DNA of 64,000 nt from an uncultured Paraburkholderia sp. (GTDB lineage: Bacteria; Pseudomonadota; Gammaproteobacteria; Burkholderiales; Burkholderiaceae). How positions within the stretch are numbered: the first letter of the stretch is position 1; each line of letters starts with the position of its first letter. The position numbers and the translations under genes are program-made. A model generated the notes under the pieces. That model saw only the letters and a program-made list of their open reading frames with translations. It searched no databases and had not been told where the DNA came from. The stretch lies in assembly GCA_940746715.1 (NCBI GenBank), contig CALNWN010000003.1, positions 462,272-526,271 of the forward strand, in the 5' to 3' direction. Of this stretch, positions 1-64,000 are shown piece by piece.

Positions 1-142
1 GATTACAAGCGCGGATACGCATAAACGCGGCGATCGGGCGTGTCGCCGTCATATCGCGGCGATTCAGGGGGCGCCGGTCATGCGTCGATGGGCAAGGGCA
101 AGAGAGCAGGCGCGGCGGCGCGAGCCGAAGCTGGAAGGGCGG

Positions 143-889
143 CTAGCGGCCGCCGGACACGTCGAGCAACGCGCCGGTGACGTACGACGCGGCGTCGCTG
201 AGCAACCAGACGATGGTCTCGGCGACCTCGTCGGCGCGGCCCGGGCGACCCAAGGGCGTGACTGCGCCGAGCTGGGCGGCGCGCTCGGGCTTGCCGCCGC
301 TCGCATGAATTTCGGTATCGATGAGGCCAGGCCGTACCGCGTTCACGCGCACGCCGCGCGGCCCGAGTTCCTTGGCGAGCCAGAGCGTCAGGGTGTCGAC
401 TGCGCCTTTGGAGCCCGCGTAGTCGATGTACTCGTTGGGCGACCCCAAGCGCGCCGCCGCCGACGACACATTCACGATCACACCGCCCGCGCCGCCGCGA
501 TCCGTCGACATGCGCCGCGCGGCTTCGCGCGCGCAGAGATATGCGCCCAGCACGTTGACGTTGAACATGCGCGTGAGCCGCGCGAGATCCATGTCGGCGA
601 GCGGCATGGACGGCGCCACGATGCCCGCGTTGTTGACGAGCGCGTCGAGCCGGCCGAACTGTGCCTGAACGGCGTCGAACATGGCGAGCACGTCGGCTTC
701 GCTGGCGACGTCGCCGGCAATGGGCAGCGCGCGTCCGCCGGCTCGCTCGACTTCGGCGACGGTTTCTTGCGCCGCCGCCAGGTTCTGCGCGTAGTTCACG
801 CCGACCGACCAGCCACGCGGGCCGAGCAGGCGCGCGGTCGCGCGGCCTATGCCGCGGCTGCCGCCGGTGATCAGAACGGTTCGGGTCAT
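143..889 (-). CDS. SDR family NAD(P)-dependent oxidoreductase
   Basis: Predicted cytosolic short-chain dehydrogenase of 248 residues, the usual length for classical SDRs. The N-terminal Rossmann motif TGGSRGIG sits at about residues 8-15, the NNAG motif follows near residue 87, and the catalytic Ser and the Tyr/Lys pair appear in NVSSAA and YAGSK. The C-terminal segment with NAVRPGLIDTEIHA is typical of glucose/3-ketoacyl reductase-like SDRs. The substrate cannot be read from sequence. I chose the ATG six codons inside the ORF-track start because the Rossmann beta strand begins directly after it (MTRTVLITGG). The gene looks intact. It is separated by about 80 bases from the damaged LOG gene on the same strand. 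Confidence 0.88.
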   Translation of the reverse strand: MTRTVLITGGSRGIGRATARLLGPRGWSVGVNYAQNLAAAQETVAEVERAGGRALPIAGDVASEADVLAMFDAVQAQFGRLDALVNNAGIVAPSMPLADMDLARLTRMFNVNVLGAYLCAREAARRMSTDRGGAGGVIVNVSSAAARLGSPNEYIDYAGSKGAVDTLTLWLAKELGPRGVRVNAVRPGLIDTEIHASGGKPERAAQLGAVTPLGRPGRADEVAETIVWLLSDAASYVTGALLDVSGGR

Positions 890-966
890 CGCAGCCTCGG
901 CGTACAAGTAGAGTAAGCGCTAAAAAGGGGCCGGCGGGGCGCCGGTTCTTACGCGGCAGCCGTCAG

Positions 967-1534
967 TCAGACGGCTTCGCGCCTGATTGCCCACTTGTCG
1001 GCGGCGGGCGGCTGATAGCGTTGCAGCTTGCCGATCAGTCCGGCGGGATCAGCGTCGATCTGCAGGATGTCGAGATAGGTATGCCGCATGAAGCCTTCCT
1101 CCACCGTGTGCTGCAACAGCTTGATCAACGGATCGTAAAAGCCGTCGATATTGAGCAGTGCCACCGGTTTCTGGTGGTAGCCGAGCTGCGCCCACGTGTA
1201 CACCTCGAAGAATTCCTCGAGCGTGCCCGCGCCGCCCGGCATTGCGACGAACGCATCGGACAGGTCGGCCATCATCTTCTTGCGCTGATGCATGTCGGGC
1301 ACGACGTGCAGCTCCGTAAGACCGTTATGGCCGACTTCCTTGTTGACGAGCAGCTGCGGAATCACGCCGATCGCGCGGCCGCCTTCGGGCCATGACCGTG
1401 TCGGCGATCACGCCCATCAGACCCACCTTGCCGCCGCCATAGACGAGCGCGCGCCCGAACGCGCGCGGCGCCGCTTCTGCATACAACGGTTTGACTCCAT
1501 TCGAGGAGCCGCAATACACACACACCGACTTCAT
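967..1534 (-). pseudogene. LOG/TIGR00730 family protein, frameshifted
   Basis: This family (cytokinin riboside 5'-monophosphate phosphoribohydrolase, 'lysine decarboxylase-like' Rossmann fold) normally has about 195 residues. The N-terminus [11 protein letters not shown] and [11 protein letters not shown] lie in one frame. The continuation with the PGGAGTLEEFFE signature and the C-terminus lies in another. An extra G in a G run near 1389 (GGG where the family reading needs GG) accounts for the shift. Removing it gives an exact number of codons for about 188 residues. The family stretch between AFGRAL and VYGGG also looks several residues short, so a small in-frame deletion is likely as well. 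The start follows the TetR stop by 11 bases on the same strand, so the two are probably co-transcribed. I call it a probable pseudogene; a sequencing error in the G run is the alternative. Confidence 0.8.
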
Positions 1535-1545
1535 GGAAACACGTC

Positions 1546-2259
1546 CTATTCGTTGCGAGGCGCGGCGCCTTCCTTCGGCGGCAAATAGTCGTAGAACTCG
1601 CGCTTTTCCAGCTTGCCCGACACGAGGTCGTCGAAAATCTGCCGCGAGCGGCCGCGCAGATAAGGCGCCATCAACGACACGATCTGCACGCTCACCTGAT
1701 GCAGCTCCGCGCGGATCGCTTCCTGCTCGTTGTATTTGCGCGGATTCATGACGAACTGATACGACAGCCAATACGTTGCGATCACACCGATATTGGTCGC
1801 GATCACTTGCAGTTCCTGCGGCGTGGCGACCATTTCGCCGTCCGCCACGAGCTGATCGCAGAACTGGCTCGCAAAGCGCACCTTGTGGCTGATGATCTGC
1901 TTGAAGTGCGTTTCCAGCGTGCGGTTGCGCGCGAGCAGGTCGTTCAGGTCGCGATACAGGAAGCGGTAGCGCCACGTGAAATCGACCATGTACTGCAGAT
2001 ACGACCACATTTCGTCGATGGTCGCGCGGTGGTCGTCGGGAAAACGCAGACGCTTTTCGATCTCCTGCTCGAACTGGCTGAAGATGCTGTTGATGATGTC
2101 GTCTTTGTTGCGGAAGTGGTAGTACAGGTTGCCTGGACTGATTTCCATTTCCTCGGCGATCGTCGTCGTCGTGACGTTCGGCTCGCCGATTTCGTTGAAC
2201 AGTTTCAACGACAGTTCGAGTATCCGTTCGCGCGTGCGGCGGGGAGGTTTGGCTTCCAT
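1546..2259 (-). CDS. TetR/AcrR family transcriptional regulator
   Basis: A 237-residue one-component repressor-type protein. The N-terminal helix-turn-helix covers about residues 8-55 ([16 protein letters not shown], then [26 protein letters not shown]), a canonical TetR DNA-binding domain. The rest is helical ligand-binding domain of the variety common in Burkholderia, rich in aromatic residues ([11 protein letters not shown]). The ligand and regulon are unknown. It lies immediately upstream of the LOG gene on the same strand. The ORF is uninterrupted and of normal length, in contrast to its neighbour. Confidence 0.88.
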
Positions 2260-2475
2260 GTCGTCCGGCCCTGGTTACGCCGGGTTGGGCGCGCGGCGGC
2301 GTGCCGCTGCTGTATGGACCACCCGGACGCGGTTGCTATTTTAAGACTGCCGAACAATTATAAACCGAGCGTTCTAATCCCAAGCGGATACTCAGGGTTT
2401 TCATTGTTCTGGACGACGTAACGCATTTCGCATGCGACTTTGCGCGCGTCGCGTTTTGGCCGTCGCCGCTGCGGG

Positions 2476-2919
2476 TTAAAACCAGGCCTTCACCCAGCGC
2501 ACGACGAGCGGGCCGACGATCAGCCCCCACGTCATCAGGCACATGCCGAGCGCGACCATCACCGCGGCGCTGCCGAGGTCCTTCGCGCGGCGCGACAGCT
2601 CGTGCCGCTCGAGCGAAATCCGGTCGATGGCGGCTTCCACGCTCGAATTGAGCAACTCGACAATCAGCACCAGCAGCACCGAGCCGAGCAGCAGCACGCG
2701 CCCAACCGGCTCGACCGGCACCAGCAGCCCGCACGGCAGCAGAATCGCGGCGAGTGTCAGCTCCTGGCGGAACGCGCTTTCCTCGCGGATCGCGACGCGA
2801 AAACCCGCGAGCGAGTTTTTCATCGCGTGCCAGGCGCGAGTGAGGCCGCGATTGCTCTTGTACGGATTGAAGGGCAGCGGCGCGAGCGGATCGTCGGGGC
2901 TGAGCGGTTCGTGCTGCAT
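2476..2919 (-). CDS. dgkA: Diacylglycerol kinase
   Basis: Integral inner-membrane kinase that phosphorylates diacylglycerol to phosphatidic acid, recycling lipid left by membrane-derived oligosaccharide or LPS modification. The 147-residue product has a roughly 25-residue N-terminal extension, then the DgkA core with ESAFRQEL and the catalytic signature ELLNSSVEAAIDR near residues 88-100. It has three predicted membrane helices. The last one ends near the C-terminus, before VKAWF. The frame is intact. Nothing recognisable lies in the 250 bases between it and the glycosyltransferase pseudogene, apart from GC-rich imperfect inverted repeats. Confidence 0.92.
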   Translation of the reverse strand: MQHEPLSPDDPLAPLPFNPYKSNRGLTRAWHAMKNSLAGFRVAIREESAFRQELTLAAILLPCGLLVPVEPVGRVLLLGSVLLVLIVELLNSSVEAAIDRISLERHELSRRAKDLGSAAVMVALGMCLMTWGLIVGPLVVRWVKAWF

Positions 2920-3169
2920 TTCGTTCGACGCGTGCGCGGGGTGGGCGCTGGCTTCGCCATGTCCGCCATTTCCGCTGTGGCCATTCAGGCCGTGTCCGCC
3001 GGCATGAGCCGGCCGGCGGCATCGCGGACGTCATCGAATGGCTCGACGCCCGCGCTATCGTGCTCCGTGTGACGAGCGTCGCGGGCGGGCACGGCGCGCA
3101 GCCCGCCGTTCGAGGACGCGCGGCTCGCGTGGGAGGATCGGCTTCGCATGGGCAACCCGGCGCGCCGCG

Positions 3170-4200
3170 TCACGCGGCTGCGCTTTCCTCGCGATAGGAC
3201 GCGCGCGGCAGCGGCTTCAGATGCGAGGCGAACTGTTCCGAGGCCGCCGCCCACGAGAAGCGCTCGGCCCACGCACGCGCATGCGCGCGGTCGATCTTGA
3301 GCGCTTCGAGACACGCCTCGCGCAGGTCCTCGTTCATTGCGCCGGCGCCGCCGTCGCCGAGGACGTCGATCGGACCGGTGACCGGATAGGCCGCCACCGG
3401 CGTGCCGCACGCGAGCGCTTCGAGCAGCACGAGCCCGAACGTGTCGGTGCGGCTCGGGAACACGAACACGTCCGCGGCGGCATAAACCTTCGCGAGTTCA
3501 GCCTGCGTCAGCACGCCGAGATAGTTCGCCTGCGGATAGCGCGACTTCAATTCGGCGAGCGCCGGGCCTTTGCCCGCGACCCATTTCGAGCCCGGCAAGT
3601 CGAGCTTCAGGAAGGCCTCGACGTTTTTCTCCACGGCCACCCGCCCCACGTACAGGAAGATCGGCCGCGCGGTGTTGAGCACCTTGGAGTCCATCGGATG
3701 AAAAATGTCGAGGTCGACGCCGCGCGTCCACAGCACGACGTTCGTGAAGCCGTACTTCTCGAGGTCGCTCTTCACGACCGGCGTGGGCGCTATCACCGCG
3801 AGCGACGGCTTGTGGAACCAGTGCAGGAACCGGTAAGTCGCGGCGAGCGGGATGCCGAGCGCGCCTGCACGTACTCGGGAAAGCGCGTGTGATAAGCCGT
3901 CGTGAAGGGCAGCTTGTGCTGGATCGCGTAGGCGCGAGCGGCCATGCCGAGCGGACCTTCGGTGGCGATATGCAGCGCGTCGGGGCCGAACGCGTCGATA
4001 CGCTCGCGCAGCTTGCGGCGCGGCAGGAGCGAGAGACGAATTTCCGGGTAAGTCGGGCAGGGGATCGTTCTGAATTCGAGCGGCGTCAGGAGATCGACGC
4101 GGTGGCCGAGTTCGCTGAGTTCGCGCGTGGTGTTCTTGAGCGTCCGCACGACGCCGTTGACCTGCGGTTCCCATGCGTCGGTGACGATCATGATCTTCAT
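3170..4200 (-). pseudogene. GT4-type glycosyltransferase, single frameshift
   Basis: A GT-B glycosyltransferase (family 4) that would use a nucleotide sugar to glycosylate a lipid or polysaccharide acceptor at the membrane. The first ~110 residues (MKIMIVTDAWEPQVNGVV through FPEYVQAR) are in one frame. The acceptor/donor portion, with VGRVAVEKNVEAFL, VFPSRTDTFGLVLLEALACGTPV and TGPIDVLG, is in another. A missing T near 3865 (CGCTCGG where the family reading requires CGCTTCGG) explains the shift, and adding one base gives 343 residues, normal for the family. Everything else is well preserved, so the damage is recent or is a base-call error. It sits downstream of the metallophosphoesterase on the same strand. 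Confidence 0.85.
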
Positions 4201-4217
4201 CGATTCGTTCCTCGCTT

Positions 4218-4253
4218 GTGTTCTCGATTGTGTCCCCGATCGTGTCCTCGATC
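4218..4253. repeat. Three degenerate 12-nt tandem repeats
   Basis: Three successive 12-base units (GTGTTCTCGATT, GTGTCCCCGATC, GTGTCCTCGATC) lie between the metallophosphoesterase and the glycosyltransferase start. They do not encode an obvious product. They resemble other short tandem arrays in spacers of this window and may reflect replication slippage. Confidence 0.8.
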
Positions 4254-4275
4254 CGGACGACAGAAGTTGAAAGGG

Positions 4276-5217
4276 TTAAGCGGTCGCGCGGGCCTTCTGC
4301 ACACCCGCTTGCGGAGAGCGCATCACGGTCCAGTAGATCACCTTGAATTCGCCTTCATACGTTTCGACGAGCGCCGACAGGCTTTCGACCCAGTCGCCGT
4401 CGTTGCAATACAGCACGCCGTCGATATCGCGTATCTCGGCTTTGTGGATGTGCCCGCAGACCACGCCGTCGCAGCCGCGGCGGCGTGCTTCGTCGGTCAT
4501 CACGCGTTCGAACGACGAGATGAAGTTCACCGCGTTCTTCACCTGATGCTTCAGGTATTGCGACAGTGACCAGTACGGAAAGCCGAGCCGGCTGCGGATC
4601 CGGTTGAACCAGCGGTTCAGGATCAGGATCATCGTGTAGAGCGTGTCGCCGAGATAGGCGAGCCATTTGGCGTGCTGGATCACGCCGTCGAACAGATCGC
4701 CATGCACGATCCACAGGCGCTTGCCGGCGAGCGTCGTGTGAAATGCCTCGCCGCGCACGTGGATGTCGCCAAACGCGAGGTCGCAGAACTGGCGCGCGGC
4801 TTCGTCGTGATTGCCGGGAACATAGACGACCTGCGTGCCCTTGCGCGCCTTCCTCAGCACCTTCTGCACGACGTCGTTGTGCGCCTGCGGCCAGTACCAG
4901 CCTTTCTTCAACTGCCAGCCGTCGATGATGTCGCCAACGAGGTACAGATACTCCGATTCGTTGTGACGCAGGAAATCGAGCAGATAGGGCGCTTGGCAGT
5001 CGCTCGAGCCAAGATGGATGTCCGAGAGCCAGATCGTGCGGTAGCGATGCGGCTCGGCGTGATCGTCGTCGTGCTGGCCCGTGTGGCTGTCGAGCGGCAG
5101 CGGCGCGACCGGCAGCGGCAGGCCGTGGCTATGACTGAGTTCGGGGCGGAACGCGACGAGGTCGACGCTCGGGCCGGTCTGGCGGAACAGGGAAGTCGCG
5201 GACGTTCTGGAGTCCAT
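4276..5217 (-). CDS. Metallophosphoesterase, UDP-2,3-diacylglucosamine diphosphatase-like
   Basis: A calcineurin-type phosphoesterase of 313 residues. Metal-binding motifs are visible in order: DIHLGSSD (about residue 66), GDIIDGW, GNHDE, then the paired VHGDLFDG and CGHIHKAE. The N-terminal ~55 residues are a low-complexity extension ahead of the first motif. Related proteins are annotated as LpxH-like diphosphatases, but this subgroup lies next to GT4 glycosyltransferases and its substrate is not established here. It is probably cytosolic and membrane-associated. The start gives a full ORF; a downstream start close to the first motif cannot be excluded. Confidence 0.85.
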   Translation of the reverse strand: MDSRTSATSLFRQTGPSVDLVAFRPELSHSHGLPLPVAPLPLDSHTGQHDDDHAEPHRYRTIWLSDIHLGSSDCQAPYLLDFLRHNESEYLYLVGDIIDGWQLKKGWYWPQAHNDVVQKVLRKARKGTQVVYVPGNHDEAARQFCDLAFGDIHVRGEAFHTTLAGKRLWIVHGDLFDGVIQHAKWLAYLGDTLYTMILILNRWFNRIRSRLGFPYWSLSQYLKHQVKNAVNFISSFERVMTDEARRRGCDGVVCGHIHKAEIRDIDGVLYCNDGDWVESLSALVETYEGEFKVIYWTVMRSPQAGVQKARATA

Positions 5218-5355
5218 GGCTCACGCGTCGAGTTGCAGTGCCCGTATTGGGCCTACGGCGCGTGACTATGGCGTGACAGTCACAAGAAGTTCTTATTACT
5301 GCGGGAAGCGGCGGACGACCCGGTCTGGCCCGCGCGATGCCGGCTCGCGAGGCGT

Positions 5356-5997
5356 CTAGGACACGACGGTCATGGGCGGCACCTCGCGCGTGACGTCGAT
5401 CACGCGGGTTCCGGCAAGCCGGTCGTGCAGGAACTGCCGGCTCGCACCGAGGCGGCCGGTCGCCGCCCACAGCACGAACCAGATTCCCGCAATGGCGAGC
5501 GTCTGCGGCAAGCGCAGTCCGAGGAGCGGATGCAGCGCGAGCGGCGGCAGAAACCATAGCCACGCCAGCAGATAGCGCGCGATGGCGCGCCACGCGGAGA
5601 GTGGCGCGCCATCGGCGGCGACCACGCGCAGGCGCCAGGTTTTCATCGGCAGGGTCTGGCCGCTGTGGGTCCAGAACCACACGAAATACAGACCGACCAC
5701 GAGTCCGATCCACGCCGCAAGAAGGTTGTGATGCGTGAGCCCGTTGCGCTGCTGCGTGAGCGTGCTGAACAGATAACCCGCAACGAATACCACGCCGAAC
5801 AGCAGCAGCGCTTCGTAAAGCAGTGCGGCGAGGCGGCGGCGAACGGAAGGCGGCTTGCGGGGCGACGACGGGGGTGGTGGCGGTGGCGGCACCGCGGCTC
5901 GTGCGCCGGCGCTCGCGCTCGACGCCGGATCGGCATTCGTGTCGAGTGGGGAAGTCGCGCGCGGTTCGGACACAGGCGAGCGCGGCTTATGAACCAT
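5356..5997 (-). CDS. RDD family membrane protein
   Basis: About 213 residues. A proline-rich N-terminus with an eight-proline run is followed by RRRLAALLYEALLLFGVVF, the first helix of the RDD domain, and then by two or three more membrane segments (LLAAWIGLVVGLYFVWFW; YLLAWLWFLPPLALHPLLG). The ATG at 5997 was chosen because the ORF-track extension upstream is an arginine-rich out-of-frame reading of the DUF3106 gene, and because this start overlaps the DUF3106 stop by about ten bases. Function is unknown; RDD proteins are integral membrane proteins sometimes linked to ion transport. It is the last gene of the sigma factor cluster. Confidence 0.85.
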   Translation of the reverse strand: MVHKPRSPVSEPRATSPLDTNADPASSASAGARAAVPPPPPPPSSPRKPPSVRRRLAALLYEALLLFGVVFVAGYLFSTLTQQRNGLTHHNLLAAWIGLVVGLYFVWFWTHSGQTLPMKTWRLRVVAADGAPLSAWRAIARYLLAWLWFLPPLALHPLLGLRLPQTLAIAGIWFVLWAATGRLGASRQFLHDRLAGTRVIDVTREVPPMTVVS

Positions 5998-6703
5998 TGA
6001 AGATGGACGGTGCTTCCGCCGGCGACACCGGCAGCGAGGCCGGGCTCGGCAACGACGCGGCAGCCCCCGCGCTCGCCGACGGCGTGCCGCTAGCGGCGGC
6101 GCGCTCGCGCGCATTGACCAGCCGGTCGAGTCCCTTGATTTCGCTCCGACCCGACGGCGGCGCGCTGACCACGCTCGGACGCCGCTTATGCTCGCTCGCG
6201 GCGAGCCGCTGCTTGGTTTCCTCGGGCAGTTGCTGATAGGCCTTCCAGGCATTCTGGCGCGCTTCGCGCGGCAACTGTTTGGAGACCTGATAGTTCTCAC
6301 GCGCGACACGCCGCTGGTCCGGCGTCATGCGGATCCATTCGGTCATCCGGTCGTGCAGGCGTTTTTGCCCTTCCGGCGATAACTTCGAGTAACGCGACGC
6401 GATCTTCAGCCATTTGCGCTTGCGCTCGTCGCTGAAGGAATCCCACTGCGCCTCGAACGGCGCAAGGGCGATATGTTCGGCCGAGCTGAGGCGCGAACAC
6501 GCGAGCGGGCTGTTGCTGCCCGGCAGGCTCGGCAGCTCCACGCCGAGTGTGGGCGCGGGCGCAGGCGCCGCGCCGGTGCCGTTCGCGGCAGGCGCGCCGG
6601 CGGGCGAGGGGCTCGGGTAAAAGCGCGGATAGGTGGCGGCAAACGACACGAGCGCCGCTATCGCACATCCGAAAACAACGGCCAGACCGCGCTTGTAGCT
6701 CAC
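5987..6703 (-). CDS. DUF3106 domain protein
   Basis: A 238-residue predicted periplasmic or membrane-anchored protein. An N-terminal hydrophobic segment (LAVVFGCAIAALVSFAATYP) acts as anchor or signal, followed by a Pro/Ala linker. The charged DUF3106 core (FEAQWDSFSDERKRKWLKIA, then RMTPDQRRVARENYQ) is at about residues 90-160, and a low-complexity tail ends the protein. I chose the GTG at 6703 because GTG and the TGA of the preceding DUF3619 gene overlap (GTGA), typical translational coupling, and because the membrane segment follows at once. The biochemical role is unknown; its position suggests it belongs to a sigma/anti-sigma type module. Confidence 0.82.
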   Translation of the reverse strand: MSYKRGLAVVFGCAIAALVSFAATYPRFYPSPSPAGAPAANGTGAAPAPAPTLGVELPSLPGSNSPLACSRLSSAEHIALAPFEAQWDSFSDERKRKWLKIASRYSKLSPEGQKRLHDRMTEWIRMTPDQRRVARENYQVSKQLPREARQNAWKAYQQLPEETKQRLAASEHKRRPSVVSAPPSGRSEIKGLDRLVNARERAAASGTPSASAGAAASLPSPASLPVSPAEAPSIFNGS

Positions 6704-7122
6704 CCGAACGATCTCCCGCTCAGTGCGCGCGAAAGATACGCGTTGAAGCCGTGGTCGAGATAGGCATTGAGCGGCAGGTCGTCGCTTAACATGGCGGCAT
6801 CGATATCGGCGAGTTCGGCCGTGCGCTGCTGATCTTCCCAGTACGCAATGCCGACAAGGCTCACGACGAGCGCGGCGAGCGGCCACGCGAGCGCGAAGCG
6901 GCGCTGTGGCCGCGGCGCCGCCAACAGGCCGGCGGGAACGCCGGCGAAGGCCGGCACGAACACCGGCGCGCTGACGGTTTCGGGCTTCTGGCGTGCAAGC
7001 GCGGCACGGCGGGCGGCGGCCAGCCGGTCGACGGCGACGGACGGAATGCCGGCCGCGTTTTCGTCGAGCGCGCGGCGCACCTGGCGGGCGAACTCGAGTT
7101 CTTTTGTTTCGAGGGAGCTCAT
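6700..7122 (-). CDS. DUF3619 family protein, putative anti-sigma partner
   Basis: A 140-residue protein with a helical N-terminus (TKELEFARQVRRALDENAAGI), one central membrane helix (FALAWPLAALVVSLVGIAYW), and a short acidic C-terminal part. The single-helix topology plus overlap with the upstream sigma gene (ATGA overlap at 7119-7122) and the downstream DUF3106 gene resembles genes for membrane-bound sigma regulators. The anti-sigma role is inference from context only. The ORF is intact. Confidence 0.83.
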   Translation of the reverse strand: MSSLETKELEFARQVRRALDENAAGIPSVAVDRLAAARRAALARQKPETVSAPVFVPAFAGVPAGLLAAPRPQRRFALAWPLAALVVSLVGIAYWEDQQRTAELADIDAAMLSDDLPLNAYLDHGFNAYLSRALSGRSFG

Positions 7123-7682
7123 AGCGTGATTCCTTTGGCCTTGAGCGCTTGCGCCAGCGTGTGCGTGGCCCGCGAGCAGTGCATCTTCACACTGCCCTCC
7201 GAGCAGCCCATTGCGGCGGCAGTCTCAGCGACATCCATATCTTCCCAATAACGCATGAGAAACGCCTCCCGTTGACGTGCCGGCAACTTTTGGATTTCGT
7301 CGTCGATTATTTGTAGGACCTGTTCGCGCTCGAGTTTGCGCTCATTGCTCTCGGCGCCTGCGGAGCCCTGCTCGAGCTCGAAGGTTTCGAGCGGGTCGAA
7401 CTCCTCGTCGTCGGCATTGCCGAGCGACGAGAACAGGCTCACCCAGGTATTGCGTACTTTGGCACGCCGGAAATAGTCGTGCGTCGCATTTTGCAGAATA
7501 CGCTGAAACAGCAGCGGAAGCTCGGCGGCGGGACGGTCGCCGTATTTTTCGGTGAGTTTGATCATCGCGTCCTGCACGATATCGAGCGAGGCGTCGTCGT
7601 CCCGCACGGCGTAGACCGTCTGCTTGAATGCGCGCCTTTCGACGCCCGCCAGAAAGTCGGCGAGTTCCTTGTCTGATGCCAT
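7119..7682 (-). CDS. RNA polymerase sigma factor, ECF type
   Basis: A 187-residue sigma-70 family protein. Region 2 is visible at about residues 12-75 (DIVQDAMIKLTEKYGD, LFQRILQNATHDYFRRAKVRN). A short acidic linker leads to region 4 (IQKLPARQREAFLMRYWEDMDVAETAAAMGCSEGSVKMH), which carries the -35-binding helix-turn-helix. I start at the ATG at 7682 (MASDKELADF), since the 25 residues upstream in the ORF track match nothing in sigma factors. It heads an overlapping cluster sigma-DUF3619-DUF3106-RDD. It diverges from ilvB across a 356-base spacer. Confidence 0.9.
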   Translation of the reverse strand: MASDKELADFLAGVERRAFKQTVYAVRDDDASLDIVQDAMIKLTEKYGDRPAAELPLLFQRILQNATHDYFRRAKVRNTWVSLFSSLGNADDEEFDPLETFELEQGSAGAESNERKLEREQVLQIIDDEIQKLPARQREAFLMRYWEDMDVAETAAAMGCSEGSVKMHCSRATHTLAQALKAKGITL

Positions 7683-7861
7683 CCGTTGGGGGTCGGCGCA
7701 GCGAGCGTGCGCGTAATCGCGGTCGAAAAATGTCGTAAAACTCGCGGATGCTAACAAATTTTTGCCTAACCAGGGGCAAAAGGTGGGCCGGACCGGGTCG
7801 TCGCGAGCCGGGGCGTCGGTCAGAAACGGCCCTTGCCGGCGGGCGTTCGGGCAATATTTGC

Positions 7862-7890
7862 TTGACCGCGCGGGCGTCTGACGCTATCAT
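7862..7890 (+). promoter_or_regulatory. Predicted sigma-70 promoter of ilvBHC
   Basis: TTGACC and TATCAT are separated by exactly 17 bases, a near-consensus vegetative promoter. Transcription would start near 7897, giving a leader of about 140 bases before ilvB. The rest of the 7683-8038 spacer holds no convincing gene. I saw no leader peptide rich in Ile, Val or Leu codons. Confidence 0.7.
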
Positions 7891-8038
7891 TATTAGTTCG
7901 CAACATAAGTGACTTGTCTCATTGAGGTGTGGCCCAAGAAGCTCACCTGTCAACTGGACGCGCCGCTTGAACCCGAGCCACAAGCCCGGCAGAGAGCACC
8001 CGATCAATTTTTTGCCGAAAATTCGAAAGGTGAATTGA

Positions 8039-9802
8039 ATGAATATGCCCAGCGCGGAATTCTCCACGTCGGATACCACTCCACACCACGAAGCTGACTC
8101 TATCGGCGCCACCGTGCTTATGAAGGCACTGGCCGACGAAGACGTCGAGTTCGTCTGGGGTTATCCCGGCGGCTCGGTACTCTACATTTACGACGAGCTG
8201 TACAAGCAGGACAAGTTCGAGCACATCCTCGTGCGCCACGAGCAGGCCGCGGTCCACGCAGCGGACGCCTACGCGCGTTCCACCGGCAAGGTCGGCGTGT
8301 GCCTCGTGACCTCCGGCCCCGGCGTTACCAATGCGGTGACCGGCATCGCCACCGCCTACATGGACTCGATCCCGATGGTCGTGATCAGCGGCCAGGTGCC
8401 GACTGCCGCGATCGGCCAGGACGCGTTCCAGGAGTGCGACACGGTCGGCATTACGCGCCCCTGCGTGAAGCACAACTTCCTCGTGAAGGACGTGCGCGAC
8501 CTCGCCGCCACCGTCAAGAAAGCGTTCTACATTGCTCGTACCGGCCGTCCCGGCCCGGTGCTGATCGACATTCCGAAAGACGTCTCGAAGGCGCCGTGCC
8601 AGTACGAGCCGATCAAAACCGTGTCGCTGCGCTCGTACAACCCGGTGACCAAGGGCCACTCCGGCCAGATCCGCAAGGCGGTGTCCTTGCTGCTGTCGGC
8701 AAAGCGCCCGTACATCTACACCGGCGGCGGCATCATTCTCGCGGACGCGTCGCGCGAGCTGAACCAGTTCGCCGATCTGCTCGGCTACCCGATCACGAAT
8801 ACGCTGATGGGTCTGGGCGGCTACCGCGCGAGCGACAAGAAATTTCTCGGCATGCTCGGCATGCACGGCACGTACGAAGCCAACATGGCGATGCAGCACT
8901 GCGACGTGCTGATCGCGATCGGCGCGCGTTTCGACGACCGCGTGATCGGCGACCCGTCGCACTTCGCGTCGCGTCCGCGCAAGATCATCCATATCGACAT
9001 CGATCCTTCTTCCATTTCGAAGCGCGTCAAGGTCGACATTCCGATTGTCGGCGACGTGAAGGAAGTGCTGAAGGAGCTGATCGAGCAGTTGCAGACGGCC
9101 GAGCATGGCCCGGACACCGCGGCGCTCGCCGACTGGTGGAAGGACATCGAGGCCTGGCGCGCGAAAGACTGCCTCAAGTTCGACCGCAAGAGCGACATCA
9201 TCAAGCCGCAGTACGTGGTGGAAAAGGCGTGGGAGCTGACCGACGGCAATGCGTTCGTCTGTTCCGACGTCGGCCAGCACCAGATGTGGGCCGCGCAGTT
9301 CTACAGATTCAACAAGCCGCGCCGCTGGATCAACTCGGGCGGCCTCGGCACCATGGGCTTCGGCCTGCCGGCGGCGATGGGCGTGAAGATGGCGCACCCG
9401 GACGACGACGTGCTCTGCATCACGGGCGAAGGCTCGATCCAGATGTGTATCCAGGAACTGTCGACCTGTAAGCAGTACGACACGCCTGTGAAGATCATCT
9501 CGCTCAATAACCGCTATCTGGGCATGGTGCGCCAGTGGCAGCAGATCGAATACAGCAAGCGCTATTCGCATTCGTACATGGATTCGCTGCCGGATTTCGT
9601 GAAGCTCGCCGAGGCGTACTGCCACGTGGGCATGCGTATCGAACGCACGGCCGACGTGGAGCCGGCGCTGAAGGAAGCGCTGCGCCTGAAAGATCGCACG
9701 GTGTTTCTCGACTTCCAGACCGACCCCACCGAAAACGTCTGGCCGATGGTCCAGGCCGGCAAGGGCATCACCGAGATGCTCATGGGTTCGGAAGATCTAT
9801 AA
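8039..9802 (+). CDS. ilvB: Acetolactate synthase large (catalytic) subunit
   Basis: ThDP- and FAD-dependent enzyme condensing two pyruvates (valine/leucine branch), or pyruvate with 2-oxobutyrate (isoleucine). The 587-residue length is standard. Visible: the N-terminal ThDP pyrimidine domain with GYPGGSVLYIYDEL and the catalytic Glu in VRHEQAAVHAADAYAR, the central FAD-binding domain with IGARFDDRVIGD, and the C-terminal diphosphate domain with GEGSIQMCIQELSTC ending in NNRYLGMVRQWQ. An AAAGG ribosome site precedes the ATG. It leads an operon-like ilvB-ilvH-ilvC array with an unusual hairpin before ilvH. The frame is intact. Confidence 0.96.
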   Translation: MNMPSAEFSTSDTTPHHEADSIGATVLMKALADEDVEFVWGYPGGSVLYIYDELYKQDKFEHILVRHEQAAVHAADAYARSTGKVGVCLVTSGPGVTNAVTGIATAYMDSIPMVVISGQVPTAAIGQDAFQECDTVGITRPCVKHNFLVKDVRDLAATVKKAFYIARTGRPGPVLIDIPKDVSKAPCQYEPIKTVSLRSYNPVTKGHSGQIRKAVSLLLSAKRPYIYTGGGIILADASRELNQFADLLGYPITNTLMGLGGYRASDKKFLGMLGMHGTYEANMAMQHCDVLIAIGARFDDRVIGDPSHFASRPRKIIHIDIDPSSISKRVKVDIPIVGDVKEVLKELIEQLQTAEHGPDTAALADWWKDIEAWRAKDCLKFDRKSDIIKPQYVVEKAWELTDGNAFVCSDVGQHQMWAAQFYRFNKPRRWINSGGLGTMGFGLPAAMGVKMAHPDDDVLCITGEGSIQMCIQELSTCKQYDTPVKIISLNNRYLGMVRQWQQIEYSKRYSHSYMDSLPDFVKLAEAYCHVGMRIERTADVEPALKEALRLKDRTVFLDFQTDPTENVWPMVQAGKGITEMLMGSEDL

Positions 9803-9814
9803 CGACGGCTGCTA

Positions 9815-9869
9815 GCGCCGCTTCGTCCGCCTGCGTCTTCAAAAAAGACGCAGGCGGACGAAGCGGCGC
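9815..9869 (+). repeat. Perfect 25-bp inverted repeat (hairpin) between ilvB and ilvH
   Basis: Two 25-base arms, 9815-9839 and 9845-9869, are exact reverse complements around the 5-base loop CAAAA; the left arm begins GCGCCGCTTCG. No U-run follows the stem (next bases are CGAACC), so it is not a standard rho-independent terminator. It begins 12 bases after the ilvB stop and ends about 45 bases before the ilvH start. It could be an mRNA processing or stability element that sets the ratio of the two subunits; that role is inferred. Confidence 0.95.
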
Positions 9870-9914
9870 CGAACCGTTCGCAGACATCGACACAACATCT
9901 GGAAGAAGCGAAAC

Positions 9915-10406
9915 ATGAGACACATTATTTCCGTCCTGCTGGAAAACGAACCGGGCGCGCTCTCACGCGTGGTGGGTCTCTTCTCCGCACGCGGCTACAA
10001 CATTGAAACCTTGACGGTGGCTTCGACCGAAGACCGTTCGCTGTCGCGCATGACCATCGTCTCCATTGGCTCGGACGACGTGATCGAACAGATCACGAAG
10101 CATCTGAACCGCCTGATCGAGGTGGTGAAAGTGGTCGACCTGACAGAGGGCGCCCACATCGAGCGCGAGCTGATGTTGATCAAGGTGAGGGCGGTCGGCA
10201 AGGAACGTGAGGAAATGAAGCGGATGTCGGATATTTTCCGCGGCCGCATCATCGACGTCACCGAAAAGACCTACACGATCGAACTGACGGGCGCGAGCGA
10301 CAAGCTCGACGCCTTCATCGAAGGGCTCGACGCCACTGCGATTCTCGAAACGGTCCGCACGGGCAGCTCGGGCATCGGCCGCGGCGAGCGCATTCTGAAG
10401 GTGTAA
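9915..10406 (+). CDS. ilvH: Acetolactate synthase small (regulatory) subunit
   Basis: The 163-residue regulatory subunit binds valine and activates the catalytic subunit. The N-terminal ACT domain is plain (MRHIISVLLENEPGALSRVV, GLFSARGYNIETLTV), followed by the C-terminal NikR-like domain (LMLIKVRAVGKEREEMKRMSD, ending near residue 163). Length and sequence are normal for IlvH/IlvN. A GGAAGAAG ribosome site lies just before the ATG. It sits between ilvB and ilvC. Confidence 0.95.
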   Translation: MRHIISVLLENEPGALSRVVGLFSARGYNIETLTVASTEDRSLSRMTIVSIGSDDVIEQITKHLNRLIEVVKVVDLTEGAHIERELMLIKVRAVGKEREEMKRMSDIFRGRIIDVTEKTYTIELTGASDKLDAFIEGLDATAILETVRTGSSGIGRGERILKV

Positions 10407-10490
10407 CGCGCGGCGTCCCGATCCGGGCCGGACGGGGCTCATTACCATCCGGCCTTGCAGCACAACATTCGCAGTATCGAATCTCTCTGA

Positions 10491-11534
<1,044 letters not shown>

Positions 11535-11592
11535 GAAGTCCGTTTTATCGCACGAAGCCGGCGCGGCGCACCGCCGCAGGCGTCGGTCATGC

Positions 11593-11631
11593 AAAAAGCC
11601 GCCCAAGGGTGCTGAACCCTGGGCGGCTTTT
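11593..11631 (+). terminator. Rho-independent terminator after ilvC
   Basis: AAAAGCCGCCCA(A)GGG pairs with CCCTGGGCGGCTTTT across the loop TGCTGAA, with one bulged A and a short T tail. It separates the ilv genes from psd-pssA. Confidence 0.85.
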
Positions 11632-11668
11632 GCTATCCTACGGTTTTACAAAAACACTGAAGCCATCC

Positions 11669-12307
11669 ATGAATTACCCACATCCGATCATCGCGCGAGA
11701 AGGCTGGCCGTTCATCGCCATCGCGGCCGTCGTTGCATTACTGGTTCACGCTTTCGCGGGGTTCGGCTTTGCTTGGATCTTCTGGCTGATCCTGATCTTC
11801 GTCGTGCAGTTTTTCCGCGATCCGGCGCGCCCTATCCCGACGCAGGCGAACGCCGTGCTGTGCCCGGCCGACGGCCGCATCGTCGCCGTGGAAACCGCGC
11901 ATGATCCGTATGCCAATCGTGAAGCGCTGAAAATCAGCGTGTTCATGAACGTATTCAACGTGCATTCGCAGCGCTCGCCGGTCGACGGCGCGATCTCCAA
12001 GGTCGAATATTTTCCGGGCGCCTATCTGAACGCGGCGGTGGACAAGGCCTCGCTCGAAAACGAGCGCAATGCGATCGTGATCGAAATGGCTGGCGGCCAG
12101 ACGGTCACGTCAGTGCAGATCGCCGGCCTGATCGCGCGGCGCATTCTTTGCTATGTGCGTGCAGGTGAGCCGCTTACGCGCGGTCAACGGTATGGCTTTA
12201 TCCGCTTCGGCTCGCGCGTCGAGGTGTATTTGCCGGTGGGCAGCCGTCCGCGTGTGTCGATCGGCGAGAAAGTGTCGGCGTCGTCCACGATCCTCGCTGA
12301 ACTCTGA
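11669..12307 (+). CDS. psd: Phosphatidylserine decarboxylase proenzyme
   Basis: Pyruvoyl-dependent membrane enzyme that makes phosphatidylethanolamine from phosphatidylserine. The 212-residue product is the short class. It has an N-terminal hydrophobic hairpin ([33 protein letters not shown]), the conserved [11 protein letters not shown] segment, and the self-cleavage Gly-Ser in [11 protein letters not shown] near residue 178. The ATG at 11669 follows the ilvC terminator; the longer ORF-track start would read through ilvC sequence. It is probably co-transcribed with pssA, 24 bases downstream. Confidence 0.93.
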
Positions 12308-12331
12308 AGCGGCACAAAGGAGGTTGTCCGA

Positions 12332-13201
12332 ATGGCCGCATTCAAACCGCGCCGACCGCGCAACAGTGGACCGCTGCCGCGTCCGTTCCGCCGCAACAAG
12401 CCGATCGTCGCGGAGTCGCCGGCCGTAGACAGCCGGCGCGCGCAGCGTCAGCAATTCCTGCGAAAGCGCGGCATTTATCTGCTGCCGAACGCCTTCACCA
12501 CGGTGGCGCTCTTCTGCGGCTTCTTTGCCGTCGTGCAGGCCATGAACGTGCGCTTCGAGGTCGCGGCCATCGCGATTTTCGTCGCCATGGTGCTCGACGG
12601 CATGGACGGTCGCGTGGCTCGCATGACGCACACGCAAAGCGCGTTCGGCGAGCAGTTTGACAGTCTCTCCGACATGGTGTCGTTCGGCGTTGCGCCGGCG
12701 CTCGTCATGTATGAGTGGATCCTGAAAGATCTCGGCCGCTGGGGCTGGCTCGCGGCTTTCGTCTACTGTTCGGGCGCGGCGCTGCGGCTCGCGCGTTTCA
12801 ATACGAACATCGGCGTGGTCGACAAGCGGTTCTTCCAGGGCATGCCGAGTCCGGCGGCCGCGGCGCTGATCGCAGGCTTCGTGTGGCTCGCCACCGACAA
12901 CCGCGTGCCGCTCAAGCTCGTCTGGCTGCCATGGGTCGCGTTTGTGCTGACCATCTACGCAGGCGTGACCATGGTGTCCAACGCGCCGTTTTACAGCGGC
13001 AAGGCGCTCGACGTGCGGCATCGCGTGCCGTTCGGCGTGATTCTGCTCGTGGTGGTCGCGTTCGTGCTGGTGTCGTCGGATCCGCCTTTGATGCTGTTCG
13101 GCCTGTTCGTGCTGTACGGCCTGTCCGGCTATGTGTTCTGGGGTTATCAGGCGCTGCGGGGCAGGGCGAATCCTGCTCGCTCGGTCGCGCACGACCGGTA
13201 G
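12332..13201 (+). CDS. pssA: CDP-diacylglycerol-serine O-phosphatidyltransferase
   Basis: Membrane enzyme forming phosphatidylserine, the substrate of Psd. The 289-residue protein starts with a basic ~45-residue tail. The CDP-alcohol phosphotransferase signature DG-x2-AR-x8-G-x3-D-x3-D follows, with the exact pattern DGMDGRVAR...FGEQFDSLSD near residues 89-114. Several membrane helices follow. A strong AAAGGAGG ribosome site lies nine bases before the ATG. The frame is intact. A terminator follows about 70 bases after the stop. Confidence 0.95.
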   Translation: MAAFKPRRPRNSGPLPRPFRRNKPIVAESPAVDSRRAQRQQFLRKRGIYLLPNAFTTVALFCGFFAVVQAMNVRFEVAAIAIFVAMVLDGMDGRVARMTHTQSAFGEQFDSLSDMVSFGVAPALVMYEWILKDLGRWGWLAAFVYCSGAALRLARFNTNIGVVDKRFFQGMPSPAAAALIAGFVWLATDNRVPLKLVWLPWVAFVLTIYAGVTMVSNAPFYSGKALDVRHRVPFGVILLVVVAFVLVSSDPPLMLFGLFVLYGLSGYVFWGYQALRGRANPARSVAHDR

Positions 13202-13218
13202 CCGCCGGCGTCGCGACA

Positions 13219-13248
13219 GTCGTTGTGACCGTCGTTGTAACCGTCGTC
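13219..13248. repeat. 12-nt tandem repeat, 2.5 copies
   Basis: GTCGTTGTGACC, GTCGTTGTAACC and GTCGTC follow each other directly after pssA. This is another short tandem array of about 12 bases in a spacer of this window. Confidence 0.75.
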
Positions 13249-13270
13249 CCAGCAGAGCCAGGCACTCAAC

Positions 13271-13302
13271 AACGGCGTCCCTTCGGGGCGCCGTTTCTTT
13301 TT
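13271..13302 (+). terminator. Rho-independent terminator after pssA
   Basis: AACGGCGTCCC and GGGCGCCGTT pair (one extra T) around a stable TTCG tetraloop, followed by TTCTTTTT. It closes the psd-pssA unit. The remaining spacer to leuA (13303-13680) holds the predicted leuA promoter and no convincing conserved gene. Confidence 0.85.
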
Positions 13303-13380
13303 GGCAAGCACGCTTGCTTGACAGTTTGCCAACCCGTGCGAAACGTTCGCGAAGCGCTTGCCAGGCAGGCCCGGCGCCAA

Positions 13381-13409
13381 TTGCACGGCAGGTGGAATGC
13401 CGCTATAGT
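13381..13409 (+). promoter_or_regulatory. Predicted promoter upstream of leuA
   Basis: TTGCAC and TATAGT are separated by 17 bases. A 23-codon ORF (MTASTFLFPS...) starts at 13416, seven bases after the -10 box, where a leaderless transcript could begin. It has a few Leu codons but no run of them, so I do not call it a leucine attenuator. The promoter looks intact although the gene it serves is broken. Confidence 0.6.
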
Positions 13410-13680
13410 CGTTGGATGACTGCGTCCACGTTCCTTTTTCCGTCGACGCTGCGGCTATGGAGCCAAGCCGGCATAAAACTGCGCTGACGGGCCTGCCAGC
13501 CCCGCGGCAACCACGCTAACCGGCCATGCCGCTGTTCGCCTCGCTATGCTCGAGCGCCGTCCGCGATGTTGACATGCCGTTGACGTGATGCCGAGGTGTC
13601 ACCGCCGTGGCGCTGGGCGCGACCGCATCCCGATTCCCTATCCGATTTCCCCAATTAAAGTACTCCGCAGGAGACTCGAC

Positions 13681-15240
13681 ATGTCCGACAAACTGATCAT
13701 ATTCGACACTACGCTGCGTGACGGCGAGCAATCGCCCGGCGCGTCGATGACGAAAGAAGAAAAAATCCGTATCGCGAAGCAACTCGAGCGGATGAAAGTC
13801 GACGTGATCGAAGCGGGCTTTGCTGCGAGCTCAAACGGCGACTTCGAAGCCATTCACACCATTGCCGAGCTGATCAAGGACAGCACCATCTGCTCGCTCG
13901 CGCGCGCGAACGACAAGGACATTCAACGTGCGGCCGACGCGCTGAAACCGGCCGAGCGTTTCCGCATTCACACGTTCATCGCGACCTCGCCGCTGCACAT
14001 GGAAAGAAGCTGCGCATGACGCCGGACTAGGTGTTCGAGCAGGCGAAGCTGGCCGTGCGCTTCGCGCGCAAATTCACGGACGACGTCGAGTTTTCGCCGG
14101 AAGACGGCAGCCGCTCGGACATGGATTTCCTGTGCCGCGTGCTGGAAGCGGTGATTGCCGAAGGCGCGACCACCATCAACATCGCGGACACGGTCGGTTA
14201 CGGCGTGCCGGAGTTGTACGGCAATCTCGTCAAAACGCTGCGCGAGCGCATTCCGAACTCGCACAAGGCGGTGTTCTCGGTGCACTGCCTGCCATAACGA
14301 TCTCGGCATGGCGGGCGGTCGCCAATTCGCTGGCGGGCGTGCAGATCGGCGGCGCGCGTCAGGTGGAGTGCACGATCAACGGTCTCGGCGAGCGGGCGGG
14401 CAATACGTCGCTCGAGGAAATCGTGATGGCCGTGAAGACCCGCAAGGACTATTTCGGACTCGAACTGGGCCTCGATACAACGCAGATCGTGCCGGCATCG
14501 AAACTGGTGTAGCAAATCACCGGTTTCGTCGTGCAGCCGAACAAGGCCGTGTGGTGGGCGCGAACGCATTCGCGCACGCATCGGGCATCCACCAGGACGG
14601 CGTGCTGAAGGCGCGCGACACGTACGAAATCATGCGCGCGGAAGACGTGGGTTGGAGCGCGAACAAGATCGTGCTCGGCAAGTTGTCGGGCCGCAATGCG
14701 TTCAAGCAGCGCCTGCAGGAACTGGGCATTGCGCTCGACAGCGAGGCTGAACTCAATAATACCGCATTCGCGCGCTTCAAGGAACTGGCCGACCGCAAGG
14801 CGGAGATTTTCGACGAGGACATCATTGCGATCGTCACCGAGGAATCGGCTGAGGCGCAGGAGAAGGAGCACTACAAGTTCGTGTCGCTGTCGCAGCATTC
14901 GGAGACCGGCGAGCAGCCGCACGCGAAGATCGTATTCGCAGTGGACGGCAAGGAAATCACCGGCGAAGCGCGCGGCAACGGTCCGGTGGACGCCACGCTC
15001 AACGCAATCGAAACGGAAGTGGGCAGCGGTTCTGAGCTGCTGCTTTACTCGGTGAACGCGATCACCACGGGCACGCAGGCGCAGGGCGAAGTGACCGTGC
15101 GGCTGTCGAAGAGCGGGCGCATCGTCAATGGTGTCGGCACCGATCCGGACATTGTCGCCGCGTCGGCGAAAGCGTATATCTTGGCGCTCAACAAGCTGTA
15201 TTCGAACTCCGACAAGCTTAACCCGCCGCGCTCGGAGTGA
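13681..15240 (+). pseudogene. leuA: 2-isopropylmalate synthase, multiply disrupted
   Basis: LeuA commits 2-oxoisovalerate to leucine. The N-terminus ([15 protein letters not shown]) is clear and the C-terminal regulatory half is an open frame, but the first 870 bases hold six lesions. They are: a missing A near 14003 (GAAAG for GAAAAG); TAG for CAG at 14028; a CTGC tandem duplication near 14288; a GGCG-type 4-nt insertion near 14313; TAG for TCG at 14511; and a TG duplication near 14552. Correcting them gives 516 residues, the normal LeuA length, and restores the HCHNDLGMA metal-binding motif. The start has a good AGGAGA ribosome site. Unless another leuA exists, leucine synthesis is lost while ilvBHC is kept. 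Confidence 0.93.
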
Positions 15241-15363
15241 AGCCGGGCGTGGGGGCGGGCTGGAGCAGCGGGGCACGGTCTGACGGCTTGCAGTAGCAAG
15301 CGGCGCGAACCGGCAAGCGGCACAAAGCGGCACCAGTGGCACCAGCCAGCACCAGCCAGCATC

Positions 15364-15397
15364 AAGCCCCGCGCCTCAAACAGCGCGGGGCTTTTTT
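15364..15397 (+). terminator. Terminator after leuA, probably bidirectional
   Basis: AAGCCCCGCGC pairs with GCGCGGGGCTT, followed by a T run. The SulP gene converges from the other side and may use the same stem. Just before it (about 15329-15362) is a short CACCAGCCAG tandem repeat. Confidence 0.85.
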
Positions 15398-15440
15398 ATG
15401 CGACGGGCGCGTCCTGTTTGCCCGCCGCCGTCTCCCCACG

Positions 15441-16979
15441 TTACTCGGTTGCCGCGCGTCGCATCGACCAGCCGCGCGCCGCGCGCGCCTGCGTGCGGAC
15501 CTGATGCCGCACTTCCACCGCGATGCCGCGGCGGGGCGCCTCGTCGACGAAGCTGTCGAGCATTTCACGCACGTCGTGATCGACGAAATCGGCGCGCGTC
15601 GCATCGACGATCAGCGTGGCGCCGTCCGGAATCTGCTGCAGGTAGTGCTTGAGCGGCACCTTGCCGAGGAACGACACATCTTTGCGAAACGACAGCAGAT
15701 AGTGATCGCCGTGTTGCGCGAGCACGATAGGACGCCGCAGGTTCGCATACAGCGCGAGCAGCACGCTGCACAGAATGCCGAGCACAATGCCGATCAGAAG
15801 GTCGGTCGCCAGCACGCCGACCAGCGTGACGATAAACGGCGCGAACGGCGCAAACCCCTGCCTCGCGACCGCGACGAACAGCGACGGCTTGGCGAGCTTC
15901 AGCCCCGTGAAAATCAGGATCGCGGCAAGACAGGCGAGCGGAATCAGGTTGATGATGCTCGTCAACGCGAACACGCTCACGAGCAGGAGCACGCCGTGAA
16001 TGATCGCCGACAGCCGGCTTTGCGCGCCGGCATGCACGTTCGCCGAGCTGCGCGGCAGGCCGCCGATCGCGCCTGCAATCAGGTTGCCCACGCCTTGTGC
16101 CTTCAGCTCGCGATCCGGCGGCGCCGGGCGGCGTTCGGGGTCGATCTGCTCGACCGCTTCCAGGCTCAGCAAGGTTTCGAGACTCGCGACGATCGCGAGC
16201 GTGATCGCCACGCGTCACACGTCCGGATTGACGAGTTGGGCGAAATGCGGGCCGAAGTCGGCCCATTCGAGCGCGACGCTCAAGGCCGCGAACGATTCCA
16301 GCAACGGCAGCGCGACGCGATGTTTGGCCGGCGGCGCGAGCATAGTCAGGAGCAGCGTCGCGCCGATCCCGAGCAGCACGACCGCGAGCGGCGCGGGCAC
16401 GATGCGCACGAGCGCGAAGCGGCGCATAGGACGCGTCTCCCAGGCCAGCAGGATGGCGAGCGACAGCAGCGTGATGACGCAGGCCACCGCCGAGACCGCG
16501 CCGAACGGCGCCGCGATCGTGCCGCCCGCTGGCAACGCGCCTTTGGCTGGCCCATTCACGAGCCCGAGCGCGAGCGGAAACTGCTTGACGATCAGCAGGA
16601 TGCCGATGGCGGCAAGCATGCCCTTAATGACGGGCGACGGCACATAGGCTGCAAAGCGGCCGGCCTTCAGCATACCGAAGCCGAACTGGATCGCGCCGGA
16701 CAGCAGCACCGCCGCGAGGAACGCGGAAAAGCTGCCGAGCTGCGCAATCCCGTCGACGACAATCACGACGAGACCTACCGCCGGTCCGCTCACGCTCAGC
16801 CGCGAGCCGCTCAGGACCGCGACGACCAGCCCGCCGACGATGCCCGAGACGAGCCCGGCGAACGGCTCGACGCCGGATGCATTGGCAATGCCGAGGCACA
16901 GCGGCAGCGCTACGAGAAAAACGACAGTGCCCGCAAGCGCGTCGCGCTGAAATGTCGAAAAGAAAGCTCGAAGATTCAT
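15441..16979 (-). pseudogene. SulP family anion transporter, in-frame nonsense codon
   Basis: A SLC26/SulP transporter of 512 codons that would carry bicarbonate or sulfate across the inner membrane. The N-terminal transmembrane half starts MNLRAFFSTFQRDALAGTVVFLVALPLCLGIA and runs to LVNPDV. A TGA at 16214-16212 follows, and the same frame continues without shift into RVAITLAIVASLETLLSLEA and the C-terminal STAS domain (ATLIVDATRADFVDHDV). A single nucleotide change, TGG or CGA to TGA, would explain the break. It lies just downstream of a carbonic anhydrase gene, and such pairs usually serve bicarbonate uptake. Stop read-through or a base error cannot be excluded from sequence alone. Confidence 0.87.
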
Positions 16980-17089
16980 GGTGTCGGTGCAGAAATAAAT
17001 GATGCCTGTGTAAGACGAAGGCTGAACCGGATCGGTGGCGCCCGGTGGGACATCCAGGCACATCCCGGCGCAGCGATGGCAGCGAGGCG

Positions 17090-17721
17090 CTAAGCGCTGT
17101 GGGCGGCTGTCTCGCAGGTCATCGCGTCGTCGGCTTCGTAGCCGGACGTCAGCACCTTGAGGCGTCCGTCTTCGAGCGCGAAGATCCAGCCGTGCACGAG
17201 CGGCGCGGGCTCGGCGTCGCGCACGATCGGATGCGCGCGAAGCTGGCGCACCTGTTCGAGCACGTTGAGTTCGGCCAGCCGGTCGACGCGCTCGCGTTCG
17301 CTCGCTTTTGCGTCGAGCTCGTCGCGATGCGCTCTCGCGAGCGAACAAAGCGGCGCGATGCGGCAGTTCACATGCGGCAGCCCCGGATCGGGCGGCAGGA
17401 GCGACGCGCGCACGCCGCCGCAGCCGTAATGTCCGCAAACGATCACGTGTCGACTTTCAGCACGCGCACCGCGTATTCGAGAACGCTCGCGGAGTTGTCG
17501 TCGTCGGAATGAAAGAGGTTGGCGATGTTGCGGTGGACGAACAGGTCGCCCGGCTCGCAATGCGTGATGGTTTCGGCGGGCACGCTGCTGTCCGAGCAGC
17601 CGATCCACAGCACGTGCGGGTTCTGACCGCGCGCCAGATCGCGGAAAAATTCGGGGTTGCGCTCGGCGGTGTCGTGCGTCCATGCGACGTTGGCGACGAG
17701 AAGGCGTTTAGGACGATTCAT
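17090..17721 (-). pseudogene. Beta-carbonic anhydrase, frameshifted
   Basis: A cytosolic zinc enzyme hydrating CO2. The N-terminal half (MNRPKRLLVANVAW, WIGCSDSSVPAE, RNIANLF) and the second half (HVIVCGHYGCGGVRASLL to the end) are in different frames. One missing base near 17450 accounts for this and gives 210 codons plus stop. Zinc ligands Cys, His and Cys are recognisable in CSDS and HYGC. The Asp-Arg dyad of the CxDSR motif has become Asp-Ser (CSDSS), an extra change in a catalytic residue. That suggests relaxed selection rather than only a base-call error. It precedes the SulP pseudogene as a two-gene bicarbonate module. Confidence 0.87.
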
Positions 17722-17894
17722 CGATAGCGGCTCCATGAAGGGGCGCATCGTCCGGTGCAGGAATCACGGCGGTGCCGTGTGGCCGCGCTTCTTTTTGGGC
17801 GACGACCAGCACTGGATCGATACTTACAAAAGTCTTTCTATCAAAAAATTAATCGTCTGTGTGTGAAATAAAATTCGTCGCGATGCGAAATAAA

Positions 17895-17924
17895 TAAAAA
17901 AAGCCGCTTCGCGAGCGCGGCTTT
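17895..17924 (-). terminator. Terminator of the lipoprotein gene
   Basis: Read on the minus strand, GAAAGCCGC and GCGGCTTTTTTT form a stem with a T run, about 35 bases after the lipoprotein stop. The AT-rich stretch next to it (about 17820-17900) may hold the carbonic anhydrase promoter. Confidence 0.75.
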
Positions 17925-17957
17925 CGGAGGTGCGCGTAGATTAAATGACAGCGTCGG

Positions 17958-18518
17958 CTAGAACAGGTTCCGGCGATCTGGATCATGCAGCGGATCGGGC
18001 GTTTTCTGCGTAAGACGCAGCACACCCTGGTCGTCGAAATAGAAGCTGAACATCATGTACCAGACATTGTCCTCGAGATAGCGATAGGTCCAGACTTCGC
18101 GCTTCATCAACGGGAAGTAAGACGTTTCGACCGGGCGGCCGAAATTCACCAGCACGTCGCCCTTCGTCCACTTGTCGACTTCGGCGCGATAGAACTCGTT
18201 CGGCTGCAAGACTTGGCGCACGTTGACGATCTTGCCGGAGGCATCGATGTCGGCCGCGGTGGTGGTTTCACCCATTGGCTGCGTGGGCCACATCAGGCGC
18301 TTGCCGCCGTTCGGCAGGGCGTAGCTTTCGCGCGGCGGGCCGAGGCGCGCGATGATTGTCGATTCGTCCGCGCCGGCCTGGTACTGCTGCCAAGGCTGCG
18401 CGCAGCCGGCCAGCGCCAGCGCGCTCAGGCACACGAGTGCCGCGCGGCGCAGGCGCCCGGCAGGTCCCGCAGCCGGCGCCTCCGTCGAGGCCGCCTTGCG
18501 GTGATGGCGGTTGAACAT
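17958..18518 (-). CDS. Outer-membrane-type lipoprotein, SmpA/OmlA (BamE)-like
   Basis: A 186-residue predicted lipoprotein. A long basic N-terminus (about 24 residues) precedes the signal helix and lipobox LALAGC, with the lipidated Cys near residue 39. The mature part starts with ADESTIIARLGPPRESYALPNGGK, a BamE-like motif in which a lipoprotein helix is followed by a short glycine/proline turn. It ends in a beta-rich part (REVWTYRYLEDNVWYMMFSFYFD). The exact partner is unknown. The frame is intact and a terminator follows. Confidence 0.83.
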   Translation of the reverse strand: MFNRHHRKAASTEAPAAGPAGRLRRAALVCLSALALAGCAQPWQQYQAGADESTIIARLGPPRESYALPNGGKRLMWPTQPMGETTTAADIDASGKIVNVRQVLQPNEFYRAEVDKWTKGDVLVNFGRPVETSYFPLMKREVWTYRYLEDNVWYMMFSFYFDDQGVLRLTQKTPDPLHDPDRRNLF

Positions 18519-18706
18519 GAATTCCTCCAGTGACTTTTCAAGTAGCGGTTTTTATCGTCAACACAGAGCATTTTGACACGCGGCGCAATAAAAGATTTGC
18601 CCGTTCGCGCGCCGGCCGGCGTGCACGGTAGCGGCTCGCGCGGCTTGCTTATTCCGTCGCCCGCGCCCTATGATCCGCGCTTTGACGAACCAGACGGAAA
18701 CGGGCG

Positions 18707-20007
18707 ATGGCGAAGTGGCAACGGAAGACGGCAGCGGTCTTGGCGGCAATCTCGGTGGCAGTGATGGCGGCGGCCGGCGGGGCTCGCGCGGCGCAGACCG
18801 TCCAGACGGCCCAGACGGCCCAGACGGCCGCCGCGCCTGAAACGGCGCAGAAGCTCACCGGCGCACCGATCCAGCTTGCGCTGATCGAAGGCATGTCCGG
18901 TCCGTTCGCGAACGCCGGCGCGGCGGTGGAGCGCAATCTGCGCTTCGGCGTCGAACAGGTCAACGCGCGCGGCGGTGTGCAACTCGCAGACGGCGCACAT
19001 CCGCTCGAGCTGGTCGTGCTGGACAGCAAGGGTGGCACCGAAGAAGCGCTCACGCAACTGCGCGCGGCCGCCGATCGGCACATCGGCTATATCCTGCAGG
19101 GCAACAGTTCAGCGGTCGCGGCAGCGCTCATCGGCGCCATCGACAAGCAGAACAGCCGCGAGCCGGGCAACCGCGAGCTGTTCCTCAACTATTCCGCTGA
19201 CGACCCCGCGCTGACCAATGCCAGCTGCAGTTTCTGGCACTTCCGCTTCGACGCGCACGCGGGCATGCGCATGGACGCGCTTGCTGACGTGATCCAGCGC
19301 GACAAGGCGGTGAAGAAGGTCTATCTGCTGAACCAGGACTACAGCTTCGGGCAGACGTGAGCAGTCTCGCGCGCTCCGCGCTGCGGGCGAAGCGCCCGGA
19401 CATCGCAGTGGTCGGCGACGAGTTTCATCCGATAGGCCGCGTGAAGGACTTCGCGCCGTACGTCGCGAAAATGCGCGCGAGCGGTGCCGATGCCGTGATC
19501 ACGGGCAACTGGGGCAACGACCTGACGCTGCTCGTGAAAGCGGCGCGCGAGCAGGGTCCCGACACGAAGTTCTACACGTTCTATGGGAACAGTCTTGGCG
19601 CGCCGGCCGCGCTCGGGGAGGCGGGCGTCGGGCGCGTGATCGCGGTGGCGGACTGGCATCCGACGCGGGCGGCGCGGCCTCGGATGCGTGGTACCAGGCG
19701 CGCGCTTCCCGGCTGCGCAGGACGACTATCCGGTGCTGCGCATGCCGTTGATGATCGAAACCCTGGCCGCGGCGATGAACCGCGCGAAAAGCGCCGATCC
19801 GAGGGCGGTCGCGCGCTGGAAGGCATCCGGTTCGACAACGGCTTTCACGCGTCGTGGATGCGGGCGGACGACCATCAACTGATCCAGCCCCTTTACGTGA
19901 TGGAAATGGACAAAGCCGGCACGCGCGGCGTGCGTTTCGACAACGAAGGCTCCGGGTTCGGCTTTCGCACGGTGCCGCCGACTGTCTGCAAGATGAAGCG
20001 GCCGTAA
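18707..20007 (+). pseudogene. ABC transporter substrate-binding protein (amino-acid type), decayed
   Basis: A periplasmic binding protein of the Leu/Ile/Val or urea type. The N-terminus has a signal peptide (AAVLAAISVAVMAAAGGARA) and the ligand-domain start IQLALIEGMSGPFANAG. The first frame ends after QDYSFGQT. Continuation (VGDEFHPIGRVKDFAPYVAKM) is in a second frame, PAAQDDYPVLRMPLMIETLAAAMNRA in another, and GIRFDNGFHASWMRADDHQ in a further one. At least four indels of 1-2 bases are needed: near 19354, 19667, 19690-19720 and 19815. The N-terminal linker carries a tandem array of CAGACGGCC (QTA repeats). It has no permease or ATPase gene beside it. It is clearly non-functional. Confidence 0.88.
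18794..18829. repeat. Four 9-nt tandem repeats in the decayed binding-protein gene
   Basis: CAGACCGTC is followed by three perfect copies of CAGACGGCC, encoding QTV-QTA-QTA-QTA just after the signal peptide. A perfect array suggests recent slippage expansion. Confidence 0.9.
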
Positions 20008-20081
20008 AGGCGCATCGGTGCGCGCCGACGTGCCGCGACGCCGCTGCGCGCGCGGATGCCATTTCGCCCGGCGCGGCGGGG

Positions 20082-20110
20082 TTCGCGGCGGGATTGCGCT
20101 GTGCTACAAT
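20082..20110 (+). promoter_or_regulatory. Predicted rpsO promoter
   Basis: TTCGCG and TACAAT are 17 bases apart; the -10 box is good and the -35 box weak. A leader of about 160 bases follows. It contains repeated AGCAGTTT motifs at 20164-20200, which may contribute to S15 autoregulation (inference). Confidence 0.5.
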
Positions 20111-20275
20111 ACGCGTCCCGTTGCGTTGCCGGCAGTACACGAGCTGTCTGAAAAGCGGTTTAAGAGCAGTTTGGAAGCAGTTGTTTGAAAGCAGTTTGCT
20201 GCGCCAGTTTGCACGGGTAATCCACGGCACGGCCTTTCTTCCGTGACCGCCTGTCTAGTTCTCAAGGAAATCGAC

Positions 20276-20548
20276 ATGTCCGCAGTTGATACAAGCAAGA
20301 AGTCCGAAGTCGTCGCGCAATTCGCACGCGCAGCCAACGACACCGGCTCACCCGAAGTTCAGGTCGCGCTGCTCACGACCCGCATCAACGAACTGACCGT
20401 TCACTTCAAGGCACACGCGAAAGATCACCACAGCCGCCGCGGTCTGCTGCGCATGGTGAGCCGCCGCCGCAAGCTGCTCGACTACCTGAAAGGTAAGGAC
20501 GCGGACCGTTACCGCGCTCTGATCGAGAAGCTGGGTCTGCGTAAGTAA
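20276..20548 (+). CDS. rpsO: 30S ribosomal protein S15
   Basis: Binds 16S rRNA at a three-way junction and nucleates the small-subunit platform. The 90-residue length is standard. Family motifs are present: [24 protein letters not shown] and [27 protein letters not shown] chose the inner ATG ([13 protein letters not shown]) preceded by AAGGAAA, not the ORF-track start eleven codons upstream. It is followed by a terminator-like hairpin and pnp, the classic rpsO-pnp order. Confidence 0.97.
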
Positions 20549-20568
20549 TCGGCCAGTCGTTCAGCAAG

Positions 20569-20608
20569 ATGCCTGTGTCAGTTCCGCTGATGCAGGCATT
20601 TTGTTTTT
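20569..20608 (+). terminator. Terminator between rpsO and pnp
   Basis: ATGCCTGTGTCAG pairs fully with CTGATGCAGGCAT (two wobble pairs) around TTCCG, followed by TTTTGTTTTT. In related bacteria such a site lets part of the transcripts read into pnp. Confidence 0.85.
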
Positions 20609-20952
20609 GCGCGGCGTGCTTCGCGTGAGGTGCGCCGCCGGCCTCGAAAGCGGCGTATCGGTTCGCGCGGCGGGCTCGCAGCAGTGAAGGCAGTAACAGG
20701 CAGCACAAAATAGCAGCAGAACGCAGCACAAAGCAGTAGACAGTAGAAGAAGCAGAAATAGAAACATGGCCGGGCTTCAGGGCGGAGCTTTGTGTCATTC
20801 CAGCGGTTCGCGCGCCTCGCCGGCCTTCTCGCACTACCGGCGACGCAGCATGCGGCTCTCTGGAATGGCATAACACACCTCTTCCCATGCGGCGCCGGTC
20901 CTGGCGTTGCCGCGCCGCTTCTGTTCCGCGCGGCATTAGATGAGGAAAAGCA
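20609..20952 (+). other. pnp leader region, no gene
   Basis: This stretch of 344 bases holds a CAG/GCA-rich segment (about 20683-20760) and an imperfect long inverted repeat (TGTGTCATTCCAG near 20791 against CTGGAATGGCATAACACA near 20860). In enterobacteria the pnp leader folds into stems cut by RNase III for autoregulation, and the repeat here could play a like part. I saw no credible ORF on either strand. Confidence 0.5.
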
Positions 20953-23076
20953 ATGACTATGTTCAGCAAGGTCGTCAAAGAATTTAAGTGGGGACAACAC
21001 AACGTTCGCCTCGAAACCGGTGAAATCGCTCGCCAGGCGAGCGGCGCCGTCATCGTCGACGTCGAAGACACCATGGTTCTGGCAACCGTGGTCGGCGCCA
21101 AGACGGCGAAGCCGGGCCAGGACTTCTTCCCGCTGACCGTCGACTATCTCGAGAAGACCTACGCTGCGGGCAAGATTCCGGGCGGGTTCTTCCGCCGCGA
21201 AGGCCGTCCGTCGGAAGGCGAAACGCTGATTTCGCGCCTGATCGACCGTCCACTGCGTCCGCTCTTCCCGGAGGGCTTCTACAACGAAGTGCAGGTCGTC
21301 ATCCACGTTCTGTCGCTGAACCCGGACATTCCCGCCGACATTCCCGCGCTGATCGGCGCGTCGGCGGCGCTCGCGGTGTCCGGTCTGCCGTTCAACGGAC
21401 CGGTCGGCGCAGCGCGCGTGGCTTACATCAACAATGAATACGTGCTGAACCCGACGCGTCCGCAAATGAAGGACTCGGCGCTCGACCTCGTGGTCGCCGG
21501 TACGGAACGCGCGGTGCTGATGGTGGAATCGGAAGCGCCGCAGCTGAGCGAAGAAGTGATGCTCGGCGCCGTGGTGTTCGGCCACGAGCAGATGCAAGTC
21601 GCGATCGACGCAATCCACGATCTGGTCCGCGAAGGCGGCAAGCCGGAATGGGATTGGCAGCCGGCCGCGAAGAACGAGCCGCTGATCGCGCGCGTGACGG
21701 AACTGGCGCAAGCCGATCTGCTCGCGGCTTATCAGATCCGCGACAAGCAGGCGCGTTCGACCAAGCTGAAGGAAGTCTACGCAGCGGTTTCGGCGAAGCT
21801 GGAAGAAGAAGCCGCGGCAAGCGGCACGGTGGCGGCCGACAAGGCGACCGTCGGCAATGTGCTGTTCGACATCGAAGCGAAGATCGTCCGTACGCAGATC
21901 CTGAACGGCGAGCCGCGTATCGACGGCCGCGACACCCGCACGGTGCGCCCGATCGAGATCCGCACCGGCGTGCTGCCGCGCACCCACGGTTCGGCGCTTT
22001 TCACGCGCGGCGAAACGCAGGCGCTGGTGGTGGCCACGCTCGGCACGAAGGGTGACGAGCAGAACATCGACGCGCTCGAAGGCGAGTACCGCGAACGCTT
22101 AATGCTTCACTACAACATGCCTCCGTTCGCGACCGGCGAAACGGGCCGCGTCGGCTCGCCGAAGCGCCGCGAAATCGGTCACGGCCGTCTGGCGAAGCGC
22201 GCGCTGGCTGCGTGCCTGCCGAGCGCCGACGAATTCGGCTACTCGATCCGCGTCGTGTCGGAAATCACGGAATCGAACGGTTCTTCGTCGATGGCTTCGG
22301 TGTGCGGCGGCTGCCTCGCGCTGATGGACGCCGGCGTGCCGATGAAGGCGCACGTCGCCGGCATCGCCATGGGCCTGATTCTCGAAGGCAACAAGTTTGC
22401 TGTGCTGACCGACATCCTCGGCGACGAAGATCACCTCGGCGACATGGACTTCAAGGTGGCGGGCACGGAACAGGGCGTCACCGCGCTGCAGATGGACATC
22501 AAGATCCAGGGCATCACGAAGGAAATCATGCAGGTCGCCCTCGCGCAGGCGAAGGAAGGCCGCATGCATATCCTCGGCAAGATGACTTCGGCGGTGTCGG
22601 GCGCGAACACGCAATTATCTGAGTTCGCACCGCGCATGATCACCATCAAGATCAACCCGGAAAAGATCCGCGACGTGATCGGCAAGGGCGGTTCGGTGAT
22701 CCGTGCGCTGACGGAAGAAACGGGCACGACGATCGATATTTCCGACGACGGCGTGGTGACCATCGCAAGCACCAGCAGCGAAGGCATGGCCGAAGCGAAA
22801 AAGCGTATCGAGAACATTACGCTCGAAGTCGAAGTGGGCCAGGTCTACGAGGGCACGGTGCTCAAGCTGCTCGATTTCGGCGCGATAGTGAACATCCTGC
22901 CGGGCAAGGACGGTCTGCTGCACATCTCCGAAATCGCCAACGAGCGTATCAAGGACATCAACGACTACCTGAAGGACGGCCAGCAGGTGAAGGTCAAGGT
23001 CATCCAGACGGACGAGAAGGGCCGCGTGCGTTTGTCCGCGAAGGCGTTGCTGAACGACGCCGCAGTAAAGCGGTAG
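20953..23076 (+). CDS. pnp: Polyribonucleotide nucleotidyltransferase (PNPase)
   Basis: Phosphorolytic 3'-to-5' exoribonuclease of the RNA degradosome, cytosolic and trimeric. The 707-residue protein shows two RNase PH domains: the first with [31 protein letters not shown], the second with [11 protein letters not shown] and [20 protein letters not shown]. The catalytic [18 protein letters not shown] follows. The KH domain ([26 protein letters not shown]) and the S1 domain ([20 protein letters not shown]) close the protein. The frame is intact and the length normal. A GAGGAAAAG ribosome site precedes the ATG. Confidence 0.97.
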
Positions 23077-23082
23077 TGGCAC

Positions 23083-23118
23083 AACGGCCGGCAGCGCGAA
23101 GGCGCGCCGGCCGTTTTT
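23083..23118 (+). terminator. Terminator after pnp
   Basis: AACGGCCGGC-A-GCGC pairs with GCGC-GCCGGCCGTT around GAAG, followed by TTTT. It begins seven bases after the pnp stop. Confidence 0.88.
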
Positions 23119-23318
23119 CATGGTGGACACAGGGTGGATTGCGTTGCGGATGGCTGTGGGTCGCGCAAACGGTACGCTGCTTGCATCGGGCGGTTGGCGA
23201 AAATCGGGTAGCGCGCGTGATTGCTCCAATCGGGCGACAATGCGCATGAGGTCCCGCTCAGCGGACCGCCTGCAGAACGCGCGGTACGCAACGCAATCCA
23301 ATCTTGGAGTTGACGCAG

Positions 23319-24335
23319 ATGAAAGCGATCGAAATCACGGAATTCGGAGCGCCGGAAGTTCTCAAGCTCGCGGAGCGGCCCACGCCGCAGCCCAAAGCGG
23401 GCGAGGTGCTGATCAAGGTGGCGGCTTCCGGCATCAACCGTCCCGACGTGTTTCAGCGCAAGGGCGCCTATGCGCCGCCACCGGGTGCGTCCGACCTGCT
23501 GGGGCTGGAAGTGGCGGGGGAAATCGTCGGTGGCGACATCGACGAAAAGAACAATCCGTTTGGTTTGAAAATCGGCGATCGCGTCTGTGCGTTGCTGGCG
23601 GGCGGCGGCTATGCCGAATACGCCGTCGCGCCGTTGTTGCAGTGCCTGCCGGTGCCGGCCGGTCTGTCGGATGTCGAGGCCGCCTCGCTGCCGGAAACGT
23701 TCTTCACCGTGTGGAGCAATGTGTTCGACCGCGCGCAGCTCGGCAAGGGCGAGGGCGGTGCGAACGAAACGCTGCTCGTGCAGGGCGGCTCGAGCGGCAT
23801 CGGCGTGACCGCGATCCAGATCGCGCACGCGCTCGGTTTCCGCGTTTTCGCAACCGCCGGTTCGGACGACAAATGCCGCGCGTGCGAAGCGCTGGGCGCC
23901 GAGCGTGCGATCAACTACAAGACTGAAGATTTCGTCGAAGTCATCAAGTCGCGTACCAACGATCGCGGCGTCGACGTGGTGCTCGACATGGTGGCCGGCA
24001 GTTACGTGTCGCGCGAGCTGACGGCGTTGGCAGACGGCGGCCGTATCGTGCTGATCGCGCTGTTGGGCGGCGCGAAGGCGGAACTCAATCTCAACGAAGT
24101 GCTGCGTCGCCGCTTGACCGTGACCGGCTCGACGCTGCGTCCGCGGCCGGTGGAGTTCAAGGCGAAAATTGCCGCGCAGTTGAGGGAGCAGGTGTGGTCC
24201 CATCTGGAAGGCGTGCGAATCAAGCCGGTGGTGCATCGGATATTTCCCGCCGCGCAGGCCGCCGACGCCCACGCGCTGATGGAAAGCAGCACGCATGTCG
24301 GCAAGATCGTGCTGACCTGGGGTCAGGACGCTTGA
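23319..24335 (+). CDS. NAD(P)H quinone oxidoreductase, zinc-independent MDR family
   Basis: A 338-residue medium-chain reductase of the PIG3/QOR type. The N-terminal GroES-like domain contains ASGINRPDVFQRKGAYAPPPGASDLLGLEVAGE. The nucleotide-binding domain has VQGGSSGIGVTAIQIAHALG near residues 145-165 in place of zinc ligands. It would reduce quinones or related enones with NADPH in the cytosol. I chose the ATG at 23319 rather than the TTG five codons upstream, because the family begins MKAIEI. The frame is intact. Confidence 0.9.
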   Translation: MKAIEITEFGAPEVLKLAERPTPQPKAGEVLIKVAASGINRPDVFQRKGAYAPPPGASDLLGLEVAGEIVGGDIDEKNNPFGLKIGDRVCALLAGGGYAEYAVAPLLQCLPVPAGLSDVEAASLPETFFTVWSNVFDRAQLGKGEGGANETLLVQGGSSGIGVTAIQIAHALGFRVFATAGSDDKCRACEALGAERAINYKTEDFVEVIKSRTNDRGVDVVLDMVAGSYVSRELTALADGGRIVLIALLGGAKAELNLNEVLRRRLTVTGSTLRPRPVEFKAKIAAQLREQVWSHLEGVRIKPVVHRIFPAAQAADAHALMESSTHVGKIVLTWGQDA

Positions 24336-24377
24336 TGCGAGCCCGTTGCCGACGGGAGCGGGTGTCAACGTGTGTGT

Positions 24378-24406
24378 TTGACCCGATCTCCCCCACGCAG
24401 TAAAAT
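24378..24406 (+). promoter_or_regulatory. Predicted promoter of tpiA-secG
   Basis: TTGACC and TAAAAT are 17 bases apart, close to consensus. Transcription from about 24413 would carry the 26-base tandem repeat in the untranslated leader of tpiA. Confidence 0.7.
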
Positions 24407-24419
24407 TACGCGTTTTGCG

Positions 24420-24471
24420 CGCGCCGCATGAATCCGAAAGGCGGACGCGCCGCATGAATCCGAAAGGCGGA
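24420..24471. repeat. Perfect 26-nt tandem duplication in the tpiA leader
   Basis: The unit CGCGCCGCATGAATCCGAAA (plus GGCGGA) occurs at 24420-24445 and again at 24446-24471 with no mismatch. Lack of divergence points to a recent duplication. It lies between the tpiA promoter and start codon, so it could affect mRNA folding. Confidence 0.95.
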
Positions 24472-24527
24472 CTGTAAGCGCAACGAAGCAGGCGCAAGCG
24501 AGGCCCGCCGTCAACAGAAGACGATAG

Positions 24528-25307
24528 ATGTCGACACAACGAGCCAAACTGGTAGTGGGTAACTGGAAGATGCATGGGCGCCTCGCCGAGAACGCCGGGC
24601 TGCTGCAGGCCGTGGCGAAAGGCGCGGGCGAACTGCCGGCTGTGGTGCGCGTAGGTGTGTGCGTGCCGAGCCCGTATCTCGCGCAAGCGCAGTCGTTGCT
24701 CGAAGGCAGCCGGGTGGGGTGGGGTGTGCAGGACGTTTCCGCTTTTACGCACGGTGCCTATACCGGCGAAGTCGCTGCGCAAATGGTGACGGATTTCGGC
24801 GCCACGTTTGCAATCGTCGGGCACTCGGAGCGCCGCGCCTATCACCGCGGGAGCGCGGAGTTCGTTGCGGTCAAGACGCAGCGTGCGCTCGGGGCGGGCT
24901 TGACGCCGATCGTGTGTGTCGGCGAAACGCTGGAAGAGCGGGAAGCGGGCGCGACGGAGCAGGTGGTCGGCGCGCAGCTGGACGAAGTGCTGGCGAAACT
25001 GTCGGCGCAAGAAGCGGCGCGTATCGTCGTCGCCTATGAGCCTGTCTGGGCTATCGGCACCGGCAAGAGCGCAAGTTCGGAGCAGGCGCAGGCGGTCCAT
25101 GCGTTTCTGCGCGCGCGTCTCGCGGCAAAGGGTGCTGAGGTCGCGGGCGTGCCGCTGTTGTATGGCGGCAGCGTGAAGCCGGACAATGCGGAAGAGTTGT
25201 TCCGTCAGCAGGATATCGACGGCGGCCTGATCGGCGGCGCGTCGCTGAAGGACCAGGATTTTCTGGCGATCTGCAAGGCGGCGGCTGCAACGGCAGCCGC
25301 GAGTTGA
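24528..25307 (+). CDS. tpiA: Triosephosphate isomerase
   Basis: Glycolytic TIM-barrel enzyme interconverting dihydroxyacetone phosphate and glyceraldehyde 3-phosphate. The 259 residues include the substrate Lys in VGNWKMHG, the catalytic His in GHSERR, the catalytic Glu in [12 protein letters not shown] (which also carries loop 6), and the phosphate-binding GGSVKPDN and GGLIGGASL. The frame is intact. It is followed by secG after 80 bases. Confidence 0.96.
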
Positions 25308-25387
25308 GCAGAGCGCCGCGTCGGGGATGACCCATTCCGGGTCTCGCAGTTTGCGAGTCTCGGCTCAATAAAGACTCAGGTGAGTGT

Positions 25388-25774
25388 ATGCTGTATTTGA
25401 AAACTTTGATTATCGTCGTTCAGCTGTTGTCGGCGCTCGGGGTCATCGGCCTCGTCTTGCTGCAACACGGCAAAGGCGCCGATATGGGCGCGGCATTCGG
25501 CAGTGGCGCGTCGGGCAGTCTGTTCGGTGCGACGGGTTCGGCAAACTTCCTGTCGCGCACCACGGCCGTGCTCGCCGCCGTGTTTTTTGTTACAACGCTG
25601 GCGCTCACGTATCTCGGCGCATATCGCGTGAAACCGTCTGCCGGCGTGCTGGGCGCGGCGGTGACCGCGCCGGTCGCCACTTCGGCTGCTCGCACTGAGA
25701 CCGCGTCGGCTGGTGGTTCGGCAGCGCTCGCGGCATCGGCTGCGTCCGTGCCTGCTGCCGACGTGCCGAAATAA
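25388..25774 (+). CDS. secG: Preprotein translocase subunit SecG
   Basis: Small inner-membrane subunit of SecYEG that helps protein export. The 128 residues include two membrane helices ([23 protein letters not shown] and [21 protein letters not shown]) joined by the typical glycine-rich loop [24 protein letters not shown] long Ala/Ser-rich tail follows, as in other Burkholderia. tpiA-secG-tRNA-Leu-nuo is a familiar order in this group. Confidence 0.95.
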
Positions 25775-25886
25775 ATTTTCGTAGAAAGTGCGTTTGTGCG
25801 TTGAACAATCTGTTTAAAGCAGTTACAATTTAAGTCTTGAAGCGATTCGCGGGTTTTACAAGTTGTTTTCCCGGATTGCATACAGT

Positions 25887-25971
25887 GCCGACGTGGTGAA
25901 ATTGGTAGACACGCTATCTTGAGGGGGTAGTGGCGAAAGCTGTGCGAGTTCGAGTCTCGCCGTCGGCACCA
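25887..25971 (+). tRNA. tRNA-Leu (GAG)
   Basis: Eighty-five bases fold as a class II tRNA. The acceptor GCCGACG pairs with CGTCGGC, the D-arm is GGTGAAATTGGTAGACAC, and the anticodon stem CTATC/GGTAG has loop TTGAGGG. The long variable arm TGGCGAAAGCT and the T-loop GTTCGAGTC are also present. The anticodon read from the loop is GAG. CCA is encoded. It lies between secG and nuoA. Confidence 0.96.
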
Positions 25972-25981
25972 AATGTTATCT

Positions 25982-26018
25982 AAATGCCAGCCGCTTGCTT
26001 CGCTTCGGCTGGCATTTT
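25982..26018 (+). terminator. Terminator after tRNA-Leu
   Basis: AAATGCCAGCCG pairs with CGGCTGGCATTT (12 bp), followed by TTTT. It implies that nuoA onward uses its own promoter within 26019-26131, where no strong consensus was found. Confidence 0.85.
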
Positions 26019-26131
26019 CACTTCTGGCGCGCCGTTTGCGTTGGTCTGCGGCGTGTACGTCTCAGAAGTGATTTCTCGTCAAGGGTGCTATGCTCCTGAC
26101 GGCACTCAGAACCAACCGATTGAGGATAGTC

Positions 26132-26491
26132 TTGAACCTCGCAGCCTATTTCCCCGTCTTGTTGTTCCTCCTTGTAGGCACCGGTTTAGGCGTAGCACTG
26201 GTCAGTATCGGCAAGATCCTCGGTCCTAACAAGCCCGACACCGAGAAAAACGCACCGTATGAGTGCGGCTTCGAAGCATTCGAAGATGCGCGCATGAAGT
26301 TCGACGTGCGCTATTACCTCGTCGCCATTCTTTTCATCATTTTCGATCTTGAAACCGCGTTCCTGTTCCCGTGGGGTGTTGCCCTGCGCGACATCGGCTG
26401 GCCTGGCTTCATGGCGATGATGATTTTCCTGCTCGAATTCCTGCTGGGCTTCGCCTATATCTGGAAGAAGGGCGGCCTCGACTGGGAATGA
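26132..26491 (+). CDS. nuoA: NADH-quinone oxidoreductase subunit A
   Basis: Membrane-arm subunit of complex I with three predicted helices and the conserved loop [20 protein letters not shown] chose the TTG at 26132 (encoding [14 protein letters not shown]). It has a GAGGA ribosome site six bases upstream and yields the usual 119 residues, and the 14 residues before it are not family-like. It is the first gene of the 14-gene nuo operon. Confidence 0.92.
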
Positions 26492-26553
26492 TGGTTTAAT
26501 CGCCGGTTTGCGGGGGTGGCCAAAGCTTGCCGCCTGTCTGGAGTGGAAAGCAA

Positions 26554-27033
26554 ATGAGTATCGAAGGGGTCTTGAAGGAAGGGTTTGTCACCACGACGGC
26601 TGACAAACTGATCAACTGGACGCGCACCGGCTCCCTGTGGCCGATGACGTTCGGCCTGGCGTGCTGCGCGGTCGAGATGATGCATGCGGGCGCGGCCCGT
26701 TATGACCTCGACCGTTTCGGCGTGGTGTTTCGTCCGAGTCCGCGTCAGTCGGACGTGATGATCGTCGCCGGCACGCTGTGCAACAAAATGGCGCCAGCTC
26801 TGCGCAAGGTGTACGACCAGATGGCGGAGCCGCGCTGGGTGATTTCCATGGGTTCGTGCGCGAACGGCGGCGGCTATTACCACTACTCGTATTCGGTGGT
26901 GCGTGGCTGCGACCGCATTGTGCCGGTCGACGTCTATGTGCCGGGTTGCCCGCCCACAGCGGAGGCGCTGGTTTACGGCGTGATCCAGTTGCAGGCCAAG
27001 ATTCGCCGCACCAACACAATCGCCCGTCAATAA
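26554..27033 (+). CDS. nuoB: NADH-quinone oxidoreductase subunit B
   Basis: Peripheral-arm subunit that holds terminal cluster N2, next to the quinone site. In the 159 residues, cluster ligands appear as the tandem Cys37-Cys38 (GLACCAVEM), Cys102 (MGSCANGGG) and Cys132 (VPGCPPTAE). The start [10 protein letters not shown] follows a GGAAAG ribosome site; the nine upstream ORF-track residues are not part of the family. It lies 62 bases after nuoA. Confidence 0.95.
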
Positions 27034-27052
27034 GGCAACGCCTCCCCACAAT

Positions 27053-27655
27053 ATGGCAAGCAAACTCGAGACCCTGAAAGCGAACCTCGAGGCGGCCTTT
27101 GGCGGCCTCCTGCTGAGCACTACCGAGGCAATCGGTGAGTTGACGATCGTCGTGAAAGCAAGCGACTACCTCAACGTGGCAACGCGTCTGCGCGACGACC
27201 GCTCGCTCGGTTTCGACCAGATGATGGACCTGTGCGGCGTCGACTATCAAACGTATGCTGACGGCGCTTACGACGGCCCACGTTTCGCGGCCGTCCTGCA
27301 TTTGTTGTCGGTGCAGAATAACTGGCGTCTGCGGCTGCGCGTGTTCGCGCCGGACGACGACATGCCCATTCTGCCGTCCGTCGTCGAGGTCTGGAATTCG
27401 GCGAACTGGTACGAGCGCGAAGCCTTCGACCTGTACGGCATCGTCTTCGAAGGCCACCCGGACCTGCGCCGCATTCTCACCGACTACGGCTTCATTGGTC
27501 ACCCGTTCCGTAAAGATTTCCCTGTTTCCGGATACGTCGAAATGCGTTACGACCCGGAAGAAAAGCGCGTCGTCTATCAGCCTGTGACGATCGAGCCGCG
27601 GGAAATCACGCCGCGCGTGATCCGCGAGGATCGCTATGGCGGTCTGAAACACTAA
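27053..27655 (+). CDS. nuoC: NADH-quinone oxidoreductase subunit C
   Basis: The 30-kDa hydrophilic subunit joining the NuoB/NuoD quinone module. The 200 residues carry the signature [20 protein letters not shown] followed by [18 protein letters not shown]. The frame is intact and it is 9 bases from nuoD. Here NuoC and NuoD are separate, unlike the fused NuoCD of enterobacteria. Confidence 0.95.
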
Positions 27656-27664
27656 GAGAACGCC

Positions 27665-28918
27665 ATGGCAGAGATCAAGAACTACACGCTCAACTTCGGC
27701 CCGCAGCACCCGGCAGCGCACGGCGTGCTGCGCCTCGTGCTGGAGCTCGACGGCGAAGTCATTCAGCGCGCCGACCCGCATATCGGCCTTTTGCATCGCG
27801 CTACCGAGAAGCTTGCCGAAACCAAAACGTTCATCCAGTCGGTGCCGTACATGGACCGTCTCGACTACGTGTCGATGATGGTCAACGAGCACGGCTATTT
27901 GATGGCCATCGAAAAGCTGCTCGGCATCGAAGTGCCGGTGCGCGCGCAGTACATTCGCGTGATGTTCGACGAAATCACGCGCGTGCTGAACCATCTGATG
28001 TGGATCGGCGCGCACGCGCTCGACGTCGGTGCAATGGCCGTGTTCTTGTACGCGTTCCGCGAGCGCGAAGATCTGATGGACGTGTACGAGGCGGTGTCCG
28101 GTGCGCGGATGCACGCGGCGTACTACCGTCCGGGCGGCGTTTATCGCGATCTGCCTGACGCAATGCCGCAATATAAGGCGTCGAAGATTCGCAATGCGAA
28201 GGCATTGTCGAAGATGAACGAGAACCGTCAAGGTTCGCTGCTCGACTTCATCGACGATTTCTTCACGCGCTTTCCGACGTACGTCGACGAATACGAGACG
28301 CTGCTGACCGACAACCGCATCTGGAAACAGCGTCTGGTCGGCATCGGCGTAGTTAGCCCCGAGCGCGCTCTGCAGCTCGGCATGTCCGGCGCAATGCTGC
28401 GCGGCTCGGGCGTCGAATGGGATCTGCGCAAGAAGCAGCCGTACGAAGTGTACGAGAAGCTCGATTTCGACATTCCGGTCGGCGTGAACGGCGACTGCTA
28501 CGACCGCTATCTGGTTCGCGTTGAAGAAATGCGCCAGTCCACGCGTATCGTGAAACAGTGCATTGAGTGGCTGCGTAAGAATCCGGGTCCTGTGATGATC
28601 GACAATCACAAGGTTGCGCCGCCGTCGCGCGTGGGCATGAAGTCGAACATGGAAGAATTGATTCACCACTTCAAGCTGTTCACCGAAGGCTTCCATGTGC
28701 CGGAAGGCGAGACCTACGCCGCGGTCGAACATCCGAAGGGCGAGTTCGGTATCTATCTGATCTCGGACGGCGCGAACAAGCCGTATCGCCTCAAGATTCG
28801 CGCGCCGGGCTATGCGCACCTGTCCGCGCTGGACGAAATGGCGCGCGGGCACATGATCGCCGACGCCGTGACGATCATCGGCACGCAGGACATCGTGTTC
28901 GGCGAAGTCGATCGCTAG
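27665..28918 (+). CDS. nuoD: NADH-quinone oxidoreductase subunit D
   Basis: The 49-kDa subunit lining the quinone pocket. The 417 residues start with the conserved [15 protein letters not shown] (quinone-site His), followed by [15 protein letters not shown] and [11 protein letters not shown]-like sequence. The end ([22 protein letters not shown] and [12 protein letters not shown]) is the invariant tail. Frame and length are normal. A spacer of 131 bases separates it from nuoE. Confidence 0.95.
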
Positions 28919-29049
28919 GACGTAATCATCGGCGCGCGTTTTCGGGTAGGTCGCAAGCGCGCGTCAAGCAAAGGAACGCCGGGTCTGTCGCAGCACGAAG
29001 TGAGCGGCAGGTTTTCGTTCGGTAGGAATTGAAAGAGTCGTGTCTGAAA

Positions 29050-29535
29050 ATGATCTCAGCTGAAGGCCTGAAAGAAATCGATCGTGCGATCGCGAAGTAT
29101 CCCGCCGATCAGAAACAGTCCGCCGTGATGTCGGCGTTGGCCACTGCTCAGGAAGAGCATGGCTGGCTGTCGCCCGAACTCATGCAGTTCGTCGCGGACT
29201 ATCTCGGCATGCCGGCAGTCGCCGTGCAGGAGGTGGCAACCTTCTACACGATGTACGAGACCTCGCCGGTCGGCAAGTACAAGATCACGCTCTGCACGAA
29301 CCTGCCGTGCCAGCTCGGCCCGGACGGCGGCTCCGACAGCGCCGCTGAATATCTGAAGCAGAAGCTCGGCATCGACTTCGGCGAAACCACGGCCGACGGC
29401 AAATTCACTTTGAAAGAAGGCGAATGCATGGGTTCGTGCGGCGACGCGCCGGTGATGCTGGTGAACAACCATCGCATGTGCAGCTTCATGAGCCGCGAGA
29501 AGATCGACCGGCTGCTCGAGGAACTTTCGAAATGA
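29050..29535 (+). CDS. nuoE: NADH-quinone oxidoreductase subunit E
   Basis: The 24-kDa thioredoxin-fold subunit binding the N1a 2Fe-2S cluster. In 161 residues the ligand cysteines appear as CTNLPCQL and [14 protein letters not shown] start at ATG 29050 ([14 protein letters not shown]), since the seven residues before it in the ORF track are not family-like. The stop overlaps the nuoF start (ATGA), coupling E and F of the NADH module. Confidence 0.93.
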
Positions 29536-30860
29536 CGTCTTTACACGATCGTCACATCAAACCGCTGATTCTCGCTGGCCTGAACGGCGACAACTGGCAT
29601 CTCGAAGACTATGTGGCGCGCGGCGGTTACGCCCAGCTGCGCCGTATTCTGGAAGAAAAGATTCCGCCCGAGCAGGTGATCGCCGACGTCAAGGCGTCGG
29701 GTCTGCGCGGCCGCGGCGGTGCGGGCTTCCCGACCGGCCTGAAGTGGAGCTTCATGCCGCGTCAGTTTCCGGGGCAGAAGTACCTGGTCTGCAATTCGGA
29801 CGAAGGCGAACCGGGCACGTTCAAAGACCGCGACATTCTGCGCTTCAATCCGCATTCGCTGATTGAAGGCATGGCCATCGGCGCGTACGCGATGGGCATT
29901 ACGGTCGGCTACAACTATATCCACGGCGAAATCTGGGAAGTCTACAAACGCTTCGAAGAAGCGTTGGACGAAGCGCGCCGCGCCGGGTTCCTCGGCGAGA
30001 ACATCATGGGTTCGGGCTTCTCGTTCGAACTGCATGCGCACCACGGTTACGGCGCCTACATCTGCGGCGAAGAAACTGCGCTGCTCGAGTCGCTGGAAGG
30101 CAAGAAGGGCCAGCCGCGCTTCAAGCCGCCGTTCCCTGCGAGCTTCGGCGTGTACGGCAAGCCGACCACCATCAACAACACCGAGACGTTTGCCGCGGTG
30201 CCGTTCCTCCTCGCCATCGGGCCGCAGAATTATCTGGAAATCGGCAAGCCGAATAACGGCGGCACGAAAATCTTCTCGATTTCCGGCGACGTCGAACGTC
30301 CGGGCAATTACGAGGTTCCGCTCGGCACGCCGTTCGCCACGCTGATGGAACTCGCCGGCGGCATGCGCGGCGGCAGAAAGATCAAGGCGGTCATTCCTGG
30401 TGGGTCGTCGGCGCCGGTGATTCCCGGCGACGTCATGATGCAGACTGATCTGGACTATGACTCGATCGCGAAGGCGGGCTCCATGCTCGGCTCCGGCGCG
30501 GTCATCGTCATGGACGAGACGCGCTGCATGGTGCGCTCGCTGCTGCGCCTGTCGTACTTCTATTACGAAGAGTCGTGCGGTCAGTGCACGCCTTGTCGTG
30601 AGGGCACGGGCTGGCTGTATCGCGTCGTGCATCGTATCGAGCATGGGCTCGGCCGTCCGGAAGACCTGGATCTGCTGAACTCGGTCGCGGAAAACATCAT
30701 GGGCCGCACGATTTGCGCGCTCGGCGATGCGGCGGCCATGCCGGTTCGCGGCATGCTCAAGCACTACTGGGACGAATTCGAATATCACGTCGCTCACAAG
30801 CATTGCCTTGTCGGCGGTCATGCGGGTGCTGCGGCGGCAGCCGAAACGGTGGCGGCCTGA
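29532..30860 (+). CDS. nuoF: NADH-quinone oxidoreductase subunit F
   Basis: NADH- and FMN-binding subunit that takes the hydride and passes electrons to cluster N3. In 442 residues: [18 protein letters not shown] (FMN/NADH site), [14 protein letters not shown], and the N3 motif [15 protein letters not shown]. The ATG overlaps the nuoE stop; the 36 residues upstream in the track belong to nuoE read out of frame. Confidence 0.95.
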
Positions 30861-31057
30861 TTGAGCTTGAAATGAGCTTCAAAGTGAGCTTGAGGTTGCC
30901 CGAGGCGCGAACCTAAAAGCGCTCGGGCAAGCGCCCGGGCAGGCAACACGCCGGGACAGCTACGCACCAGAACACGTCAACCACGGGATTCATTGCAGAA
31001 GCTGCGATGAACGGGGCGAACGATTGAGCGGTAACAGGTTAAGGAAGATTGACCATC

Positions 31058-33391
31058 ATGGTTGAACTTGAAATAGACGGCAAGAAGGTAGAAGTGCCCG
31101 AAGGCAGCATGGTGATCCAGGCTGCGCATAAGGTCGACACGTACATTCCTCACTTCTGCTATCACAAGAAGCTGTCGATTGCGGCCAACTGCCGGATGTG
31201 TCTCGTCGATGTCGAAAAGATGCCGAAGGCCGTGCCCGCATGCGCGATGCCCGTTTCGGCCGGCATGGTCGTGCGCACGAAGTCGGAAAAAGCAGTGAAG
31301 GGTCAGCAATCCGTGATGGAATTCCTGCTGATCAACCACCCGCTGGATTGCCCGATCTGCGATCAGGGCGGCGAGTGTCAGTTGCAGGATCTGGCGGTGG
31401 GCTACGGCAAGTCGTCGTCGCGCTATAGTGAAGAAAAGCGTGTGGTGTTCCACAAGAACGTCGGCCCGCTGATCTCGATGGAAGAAATGTCGCGTTGCAT
31501 TCACTGCACGCGCTGTGTGCGCTTCGGCCAGGAAGTGGCCGGCGTGATGGAACTGGGCATGCTGGGCCGCGGCGAGCATTCGGAAATCACGTCGTTCGTC
31601 GGCAAGACGGTGGACTCCGAACTGTCCGGCAACATGATCGATCTGTGCCCGGTCGGCGCGCTGACCAGCAAGCCGTTCCGCTACAGCGCCCGTACGTGGG
31701 AACTGTCGCGCCGCAAGTCGGTGAGCCCGCACGATTCCGTCGGCGCAAACCTGGTGGTGCAGGTGAAGAACAACCGCGTAATGCGCGTTCTGCCCTTCGA
31801 AAACGAAGCGATCAACGAATGCTGGATTTCGGACAAGGACCGCTTCTCGTACGAAGGCCTGAACAGCCCGGAGCGTCTCACGCAGCCCATGCTGAAGCAG
31901 GGCGGCAAGTGGGTCGAAACCGACTGGCAGACGGCGCTCGACTACGTGGTCAAGGGTCTGAAGGGCATCAAGGGCGACCACGGCGCAAACGCGCTGGCCG
32001 TCCTAGGCAGCGCCCACAGCACGGTTGAAGAACTGTTCCTGCTGAAGCAGCTGGCGCAAGCGGTCGGCACGCCTAACGTCGACTTCCGTCTGCGTCAGTC
32101 GGATTTCTCGGCTCCGGTCAACGGCGCGCCGTGGTTCGGCACCACGATTGCGGACCTGTCGAATATCGACTCCGCGCTCGTGATCGGCTCGGACCTGCGT
32201 CGCGATCACCCGCTCTTCGCCGCGCGCCTGCGTCAGGCCGCGAAGGGCGGCGCGAAGCTCACGCTGGTGCAAGCCAGCGGCGGCGACGCGCTGATTCCGC
32301 AAGCACAACGTATCGCCGCTGCGCCGTCGGCATGGCTCGAGGCACTGGGCGGCATCGCATCGGCGGTCTCGCAGGCGAACGGCACCGCGTTGCCGGAAGC
32401 GTTCTCCGGCGCACAAGCCACGGAAGCCGACAAGGACGTCGCGAAGTCGCTGGCTACGGGCGAACGCCGCCTCGTGCTGCTCGGCAACGGCGCGGTGCGT
32501 CATCCGGATTTCGCGGTCATTCATGCGGCGGCTCAATGGATCGCCGACGCAACCGGCGCAACGCTCGGCTTCCTCACGGAAGCGGCGAACACGGTCGGTG
32601 CGCATCTCGTCAATGCATTGCCGGGCGAGGGCGGTCTGAACGCCCGCGAAGTATTCGAGCAGCCGCGCAAGGGCTATGTGTTGCTGAACTTCGAACCGGA
32701 ATTCGACACGGCCAATCCGGCGCAGGCGTTGGCCGCGCTCAAGCAGGCGGAAATGGTCGTCGTCATGTCGCCGTTCCAGACGGGCGCCGAATATGCCGAC
32801 GTGCTGCTGCCCATCGCGCCGTTCACCGAAACGGCCGGCACCTTTGTGAATGCGGAAGGCACGGTGCAGACGTTCAACGGTGTGGTGCGTCCGCTCGGCG
32901 ACACGCGTCCTGCATGGAAGGTATTGCGCGTGCTGGGCAGCCTGTTGGGCGCGTCCGGTTTCGAATACGACACGGCGGAAGAAGTGCGCACGGCTGCGCT
33001 CGGCGACGGCGAACTGCAAGCGCGTCTGTCGAACCGCACGAGCGTGGCGGTTGCTCGCGGCAAGGCGGCGAAGGCAGCCGAAGGCAAGTTCGAGCGTATC
33101 GCCGACGTGCCCATCTACCACGCCGACCCGCTGGTCCGTCGCGCCGAGTCGCTGCATCTGACCGCCGCGGCGCGCGCTGCGAACAAGGTCGGCCTGCCGG
33201 CGGCGCTGTTCGACAAACTGGGTTTGAAGGAAGGCGACGCGGTTCGCGTGCGCCAGGGCGAGCAATCGGTGCAGTTGCCGGCCGTGCGCGATGCGAATCT
33301 TGCGGAGACGGTCGTCCGCGTGTCGGCGGCTACGCCTGCCGGTGCAGCGCTGGGCAGCCTGTTCGGTGAACTGGTGGTGGAGAAGGCGTAA
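31058..33391 (+). CDS. nuoG: NADH-quinone oxidoreductase subunit G
   Basis: Large iron-sulfur subunit, 777 residues. It has a ferredoxin-like 2Fe-2S domain (FCYHKKLSIAANCRMCLVDV), the N4/N5 region (CPICDQGGECQLQD and CIHCTRCVRFGQEV), and a degenerate molybdopterin oxidoreductase-like domain that carries no cofactor in complex I. I chose the ATG at 31058, ten bases after AAGGAAG, over the TTG at 31049, which abuts that site. A 197-base spacer after nuoF holds three TGAGCTT-based repeats and no gene. Confidence 0.95.
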   Translation: MVELEIDGKKVEVPEGSMVIQAAHKVDTYIPHFCYHKKLSIAANCRMCLVDVEKMPKAVPACAMPVSAGMVVRTKSEKAVKGQQSVMEFLLINHPLDCPICDQGGECQLQDLAVGYGKSSSRYSEEKRVVFHKNVGPLISMEEMSRCIHCTRCVRFGQEVAGVMELGMLGRGEHSEITSFVGKTVDSELSGNMIDLCPVGALTSKPFRYSARTWELSRRKSVSPHDSVGANLVVQVKNNRVMRVLPFENEAINECWISDKDRFSYEGLNSPERLTQPMLKQGGKWVETDWQTALDYVVKGLKGIKGDHGANALAVLGSAHSTVEELFLLKQLAQAVGTPNVDFRLRQSDFSAPVNGAPWFGTTIADLSNIDSALVIGSDLRRDHPLFAARLRQAAKGGAKLTLVQASGGDALIPQAQRIAAAPSAWLEALGGIASAVSQANGTALPEAFSGAQATEADKDVAKSLATGERRLVLLGNGAVRHPDFAVIHAAAQWIADATGATLGFLTEAANTVGAHLVNALPGEGGLNAREVFEQPRKGYVLLNFEPEFDTANPAQALAALKQAEMVVVMSPFQTGAEYADVLLPIAPFTETAGTFVNAEGTVQTFNGVVRPLGDTRPAWKVLRVLGSLLGASGFEYDTAEEVRTAALGDGELQARLSNRTSVAVARGKAAKAAEGKFERIADVPIYHADPLVRRAESLHLTAAARAANKVGLPAALFDKLGLKEGDAVRVRQGEQSVQLPAVRDANLAETVVRVSAATPAGAALGSLFGELVVEKA

Positions 33392-34456
33392 ATGAGCTTG
33401 TTCGATACGATCAACTCGGGCGGCACCCAGCTTCTCGGTGTGGCATGGCCCACGGTGTGGACGCTGGTGCGCATCCTGGTGGTGGCCGTCGTGATCCTGC
33501 TGTGCGTGGCTTACCTGATTTTGTGGGAGCGTAAGCTGATCGGCTGGATGCACGTGCGTCTCGGCCCGAACCGCGTCGGCCCCGCGGGTCTCTTGCAGCC
33601 AATCGCCGACGTGCTGAAGCTGTTGTTGAAAGAAGTGATCCAGCCCGCGCAGGCAAGCCACTGGATCTATCTGATCGCGCCGATCATGGTGGTGGTGCCG
33701 GCCTTCGCGGTCTGGGCGGTGATTCCGTTCCAGGCGGGCGCGGTGCTCGGCGACATCAACGCAGGCCTGCTGTATGCGATCGCCATTTCGTCGATCGGCG
33801 TGTACGGCGTGATTCTGGCCGGCTGGGCGTCGAACTCGAAGTACGCGTTCCTTGGCGCCATGCGAGCCGCGGCGCAGATGGTGTCATACGAAATTTCCAT
33901 GGGCTTTGCGCTGGTCGTCGTGCTGATGACGGCCGGCACGCTGAACCTGTCGGACATTGTCGGTTCGCAGGAACGCGGCTTCTTCGCCGCGCACGGCCTG
34001 AACTTCCTGTCGTGGAACTGGCTGCCGCTCCTGCCGATGTTCGTCGTGTACTTCATCTCGGGCATCGCCGAAACGAACCGCCACCCGTTCGACGTGGTGG
34101 AAGGCGAGTCGGAAATCGTCGCGGGTCACATGATCGACTACTCGGGTATGGCATTCGCGCTGTTCTTCCTCGCCGAGTACATCAACATGATCGTGATCTC
34201 GGCATTGGCGTCGACGCTGTTCCTCGGCGGCTGGAGCGCACCGTTCGGCTTCCTGTCGTTTATCCCGGGTATCTTCTGGCTCGTCCTCAAGGTTTTCCTG
34301 CTGCTGTCGGTGTTCATCTGGGCGCGTGCCACGTTCCCGCGCTACCGCTATGACCAGATCATGCGTCTCGGCTGGAAGATTTTCATTCCGGTTTGCGTGG
34401 TATGGCTGGTGGTGGTCGGCTTCTGGATCATGTCGCCGTGGAATATCTGGAAATAA
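33392..34456 (+). CDS. nuoH: NADH-quinone oxidoreductase subunit H
   Basis: Membrane subunit at the junction of the two arms, forming the quinone entry. The 354 residues have about eight helices and the signatures [19 protein letters not shown] and [19 protein letters not shown]. It starts directly after the nuoG stop. Confidence 0.95.
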
Positions 34457-34471
34457 AGGGCGGATGAACTC

Positions 34472-34960
34472 ATGACCGCAATCCAAAACTTTTTCAAGAC
34501 CTTCTTCCTGACGGAACTCGTCAAGGGCCTCGCGCTGACCGGACGTTATACGTTCCAGCGTAAGGTCACCGTGCAGTTCCCGGAAGAGAAGACGCCCATT
34601 TCGCCGCGTTTTCGCGGACTGCATGCGCTGCGCCGTTATGAAAACGGCGAAGAGCGCTGCATCGCGTGCAAGCTGTGCGAAGCGGTGTGCCCGGCGCTCG
34701 CCATTACGATCGAGTCCGAAACGCGCGAGGACAACACGCGCCGCACCACGCGTTACGACATCGACCTGACCAAGTGCATCTTCTGCGGCTTCTGTGAAGA
34801 AAGCTGCCCGGTCGATTCGATCGTCGAGACGCACATTCTCGAGTATCACGGCGAAAAGCGCGGCGATCTGTACTTCACGAAGGAAATGCTGCTGGCCGTC
34901 GGCGATCGCTACGAAACGGAAATCGCCGCCAACAAGGCTGCCGACGCGCCGTATCGTTAA
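34472..34960 (+). CDS. nuoI: NADH-quinone oxidoreductase subunit I
   Basis: The 23-kDa ferredoxin subunit with clusters N6a and N6b. Two CxxCxxCxxxCP motifs are visible in 162 residues: [12 protein letters not shown] and [13 protein letters not shown] 212-base spacer without a gene follows; it contains a GCCGCGGC hairpin near 35037-35060. Confidence 0.96.
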
Positions 34961-35172
34961 AGCGTCAAGTGAAGCGGTAGTGCGGCAGTCGCGTATCAAG
35001 TCAATGCAGCAGTAACACGGCCTGTTGTCGGGCCGAACGCCGCGGCGTGAATGCCGCGGCATGGCGCACCTGTGCGGCTGTTCTGGCGGTTTCGATGCTG
35101 TTGCCAGCGCGCTTGCCCGATGCACGTGCCAAAGAAAATGCCTGACGATGGCCTAGCGATGAACCGGTAATC

Positions 35173-35856
35173 ATGGAATTCACAACCGTACTATTCTACA
35201 TCTTCGCGCTGCTCCTGGTGGTTTCAGGGCTGAAGGTGATCACCTCGCGCAACCTGGTGTCGTCCGCACTGTTTCTCGTGCTGGCGTTTTTCAACGCGGC
35301 CACCATCTGGATGCTGCTGCAGGCCGAGTTCCTCGCCATCCTGCTGGTGCTGGTCTATGTGGGCGCGGTGATGGTGCTGTTCCTATTCGTCGTGATGATG
35401 CTGGACATCAACCTCGACGTGCTGCGCAAGGACTTCAAACGCTTTGTGCCTATGACCACGGTCGTCGGCGCGATCATCGTGCTCGAAACCGCGCTCATCC
35501 TGTGGCACGGCTACGGTGCGACCAGCACGGTGGTGCGCGACACGACCGCCGCTGCGAGCGGCATGGGCGACTGGTCGAACACCCGCCTGATCGGCAAGGT
35601 GATCTACACCGACTACATCTTCGCGTTTGAAATTGCCGGCCTCGTGCTGCTGGTGGCGATCATCGCGGCGATCGCGCTGACCACGAGCCACAAGAAGGAC
35701 AGCAAGCGCCAGACAATCAGCCAGCAGGTCAAGGTGCGCGCGCAGGATCGCGTGCGCGTCGTGAAGATGCCGTCGGAAAAGAGCGCGGCGACTGTCGCGG
35801 CGGAAGAAGCCGCAGCAGCGGCAGCGGCCGAATCGGCGTCTGCGAAGAACAGCTGA
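35173..35856 (+). CDS. nuoJ: NADH-quinone oxidoreductase subunit J
   Basis: Membrane-arm subunit with five predicted helices, 227 residues. It includes the conserved [17 protein letters not shown], a helix implicated in conformational coupling. The tail is hydrophilic and alanine-rich ([17 protein letters not shown]), longer than in enterobacteria but normal for Burkholderia. The frame is intact. Confidence 0.94.
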
Positions 35857-35876
35857 GCGGACAGGAGATAGAAATC

Positions 35877-36182
35877 ATGTTGACCCTTGCCCATTACCTC
35901 GTGCTCGGCGCGATTCTCTTTGCGATCAGCGTCGTCGGCATTTTCCTGAACCGCCGCAACGTCATCATCATCCTGATGGCGATCGAATTGATGCTGCTCG
36001 CGGTGAACACCAATTTTGTCGCCTTCTCGCATTATCTCGGCGACGTGCATGGCCAGATTTTCGTGTTTTTTGTGCTGACAGTGGCGGCAGCGGAAGCGGC
36101 GATCGGCCTCGCCATTCTGGTGACCCTGTTCCGTAGTCTCGACACGATCAATGTCGAAGATCTCGATCAGCTCAAAGGTTAA
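35877..36182 (+). CDS. nuoK: NADH-quinone oxidoreductase subunit K
   Basis: Small antiporter-like membrane subunit (101 residues, three helices). It contains the membrane glutamates in [17 protein letters not shown] and [13 protein letters not shown] needed for proton transfer. AGGAGA precedes the start. Confidence 0.95.
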
Positions 36183-36199
36183 TCTCAGGAAAAGCGGTT

Positions 36200-38266
<2,067 letters not shown>

Positions 38267-38280
38267 GGCGAGGGACACTA

Positions 38281-39771
38281 ATGCACGCTTATCCGATTCT
38301 CAGTATTGCCATCTGGTTACCGATCCTTTTCGGCCTGCTGGTTCTGGCCATCGGTTCCGACCGCAACCCGGGCCCCGCGCGCTGGGTCGCACTGATCGGC
38401 TCCGTCGTAAGCTTCATCGTCACGATTCCGCTGATCACCGGTTTTGATTCGAGCACCGCCGACCTGCAGTTCGTCGAAAAGGCGAACTGGATCGAACGAT
38501 TCAATATCACGTATCACCTGGGCGTCGACGGCATCTCGATGTGGTTCGTGGTGCTGACCGCACTGATCACCGTCATCGTCGTGATCGCCGCGTGGGAAGT
38601 CATTACGAAGAACGTCGGCCAGTACCTCGCTTTGTTCCTGATCCTGTCGGGCATCATGGTCGGCGTGTTCAGCGCGGCCGATGGCATGCTGTTCTACGCG
38701 TTCTTCGAAGCGACGCTGATTCCGATGTACATCATCATCGGCGTTTGGGGCGGGGCGAACCGCGTCTACGCGGCGTTCAAGTTCTTCCTGTACACGCTGA
38801 TGGGCTCGCTGCTGATGCTGGTCGCGCTGCTCTATCTGTACATCCAGACGGGCACGTTCGACCTGGCTACCTGGCAGCACGCGCAAATCGCGATGACGCC
38901 GCAGATCCTGCTGTTTATTGCGTTCTTCATGGCGTTCGCCGTGAAGGTGCCGATGTGGCCGGTGCACACGTGGTTGCCTGACGCCCACTTGGAAGCGCCG
39001 ACGGGCGGCTCCGTCGTGCTGGCCGCCATCATGCTGAAGCTCGGCGCCTACGGTTTCCTGCGCTTCTCGTTGCCGATCACGCCGGACGCAAGCCACTTTC
39101 TCGCGCCGGTCGTTATCACGCTCTCGCTGATCGCCGTAATCTACATCGGTCTCGTCGCGATGGTGCAGGCCGACATGAAGAAGCTGGTCGCTTATTCGTC
39201 GATTGCGCACATGGGTTTCGTTACGCTCGGCTTCTTCATCTTCAATCAGCTCGGCGTGGAAGGCGCGATCGTGCAGATGATCTCGCACGGTTTCGTGTCG
39301 GGCGCCATGTTCCTTAGCATCGGCGTGTTGTACGACCGCATGCATTCGCGCCAGATTGCGGACTACGGCGGCGTCGTCAACGTCATGCCGAAGTTCGCGG
39401 CTTTCGTGATGCTGTTTTCGATGGCCAATTGCGGTTTGCCGGGCACCTCAGGGTTCGTCGGCGAATTCATGGTGATTCTCGCCGCCGTCCAGTACAACTT
39501 CTGGATCGCGGCCGGCGCCGCCGTGACGCAGATCCTGGGCGCAGCCTACACGCTGTGGATGTACAAGCGCGTGTACTTCGGCGCGGTCGCCAACGACCAC
39601 GTGAAGAGCCTGCTCGACATCGGCCGCCGCGAATTTTTCATGCTGGCAGTGCTCGCCGCACTGACGCTCTTCATGGGCCTGTATCCGAAGCCCTTTACCG
39701 ATGTGATGCACGTATCCGTGGAAAACCTCCTCTCCCACGTTGCGCAGTCGAAGCTGCCGTTGTCTCAGTAA
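38281..39771 (+). CDS. nuoM: NADH-quinone oxidoreductase subunit M
   Basis: Antiporter-like proton-pumping subunit, 496 residues and about 14 helices. Typical motifs are FYAFFEATLIPMYIIIGVWGG (channel Glu) and KVPMWPVHTWLPDAHLEAPTGGSVVLAA (Lys and Trp of the half-channel). It is 14 bases after nuoL. Confidence 0.95.
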   Translation: MHAYPILSIAIWLPILFGLLVLAIGSDRNPGPARWVALIGSVVSFIVTIPLITGFDSSTADLQFVEKANWIERFNITYHLGVDGISMWFVVLTALITVIVVIAAWEVITKNVGQYLALFLILSGIMVGVFSAADGMLFYAFFEATLIPMYIIIGVWGGANRVYAAFKFFLYTLMGSLLMLVALLYLYIQTGTFDLATWQHAQIAMTPQILLFIAFFMAFAVKVPMWPVHTWLPDAHLEAPTGGSVVLAAIMLKLGAYGFLRFSLPITPDASHFLAPVVITLSLIAVIYIGLVAMVQADMKKLVAYSSIAHMGFVTLGFFIFNQLGVEGAIVQMISHGFVSGAMFLSIGVLYDRMHSRQIADYGGVVNVMPKFAAFVMLFSMANCGLPGTSGFVGEFMVILAAVQYNFWIAAGAAVTQILGAAYTLWMYKRVYFGAVANDHVKSLLDIGRREFFMLAVLAALTLFMGLYPKPFTDVMHVSVENLLSHVAQSKLPLSQ

Positions 39772-39795
39772 CGCAGAGCGGAGGAATCAAACACC

Positions 39796-41268
39796 ATGCA
39801 AAACGCCCCTATGACTGCTCTGTTGCCCGACGCGCTGGTGATGCTCGCCGTTGTCGTCGCGTGGCTCAACGACACGTTCGTCGGCCAGGCCGGTCGCCGT
39901 ACCACGTACTTCATCGCGGTCCTGTCGACGCTCGTCGCCGGCATCTGGTTCGCGGTGAATGCGTTCGACCCGTCGGTGCACTACTTCTTCAGCCGCATGT
40001 ACGTGGTCGACTCGTTCGCGAATCTGATGAAAGCGGTGGTGACCCTCGGCTATACCGTCACGATAGTGTATTCGCGCCGCTACCTCGAAGATCGCGGGTT
40101 GTATCGCGGCGAGTTCTTCCTGCTCGGCATGTTCTCGCTGCTCGGTCAGCTCGTCATGATCTCGGGCAACAACTTCCTGACGCTGTACCTCGGTCTGGAG
40201 CTGATGTCGCTGTCGCTGTATGGCGTGATCGCACTGCGTCGCGAGGCTGCGCCGTCGAATGAAGCCGCCATGAAGTACTACGTGCTCGGCGCCCTGGCTT
40301 CGGGCTTCCTGCTGTACGGCATTTCCATGCTGTACGGCGCGACCGGCTCGCTCGAGCTGAACGAAGTCTTCAAGGCGATCGGTCAGAGCCACTACGACCC
40401 GAGCGTGCTGCTGTTCGGCGTGATCTTCATCGTCGCGGGCGTCGCATTCAAGATGGGCGCTGTGCCGTTCCACATGTGGGTGCCCGACGTCTATCAAGGC
40501 GCGCCCACGGCCATGACGCTGCTGGTTGGCGGTGGTCCGAAGGTCGCGGCATTCGCGTGGGGCCTGCGCTTCCTCGTGATGGGTCTTCTGCCGCTCGCAG
40601 TCGAATGGCAGGAAATGCTGGTGATCCTCGCGGCGCTGTCGCTCATCGTCGGCAATATCACCGGTATCGTGCAGCGCAATGTGAAGCGTATGCTCGCGTA
40701 CTCGGCGATCTCGAACATGGGCTTCGTGCTGCTCGGCCTGCTGGCCGGCGTGGTCGACCACAAGACCACCGGCGCGGCGAGCGCGTACGGCTCGGCGATG
40801 TACTACAGCATCGTCTATCTGATCACGACGATGGGCACCTTCGGCGTCATCATGCTGCTCGCGCGTAGCGAATTCGAAGCCGACACGCTCGACGACTTCA
40901 AGGGCCTGAATCAACGCAGCCCGGTGTTCGCGTTCGTCATGATGGTGATGATGTTCTCGCTCGCAGGCATTCCGCCCGCAGTCGGTTTCTACGCGAAACT
41001 CGCGGTACTGCAGGCCACGATGAACGCCGGCCTGACCTGGCTGACGGTGCTTGCCGTGATCACGTCGCTGTTTGGCGCGTTCTACTACCTGCGTATCGTG
41101 AAGCTGATGTACTTCGACGAGCCGCAAGACAAGTCGGCGATCACCGCGGACACGGGCACCCGCGCGTTGCTCGCGCTGAATGGCGTCGCCGTGCTGGTAC
41201 TCGGCATCGTGCCGGATCCGCTCTTGAAGGCTTGCCTGCAAGCTATCCAGCACACGCTGTCGTTCTGA
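39796..41268 (+). CDS. nuoN: NADH-quinone oxidoreductase subunit N
   Basis: Third antiporter-like subunit, 490 residues and about 14 helices. It includes NNFLTLYLGLELMSLSLYGVIAL and FKMGAVPFHMWVPDVYQGAPTAMT. Its stop overlaps the DUF2818 start (TGATG). This completes all 14 nuo genes with no lesion. Confidence 0.95.
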   Translation: MQNAPMTALLPDALVMLAVVVAWLNDTFVGQAGRRTTYFIAVLSTLVAGIWFAVNAFDPSVHYFFSRMYVVDSFANLMKAVVTLGYTVTIVYSRRYLEDRGLYRGEFFLLGMFSLLGQLVMISGNNFLTLYLGLELMSLSLYGVIALRREAAPSNEAAMKYYVLGALASGFLLYGISMLYGATGSLELNEVFKAIGQSHYDPSVLLFGVIFIVAGVAFKMGAVPFHMWVPDVYQGAPTAMTLLVGGGPKVAAFAWGLRFLVMGLLPLAVEWQEMLVILAALSLIVGNITGIVQRNVKRMLAYSAISNMGFVLLGLLAGVVDHKTTGAASAYGSAMYYSIVYLITTMGTFGVIMLLARSEFEADTLDDFKGLNQRSPVFAFVMMVMMFSLAGIPPAVGFYAKLAVLQATMNAGLTWLTVLAVITSLFGAFYYLRIVKLMYFDEPQDKSAITADTGTRALLALNGVAVLVLGIVPDPLLKACLQAIQHTLSF

Positions 41269-41564
41269 TGTCCGCCGCTGGCTGGTTTATCGTGCTGTTG
41301 GCGCTCGTCGGCGCCAACCTGCCGTTCCTGAATCAGCGACTCTTTGCCGCCGTCCCGCTGAAGGCGGCGAAGAAAAGCGCCTGGCTGCGCATTGCCGAAC
41401 TGATCGTGCTGTACTTCGTGGTCGGCGCGCTCGGTTTTCTGCTCGAAGCGCGTGCCGGCAATCGGTTCGAACAGGGTTGGCAGTTTTACGCGATCACGTT
41501 CGCGCTGTTCGTCGTCTTCGCCTTCCCCGGCTTCACTTTCCAGTATCTCCTCAAACGCCGCTGA
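41268..41564 (+). CDS. DUF2818 family membrane protein
   Basis: A 98-residue protein with three hydrophobic segments (GWFIVLLALVGANLPFL, ELIVLYFVVGALGFLLEA, FYAITFALFVVFAFPGFTF). It overlaps the nuoN stop by one base, so it is translationally coupled to the operon. The family is found after nuoN in Burkholderiales; a link to complex I assembly is conceivable but not shown. The start at 41268 was chosen from this coupling. Confidence 0.88.
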   Translation: MSAAGWFIVLLALVGANLPFLNQRLFAAVPLKAAKKSAWLRIAELIVLYFVVGALGFLLEARAGNRFEQGWQFYAITFALFVVFAFPGFTFQYLLKRR

Positions 41565-41607
41565 CGGCGTCACGCCGTCGCGCACCAAGCTGTTCCGAGG
41601 TCCGCAT

Positions 41608-42192
41608 ATGGCTGAACTTCCCGATCACGACGCCGTCCTTAACGAGACCTGTGTCGACAGTAAAACGGTCCATCAAGGACCGTTTCTGACGCTCAAGTGC
41701 GACACCGTTCGTCTGCCGGACGGCAAACATGCCACCCGCGAGTATGTGGAGCATCCGGGTGCCGTGATGGTGATTCCCCTGTTCGACGACGGCCGTGTGC
41801 TGCTGGAAAGCCAGTATCGCTATCCGATGGGCAAGGTTATGGTCGAGTATCCGGCCGGCAAGCTCGATCCGAACGAAGGCGCGCTCGCTTGCGCGATTCG
41901 TGAATTGCGCGAAGAGACAGGCTACACGGCGCGCGAGTATGTGTACCTGACGCGAATTCACCCGATTATTTCCTACTCGACCGAATTCATCGACATTTAT
42001 CTCGCGCGGGGTCTCACGGCCGGCGAACGCAAGCTCGACGACGGCGAGTTTCTCGAAATGTTCACGGCGACGGTTCCCGAAGTGTCGGACTGGGTGCGAA
42101 CCGGCAAGATCACAGACGTCAAAACCATAATCGGGACGTTCTGGCTCGAGAAGGTGTTGTCGGGCGCTTGGCCGATGGCGCAACCGCAATAA
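41608..42192 (+). CDS. Nudix hydrolase, ADP-ribose pyrophosphatase type
   Basis: A 194-residue cytosolic hydrolase of nucleoside diphosphate compounds, most like ADP-ribose pyrophosphatases. The Nudix box GX5EX7REUXEEXGU is exact: GKLDPNEGALACAIRELREETGY, near residues 86-108. It is flanked by the family-typical EYVEHPGAVMVIPLFDDG and FIDIYLARGL. The start MAELPDHD lies 43 bases after DUF2818. A terminator follows the gene. Confidence 0.92.
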   Translation: MAELPDHDAVLNETCVDSKTVHQGPFLTLKCDTVRLPDGKHATREYVEHPGAVMVIPLFDDGRVLLESQYRYPMGKVMVEYPAGKLDPNEGALACAIRELREETGYTAREYVYLTRIHPIISYSTEFIDIYLARGLTAGERKLDDGEFLEMFTATVPEVSDWVRTGKITDVKTIIGTFWLEKVLSGAWPMAQPQ

Positions 42193-42233
42193 ATCGTGAC
42201 ATCCGCCGACACACAAGTGTTGCGGCATCAGTG

Positions 42234-42266
42234 AAGCCCCTGCCGGTTTTGACCGTCAGGGGCTTT
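42234..42266 (+). terminator. Terminator after the Nudix gene
   Basis: AAGCCCCTGCCGG pairs with CCGTCAGGGGCTT (one mismatch), followed by TT. It marks the end of the nuo-DUF2818-Nudix block. Confidence 0.8.
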
Positions 42267-42440
42267 GTCATTGTTGGGCGCGGCAAACCTTCCACATTTC
42301 TCATGGCGTCTGAACGAATGCGTCTTTGTCTTATGCCATTCGACAGTCTCGCGTCATTGTCGCGCTCACTTTAGTATGGAACTCTGGCAAACCGCTTCCT
42401 CGCCAGATTACTTTGCATAACGAAGTATCTGAACGCGAGC

Positions 42441-42484
42441 TACTCGCTAACCAGGTTGTCAAGTGACAACCTGGTTAGCGAGTA
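42441..42484. promoter_or_regulatory. 44-bp perfect palindrome, putative operator
   Basis: Two 21-base arms (42441-42461 and 42464-42484) are exact reverse complements around AG; the left arm begins TACTCGCTAACC. It ends 17 bases before the first codon of the toxin-antitoxin-like pair, overlapping where an autoregulator would bind. A TGGAGGACAG ribosome site follows it. The palindrome is intact although both genes are frameshifted. Confidence 0.9.
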
Positions 42485-42501
42485 CTACATTGGAGGACAG
42501 G

Positions 42502-42757
42502 ATGGTTCGTGGAGTCCACGCTAAGAAAGAGATTGAGGCCGCGTTGGCGTATGCCGAGCGGCGCGGGTGGCGCATACAAGGCGGAGGCAAGGGTCACGCG
42601 TGGGGAAAAATGTATTGCCCTTATAAAGACGCGGAGTGCCGTTGCGGAGAGTTCTGCATCTCAAGTGTATGGAGCACGCCTAAGAATGCTGTTAATCATG
42701 CCAGGCACTTGCGGCGTGGTCGACAACTGCACGGCGCACCGTTCGCACCGGCATTGA
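42502..42757 (+). pseudogene. Small toxin-like protein, frameshifted
   Basis: First gene of a two-gene unit. The intact part reads MVRGVHAKKEIEAALAYAERRGW..., then a Cys-rich MYCPYKDAECRCGEFC and SVWSTPKNAVNHARHLRR. After this the frame runs into sequence without family character and overlaps the next gene. In another frame VVDNCTAHRSHRH ends at 42757. A 2-base deletion near 42718 explains both and gives an 85-residue protein. I do not know its activity. Small size, partner with a DNA-binding domain, and the palindrome suggest a toxin-antitoxin module (inference). Confidence 0.65.
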
Positions 42758-42791
42758 GTTGTAAAGTCCTGGAATTGAGTAGGAGTAGCAC

Positions 42792-43314
42792 ATGGAATAT
42801 ACGTTCACGTTGAAGTACAAGCTTGCTGCGCAAGACGGCGATCTTGACGCGATTGTCGAGCGACTGGGCGAAGCGGGGTGTGACGACGCCACAATCGGCG
42901 TGGGTCAACCGGGGCGGCTCGCGCTGGTCTTTTCTCGAGAAGCGGCGTCCGCGTTCGAGGCGCTGGTCAGCGCGCCTTGCGACGTCAAGAATGCGGTGCC
43001 GTCGGCACGGCTTGTCGAAGCGGGCCCGGATTTCGTGTGCCTGACAGACGTGGCCGAGATTGCCGGCGTGTCACGGCAAAACATGCGCAAGCTTATGCTG
43101 AGTCATGCAGTTGAATTCCCGTCGCCGGTACACGAGGGAAGTGCGTCGGTGTGGCATTTGTCGGACGTGCTGGATTGGCTGGATTCCCGTTGGATACGAC
43201 ATCAAGCCAGACGTTTTCGATGTCGCGAAGTCGGCCAAGCAGATCAACCTCGCCAAAGAAGTGCGCGAGCTCGAGCCGCGGCTCAGCCGTCGACTCGAAT
43301 GCCTGGTCGCGTGA
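42792..43314 (+). pseudogene. HTH-domain antitoxin-like protein, frameshifted
   Basis: Second gene of the pair, starting 34 bases after the restored first stop, with a TAGGAG ribosome site. The N-terminus (MEYTFTLKYKLA, ERLGEAGCDDATIGVGQPGRL) is followed by a helix-turn-helix segment, LTDVAEIAGVSRQNMRKLML, near residues 78-97. After VLDWLDSR the annotated frame turns Arg/Pro-rich, while the frame one base on reads GYDIKPDVFDVAKSAKQINLAKEVRELE. A single inserted T near 43192 explains this. Restored length is 173 residues. It would be the autorepressor of the palindrome. Confidence 0.75.
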
Positions 43315-43498
43315 GCGCTCAACAGCGAACGGTGCTAGGGGCCCGATGGGCACCCCGTGAGTGCGCAGTTTTTCGGAAGCCCTAAGGTGGTAAGTCGCAC
43401 GTAAGTCGGGCTCGTCCGGTCATATGGCGTTCGGCAGGCGTTTGCGTAAAGCGTTAAAATCGCCCACCACGCATGATCTTCCGGCAGCGTCTTAATAC

Positions 43499-43510
43499 GA
43501 ACGACCGTTC
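43499..43510. promoter_or_regulatory. Putative TetR-type operator upstream of DUF1178/acyl-CoA genes
   Basis: GAACG-AC-CGTTC is a perfect 5+5 inverted repeat, 50 bases before the DUF1178 start. It could bind a TetR-type repressor controlling the acyl-CoA dehydrogenase genes downstream. The assignment rests on symmetry and position only. Confidence 0.35.
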
Positions 43511-43558
43511 ACAAATTTTCGTTTTGCGCTAAACTGGTAAGCAAACCCCTGATTCCAA

Positions 43559-43982
43559 ATGAAGTCCTCGATTTACAGTGTCCGCACGGCCATCGGTTTG
43601 AAGGCTGGTTTGCTTCGGCTGATGACTTCGAATCGCAGCAGTCCGCGAGCTTGTCGAATGTCCGATCTGCGGAGCGAAAGAGGTGAGCGGTTCGCCGTCG
43701 GCTCCGCGCCTGAATCTCTCAGGTGCGGTCGAAACGAAAGCGCCCGCGGCCTCCGGTGACCTGCAGGCGCGGGCCATGCGTGCATTGCTCGAGGTACTGG
43801 AAAAGACGAAGAACGTGGGCGACCGCTTCGCCGAGGAAGCGCGGCGCATTCACTACAACGAAGCGCCGGCACGCAATATTCGCGGCGTCACGACGCCGGA
43901 AGACGCGCGAGCTTTGGTCGAAGAAGGCATCGAAGTGATGCCGCTGCCGGTCCCGGCTGCCTTGAAGGAACCGCTGCAATAG
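43559..43982 (+). pseudogene. DUF1178 family protein, two frameshifts
   Basis: Read with corrections, the N-terminus is MK-VLDLQCPHGHRFEGWFASADDFESQQS, then VECPICGA, a zinc-ribbon-type pair of Cys motifs. The C-terminal part (ARRIHYNEAPARNIRGVTTPEDARALVEEGIEVMPLPVPA) is an open frame. One base is missing near 43565 and one near 43651. Adding both gives 141 residues, the usual family length. Function of the family is unknown. It lies directly before two acyl-CoA dehydrogenase genes. Confidence 0.83.
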
Positions 43983-44030
43983 CGCAGTGGCTCACTGGCG
44001 ATGGGTGGTAGCGGCCAGGAGACACTGCGT

Positions 44031-45222
44031 ATGAATCTGGACTATTCCCCCGCTGAGAAGGCGTTCCGCGCCGAGATCCGCGTTTGGCTCGAAGCCGGTC
44101 TGCCTCGCGAACTGAGCGAGAAGGTACTCAATCACAAGCGTCTGAATCGCGAAGACTTCGCAAGCTGGCACAAACTGCTGGGCGCGCGCGGCTGGTCGGC
44201 TGTGGCCTGGCCGAAGGAATACGGCGGCCCCGGTTGGGACGCGACCCAGCGTCATATCTGGGACGAAGAGTGCGCGCGTGTCGGCGCGCCGACGGTCTTG
44301 CCATTCGGTGTCTCCATTGCGCCGGTCCTCATGAAATACGGCAATGAGGCCCAGAAACGCTACTACCTGCCGCGCATTCTCGACGGTACCGACTTGTTGT
44401 CAGGGCTACTCGGAGCCCGGCTCCGGTTCGGACCTCGCGTCGCTGCGCACGCGCGCTGAACGGGTCGGACATCACTACGTGGTCAATGGGCAGAAAACGT
44501 GGACTACATTGGGGCAGCACGCCGACATGATGTTCTGCCTCGTGCGCACGGACAGCGGCGCGAAGAAGCAGGAGGGGATTTCGTTCCTGCTTATCGACAT
44601 GAAAACGCCCGGAATCACGGTCCGTCCGATCGTCACGCTCGACGAAGACCATGAAGTCAGCGAAGTTTTCTTCGAAGACGTAAAAGTGCCCGTCGAAAAT
44701 CTGGTCGGCGAGGAGAACCGCGGCTGGACATACGCGAAGTATCTGCTCGGGCACGAGCGCACCGGCATCGCACGTGTCGGGCAGTCAAAGCGCGAGCTGA
44801 TTTTCCTCAAGCGTCTCGCGCTCGATCAGAAAAAGAACGGCAAACCGCTTTTGCACGACCCGGTGTTCGCCGCCAAAGTCGCGAATCTGGAAATCGAACT
44901 GATGGCGCTGGAAGTCACCGTGCAGCGCGTGGTAGCCAACGAGGCAGGCGGACGTGGGCCGGGGCCCGAGGCGTCGATGCTCAAGATCAAAGGCACGGAG
45001 GTGCAACAGGCGTTGACCGAACTCATGTTCGAAGCCATCGGGCCGCTTGCCGCACCGTTCGACGTGCCGTTCCTCGAAGGCAAGCGCCAACACAGCCTTG
45101 CTGGCGACGACGATGCGGCGCCGTTAGCCGCGTATTACTTCAACTTCCGCAAGACGTCGATCTACGGCGGCTCGAACGAAATTCAAAAGAACATCATCGC
45201 CCAGATGATTCTCGGACTTTGA
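44031..45222 (+). pseudogene. Acyl-CoA dehydrogenase (first), frameshifted
   Basis: FAD-dependent acyl-CoA alpha,beta-desaturase family. The N-terminal helical domain MNLDYSPAEKAFRAEIRVWL through YYLPRILDGTD is in one frame. QGYSEPGSGSDLASLRTRAER, the FAD/substrate loop, and the rest to the C-terminus (YGGSNEIQKNIIAQMILGL) is in another. Two bases are missing near 44396, where the family reads DWWCQGYSEPG; the restored length is 397 residues. The two Trp codons there have also changed to TTG. It is 10 bases from the next dehydrogenase. Confidence 0.88.
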
Positions 45223-45232
45223 GGAGCGGCGC

Positions 45233-46360
45233 ATGGACTTCACCTTCAACGACGAGCAACAGCAGTTTGCCGACGCGCTGCGCCGCTATCTCGACAAGAG
45301 CTACGGCTTTGAAGCGCGCCAGGCGATCGTGCAGTCGGATACCGGTGTTTCGGAGGCCCACTGGGTAGCCTTCGCGAGTTGGGACTGACGGTATTACCGG
45401 TGCCTGAAGCTCACGGCGGCTTCAACGGCGGACCGGTCGACATGCTGGTCGTCATGCAAGAACTCGGCCGTGCTCTGGTGGTCGAGCCGTATTGGGCGAG
45501 CGCCGTGGGCATCGAGGCCGTGCGCCTCGCCGGCACAGGGCAGGGCGAAGATGCATCGCTGCTCGAGCGCGCGGCTCAAGGCGAGATCAAGCTGGCGTTT
45601 GCATTCCACGAGCCGCAGGCGCGCTACGACCTGTTCGATGTCGCAACCACTGCACATACGAAGGCGAGCAGCAGACGCTTAGCGGAAAGAAGTCGGTGGT
45701 GCTGCATGGCGCGCAGGCGGATTACTGGATCGTTCCGGCGCGCGTGAACGGCGAAATCGCGCTATTCGTCGTTGCGCGCGAGGCCGCTGGTGTGAAGATC
45801 ACCGATTACCGCACCATCGACGGGCAACGTGCTGCCACGCTGGAGTTTGACCGCACGCCGGCACGCCGTCTGAGCGGCCCCGGCACTCGGGCGCGGCGGC
45901 TCTCGAGCACATCGCGGATTACGGCACGCTGTTGCTGTGTGCGGAAGCCATCGGCGCACTCGACGCATTGAACACGGCAACGGTCGACTACACCAGGACG
46001 CGCCAGCAGCTCGGTCAGCCCATCGCGCGCTTCCAAGTCTTGCAGCACCGTATGGTCGAGATGCTGATTCACGCCGAGCAGGCGCGTTCGCTCACCTACC
46101 TGGCCGCCATGCGCTATTCGAGCGAAGATGCCGATGAGTGCCGCCGCGCAATCTCCGCGGCGAAGGTGCGCGTGGCGCAGGCCGCACGGTTCGTCGGCCA
46201 GCAGGCGGTCCAGTTGCACGGCGGAATGGGCGTCACGAACGAGGTCGCCGCCGCGCATCTGTTCAAGCGTCTCGCTATCATTGAAGCGACATTGGGCGAT
46301 GTCGATCATCATCTCGCACGCTTTGCCGCGCTGCCCGGGTTTGTCAGTACCGAAGTTTGA
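45233..46360 (+). pseudogene. Acyl-CoA dehydrogenase (second), three frameshifts
   Basis: Starts MDFTFNDEQQQFADALRRYL after a GAGGAG site. Four successive frames are needed: to HW; ELGLTVLPVPEAHGGFNGG to FDVATT; YEGEQQTLSGKKSVVLHG to PGTR; and ALEHIADYG-type sequence into CAEAIGALDALNT, ending AALPGFVSTEV. One base is missing at each junction (near 45365, 45653 and 45893), a net loss of three. Such subunits often pair with another dehydrogenase as a heteromer in steroid or aromatic acyl-CoA breakdown. Confidence 0.87.
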
Positions 46361-46395
46361 TTGGCCGATTGAATCGACAGCAAGGAGACAAAGAG

Positions 46396-46854
46396 ATGGG
46401 TTTGAGTTACGAGGACATGACGGTTGGCTCCACGACCGAAGTCGGCAAGCACACTTTCACGCGCGAGGAGATCATCGAGTTCGCAGGGAAGTTCGACCCG
46501 CAGCCGTTTCATGTCGACGGGGCCGCGGCTGAAACCTCTCCGTTTCGCGGATTGGTGGCGAGCGGCTGGCATACCTGTTCGGTCATGATGGGCATGCTGG
46601 TCCGCAACGCACTCGCGGGCTCGACGTCGATGGGCTCGCCCGGCATCGACGAAATACGTTGGCTCAAGCCGATGCGCGTCGGCGATACGATCACCATGAC
46701 GAATTCGGTGCTCGACAAGCGCGTCTCGGAGAGCAAACCGGATCGCGGCATCGTGTCCACGCAATGGGCGGGCATCAATCAGCATGGCGAGACAGTGATC
46801 ACCGTGCGCTCCAAGGGCTTGTTCGGTCTGCGCAATCCGGGCGCCGCGTCATGA
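46396..46854 (+). CDS. MaoC family dehydratase (first)
   Basis: A 152-residue hot-dog fold enoyl-CoA hydratase 2-like protein. The catalytic signature is seen in DPQPFHVD and the preceding GKF, followed by SPFRGLVASGWHT. It would hydrate an enoyl-CoA made by the adjacent dehydrogenases. AAGGAGACAAAG precedes the ATG. The stop overlaps the next MaoC gene (ATGA). It is the only intact gene of this plus-strand cluster. Confidence 0.85.
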   Translation: MGLSYEDMTVGSTTEVGKHTFTREEIIEFAGKFDPQPFHVDGAAAETSPFRGLVASGWHTCSVMMGMLVRNALAGSTSMGSPGIDEIRWLKPMRVGDTITMTNSVLDKRVSESKPDRGIVSTQWAGINQHGETVITVRSKGLFGLRNPGAAS

Positions 46855-47311
46855 CGACGGAAAGCGCGTCGCTTGCTGCGGTGTTTCGCGACGCGGCGGC
46901 ATTGCATGCGCTCGTCGGCGGGGCGCCGCTGCTCAGCGACTGGATAACGATCGATCAAGCGAGCGTCGATCGTTTTGCCGAAGCCACCGGCGACCAGCAA
47001 TGGATCCACGTCGACCCCGAGCGCGCGAGTCGCCATTCGGCGGCGCCATTGCGCATGGCTTCATGACGCTTTCGCTGATTCCTGTGCTGCTGCAAAGAAC
47101 CGTACGGATCGAGCAACGCATGGCCGTGAACTATGGGCTCAATCGCGTCAGGTTTACGTCGCCCGTACTGGTGGGCGCGCAATTCGCGGTGGCGTCCGTC
47201 GTGGATATCGAGCATGCAGGCGTGCAAATAACGTGGCACGTCACGTTGGAGCGGCAAGGCAATGAGCGGCCGGTGTGCATTGCCGAATTCATCACGTGCC
47301 ATTATTTCTGA
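46851..47311 (+). pseudogene. MaoC family dehydratase (second), frameshifted
   Basis: The N-terminal half (DWITIDQASVDRFAEATGDQQWIHVDPERA) contains the MaoC catalytic Asp/His motif. The family continuation RESPFGGAIAHGFMTLSLIPVLL and the C-terminus CIAEFITCHYF lie in another frame. One base is missing near 47027; the restored length is 153 residues. MaoC pairs can form heterodimers, so loss of one could inactivate both. Confidence 0.86.
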
Positions 47312-47442
47312 CGCGCTCCGCCGCCAGCGTTAGACGGACGACGGCTAGCCGCATGTCACCGTTTCGTCGCACCTGCGCCCAGACATCTCCGGTCAGGCCC
47401 GCGTCCGCGCCGTCGCGCCACGCCCAATGCCCTACTTATGCC

Positions 47443-48144
47443 TTAATGCTTCGCGTATTGTGTCGCGCCGAACAGCATTTCCTTGGCCTTGTCGTCCATC
47501 AGCGGCTTGCGAGCCGACGCTAGCACGGCGACGCCGCGCACCACCGCCGGACGCCCGGCGATTTCCTCATGCCATCGTTTCACGTTCGGAAACGCGTCCA
47601 GTTCGATGCCTTGGTTTTGCCACGAACGCGTCCAGGGAAACGACGCAATGTCGGCGATCGTATACTCGTTCCCGGCAAGGTACCGCGTCTTACCGAGTTG
47701 CTTGTCCATCACGCCATATAGCCGCCGCGTTTCATTGGTGTAACGGTTGATCGCGTACTGGATCGGCTCGGGCGCGTAAATGCGGAAGTGGTGCGTCTGC
47801 CCGAGCATGGGCCCGAGACCGCCCATCTGGAACATCAGCCATTGCAGTACCGAATAGCGGGCAGCGGGATCGGTTGGCAGGAAACGGCCGGTTTTCTCGG
47901 CGAGATAAATCAGGATCGCGCCCGATTCGAACAGCGCGAACGGTTTGCCGTCCGCGCTGCGTGGGCCGTCGGAATCGGTAATCGCCGGAATCTTGTTGTT
48001 CGGGCTGATGTCGAGAAATTCGGCTTTGAACTGATCGCCGGCGCCGATGTCGACTGCGTGCACCGTGTACTCGAGACCTGTCTCCTCGAGCATGATATGG
48101 ACCTTGTGGCCGTTAGAGGTCGCCCAGCTATAGACGTCGATCAT
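47443..48144 (-). CDS. Glutathione S-transferase, YghU/YfcG-like
   Basis: A cytosolic 233-residue protein. The thioredoxin-like domain starts MIDVYSWATSNGHKVHIMLEETGLEY, followed by GDQFKAEFLDISPNNKIPAI and FESGAILIYLAEKTGRFLP (glutathione site). The helical domain has NEYTIADIASFPWTRSW. It resembles disulfide-bond reductase-type GSTs. The frame is intact. It converges with the MaoC gene across a 131-base spacer. Confidence 0.9.
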   Translation of the reverse strand: MIDVYSWATSNGHKVHIMLEETGLEYTVHAVDIGAGDQFKAEFLDISPNNKIPAITDSDGPRSADGKPFALFESGAILIYLAEKTGRFLPTDPAARYSVLQWLMFQMGGLGPMLGQTHHFRIYAPEPIQYAINRYTNETRRLYGVMDKQLGKTRYLAGNEYTIADIASFPWTRSWQNQGIELDAFPNVKRWHEEIAGRPAVVRGVAVLASARKPLMDDKAKEMLFGATQYAKH

Positions 48145-48211
48145 CCTCGCTCCTTTCGTTCGTTACCGCGGCACCGCGAGGGCGCCGCGCTTCGCGAAAA
48201 TTAGAGCATAG

Positions 48212-48322
48212 ATCGCACGATGCTGCTGGCGAGCTGGCTGCAACTACGGGCGCTGCAAGACCGAGCTTGCCGCCGACAAAACGCCCATCAAGTTCTGTCA
48301 GCAGTGCCTCAAACGCGCGTGA
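48212..48322 (+). pseudogene. Possible remnant of a small Cys-rich (zinc-ribbon-like) protein
   Basis: A plus-strand frame without a start codon reads CWRAGCNYGRCKTELAADKT then FCQQCLKRA and a stop. CxxxxC and CxxC pairs suggest a C-terminal zinc ribbon. It overlaps the 3' end of the fused minus-strand gene by 14 bases. No upstream part survives. It may be a decay relic or chance. Confidence 0.3.
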
Positions 48323-50429
48323 CCGGCGTCTTGACACGATCCGCCGCGCCGGGCTCCATGTAACGCGCGAGTTCGAGCTTGGCAATCGCATTGCGATGCA
48401 CTTCGTCCGGGCCGTCGGCGAAACGCAGCGTCCGCGCCGACGCATAAGCGTACGCGAGCGGGAAGTCGTCGCTGACACCGCCGCCGTGTGCCTGGATCGC
48501 CCAGTCGATTACCTGACACGCCATGTTCGGCGCCACGACCTTGATCATCGCGATTTCGCCGCGCGCAGCCTTATTGCCCACGGTGTCCATCATGTACGCG
48601 GTTTTCAGCGTCAGGAGCCGTGCCTGTTCGATCAGGCAGCGGGCCTCCGCAATGCGCTCCTGCGTCACGCCCTGCATGGCAACCGGCTTGCCGAAGGCGA
48701 CGCGTTGCAGCGACCGTTTGCACATCAATTCGAGCGCGCGCTCTGCAAGGCCGATCAGACGCATGCAATGATGGATCCGTCCCGGTCCGAGGCGGCCCTG
48801 CGCAATCTCGAAGCCGCGCCCTTCGCCGAGCAGCATATTGGTCGCCGGCACGCGCACGTTGTCGAGCGTGATTTCCATATGGCCATGCGGCGCGTCGTCA
48901 TAACCGAACACGGAGAGCGGACGGTGCACCGTGATGCCGGTGGCGTCGGCGGGAACGAGGATCATTGATTGCTGTTGATGGCGCGGCGCCTCGGGATCGG
49001 TCTTGCCCATCACGATATAGATCTTGCAGCGCGGATCGCCCGCGCCCGACGACCACCACTTGTGACCGTTGATCACGTAGTAGTCGCCGTCGCGCACAAT
49101 GCTGGTCTGGATATTGGTGGCATCCGACGAAGCGACTTCGGGCTCCGTCATCAGGAATGCAGAACGAATGTGCCCTTGCAGAAGCGGTTCAAGCCATTCG
49201 CGCTTGTTCACCTCGCTGCCATAGCGCTCGATCGTTTCCATGTTGCCGGTGTCGGGCGCCTTGCAATTGAACACCTCCGGCGCCCAGGGCACGCGCCCCA
49301 TGATCTCGCACAACGGCGCATATTCGAGGTTGGTCAGCCCGGCGCCGCGTACGGAATCCGGCAAAAACAGATTCCACAGGCCCGCGTCGCGCGCTTGTGC
49401 GCTTGCCGCGGTGCCGTCGACGACACGCTTCATGATGCCCTGCAGAATCGCCGCGATGCGAAACATGTTGTACGCCTGGTAGAAATTCCAGTCGCCGCGA
49501 ATCTCGAAACCTGTGCGCGTGCAATATTGCTCGACGTAGTGCTGCTCGTCGGGGATGCCGAGCGCCGTTAAGTCAAGACCCGCGATGCCGTGGAACTGCG
49601 CGGGATCGACATGCCACGCCATGCAGTGATACGCGAAATCCGCGAGCGGATCGCCGAGCGTCGACAATTCCCAGTCGAGTACGGCCAGCACTTTCGGTTC
49701 CTTGCGATCGAACATCAGATTGTCGAGCCGGTAATCGCCATGCACGACGGACACGCGTTCGCCGCTTTCGGCGGGCATATGCTGCGGCAGCCATTCGATG
49801 AGACGCTGCATCGCCTCGATCGGTTCGATTTCCGACGCAAGGTACTGCTTGCTCCAGCGGCCGATCTGACGCGCGAAATAGTTGCCCGGCTTGCCGTAGT
49901 CGGAAAGCCCCACGCTCGCCGGGTCGACGCTGTGCAGCGCGGCGATCACGCGGTTCATTTCATCGTAGATCGCGGCGCGTTCAGCGGCGCTCATGCCGGG
50001 CAGCGACGGGTCCCACAGCACCCGGCCCTCGACGAACTCCATCACATAGAAGGCGCGGCCTATCACGCTTTTGTCCTCGCACAGCGCGAGCATTCTGGCG
50101 ACGGGCACGTCTGTGTCGGCGAGCGCATGCATCACGCGGTATTCCCGTTCGACGGCATGCGCGGACGGCAGCAATTTCGCCGCCGGCCCGGGCTTCGCGC
50201 GCATCACGTAAGCGCGCGAGGGCGTGACGAGCTTGAAGGTGGGATTCGACTGCCCGCCGGCGAACTGCTCGACCGTGAGCGGCCCCGAAAAACCATCGAC
50301 ATGCTGCGTCAACCACGCGCCGAGCGCTTCATGGTCGAAGCGCTGCCATTCATTGACGGGGCGCGTGCCCTCGAACGCCGAGTAATCCGCCCGCTGTTCC
50401 AGTTCGCCGCTTTCTGACGCTTGCACCAT
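48309..50429 (-). CDS. Chimeric APH-family kinase / acyl-CoA dehydrogenase
   Basis: A 706-residue open frame. Residues 1 to about 345 are an aminoglycoside-phosphotransferase-like domain ([12 protein letters not shown], the kinase motif VHGDYRLDN at about 229-237, [11 protein letters not shown]). From about residue 346 on it is an acyl-CoA dehydrogenase ([46 protein letters not shown]). In Burkholderia these are usually two genes. Here the kinase end and roughly the first 55 residues of the dehydrogenase seem deleted in frame, joining them at AQARDAG. Animal ACAD10/ACAD11 have the same domain order but with a whole dehydrogenase domain. A GGAGGAGA site precedes the start. Whether it is active is unknown; loss of the N-terminal helices argues against the dehydrogenase. 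Confidence 0.85.
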
Positions 50430-50449
50430 GTGTCTCCTCCGGTTCGGGT

Positions 50450-51166
50450 TCAGCTACGCGAGTATTGGATGAATTGTGCGTAGAGAATTTCCATCGTCGT
50501 ATTGCGGATGTCGCGATGCAGCGGCGACGGCGGGGAATAATTGATCGCGCGCAGCACCCAGTCGCGCGGTGCCGAGCCGACGTCGAGCGCGTTGATGCAG
50601 CCCGTCGCCTGCGCGAGGTGGCCGAAGAATGTGCGGCCGCCGGCGGTGAGCGCATGCGAGAGAATCGCGCGATTCACCCCGCCGTGCAGCACCAGCAACA
50701 CGGTGTCCCACGAACTGTCCTCGCGCAACGCGGCGACGGCGGGCAGGACGCGATCGAACAATTCGCCGATCGTCTCGCCGTCGAGAAAGCGCGTGCTTTC
50801 CGGCACGATACCGTCGAACACGCCGAGAAACGCCGCTTCGAGATCCTGCAACGGAATCTGCCGCAGCTTGCCGCCGCGAATCTCGTGCCACGCCGGCTCG
50901 ATCTCCACTTCGATCCGCTGACCGGTCTCGGCCAGCACGCGCTGCGCGGTTTCGACGGTGCGCGGCAGTCCGCTCACGATCACACGGTCGAAGCGCACCT
51001 GCTGTTCGGAGAACACGCGGCCCGCCGCGCTTGCCTGCTCCCGGCCGTTGGCGTTCAAGGGCACGGTTTCAGGATCGATTGTCCGGCCTGAGTCGTCGAA
51101 GTACGTCACATCGCCGTGACGCATCAGATAGATGCGCCGGCGCTTCGGTAGCTGATAGGCGGGCAT
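50450..51166 (-). CDS. Histidine phosphatase family protein
   Basis: A 238-residue phosphoglycerate-mutase-like phosphatase. The phospho-His motif [13 protein letters not shown] lies near residue 15, with the second catalytic His in [12 protein letters not shown]. The substrate is unknown. I chose the inner ATG ([12 protein letters not shown]), because the preceding 36 residues are an out-of-frame reading of the hydratase. It sits in the operon between the enoyl-CoA hydratase and the kinase/dehydrogenase fusion. The frame is intact. Confidence 0.87.
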
Positions 51167-51176
51167 GGTTCCTCGC

Positions 51177-51917
51177 TTACTTGTAGACGGGCGGGCGCTT
51201 CTCGAGGAACGCGGAGATGTCCTCCAGCCCGTCGCGATGATGCAGCGAGGCGACGAAGTTATCGCGTTCGGCAACGAGATGCGTGGAAAGCGGCTGCGTG
51301 CCGGCCGCGCAGACGAGCGTCTTGATGCGCGCGGCCGAATTGGGCGAGATCTTGCCGAGCTCGTCCGCCCATGCGACGGCGGCGTCGCGCGCGGCGCCCG
51401 GCTTCACGAGCCTGTTGACGACGCCGAGTTCGTGCAAACGCGCGGCGCCGATCGGCTTGCCTTCGATCAGCACTTCCGTGGCCAACTGGCGAGGCAGCGC
51501 CTGCGCGAGGAACCACGAGCCCCCGCCGTCGGGTGTGAGGCCGACGCGTGCATACGACATCACGAATTTGGCGTCTTCGGCCGCGACGCCGTCGACCGCG
51601 GCAATCACCGGTTTCGACGACAGCCGCAACGCCGAGATCCACTCGGCCAGCAGGTCGATGCTTTGTGCCTGCACAGAAGGATCTTTCGCGCGGTTTTCGA
51701 GCAGGCGGTTCAGGTTGCCGCCCGCGCAAAAAAAGTTGTCCGCGCCCGCGATGACCACGGCGCGAATGGACGGATCGCGTTCCACTGAATCGAGCGCTTC
51801 GATCCCGGCCGCATACATGTCGGGGTGCAAGGCGTTGCGTGCGCCGGGGTTCGACAGCGTGAGGACCAGTGTCGATTCGCTTTCTGGCGGGCGCGAGGTG
51901 AGCAGTTCGGCGCTCAT
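51177..51917 (-). CDS. Enoyl-CoA hydratase/isomerase with apparent internal deletion
   Basis: Crotonase-fold protein of 246 residues where about 262 is usual. The first oxyanion-hole element is present (NFFCAGGNLNRL). After PVIAAVDG the sequence passes directly to VAAEDAKFVMSYARVGLTPDGG. The family segment that holds the second oxyanion-hole Gly and the helix after it (a GxAxGxG...ACDL type sequence, about 16 residues) is missing. The frame is open, so it will be annotated as intact, yet it is very likely inactive. Its start overlaps the dehydrogenase stop (ATGA) and it lies ten bases from the histidine phosphatase. Confidence 0.85.
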   Translation of the reverse strand: MSAELLTSRPPESESTLVLTLSNPGARNALHPDMYAAGIEALDSVERDPSIRAVVIAGADNFFCAGGNLNRLLENRAKDPSVQAQSIDLLAEWISALRLSSKPVIAAVDGVAAEDAKFVMSYARVGLTPDGGGSWFLAQALPRQLATEVLIEGKPIGAARLHELGVVNRLVKPGAARDAAVAWADELGKISPNSAARIKTLVCAAGTQPLSTHLVAERDNFVASLHHRDGLEDISAFLEKRPPVYK

Positions 51918-53470
51918 GATGGTGTCTCCGTATCGTTGTCTGCGGCGTCGCACTGAGTGAGCGACAGGCCGAGTTGCGCGCGGCGCGCGAGCCACGGCGA
52001 CGGCCGGTAGCGCGGCTCGCCGAGCACCTCGAACATATTGCGCAAAATGGTGAGGATGGTTTTCGCGCCGAGCGCGTCGCCGAGCGCAAGCGGCCCGCGC
52101 GGATAGCCGAGGCCGAGCATCACGGCAAGGTCGATGTCTTCCGGCGACGCAATCTGCTTTTGCGCGATGTCGCAGCCGATGTTGACGATCGTCGCCACCA
52201 CGCGCTGGGCGACGAAACCCGTCGAGTCGCGAATGACGGTGACCGGCACGCCGTCGGCGGCAAAGAGCGCGTGGCCGGCATCGCGCGAGGCGCGCGTGGT
52301 GGCGGGTGTGGTCATCAGCGTGCGGCGTTGGGCGCCGACGAGCGGAAACAGCGCGTCGATGGCGACAACGCGGCTCGCGTCGAGCGCTTCGTCGACGGCG
52401 GCCGTGGTGGCGTCGTGGCCGAACGGTGTGACGACAATCAGCGAGTCGGCGGCGGGCGTCGCGCCGTCGTCGAGCTTCACGCCAGCTTTGCCGATGAGTT
52501 CCACGACGGCTTCGTAAGCTTCCGGGTAGCGCTTGCTGACCCAGACGCTCGCCGGCAGCGCAGTGGGCGCGGGGGCTTCCGCGGCCGCCTGCTGCTTGCC
52601 GTCCGCATAGCGATAGAACCCTTCGCCGGTCCTGTGGCCGAGCAGTCCGCCCGCGAGCCGCGTGCTGGTAATGGGCGAGGGCGTAAAGTGCGGCTCCTCA
52701 TAAAACTGATGGTAGATCGACTCCATCACCGGGTGTGAAACGTCGAGCGCGGTCAGGTCGAGCAGCTCGAACGGGCCAAGGCGAAAGCCTGCTTGCTCGC
52801 GCATGATTCTGTCGATGTCGACGAAACTCGCCACGCCTTCGCCGGCCACGCGCAGGCCCTCGGTATTCATGCCGCGGCCCGCGTGATTGACGATGAAGCC
52901 CGGCATGTCTTTCGCGCGAACCGGCGTGTGGCCAATGCGGCGCGCGAGGTGCATCAACGCGTCGCCTGCCTCGCGGTCGCTGCGCAGGCCGTCGATCACT
53001 TCGACGACTTTCATGAGCGGGACCGGATTGAAGAAGTGATAGCCGACCACGCGCGACGGGTCGCTACAGCCCGCGGCGATCGCCGTGATGGACAGCGACG
53101 ACGTGTTCGACGCGAGCACGCAACGTCCGCTCACCACGGTCTCAAGTTCGCGAAAGAGCGCCTGCTTGACTTCGAGCTTTTCGACGATCGCCTCGATCAC
53201 GAGATCGCAATCCACCAGTTCGCTGATCGAATGCGCGGCCTTGACGTTGGCGAGCGCGGCGAGCGAACGCGCGTCGTCGAGCTTGCCTTTGGCGGTGAGC
53301 CTGGCGAACGTGTCGGCGAGGTAATCTCGCGCGGCGCCGATTGCAGCCGGATTCGGGTCGTAGAGGCGCACGGTGAGACCGGCGAGCGCCGCGATCTGCG
53401 CGATGCCGCGGCCCATTGCTCCGCTGCCGACAATGCCGATAGTCTCGATGCTGAAATTACGAGAGGTCAT
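51914..53470 (-). CDS. 3-hydroxyacyl-CoA dehydrogenase (PaaH-like)
   Basis: NAD-dependent oxidation of 3-hydroxyacyl-CoA, cytosolic. It has 518 residues from the chosen start (MTSRNFSIETIGIVGSGAMGRGIAQI); an ATG six codons upstream at 53488 is possible. The NAD site GSGAMGRG, the catalytic His/Glu region VVGYHFFNPVPLMKVVEVI and GFIVNHAGR are visible. A second C-terminal dehydrogenase domain repeats (TGFVAQRVVATIVNIGCDIA). This double-domain form is typical of PaaC/PaaH enzymes of phenylacetate degradation. The frame is intact. Confidence 0.9.
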   Translation of the reverse strand: MTSRNFSIETIGIVGSGAMGRGIAQIAALAGLTVRLYDPNPAAIGAARDYLADTFARLTAKGKLDDARSLAALANVKAAHSISELVDCDLVIEAIVEKLEVKQALFRELETVVSGRCVLASNTSSLSITAIAAGCSDPSRVVGYHFFNPVPLMKVVEVIDGLRSDREAGDALMHLARRIGHTPVRAKDMPGFIVNHAGRGMNTEGLRVAGEGVASFVDIDRIMREQAGFRLGPFELLDLTALDVSHPVMESIYHQFYEEPHFTPSPITSTRLAGGLLGHRTGEGFYRYADGKQQAAAEAPAPTALPASVWVSKRYPEAYEAVVELIGKAGVKLDDGATPAADSLIVVTPFGHDATTAAVDEALDASRVVAIDALFPLVGAQRRTLMTTPATTRASRDAGHALFAADGVPVTVIRDSTGFVAQRVVATIVNIGCDIAQKQIASPEDIDLAVMLGLGYPRGPLALGDALGAKTILTILRNMFEVLGEPRYRPSPWLARRAQLGLSLTQCDAADNDTETPS

Positions 53471-53500
53471 TGTGTTGCTCGACTCCATGGTTATTTTAGA

Positions 53501-53518
53501 ATAGCACGCTCGTGCAAA
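53501..53518. promoter_or_regulatory. Putative operator between divergent catabolic genes
   Basis: The inverted repeat GCACG-CT-CGTGC, with partly symmetric AT flanks, lies between the 3-hydroxyacyl-CoA dehydrogenase and the divergent GST-like gene. It is a plausible binding site for a TetR-type regulator of acyl-CoA catabolism; no regulator gene is adjacent. Confidence 0.35.
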
Positions 53519-53602
53519 TTACCTGACGGTTGCCGGGCGGCTGCCGCATCCGTTGATCAGCAGTTCAGCAGTTTCATCTACGCAGGAAACAAGGAGACAA
53601 CG

Positions 53603-54247
53603 ATGATCAAGCTCTGCGGCTTTGCGCTTTCCAACTACAACAAGGTGAAGTCCGTTCTGCTCGAACACGGCATCGAGTTCGAGGAGGTGTTCGTCGAGCC
53701 GAGCCAGGACGAGGCGGTGCTCGCTCACTCGCCGCTCGGCAAAGTGCCTTATTTGCAGACGGAACAGGGCGATTTGTGCGAATCGCAATGTATCGTCGAG
53801 TATCTCGCCGCGCGCTTTCCCGACAGGCAGATTTTCTCCGCGGATCCTTGGGAGGCGGCCAAGGAGCGCGAGTTGATCACGTTCGTCGACGTGCATCTCG
53901 AACTGACGGTGCGCAATCTGTATAAGGAAGCGTTTTTCGGGGGCACGGTGAGCGACGCGACCAAGGGCCGGGTCGAGAAGCTGCTCGCGCATCACATCGC
54001 GGGCTTCAGGCGGATAGCGAAGTTCGCGCCGTATCTGCGCGGCGAGCGGTTCAGCGTCGCGGATGCAGCCGGCTACGTGAGCTTGCCGCTCGTGGGCATG
54101 GCGACGCAGGCTGTCTATGGCCGCGATTTTCTGCTCGACGCCGGTCTGGACTGGAAGAGCTATGTGAAAGCGATCAATAGCCGGCCAGCCGCGCAGCGCG
54201 TGACCGAGGACCGCAAGGCGTATATCGCGGCGTCGCGTCCCGCCTGA
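53603..54247 (+). CDS. Glutathione S-transferase family protein
   Basis: A 214-residue protein. The N-terminal thioredoxin fold (MIKLCGFALSNYNKVKSVLLEHG, GKVPYLQTEQGDLCESQCIVEYLA) and C-terminal helical domain (RGERFSVADAAGYVSLPLVG) are complete. The ATG was chosen for the AAGGAGACAACG site; the ORF-track start lies far upstream in the opposing dehydrogenase. The substrate is unknown. It diverges from the catabolic operon and is intact. Confidence 0.9.
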   Translation: MIKLCGFALSNYNKVKSVLLEHGIEFEEVFVEPSQDEAVLAHSPLGKVPYLQTEQGDLCESQCIVEYLAARFPDRQIFSADPWEAAKERELITFVDVHLELTVRNLYKEAFFGGTVSDATKGRVEKLLAHHIAGFRRIAKFAPYLRGERFSVADAAGYVSLPLVGMATQAVYGRDFLLDAGLDWKSYVKAINSRPAAQRVTEDRKAYIAASRPA

Positions 54248-54392
54248 CTGGAGGCGCCGACCGAGGCGCCGCGAAATGCAACACGAAACGCAACGCGCGA
54301 CATGAAGCGAGCCGCGGCGCCCGGCACACGCGCTGACCGCTACGCGCGATGACGAGGAACGTGGGCTCGTTCGCAGCATCGCGCGCGACATG

Positions 54393-55565
54393 CTAGAGCC
54401 GCGCCAGCCGCTCGAGCGCCGTGGCGAGCGTGCTTTCCTGCTTCGCAAAACAGAAGCGCACCACGCCCGACTCGTGCGCCTCGTGATAGAACGCTGAGAC
54501 CGGAATGGCGGCGACGCCGATTTCGCCGGTCAGCCATTGCGCGAACTCGGCTTCGGGCAGATCGCTGATGGCGGAATAGTCGACGCACTGAAAGTACGTG
54601 CCCGTGCAAGGCAGCAGCTTGAAACGGGAAGGGGCGAGGCCGGCGCGGAAGAAATCGCGCTTCTTCTGATAAAACGCCGGCAGTTCCAGATACGGCGCCG
54701 GGTCTTTCATATACTCGGCGAGACCGATCTGCATCGGCGTGTTTACGGTGAAGACGTTGAACTGATGGACTTTGCGGAATTCCGCGGTCAGCGCGCCCGG
54801 CGCCGCGACGTAGCCGACTTTCCAGCCCGTTACGTGATACGTCTTGCCGAAGCTCGACACGACGAAACTGCGCTGCGCCAGCTCCGGATAACGCGCCACG
54901 CTTTCGTGCGGTGCGCCGTCGTACACCATGTGTTCGTACACTTCGTCGGAGAGAATCAGCACGTTCGTTCCGCGCACGATGTCTTCGAGCTTGCGCATGT
55001 CTTCGGCGCGCCAGACGGTGCCGGTCGGATTGTGCGGCGTATTGATCAGCAGAAGCCGCGTTTTCGGCGTGATTGCGGCGGCGAGCCTGTCGAACGGGAT
55101 CGCGTAGTCCGGCGCCTCGAGTGTGACGAATACCGGCTTGCCGCCCGCCAGTTCGATGGACGGAAGATAGCTGTCGTAGGTCGGCTTGACCACGATCACT
55201 TCGTCGCCCGGATGGACCGTGCATAGAATCGCGGTCAACAGCGCCTGGGTCGCGCCCGCCGTGACGGTGATTTCCGTGGCGGCGTCGTAGCGGCGGCCGT
55301 ACAGACTGGCGATCTTGCTGGAGATCGCTTCGCGCAGCGGCGCGGCGCCTGCCATCGGCGGATACTGGTTGTGGCCGTCGCGCATTGCGTTCGCGACCGC
55401 CTCCACGATGCGCGGATCGCAGCCGAAGTCGGGAAAGCCCTGGCCGAGGTTCACCGCGCCTTTCTCGGCGGCGAGCGCGCTCATCACGGTGAAGATCGTG
55501 GTGCCGACGTTCGGCAGGCGCGAGGGAAACGAGGGACCCATGGGCGTGTCGTGCGGTGCATTCAT
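54393..55565 (-). CDS. Class I/II aminotransferase, methionine aminotransferase-like
   Basis: PLP enzyme of 390 residues, fold type I. Landmarks: NLGQGFPDFGCDPRIVEA at the N-terminus, TAGATQALLTAI (cofactor phosphate loop), NTPHNPTGTVW, SDEVYEHMVYDG, and the PLP lysine in SSFGKTYHVTGWKVGY. The whole resembles the YbdL/kynurenine aminotransferase group that acts on methionine or aromatic 2-oxo acids. The frame is intact and the length normal. Confidence 0.9.
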   Translation of the reverse strand: MNAPHDTPMGPSFPSRLPNVGTTIFTVMSALAAEKGAVNLGQGFPDFGCDPRIVEAVANAMRDGHNQYPPMAGAAPLREAISSKIASLYGRRYDAATEITVTAGATQALLTAILCTVHPGDEVIVVKPTYDSYLPSIELAGGKPVFVTLEAPDYAIPFDRLAAAITPKTRLLLINTPHNPTGTVWRAEDMRKLEDIVRGTNVLILSDEVYEHMVYDGAPHESVARYPELAQRSFVVSSFGKTYHVTGWKVGYVAAPGALTAEFRKVHQFNVFTVNTPMQIGLAEYMKDPAPYLELPAFYQKKRDFFRAGLAPSRFKLLPCTGTYFQCVDYSAISDLPEAEFAQWLTGEIGVAAIPVSAFYHEAHESGVVRFCFAKQESTLATALERLARL

Positions 55566-55687
55566 GGCGCTGTTCTGGCAGGACGGGTGAGTGGGCGAAG
55601 GCTCGTTTGAAATCGGCGAAGCCTGATTGTAGGGAATCGCGGCGCTGCGTGCGCGGCCGCGGTGCAGCGCAGGCCCGAAGCCTGGGG

Positions 55688-56113
55688 TTATACCGGGCTT
55701 TCCACGGCTGCGGCCGGGCTCGTCGAACCGCGAGGTGCATTGTCGGCAGGGTCAGCCAGCGAGGCGGCGAACGGCGCGGGCTGCGCGATCTGAAAGCCGA
55801 AATCGCGCGCGATCCGTTTCGCGAGTTTCAGCACGGCGCGATCTTTCGAAATCAGCCAGTGCGCCTGTGCGGCATGCGCGAGTTCGAGGAATTTCTGGTC
55901 GTCGCGGTCCTTGCATTTGGGCAGCGGCAGCGCGTCTTCGGGCTGCGCAGCAGGTTCGACAAGCTGCGCGAGGCGCGCGAGCACGGCGAGCGCGGCGGAC
56001 TTGTCCACCTTGCGTTCGACGAACTGCGGATCGTCGAACACGAGAATGTCGATCCAGACATTGGAATCGAGAACGACGCGCAAAGCGCCGCGTGAGGCAT
56101 GGGAACCGGGCAT
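55688..56113 (-). CDS. PIN-domain protein, shortened by an apparent in-frame deletion
   Basis: Putative ribonuclease toxin-like protein, 141 residues. It has the first acidic motif (RVVLDSNVWIDILVFDDP) and later KCKDRDDQKFLELAHAA and WLISKDRAVLKLA, which hold further acidic residues of the active site. Between FDDP and QFVERKVDK the family normally has about 30 residues (helix and the LAELxxVL segment). Here they are absent, though the frame is open. The C-terminus is an unrelated Pro/Ala tail. It is probably inactive. No antitoxin gene is adjacent. Confidence 0.72.
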   Translation of the reverse strand: MPGSHASRGALRVVLDSNVWIDILVFDDPQFVERKVDKSAALAVLARLAQLVEPAAQPEDALPLPKCKDRDDQKFLELAHAAQAHWLISKDRAVLKLAKRIARDFGFQIAQPAPFAASLADPADNAPRGSTSPAAAVESPV

Positions 56114-56170
56114 TCGTTACAATCTGGCTTTCGTCTTTGACCGCTAGGCACGGCGTGCCTGCAAGCCTCT

Positions 56171-56951
56171 ATGATAATCGTTCTGTCGCCGGCGAAATCG
56201 CTCGACTACGACACCCCGCCTCACGTCAAGAAGCACACGATTCCCGATTTCGTCGACGATGCCGCCGAATTGATCAGCGGCTTGCGTCGTTTGTCGCCGC
56301 AACAGATCGCCTCGCTCATGAGCATTTCGGATCAGCTGGCGCACCTCAATTTCGAGCGCTACGCAAAATGGTCGCCGCGCTTCGGCACGGACAACGCGAA
56401 GCAGGCCGTGCTCGCGTTCAACGGCGACGTGTATGAGGACTTGAACGCGAAGACGTTGTCGTCGGCCGATCTGGATTTTGCGCAGAACCACGTGCGCGTG
56501 TTGTCCGGACTCTATGGGCTGCTGCGTCCGCTCGATCTGCTGCAGCCGTACCGTCTGGAAATGGGCACGCGCCTCGCCAACCCGCGCGGCAAAGACCTGT
56601 ACGCGTTCTGGGGCGAGCGCATCACGCAAGCGTTGAATGTGCAATTGAAGAAGCGCGCGGCGGGTTCGCGCGTTCTGGTGAATTGCGCGTCGAGCGAGTA
56701 TTTCAGGTCGGTCAAGCCGAAGCTGCTGGAAGCGCCGGTCATCACGCCGGTGTTCGAGGACTGGAAGGGCGGCCGCTACAAGATCATCAGCTTTCATGCA
56801 AAGCGCGCGCGGGCTGATGGCGCGCTATGCCGTCGAGCATCGCCTCGACCAGCCGGAACAGCTGAAGGCGTTCGACTCCGAAGGCTATGTGTTCGACGCT
56901 CAAGCCTCGAACGATTCCACTTACGTATTCCGCCGCCGCGTCGCCGAGTAA
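56171..56951 (+). pseudogene. yaaA: Peroxide stress protein YaaA, frameshifted
   Basis: YaaA (DUF328) limits iron-driven oxidative damage during peroxide stress. [18 protein letters not shown] through [15 protein letters not shown] is in one frame. The family end, [28 protein letters not shown] to FRRRVAE, is two bases displaced. A loss of CG from a CGCGCGCG run near 56808 explains it, and the restored length is 260 residues. The uncorrected ORF has an unrelated Arg/Pro-rich tail. Confidence 0.88.
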
Positions 56952-56958
56952 GCGGTAT

Positions 56959-56985
56959 GCCGCCCGGCGGAGCGCCGCCCGGCGG
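56959..56985. repeat. Direct repeat of a 12-nt palindrome-like unit
   Basis: GCCGCCCGGCGG occurs at 56959-56970 and 56974-56985, separated by AGC. Each unit can also pair with the other, so it may act as a weak yaaA terminator. It lies before the M14 gene. Confidence 0.7.
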
Positions 56986-57015
56986 TTTGCCGCACACCCT
57001 GCAGGGAATCACATC

Positions 57016-58170
57016 ATGACTTTATCGATTACGAGCAATTTCGACGCGGGCGCAATCGAGGTGCTGTCCTGCGCGCAAGCCGCGGACATCGGCCTGCGCG
57101 TCAGGCCTGACAGCCATGCCGAATTCGCGCAGTGGTTCTACTTCCGGCTCTCGGGCGCGGCAGGCGAGCGCTGCGTGATGACGTTCGAAAATGCGGCAGC
57201 GTGCGCGTTTGCGGAAGGTTGGCGCGACTACCAGGCCGTCGCGAGCTACGACCGCGTCAACTGGTTTCGCGTGCCGACGTCCTACGACGGCCGCGTGCTC
57301 GCCATCGACCACACGCCGGAGTTCGACCGCATTTACTACGCGTACTTCGAGCCGTACAGCGAGGAACGTCACGCCGAGTTTCTCGGCGCCGTTCAGCAGA
57401 TGCCGCACGCCGCGCTCACCGAACTGGGCACGACCGTCGAGGGCCGGCCTGTGTCGCTGCTCACGCTCGGCACGCCGCAAAGCGGCGACACGCCGAAGAA
57501 GAACGTCTGGCTGATCGCGCGTCAGCATCCCGGCGAAACAATGGCCGAGTGGTTTATCGAAGGGCTCGTGAAGCGGCTCGTCGGCTGGGGCGATTGGGCG
57601 GGCGATCCGGTTGCGCGCAAGCTGTACGATCACGCCGTGTTTCACATCGTGCCCAACATGAACCCGGACGGCAGCGTGCACGGAAACCTGCGCACGAACG
57701 CGGCGGGCGCCAATCTGAACCGCGAGTGGATGGAGCCGGACGCCGCCCGCAGTCCCGAGGTCCTCCTGGTGCGCGACGCGATTCACGCAACCGGCTGTGA
57801 TCTGTTCTTGGACGTTCACGGCGACGAGGCGCTGCCTTACGTGTTCGTGGCGGGCTCCGAGATGCTGCCGGGATTCACCGAACGGCAAGCCGAGGAACAG
57901 AAAGCCTTTATCGAAGCATTCAAACAGGCGAGCCCTGATTTTCAGGACAAGTACGGCTACGCGGCGAGCAAGTATCGCGAAGATGCGCTCAAGCTGGCGT
58001 CGAAATATATCGGCAACGAATTCGGCTGTCTGTCATTGACGCTAGAAATGCCGTTCAAGGACAACGCCAACTTGCCCGACGAACGAGTGGGCTGGAACGG
58101 CGAGCGCAGCGCGTCGCTCGGCGCGGCGATACTGCAGGCCATCTTGTGGCATCTGGAGAGGTTTGCCTGA
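57016..58170 (+). CDS. M14 family zinc carboxypeptidase
   Basis: A 384-residue cytosolic-type carboxypeptidase of the bacterial CCP/Nna1-like group. An N-terminal beta-sandwich domain (about residues 1-110) precedes the peptidase domain. Zinc ligands are in [13 protein letters not shown] (His, Glu) and [10 protein letters not shown] (His). [23 protein letters not shown] carries substrate-binding Arg/Asn, and the catalytic Glu is in LTLEMPFKD. The start at 57016 gives the family N-terminus [16 protein letters not shown]; the longer ORF reads through yaaA. The frame is intact and a terminator follows. Confidence 0.9.
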
Positions 58171-58186
58171 TGGGTGGCGGCAAACA

Positions 58187-58216
58187 AAAGGCACACATGG
58201 CTTGCGTGTGTGCCTT
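58187..58216 (+). terminator. Terminator after the M14 gene
   Basis: AAAGGCACACA pairs with TGTGTGCCTTT across an eight-base loop. The stem is strong but the T tail is short. Confidence 0.75.
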
Positions 58217-58354
58217 TGTGTTGCCGTGAGCGCGCGCCGCGGATTTCGTCCCGACACGCGCTGAAGTGCGCACTCTGGCGGTATTGCCGGCGCCCGCAAT
58301 GGGTCGGGCAGTGCCAGCGTTACCGGCCGCGCGTGGTGACGCGCGTTCTCTCGC

Positions 58355-58987
58355 CTAGTGCTTCTTCTTCGCCGGTGCTTTTTTGCTGGACGATTTGCTC
58401 GAAGTGCCTTTCGACGACTTGGCAGTGCTTTTCTTTGCACCTTTGCTGGTTGCCGCCTGTTTGCCCTTGCCGCCACGATGCTTGCCCGACGTCGCACGCG
58501 ACTGTGAATGTTCCCCGCTGCGCGCCCGGGCGGGCGGCACCGGGTCGTTCCAGCTGAACGCGAGCATTTGCGAGCCGACATAGCCGCAACGGAATTTCAG
58601 GTCGGCAGCGTCGCCTCCGCCGTTCTGACGGATGCCGAGCCCTTCCACCGTGACGATGTTGTCCACCTTGACGCGCTGCTTGCCTTCGTCGAACGAATCG
58701 TTCCACGGTGTGATCGAGGCGTGCGCGCTGTCGAAGGAACTGGGTGGGAATTCGACGTGATCAAAAGCGGTCGATGTGCTCGCGACGAAATTGCCATGCG
58801 CGGCGCAATCCGCTACCAGCGGGTCGGCGTGCATTTCATTGACAAATTTGTTGACGAGATCGTTGTGCTGTTCGAGTTGGTCGGCGAATGCGGGCGCGGT
58901 GCAGACAAGCGAGAGGCTTGCTGCCAATGTTGCCAACCGGCCGACCAGCCGCAGCAATCGGCGCGGTGCGTTGGTGCAATCCATCAA
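58355..58987 (-). CDS. Secreted BspC-like protein with lysine-rich tail
   Basis: A 210-residue protein. The signal peptide (LLRLVGRLATLAASLSLVCTAPAFA) is cut near residue 35. The central domain has two or three Cys (VADCAAHG, LKFRCGYVGSQMLAFSWND) and resembles the BspC domain of Burkholderiales. The C-terminal 55 residues are a Lys/Ser/Ala tail (KGAKKSTAKSSKGTSSKSSS), similar in composition to histone H1 and likely to bind nucleic acid or other polyanions. Function is unknown. A start one codon further in is equally possible. Confidence 0.8.
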   Translation of the reverse strand: MMDCTNAPRRLLRLVGRLATLAASLSLVCTAPAFADQLEQHNDLVNKFVNEMHADPLVADCAAHGNFVASTSTAFDHVEFPPSSFDSAHASITPWNDSFDEGKQRVKVDNIVTVEGLGIRQNGGGDAADLKFRCGYVGSQMLAFSWNDPVPPARARSGEHSQSRATSGKHRGGKGKQAATSKGAKKSTAKSSKGTSSKSSSKKAPAKKKH

Positions 58988-59174
58988 GTTCGTTAGACGC
59001 TAATGAGACGTGAGGCACGTAAGATGCTTGGCGACATGGTTGAGTTCAATCGTGCCGCAACTATTTTTTGACCGCCGTTTGGCCGGGCTCTGCAGAGGCT
59101 CGGCGCGTGTTCACATGCACGCCGCGCTACGCGGTCGCTTTGACACGAGCGGTGCGTTCGGGCTTGTACAGCGC

Positions 59175-59823
59175 TCACGTGCGCGGTCCGCCGAGCCGGT
59201 ATCGCCGAACATCATAAGTGGTGACCCATGCGGGGCGGTAGACCGCGATCAATGCCGTCGACATTCCCGTGAACCATGCCTCGCCCGTGGCCAGTAATAA
59301 AAGCACGCTGAGCGCGTAACCTGCGGGCACGACAGTCGGCGAGCCGTCGGCAAGTGCAACGTGAACGCCGAGCGCCGCCGCCGTGAGCGAAACGGCAATT
59401 GCCGGCGACACAAAGCCCTGCCCGAAGATGAACATAAAGAGATTGCGCGGCAGCCACGCAATGCTGGCCCGCTGAAGCAGTGTCGAGATGCCGACCGGCA
59501 CCGCGCCGAACACGAGGAAAGTCAGCGCGATGCCTTGCCACGGTGCATCGAAGATCAGGCCCGCGAGACCCGTGACACTGCCATGGCAATGAGCGCGAGT
59601 GCCCAGTCGAACAGCGTGACGACGAGCGTTGCGCCGAGCAGATGCATGACGGTTCCGTCGTCGAGCCAGGCGTTGCTTGCCCACAGCACCGACACGGCGA
59701 CGATGATGGCCAGCCAGACATGCTGCAATGTGCCGTCCTGAAGACGTTTGAAAGGATTTTTCCACAGCGCAAGCGCGACCACTATCGCAGTGACGATCCA
59801 GCCACCGACAAGAGGAAACCCAT
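59175..59823 (-). pseudogene. COG3235-type membrane protein, two frameshifts
   Basis: A multi-pass inner-membrane protein related to energy-coupling-factor permease-like proteins. Reading with corrections gives MGFLL-VGGWIVTAIVVALALWKN, then HVWLAIIVAVSVLWASNAWLDDGTVMH, LALIAMAV-VTGLAGLIFDAPWQ and YALSVLLLLATGEAWFTGMSTALIAV. One G is missing near 59808 and one near 59578. Restored length is 216 residues. A metal-uptake role is possible from the family, but there is no partner gene nearby. Confidence 0.84.
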
Positions 59824-59928
59824 GAGTCTCATATTACTCGTTGGACGACAAAAGGTGTGAGCGGATTCCGTGCCAGCCGGTACACGCACTGGCAGAAACC
59901 GCGCGTCACGCTGCCGGCGCGCGCGTCG

Positions 59929-60814
59929 TCACATCACGAGGAACCTTCCGTGGACGGGTTCAGACGGAAGCTTCGCGGCAGGCGCGTCGTCGTGGGCCGT
60001 GCCGGGCTCGGCTGCCATCGGCAGAGGCGCTGCCGTGTCGTTAGCCGACAACGGGTATTCGAAGCGCCGCTGAGAGGCGCGCCGCAGCGGCACCAGGCCG
60101 GCTTGACCCATGACCGGCCGCAGCAGGTTGTCCCCCTTATTGCGCAGTACTTGCAATTGGTTCGTCAGCCAGCCGTTGTAAAGCGCGACCGCGGCGGCGC
60201 GATTCGGTGCGCCGAGTTGCTGGAATATGCTCGTCAGGTGGATCTTGACGGTGCCTTCGCTAATGCCGAGCGTGCGTGCAATCATCTTGTTGGTGCTGCC
60301 CATATGAACGCAGCGCATGATCTGCTCCTGGCGGGGCGAGAGTCCATTGGACAACCGCGCGCGGCTCGGCGGCGGGTTCTTTTCGTCGAACGGCCGGATG
60401 GCGGTGTCCGCGGGCAGCGGCGGATTGAGCGGCAGCGCGCCCGGCGGCACATAGTGCCCGCCCAGCAGCACCATTTCAAAGGCGCGCACGATCCAGGCAA
60501 GGATCGGTTTCGCGGGCCACGACGCCACGCACACCCTCGTCCATCAGCTCGCCCACTACCTTGGGCGAAATCTTGTCGGTCAGCACTGCGATGCGCAGAT
60601 CCGGGTAGTGACTGAGCAGATGCCGGACGTCCTTGACCGACATCCAGTCCTGCCAGTCGATGACAAGCAGATCGGGCCACTGACGCTTGAGCGTGCGTTC
60701 GACCTGGCGCCAGTCTTGCCCTTCGTTAAAGCGTGCCAGCCGGTTGATCTGCCGCAACAGCGCTTTGAGGCCGTCGCGTCGTTCCGCGTCTGAGTTGAGT
60801 ATCGAGAATCGCAT
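59929..60814 (-). pseudogene. LuxR-type response regulator, frameshifted
   Basis: The N-terminal receiver-like domain (MRFSILNSDAERRDGLKALLRQ, LLVIDWQDWMSVKDVRHLL) ends in MDEGVRGVVARETDPCL. The continuation IVRAFEMVLLGGHYVPPGALP and the LuxR helix-turn-helix (LSPRQEQIMRCVHMGSTNKMIARTLGISEGTVKIHLTSIF) are in another frame. One extra G near 60512 explains it; the restored length is 294 residues. The C-terminus has an unusual ~60-residue tail past the DNA-binding domain. No sensor kinase gene is adjacent. Confidence 0.86.
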
Positions 60815-60957
60815 GCATGTCTCCAGATGAATCGGGCGAATTGGCGCAATGCATTCGCGAGGCGTGTGGCCTGGCGTTGCGATGCGTCGCCATGACTATG
60901 ATGACAAATTTCCTTCGTTTTGACGGCCTGTCCAAAGGCATAGGAGGCATCGGGCAT

Positions 60958-60985
60958 AAAAAAGCCCCGCGCGCGGCGGGGCTTT
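60958..60985 (-). terminator. Terminator of the DUF2863 gene
   Basis: AAAGCCCCGC pairs with GCGGGGCTTT; on the minus strand a T run follows. It lies about 35 bases after the DUF2863 stop. Confidence 0.8.
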
Positions 60986-61019
60986 CCAGGAAGCTGCAAT
61001 GCGCCGATGGCGCGCCTGT

Positions 61020-62234
61020 CTAGTGGAAGTGCGGCTGGGCCGGCTCGGCATCTTCCGGCATTTCGGCATGGACGATTTCGCCGAGCGGGTCGGCGTACAA
61101 CGGCACGCCGCAGTCATCGCAATATTCGGGCTCGAAGCGGCCAGCATGACGCCGCACGTCGGTCACGCCGGTTTCCTTGAGCAGCGCGACGATTTCCTCG
61201 AGCGGAGCGTCCGGGGCGGCGGTTTCCTGCGGCTCTTGGTCGATGCCGGCCTCTCCGTTTTCGCGGCCGTATAGCGGCCACACGACGCCGTAGATGACGT
61301 CATTGCTGCCGCGGCGCGTGAAGCCGACGCGGTATTCGTCAATGCGACGCTCGCCGAAGCCGGCGACCACCGCGCGCAGGTCCTGCGGCGCTGCGCCAAT
61401 TGTGTCGAACAGATAACGCACGGCGGTCCGCACGGTGTGGGGACGCACGCGTTCGTCAGCGTCACGGCACGCGGAATAGTAGGCATCGGGCAAGAGACAC
61501 TCGAACTCGCAGCCCGGCAGCACGAGCGACAGATTGGCGCCGCCTTGCGTTGCCCACTGCTCGAGACATTGGCCGCGCTCGATACGGTTGCCGTGTTCTT
61601 CTTCCTGCCAGCGAAAGGTCGGCTCGCCGAGCGGCGCGGCGACTACCGCGAGCAGGAAGCGCGGGTCGGCGAGAATCGGCGAGGTTTCCGGCAGTTCGCC
61701 GAAGTTCAGCTTGAGACTGCCGCCGGCCATGGCGGCCTGCGCGAGCTGCTGGGCAATGCGCCAGGTTTCGACGTGATGGCGCGGCAACTGGTCGATGCTG
61801 TACAAAAACGGCGCCATGGCGACGCGCGTATTGGCCGCGAGCACATGAGCCTGCAGATGCGCGCGCAAGGCGTCGGCGGCGTCGGCTTTCAGCGGACCGG
61901 ACGGGATCATGTAGCGGGTCCACGCGAGGACCGGCGCTGCAATCAGCAATGCCTCATACGACGAGCCTTCGTGCTCGATGACGAACGACTCGCTGTGCGT
62001 TTCGGCCATGTCGGCGAGCGCGCCGTAAGCGTCGGGATGATTCTGCTGCAGATGGTCGAGCGCGGCGTCGAGTGTGGTCTGGTTGCCGTTGCGCACGATC
62101 CTGGCTAGCAGCGCGTCGAGTTTCGCTTCCCAGAAGCGGTCCTCGGTACGGCTGCCCGACGCGAAAAGCGCGAGCGAAAGACCGACAAGCTTGTCGGCAT
62201 CGGGGGGGAGACGTTTGGCGATTCGCGAGCGCAT
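61020..62234 (-). CDS. DUF2863 family protein
   Basis: A 404-residue cytosolic-type protein of unknown function that is widespread in Burkholderiales. Recognisable stretches are MRSRIAKRLPPDADKLVGLSL at the N-terminus, AMAPFLYSIDQLPRHHVETWRIAQQ in the middle, and a C-terminal Cys pair in EPEYCDDCGVPLYADPLGE followed by a His-tipped acidic end. The start at 62234 matches the family; the ATG at 62261, preceded by AAGG, is an alternative that adds nine residues. The frame is intact. Confidence 0.82.
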   Translation of the reverse strand: MRSRIAKRLPPDADKLVGLSLALFASGSRTEDRFWEAKLDALLARIVRNGNQTTLDAALDHLQQNHPDAYGALADMAETHSESFVIEHEGSSYEALLIAAPVLAWTRYMIPSGPLKADAADALRAHLQAHVLAANTRVAMAPFLYSIDQLPRHHVETWRIAQQLAQAAMAGGSLKLNFGELPETSPILADPRFLLAVVAAPLGEPTFRWQEEEHGNRIERGQCLEQWATQGGANLSLVLPGCEFECLLPDAYYSACRDADERVRPHTVRTAVRYLFDTIGAAPQDLRAVVAGFGERRIDEYRVGFTRRGSNDVIYGVVWPLYGRENGEAGIDQEPQETAAPDAPLEEIVALLKETGVTDVRRHAGRFEPEYCDDCGVPLYADPLGEIVHAEMPEDAEPAQPHFH

Positions 62235-62504
62235 AAATCCGGAAGGTTGGGGTGTGCACATAACCTTATATTCTAGTCGTTTCCGGGGCGCCATATTGTT
62301 TGGCGCGCAACGCCGGATCGATTAGGACGTTTCAACACCAAAAATCAGACTGGTGGCGTAGGTCGGACGAACTTCGTGTCCCGACTTCGTCAAATAATAT
62401 AAGACGACAGGTAGGCAGAAGTCGCTTCTATATACTGAGCGCTTTTTACGGGCGCTAGGGCGGCGTCCGGCCTTGCCGCCACGGTCTGGCGCAACAGGAG
62501 ATTC

Positions 62505-63626
62505 ATGGTGAAATCCGACCAATTGATTGAACGTCTGGCCGCGGTGTTCGCGCTGATTATCCTGGTGGGCGGCTCCTTGCTGGTCCTCGCTCCGTTCACC
62601 ACGGCTTTGCTGTGGGGTGCGATCCTCAGCTATAGCTCCTGGGGGTTTTACCGGAGGCTGACCGCGGCAGTCGGCGGCAGGCGCAAATGGGCCGCAACGT
62701 TGATCGTGTTGATCATTCTGATCGTGGTGCTCGGGCCGTTCGTCTACGCGGGCTTTGCGTTTGGCGCGCACGTCCATGACATCGTGGCGCTTGTTCAAAG
62801 GCTGTTCGAAGCCGGGTTGCCGGATCTGCCGCCCTGGGTGGCGCGAATTCCCATGGTTGGTTCGAGCATCGAAAGTTTCTGGGAGACGCTGACAAGCAGC
62901 AATTCCGAGTTGATCGCGCAGTTGCGCACACTGGCCGCGCCAGCCGGCAAGTGGATTCTTTCTGCGGCGATTGCCGTCACGCACGGTCTTGGCCTGCTCG
63001 CGTTAAGTATCGTGCTGGCCTTTTTCTTTTACACCGGAGGCGAGGGCGCGGGCGCGTGGCTGAACGCGGGCATGCGGCGCATCGCCGGTGAGCGCGCCGA
63101 TTATCTGCTCGCGCTGGCAGGCAGCACTGTCAAGGGTGTGGTCTACGGAATCCTTGGCACTGCGCTTGTCCAGGGAATTCTGGCGGGGTTTGGCTGCTGG
63201 ATCGCTGGCGTGCCGGCGCCTGCATTACTGGGGCTCGCGACGTTTTTTCTCTCGGTGATACCAGGCGGCCCGGTAATCGTATGGTTGCCCGCGGCCATCT
63301 GGCTCTATAACGGCGGGGGCGACCGGCTGGGCCATCTTTCTCGTCGTGTGGGGCGTGCTGGTGGTCGGCATGTCGGACAATGTGATCAAGCCGATCCTCA
63401 TCGGGAAAATAGCGACATGCCGTTGATTCTCGTCATGTCGGGAATTCTCGGCGGCGCGTTCGCGTTTGGCTTCCTCGGGGTGTTCATCGGACCGACGTTG
63501 CTGGCGGTTGCGTACACGGTGCCGCACGACTGGACCATCGGAGGAGCGCCTGCTGCAGGTTCATTGACACCGGACGTTAAACTGCCTGTTGGCGGAGAAA
63601 TAGGGCGTATCGAAAAGGCGCCTTGA
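62505..63626 (+). CDS. AI-2E family transporter with a frame-scrambled segment
   Basis: An inner-membrane permease of the YdiK/TqsA (AI-2E) family, 373 residues with about eight helices. The N-terminal half (LIERLAAVFALIILVGGSLLVLAPF) and the C-terminal end (NSDMPLILVMSGILGGAFAFGFLGVFIGP) are in the same frame. Residues of about 272-301 (DRLGHLSRRVGRAGGRHVGQ) are out of frame. One base earlier the DNA reads ATGWAIFLVVWGVLVVGMSDNVIKPILIG, the family sequence. An extra G near 63316 and a missing A near 63406 compensate for each other. A membrane helix is lost, so function is doubtful. Confidence 0.88.
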   Translation: MVKSDQLIERLAAVFALIILVGGSLLVLAPFTTALLWGAILSYSSWGFYRRLTAAVGGRRKWAATLIVLIILIVVLGPFVYAGFAFGAHVHDIVALVQRLFEAGLPDLPPWVARIPMVGSSIESFWETLTSSNSELIAQLRTLAAPAGKWILSAAIAVTHGLGLLALSIVLAFFFYTGGEGAGAWLNAGMRRIAGERADYLLALAGSTVKGVVYGILGTALVQGILAGFGCWIAGVPAPALLGLATFFLSVIPGGPVIVWLPAAIWLYNGGGDRLGHLSRRVGRAGGRHVGQCDQADPHRENSDMPLILVMSGILGGAFAFGFLGVFIGPTLLAVAYTVPHDWTIGGAPAAGSLTPDVKLPVGGEIGRIEKAP

Positions 63627-63776
63627 ATAAATGCGGATTGGGGCTTGCAACCCGTCGCCGGGGTCGCTAGAATCTCGCTCTTTCGTGCTCCGGACGCCGG
63701 GGCACGGGAAGCGGGAGAGCCAGTAGTGGCAAGGCTTCCGGCGGTGGCAGCAGGTTCAGTCAGTAACAAAAACCTG

Positions 63777-63805
63777 TTGACGGCGCGGCGGAAGTTCTTC
63801 ATAAT
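63777..63805 (+). promoter_or_regulatory. Predicted rRNA operon promoter
   Basis: TTGACG and CATAAT are 17 bases apart. The downstream leader looks like that of a Burkholderia rrn operon. Confidence 0.75.
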
Positions 63806-64000
63806 CCTGCTGCTGATGCAGCGACGCAGAACGAAGCGGTGCCGCGTGGTTGGAATCAGGCGCTGCGGAGTATGCGAACCGATCTTTAAAAACTAACAGC
63901 CGATAAGTGTGGGCGCTTGATGCACGACGCTCTCCGGGGTCTGGCGGTAAAGCGAAAGTATCAAGTCTCACACAGTAATGAAAGGAAGGTTGCCTGACTC
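63806..64000 (+). promoter_or_regulatory. Leader of a ribosomal RNA operon (16S beyond the edge)
   Basis: The sequence includes a boxA-like CGATCTTTAAAAAC at about 63880-63893 (antitermination) and ends in AGTAATGAAAGGAAGGTTG-type sequence that I associate with the region just ahead of 16S in Burkholderia. The 16S gene itself is not in the window. The remaining spacer from 63627 to 63776 shows no gene. Confidence 0.7.

Follow-up and report, generated by a model that had tools for sequence, protein, structure and literature searches.

Two kinds of structured RNA are found between genes of one operon in settings that bear on the locus analysed here. Comamonas and other genera of a single other family of the order (f49, above the cut-off) carry the Rfam ilvH RNA (RF02993) between ilvB and ilvH. 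The ilvH motif was reportedly described in a study of candidate RNAs and, to our knowledge, RF02993 has no proven mechanism. At the 3' ends of upstream genes, stem-loops free of a U-run (SRPS) are enriched in operons encoding heteromeric complexes, and their stability correlates with the ratio of upstream to downstream transcript (PMC4423207). Moreover, in an E. coli reporter the upstream gene is expressed more strongly when the intercistronic stem-loop is more stable, provided that an RNase E site follows it (PMC10667835), and protective structures widely reshape the operons of this bacterium (PMC5927463). The stems themselves can be altered during replication, since quasipalindrome template switching in E. 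coli rewrites one arm as the complement of the other (PMC7202029), and template switching has been proposed as a process that both creates and maintains RNA stems (PMC8794818).

The locus lies in the window, that is, the whole 64-kb stretch of DNA analysed, and belongs to an assembly of 5.18 Mb that is 99.9% complete and small for its genus (range 4.1 to 11.5 Mb). On the forward strand, ilvB (8039-9802; acetolactate synthase large subunit, 587 aa; Pfam TPP_enzyme_N/M/C) is followed by ilvH (9915-10406; regulatory subunit of the same enzyme, 163 aa; Pfam ALS_ss_C and ACT_AHAS_ss) and then by ilvC as the next gene on the same strand (10518-11534; ketol-acid reductoisomerase; Pfam KARI_N/KARI_C), all three being open reading frames. 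The perfect 25-bp inverted repeat with a five-base loop that the initial annotation had described between ilvB and ilvH is indeed present, and Pfam identifies both genes. Its arms (9815-9839 and 9845-9869, 25 nt each) are 100% complementary and are separated by a 5-nt gap, the loop CAAAA (9840-9844), the stem starting 12 nt past the ilvB stop and ending 45 nt ahead of the ilvH start. Between the hairpin and ilvH, a conserved unpaired leader, ATCTGGAAGAAG (9897-9908), is recognized from the sequence and the spacer alignment and is weakly paired in the fold; it contains a weak Shine-Dalgarno-like GGAAGAAG for ilvH (9901-9908).

This repeat is the longest perfect one among the close pairs of the window, and the local RNA fold of its region reaches -62.8 kcal/mol (z = -8.5 against dinucleotide shuffles). 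About 1.5e-9 perfect 25-bp hairpins with a loop of 3-8 nt would be expected in 64 kb of the same composition, and a chance origin is rejected. Both BLAST and the covariance model place the hairpin once in its own genome, its reverse-strand match being the palindrome meeting itself, and this single copy refutes the mobile repeat that had been among the first proposals, along with any REP-type element. A G+C-rich hairpin past a stop codon resembles an intrinsic terminator. However, no U-run is present in the window or the orthologues, and the same strand continues with two further genes of the pathway. An intrinsic terminator is thus rejected, given that CGAACCGTTC, which follows the stem, has no U-run and that the hairpin is absent from the terminator scan, in agreement with the earlier remark that this is not a plain terminator. 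Elsewhere in the window, at 42441-42484, there is a second perfect inverted repeat (TACTCGCTAACCAGGTTGTCA/TGACAACCTGGTTAGCGAGTA; arms of 21 bp, 2 nt apart), and two ORFs come directly after it, a small one at 42502-42813 and another at 42792-43385. Both lack a Pfam match, and the layout and sequences of 42441-43385, judged by eye, would fit a candidate toxin-antitoxin-like two-gene unit with its operator.

The ilvB-ilvH hairpin is almost certainly the local copy of a conserved RNA element of four genera. In Paraburkholderia, Caballeronia, Burkholderia and Trinickia, the ilvB-ilvH spacers measure about 95-160 nt (ilvH loci of 80 genomes plus genus searches), and each holds one long hairpin that is the same as that of the window but imperfect. 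Thus, the search of other genomes that the initial annotation had proposed found the stem in relatives, and not its absence from all of them. Orthologous stems comprise 19-27 bp in all, with interruptions, a bulged G and a 1x3 internal loop recurring at conserved places; because these bulges and internal loops break the stem, a scan for perfect stems misses the hairpin of the relatives, finding only 3-10 bp. The geometry is also similar, with usually 11-13 nt from the stop codon to the stem (median 13) and a median of 45 nt from the stem to the ATG. In five Paraburkholderia loci (L005, L095, L098, L102 and L106), an additional insert of 12-22 nt, with a small inverted repeat of its own, separates the main hairpin from the ilvB stop.

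Folding of the orthologous 67-nt elements gave z below -2 in 51 of 60 (median -3.0), and in 18 of 30 loci fewer than 1% of the other 67-nt windows of the same locus were equally stable. By this control, the stability of the element is ordinary within one Trinickia locus (L029), and the folds of the weak members (Trinickia and some very G+C-rich Burkholderia) are not clearly better than their own shuffles. Of 200 genomes of the family, 48 contained a match to a covariance model of the element (R1), each at one place, a count that is a lower bound as strict Infernal filters were applied for many genomes; the matches fell in 4 of 25 genera, and the named loci belong to Paraburkholderia, Burkholderia, Caballeronia and Trinickia. 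With the loop as anchor, a gap-free alignment of 41 sequences spans 67 columns, and the loop reads C-A-N-R-A, with C32, A33, A36 and the apical pair G27-C41 invariant, while the stem varies freely.

The variation of the stem preserves pairing. In alignment A1, standard pairs occupy 88.8% of the pair cells, compared with 80.2% after shuffling, double-changed pair cells number 58 against 16.8, and covariation is 0.322 against 0.186, none of these values being reached by any of 500 shuffles. Controls in which the structure was slid along the alignment paired in 35-53% of cells and scored far lower both on cells paired and on covariation. The cross-genus alignment, which was fitted to the model and therefore leans towards it, gave 96 double-changed cells against 45.6 shuffled and a covariation of 0.418 against 0.209. 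Moreover, standard pairs are in strong excess over shuffles and A-C cells are depleted (24, with 43.6 expected), whereas G-U cells remain near expectation (94, with 103.6 expected). As G-U is tolerated far more than A-C, and G-U can pair only in the sense strand, the selected form is the RNA of the operon transcript; a DNA-level operator or a minus-strand RNA is rejected on the same depletion of A-C mismatches with hardly any of G-U.

The perfection of the stem is a separate matter. The initial annotation had taken it as a sign of function or of a very recent origin, and both parts stand in a modified form: the element is old and conserved, and the perfect form arose recently and is confined to this genome. 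When 148 genomes of the genus are compared, a strong match between the spacer and the reverse strand of the same spacer is seen here alone, with a weak one in a further genome (G061). In the sister genome (G100, locus L084), identified from an ilvB plus ilvH tree and by identity (98.0% in ilvB, 97.6% in ilvH), the hairpin is imperfect, at -33 kcal/mol as compared with -56 kcal/mol in the window. The 5' arm, whose orthologous arm is imperfect in relatives, carries all of the private changes of the hairpin, which amount to one deletion and four substituted or inserted letters confined to a 13-nt tract (9820-9832; private among 48 aligned spacers). Relative to close relatives, one of two G has been lost between 9820 and 9821, and CGCCT stands at 9828-9832 where they have RYGC. 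Each of these changes creates a pair with 9852-9864, AGGCGGACGAAGC, the exact reverse complement of 9820-9832, every letter of which is also present in near relatives, and the 3' arm as a whole has no private letter. Just past the 3' arm, at 9870-9871, there is a GC-to-CG double change with respect to the nearest relatives, which copying of the opposite arm does not explain.

The stem very probably owes its perfection to a quasipalindrome template switch, a reading that rests on the pattern of these changes. During replication, the template would have been switched within a pre-existing imperfect palindrome, and the 3' arm, with AGGCGGACGAAGC as the putative template, would have been copied into the 5' arm, leaving a perfect stem. 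The direction of change is taken from the comparison with outgroups. The lineage has one sequenced member, in which the changes may have arisen in a single event. Such a singular observation, with a perfect stem in 1 of 148 genomes of the genus, could also come from an assembly or amplification artefact over an ordinary imperfect hairpin. Nevertheless, the hairpin has kept its overall length (25/5/25), only 13 nt are affected, and the pattern is that expected of replication template switching, so that an artefact is regarded as highly improbable.

As regards known RNA families, no Rfam family matches the element, either in the window or in the relatives that carry it. RF02993 has no match in 7000-13000 of the window up to E = 1, its best score in this genome being 19.4 bits at another place, with a gathering score of 55.1 bits, and conversely the hairpin model built here has no match in Comamonas. 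Sub-threshold matches of the Rfam families mir-1788 and P35 at 9803-9881, on both strands, were set aside, since any long perfect stem scores in this way and homology is not implied. The literature searched contained no report of a Burkholderia ilvB-ilvH RNA, and ilv is absent from the main text of the B. cenocepacia papers on small RNAs and transcription start sites. Two further observations concern Comamonas: besides RF02993, its spacer (L061, 2837-2996, and L081) contains what looks by eye like a separate hairpin near the stop codon, GAAGCTGCCAGCGCTTGCTGGTGGCTGATTTC; and the motif ATCTGGA ahead of ilvH is common to Comamonas and Paraburkholderia.

Genera outside the four arrange these genes differently. 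In Cupriavidus, Ralstonia, Massilia, Herbaspirillum and Duganella, ilvB and ilvH overlap or abut (-1 to 2 nt), and Pandoraea has a spacer of 87-90 nt with no match to the model. Since the two genes overlap or abut in most genera that lack the element, the hairpin accompanies the loss of direct coupling between them. The 110-nt untranslated gap, in a lineage whose related genera have overlapping genes, could suggest that the hairpin serves to mask the spacer from Rho or from nucleases, preventing polarity on ilvH and ilvC and leaving the subunit ratio unaffected. However, a shorter or absent spacer would serve equally well, and the conserved loop would be left unexplained; masking is thus considered improbable.

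An intra-operon punctuation hairpin that uncouples ilvB from ilvH is given about an even chance as the function of the element. In this mechanism, for which the SRPS stem-loops set a precedent, the hairpin would fold right behind the ribosomes that finish ilvB. Cleavage would follow, either by an endonuclease acting on the A-rich, unpaired leader downstream or by RNase III within the stem, and would leave the hairpin as a protective 3' end on the ilvB message. Visual inspection of the leader upstream of ilvH revealed no obvious RNase E consensus. The subunits of acetolactate synthase are usually needed in similar amounts, so that a strong need for an excess of ilvB is not expected a priori, which argues against punctuation. 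The near-invariant CANRA loop also suggests that something reads it, as a pure exonuclease barrier would not require conservation of the loop.

The main rival for the cutting step is RNase III. The stem would then be primarily a site for this enzyme, a double-strand cut separating ilvB from ilvH and the new downstream 5' end altering the decay or the translation of ilvH. The uninterrupted 25-bp duplex of the window would suit such a role, as would the 19-27 bp of the orthologues, near two helical turns. However, the orthologues retain their bulged G and 1x3 internal loop at conserved places, and the invariant loop goes beyond what the enzyme needs, a conserved loop not being required by RNase III; a stem that is primarily an RNase III site is therefore unlikely. 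The invariance of C32, A33, A36 and G27-C41 in the midst of a changing stem would be accommodated if a protein or small RNA binds the CANRA loop and makes the hairpin a regulated switch of ilvH (or of ilvB), comparable to the Rfam ilvH RNA, and the presence of RF02993, a different structured RNA, in the same spacer of another family of the order points the same way. Nevertheless, the ilvH ribosome-binding site lies outside the stem and shows no strong pairing with the hairpin in the fold, and such a switch seems slightly less likely still than a dedicated RNase III site. We know of no protein that binds a CANRA hairpin. The same uncovered ribosome-binding site, together with the lack of a U-run and the 45 nt that separate the stem from ilvH, weakens the initial idea of an attenuator of downstream expression.

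A broader and rather doubtful proposal would join several of these elements. The hairpin would represent a second, unrelated class of ilvB-ilvH RNA, whose CANRA loop, read by a putative factor, would set the subunit ratio of acetolactate synthase in the Burkholderia lineage; this spacer would have acquired different regulatory RNAs by convergence in different families of the order, and template switching would help to maintain the stem. Whatever its function, the hairpin is an intra-operon structured RNA with no Rfam family, and its oddity, the perfection of the stem, is explained by template switching, at the strength given above for that event. Four genera thus share a conserved RNA element, hitherto undescribed, at a core amino-acid operon, and the window genome supplies a clear natural example of a bacterial RNA stem made perfect by template switching. 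Moreover, the versions of -56 and -33 kcal/mol in the window genome and its sister, with ilvB 98% identical, offer a natural experiment on whether the stoichiometry of the subunits depends on the stability of the stem.

Compared with the described systems, the hairpin shares the place of RF02993 and not its family. Both are conserved structured RNAs in the ilvB-ilvH spacer, in the same order, once per genome and upstream of ilvH. However, RF02993 reaches to within 4 nt of the ilvH start (L061) and covers the ribosome-binding region, whereas the stem of the Burkholderia lineage ends 45 nt before it, and the two differ in loop and sequence. With regard to quasipalindrome mutations (PMC7202029, PMC8794818), the conversion of an imperfect repeat into a perfect one through clustered changes in one arm that match the other arm is the same. 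Unlike those cases, which concern a reporter, microRNA and rRNA, this one is a natural, bacterial, intra-operon RNA element, and the event is read from the pattern that it left. Finally, SRPS are characterized also by a mapped processing site and unequal transcript levels of the flanking genes, whereas the ilvB-ilvH hairpin is known here from its sequence; like the 3'-protective stem-loops of that class, it is stable, free of a U-run, located 3' of the upstream gene in an operon for a single complex, and conserved between species.

Follow-up and report, generated by a model that had tools for sequence, protein, structure and literature searches.

Animal ACAD10 and ACAD11 carry a kinase and an acyl-CoA dehydrogenase in one chain, in that order (8v3v; PMC12440821; PMC11342911). 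An open reading frame with the same arrangement lies in the 64,000-nucleotide stretch of an uncultured Paraburkholderia sp. genome analysed here (the window), and raises the question of whether it encodes a bacterial parallel to these enzymes or is a product of gene decay. The first-pass annotation had favoured decay, describing an APH-like kinase joined to an acyl-CoA dehydrogenase by an in-frame deletion. The frame is as described: it starts with ATG, runs for 706 codons and has exactly the coordinates first claimed. A Shine-Dalgarno-like CGGAGGAGACAC lies upstream of the ATG, and the chimera is probably still translatable from this, the kinase's own ribosome-binding site. Pfam places APH at residues 52-276, followed by an Acyl-CoA_dh_N match that enters the profile only at position 37 of 113 and then by the M and C-terminal domains. 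The parts of the chimera are as follows.

48309..50429, minus strand: chimeric open reading frame of 706 aa, kinase residues 1 to about 346 joined to the dehydrogenase from its residue 58
49380..50429, minus strand: APH/LvaA-like kinase half (chimera residues 1-350), with D232 and N237 kept and the ancestral C-terminal 18 residues absent
48309..49397, minus strand: ACAD10/11- and LvaC-like dehydrogenase half (residues about 345-706), with R546, H554, R557 and D672 kept and the first 57 residues absent
49380..49397, minus strand: deletion junction CAAGCGCGCGACGCGGGC, codons 345-350, the one copy left of an 18-bp direct repeat whose copies match imperfectly
48477..48488, minus strand: AHGGG-VSDD, where relatives have AHGGGGVSDD; one glycine codon of the four is lost

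Both truncations were measured against relatives; the dehydrogenase had been called truncated at its start by about 55 residues, which is right in kind and slightly off in extent, and the missing end of the kinase had gone unmentioned. The best solved relative by sequence is mouse ACAD11 (8v3v), and the alignment covers both halves of the chimera, each of which is homologous to its animal counterpart. The catalytic positions mapped from the mouse enzyme, D and N in the kinase and the R/H/R/D cluster in the dehydrogenase, are all retained. The chimera had been said to mimic ACAD10/ACAD11, and this holds for domain order only. The kinase-first order within one chain is present, but a complete dehydrogenase fold, including the N-terminal helical domain, is not. 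About 90 residues that lie between the aligned parts of ACAD11 (the start of the N-domain and the linker) are absent. Unlike ACAD11 and ACAD10, the chimera thus has no linker, a dehydrogenase shorter by 57 residues and by one FAD-loop glycine, and a kinase shorter by 18 residues; it is also recent in origin, confined to one genome and under relaxed selection (see below).

In congeners the kinase (about 368-376 codons) and the dehydrogenase (about 419) are encoded by separate genes that lie side by side, as a rule with 30-130 bp between them, and the ends of the separate genes are conserved across Burkholderiales. The nearest relative found (G107) is separated from the window's genome by a dS of about 0.1, compared with 0.3-0.8 for the other relatives tested, and carries the two genes separate and intact in colinear DNA with 3.6% mismatch across 64 kb. 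We examined the distribution of the fusion with a 130-residue query across the junction, searched in 147 other congeners and in 399 genomes sampled across the order. Among the matches listed, the only uninterrupted single match was in the window's own genome. The query was matched in 143 of the 147 congeners, with none of the matches listed crossing the junction, and the fused gene was not found in the 399 order-wide genomes; relatives sharing the fusion, the observation that the first-pass annotation had set against its own reading, were thus not found in either sample. A near-spanning match in one genome (G501) came from separate kinase and dehydrogenase genes, and a suspicious spanning match in another (G318) from a kinase with its own stop, where the retrieved sequence gave no match to the dehydrogenase. 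The window's own genome held no further close copy of either gene.

Relative to G107, 317 bp are absent at the junction: the kinase gene has lost its final 18 codons together with the stop, the spacer is gone, and the dehydrogenase gene has lost its start and first 57 codons. G107 and the other relatives examined have the two genes intact and adjacent, which bears out the proposal that a deletion made the fusion. Judged from these alignments, the window's genome descends from a congener with adjacent kinase and ACAD10/11-type dehydrogenase genes, and a single 317-bp deletion followed the split from G107.

The peptide AQARDAG at the junction had been said to resemble both the end of the kinase and an internal dehydrogenase segment. 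It does, and it is itself chimeric: AQA derives from the kinase's AQALDAG, and ARDAG from the dehydrogenase's (K/T)ARDAG. In G107 the breakpoint copies are CAAGCACTCGATGCGGGC in the kinase (AQALDAG) and ACAGCGCGCGACGCGGGC in the dehydrogenase (TARDAG); in the window's CAAGCGCGCGACGCGGGC, the letters before AGC are those of the kinase and the letters after it those of the dehydrogenase. Alignment with the relatives' separate genes thus revealed, at both ends of the deletion, the short homology that had been predicted, in the form of an 18-bp repeat. The homology is imperfect, however: the copies match at 14/18 positions in G107, 15-16/18 in G025 and 16/18 in G032, and the exact identity at the crossover is limited to 3 nt (AGC). 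Recombination at an exact repeat, in its strict form, is ruled out by this 3-nt identity in the extant sister. The breakpoint diagonal is nevertheless the top 18-mer match among 54,600 position pairs in G107 and is also the best in G025 and G032 (P about 0.001 relative to random positions with equal spacing), and the match is not due to chance. Misalignment at the repeat, by replication slippage or single-strand annealing, would account for the deletion; with an exact crossover identity of just 3 nt, a repeat-independent deletion is possible. The two copies share codon phase and encode nearly identical peptides, so that they join in frame whatever the length of the spacer. Repeats of this kind guarantee an in-frame fusion.

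The chimera has acquired a second in-frame lesion in its own lineage, one that the first-pass annotation had overlooked. The glycine column of AHGGGGVSDD is filled in 95/95 relatives and deleted here, leaving HGGGV, which departs from the conserved HGG-x-G motif. AHGGGGVSDD corresponds to the family's FAD-loop motif, as in MCAD. ACAD10 and ACAD11 require redox-active FAD (PMC12440821). The dehydrogenase half is very likely dead, because both the N-terminal helices and the invariant FAD-loop glycine are missing. In the kinase half, E120K and R280H fall at sites conserved in 76-77 of 78 relatives, the own-branch N/S is 11/10, and the radical changes include R28W, W287L and L318Q; this half is probably impaired. 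The frame is open and the catalytic residues are kept, and some residual activity is conceivable.

Own-branch dN/dS for the chimera is 0.255, compared with 0.085 for the sister (Fisher p=0.03). The frameshifted neighbouring genes give 0.170 and 0.057 (p=0.0045), and the nuo genes, which we presume to be such from gene order and lengths, 0.046 and 0.033 (p=0.32). With small counts, the kinase and dehydrogenase halves taken separately are non-significant (p=0.23 and 0.16). The chimera is under relaxed selection, similar to its frameshifted neighbours. Substitutions over the whole branch (15 N / 19 S) remain below neutral (p=9e-5), as do those of the frameshifted genes, and most of this branch may precede the deletion. 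The dN/dS of the chimera alone is not decisive for function, given that frameshifted neighbours yield similar values.

Damage extends beyond the chimera into neighbouring genes.

50450..51274, minus strand: histidine phosphatase family gene, upstream operon neighbour, intact
51177..51995, minus strand: enoyl-CoA hydratase gene, with a 48-bp in-frame deletion near 51577-51588 relative to all four aligned relatives
51914..53488, minus strand: 3-hydroxyacyl-CoA dehydrogenase gene, open
43561..46357, plus strand: three genes, for a DUF1178 protein and two acyl-CoA dehydrogenases, that are open in relatives and each broken by frameshift here
59178-60814: genes for a LuxR-type regulator and, next to it, a protein of no Pfam family, both of them intact in relatives but frameshifted in the window

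At least five genes between 43 and 61 kb are frameshifted, with intact counterparts in G107, G011, G025 and G032, and many 1-2 bp indels lie near the chimera. Further deletions at short repeats in the window measure 21, 27, 45 and 99 bp. Relative to G107, the window has 1014 bases deleted and 145 inserted, counts that are unpolarised. About 15 kb of nuo genes contain no broken frames, and this intact block amid broken frames argues against sequencing error. A PIN-domain gene shows an event like that in the chimera: at 56024-56042 it has lost 96/99 bp in frame, between short repeats that are almost the same (16/18).

The genome as a whole is small: it measures 5.18 Mb, whereas G107 has 7.3 Mb and most congeners have 7-10 Mb. 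Other small congeners have also lost the kinase-dehydrogenase pair: no close match to it turned up in G072 or G129, and the 4.1-Mb genomes G035 and G072 are without an intact pair. In G161 (L138, G161:C28:49000-54987) the kinase is cut by a different deletion that leaves its end out of frame, no dehydrogenase lies beside it and the phosphatase gene is broken, a pattern that represents independent erosion of the same operon as read from its sequence. Losses by the small congeners on their own fit a dispensable catabolic pathway. Reduced 4.1-Mb genomes are known from the amoeba symbionts P. bonniea and P. hayleyella (PMC9601139), which share genome reduction at the level of the genus with the organism studied here. 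Those genomes are described as streamlined with few pseudogenes (PMC9601139), whereas the window is full of fresh lesions.

What was lost can be proposed by homology. The activities of the two halves are consecutive in a known pathway (PMC11342911; PMC12440821), and B. pseudomallei orthologues can replace ACAD10 domains (PMC11342911). The ancestral separate pair would belong, through its likeness to ACAD10/11, to the same family as LvaA and LvaC of Pseudomonas putida and their Burkholderia orthologues, which are two proteins where the chimera is one damaged chain. By homology, the ancestral kinase would have phosphorylated 4-hydroxyacyl-CoA, and the dehydrogenase would then have eliminated the phosphate. 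Since the relatives' genes are ACAD10/11-like and hence LvaA/LvaC-like, the lost function was probably the entry of 4-hydroxy acids into beta-oxidation, a function that the chimera most likely no longer retains.

We consider it highly likely that the chimera is a fusion pseudogene, formed by deletion from an LvaA/LvaC-like pair and sharing the domain order of ACAD11 by happenstance, and it very probably lacks ACAD11 function. The deletion would have been tolerated because the organism, with its genome shrinking, no longer needed the pathway, and the chimera would represent a stage of decay before loss and not a newly functional enzyme. The claim of erosion rather than selection draws support from the frameshifted neighbours, the second in-frame lesion, the relaxed dN/dS and the reduced genome. 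A working bifunctional enzyme under selection, a recent bacterial parallel to ACAD11, is a very unlikely alternative: the 706-codon open frame, the retained D232, N237, R546, H554, R557 and D672, the consecutive activities of the two halves and the overall N/S below neutral would all suit it, but the dehydrogenase has lost 57 N-terminal residues and the invariant glycine, the roughly 90 residues found between the aligned parts of ACAD11 are gone, own-branch dN/dS has risen threefold as in the frameshifted neighbours, and other genes of the same catabolic cluster are broken. A kinase half that still functions by itself, or is retained for a different role, with the dehydrogenase half as passenger debris, is unlikely. 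The nearly complete APH profile match, the replacement of just 18 C-terminal residues and the intact catalytic residues are in its favour, and cleavage of ACAD10 between its kinase and dehydrogenase domains, as reported (PMC11342911), indicates that a covalent link is unnecessary; set against these are the kinase's own-branch substitutions, including those at conserved sites, and the prospect that, with no dehydrogenase to act on it, a phosphorylated acyl-CoA would go no further. We see only a slim chance that the deletion produced, in one step, a kinase-dehydrogenase fusion with some remaining activity.

The two other explanations deny the event itself. An assembly or sequencing artefact is suggested by the single draft genome in 51 contigs and by the abundant 1-2 bp indels nearby, which could hint at poor sequence, yet a repeat matching at 14/18 over 18 bp is far too short for assembly collapse, the broken frames lie outside the nuo genes, and the lesions include deletions of 25-317 bp that are unlike base-calling errors; we regard an artefact as extremely improbable. 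An ancestral fusion, later split in every relative, is refuted by the distribution, with no fused match among those listed for the 147 congeners or in the 399 order genomes, and is opposed by the conserved ends of the separate genes; nothing emerged in its favour, and its probability is negligible.

The deletion-born pseudogene resembles other fusion pseudogenes generated by deletion in reducing genomes in its short-repeat deletion, adjoining pseudogenes, excess of deletions and reduced genome, and differs from them in joining two consecutively acting enzymes with the frame kept. A literature search for precedents of deletion fusion in reducing genomes returned nothing directly on point. The locus provides a fully reconstructed, recent two-domain fusion by deletion in a decaying genome, one that mirrors a real animal enzyme; if the chimera were still partly active, it would show, caught in nature, how a fusion enzyme of the ACAD10/11 type can originate. 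Automated annotation would probably label the 706-aa frame intact, and an 'ACAD11-like' architecture in a bacterium is by itself no evidence of a selected fusion.

Two further genes in the window are also damaged. The gene at 13585-15237, presumably a copy of 2-isopropylmalate synthase (leuA), has several frameshifts relative to G107 and looks dead, and a leucine requirement of the organism is possible. The gene at 18707-19965, which we take to encode the substrate-binding protein of an ABC transporter, is frameshifted at several points and has lost 27 bp at an exact repeat of 10 nt.
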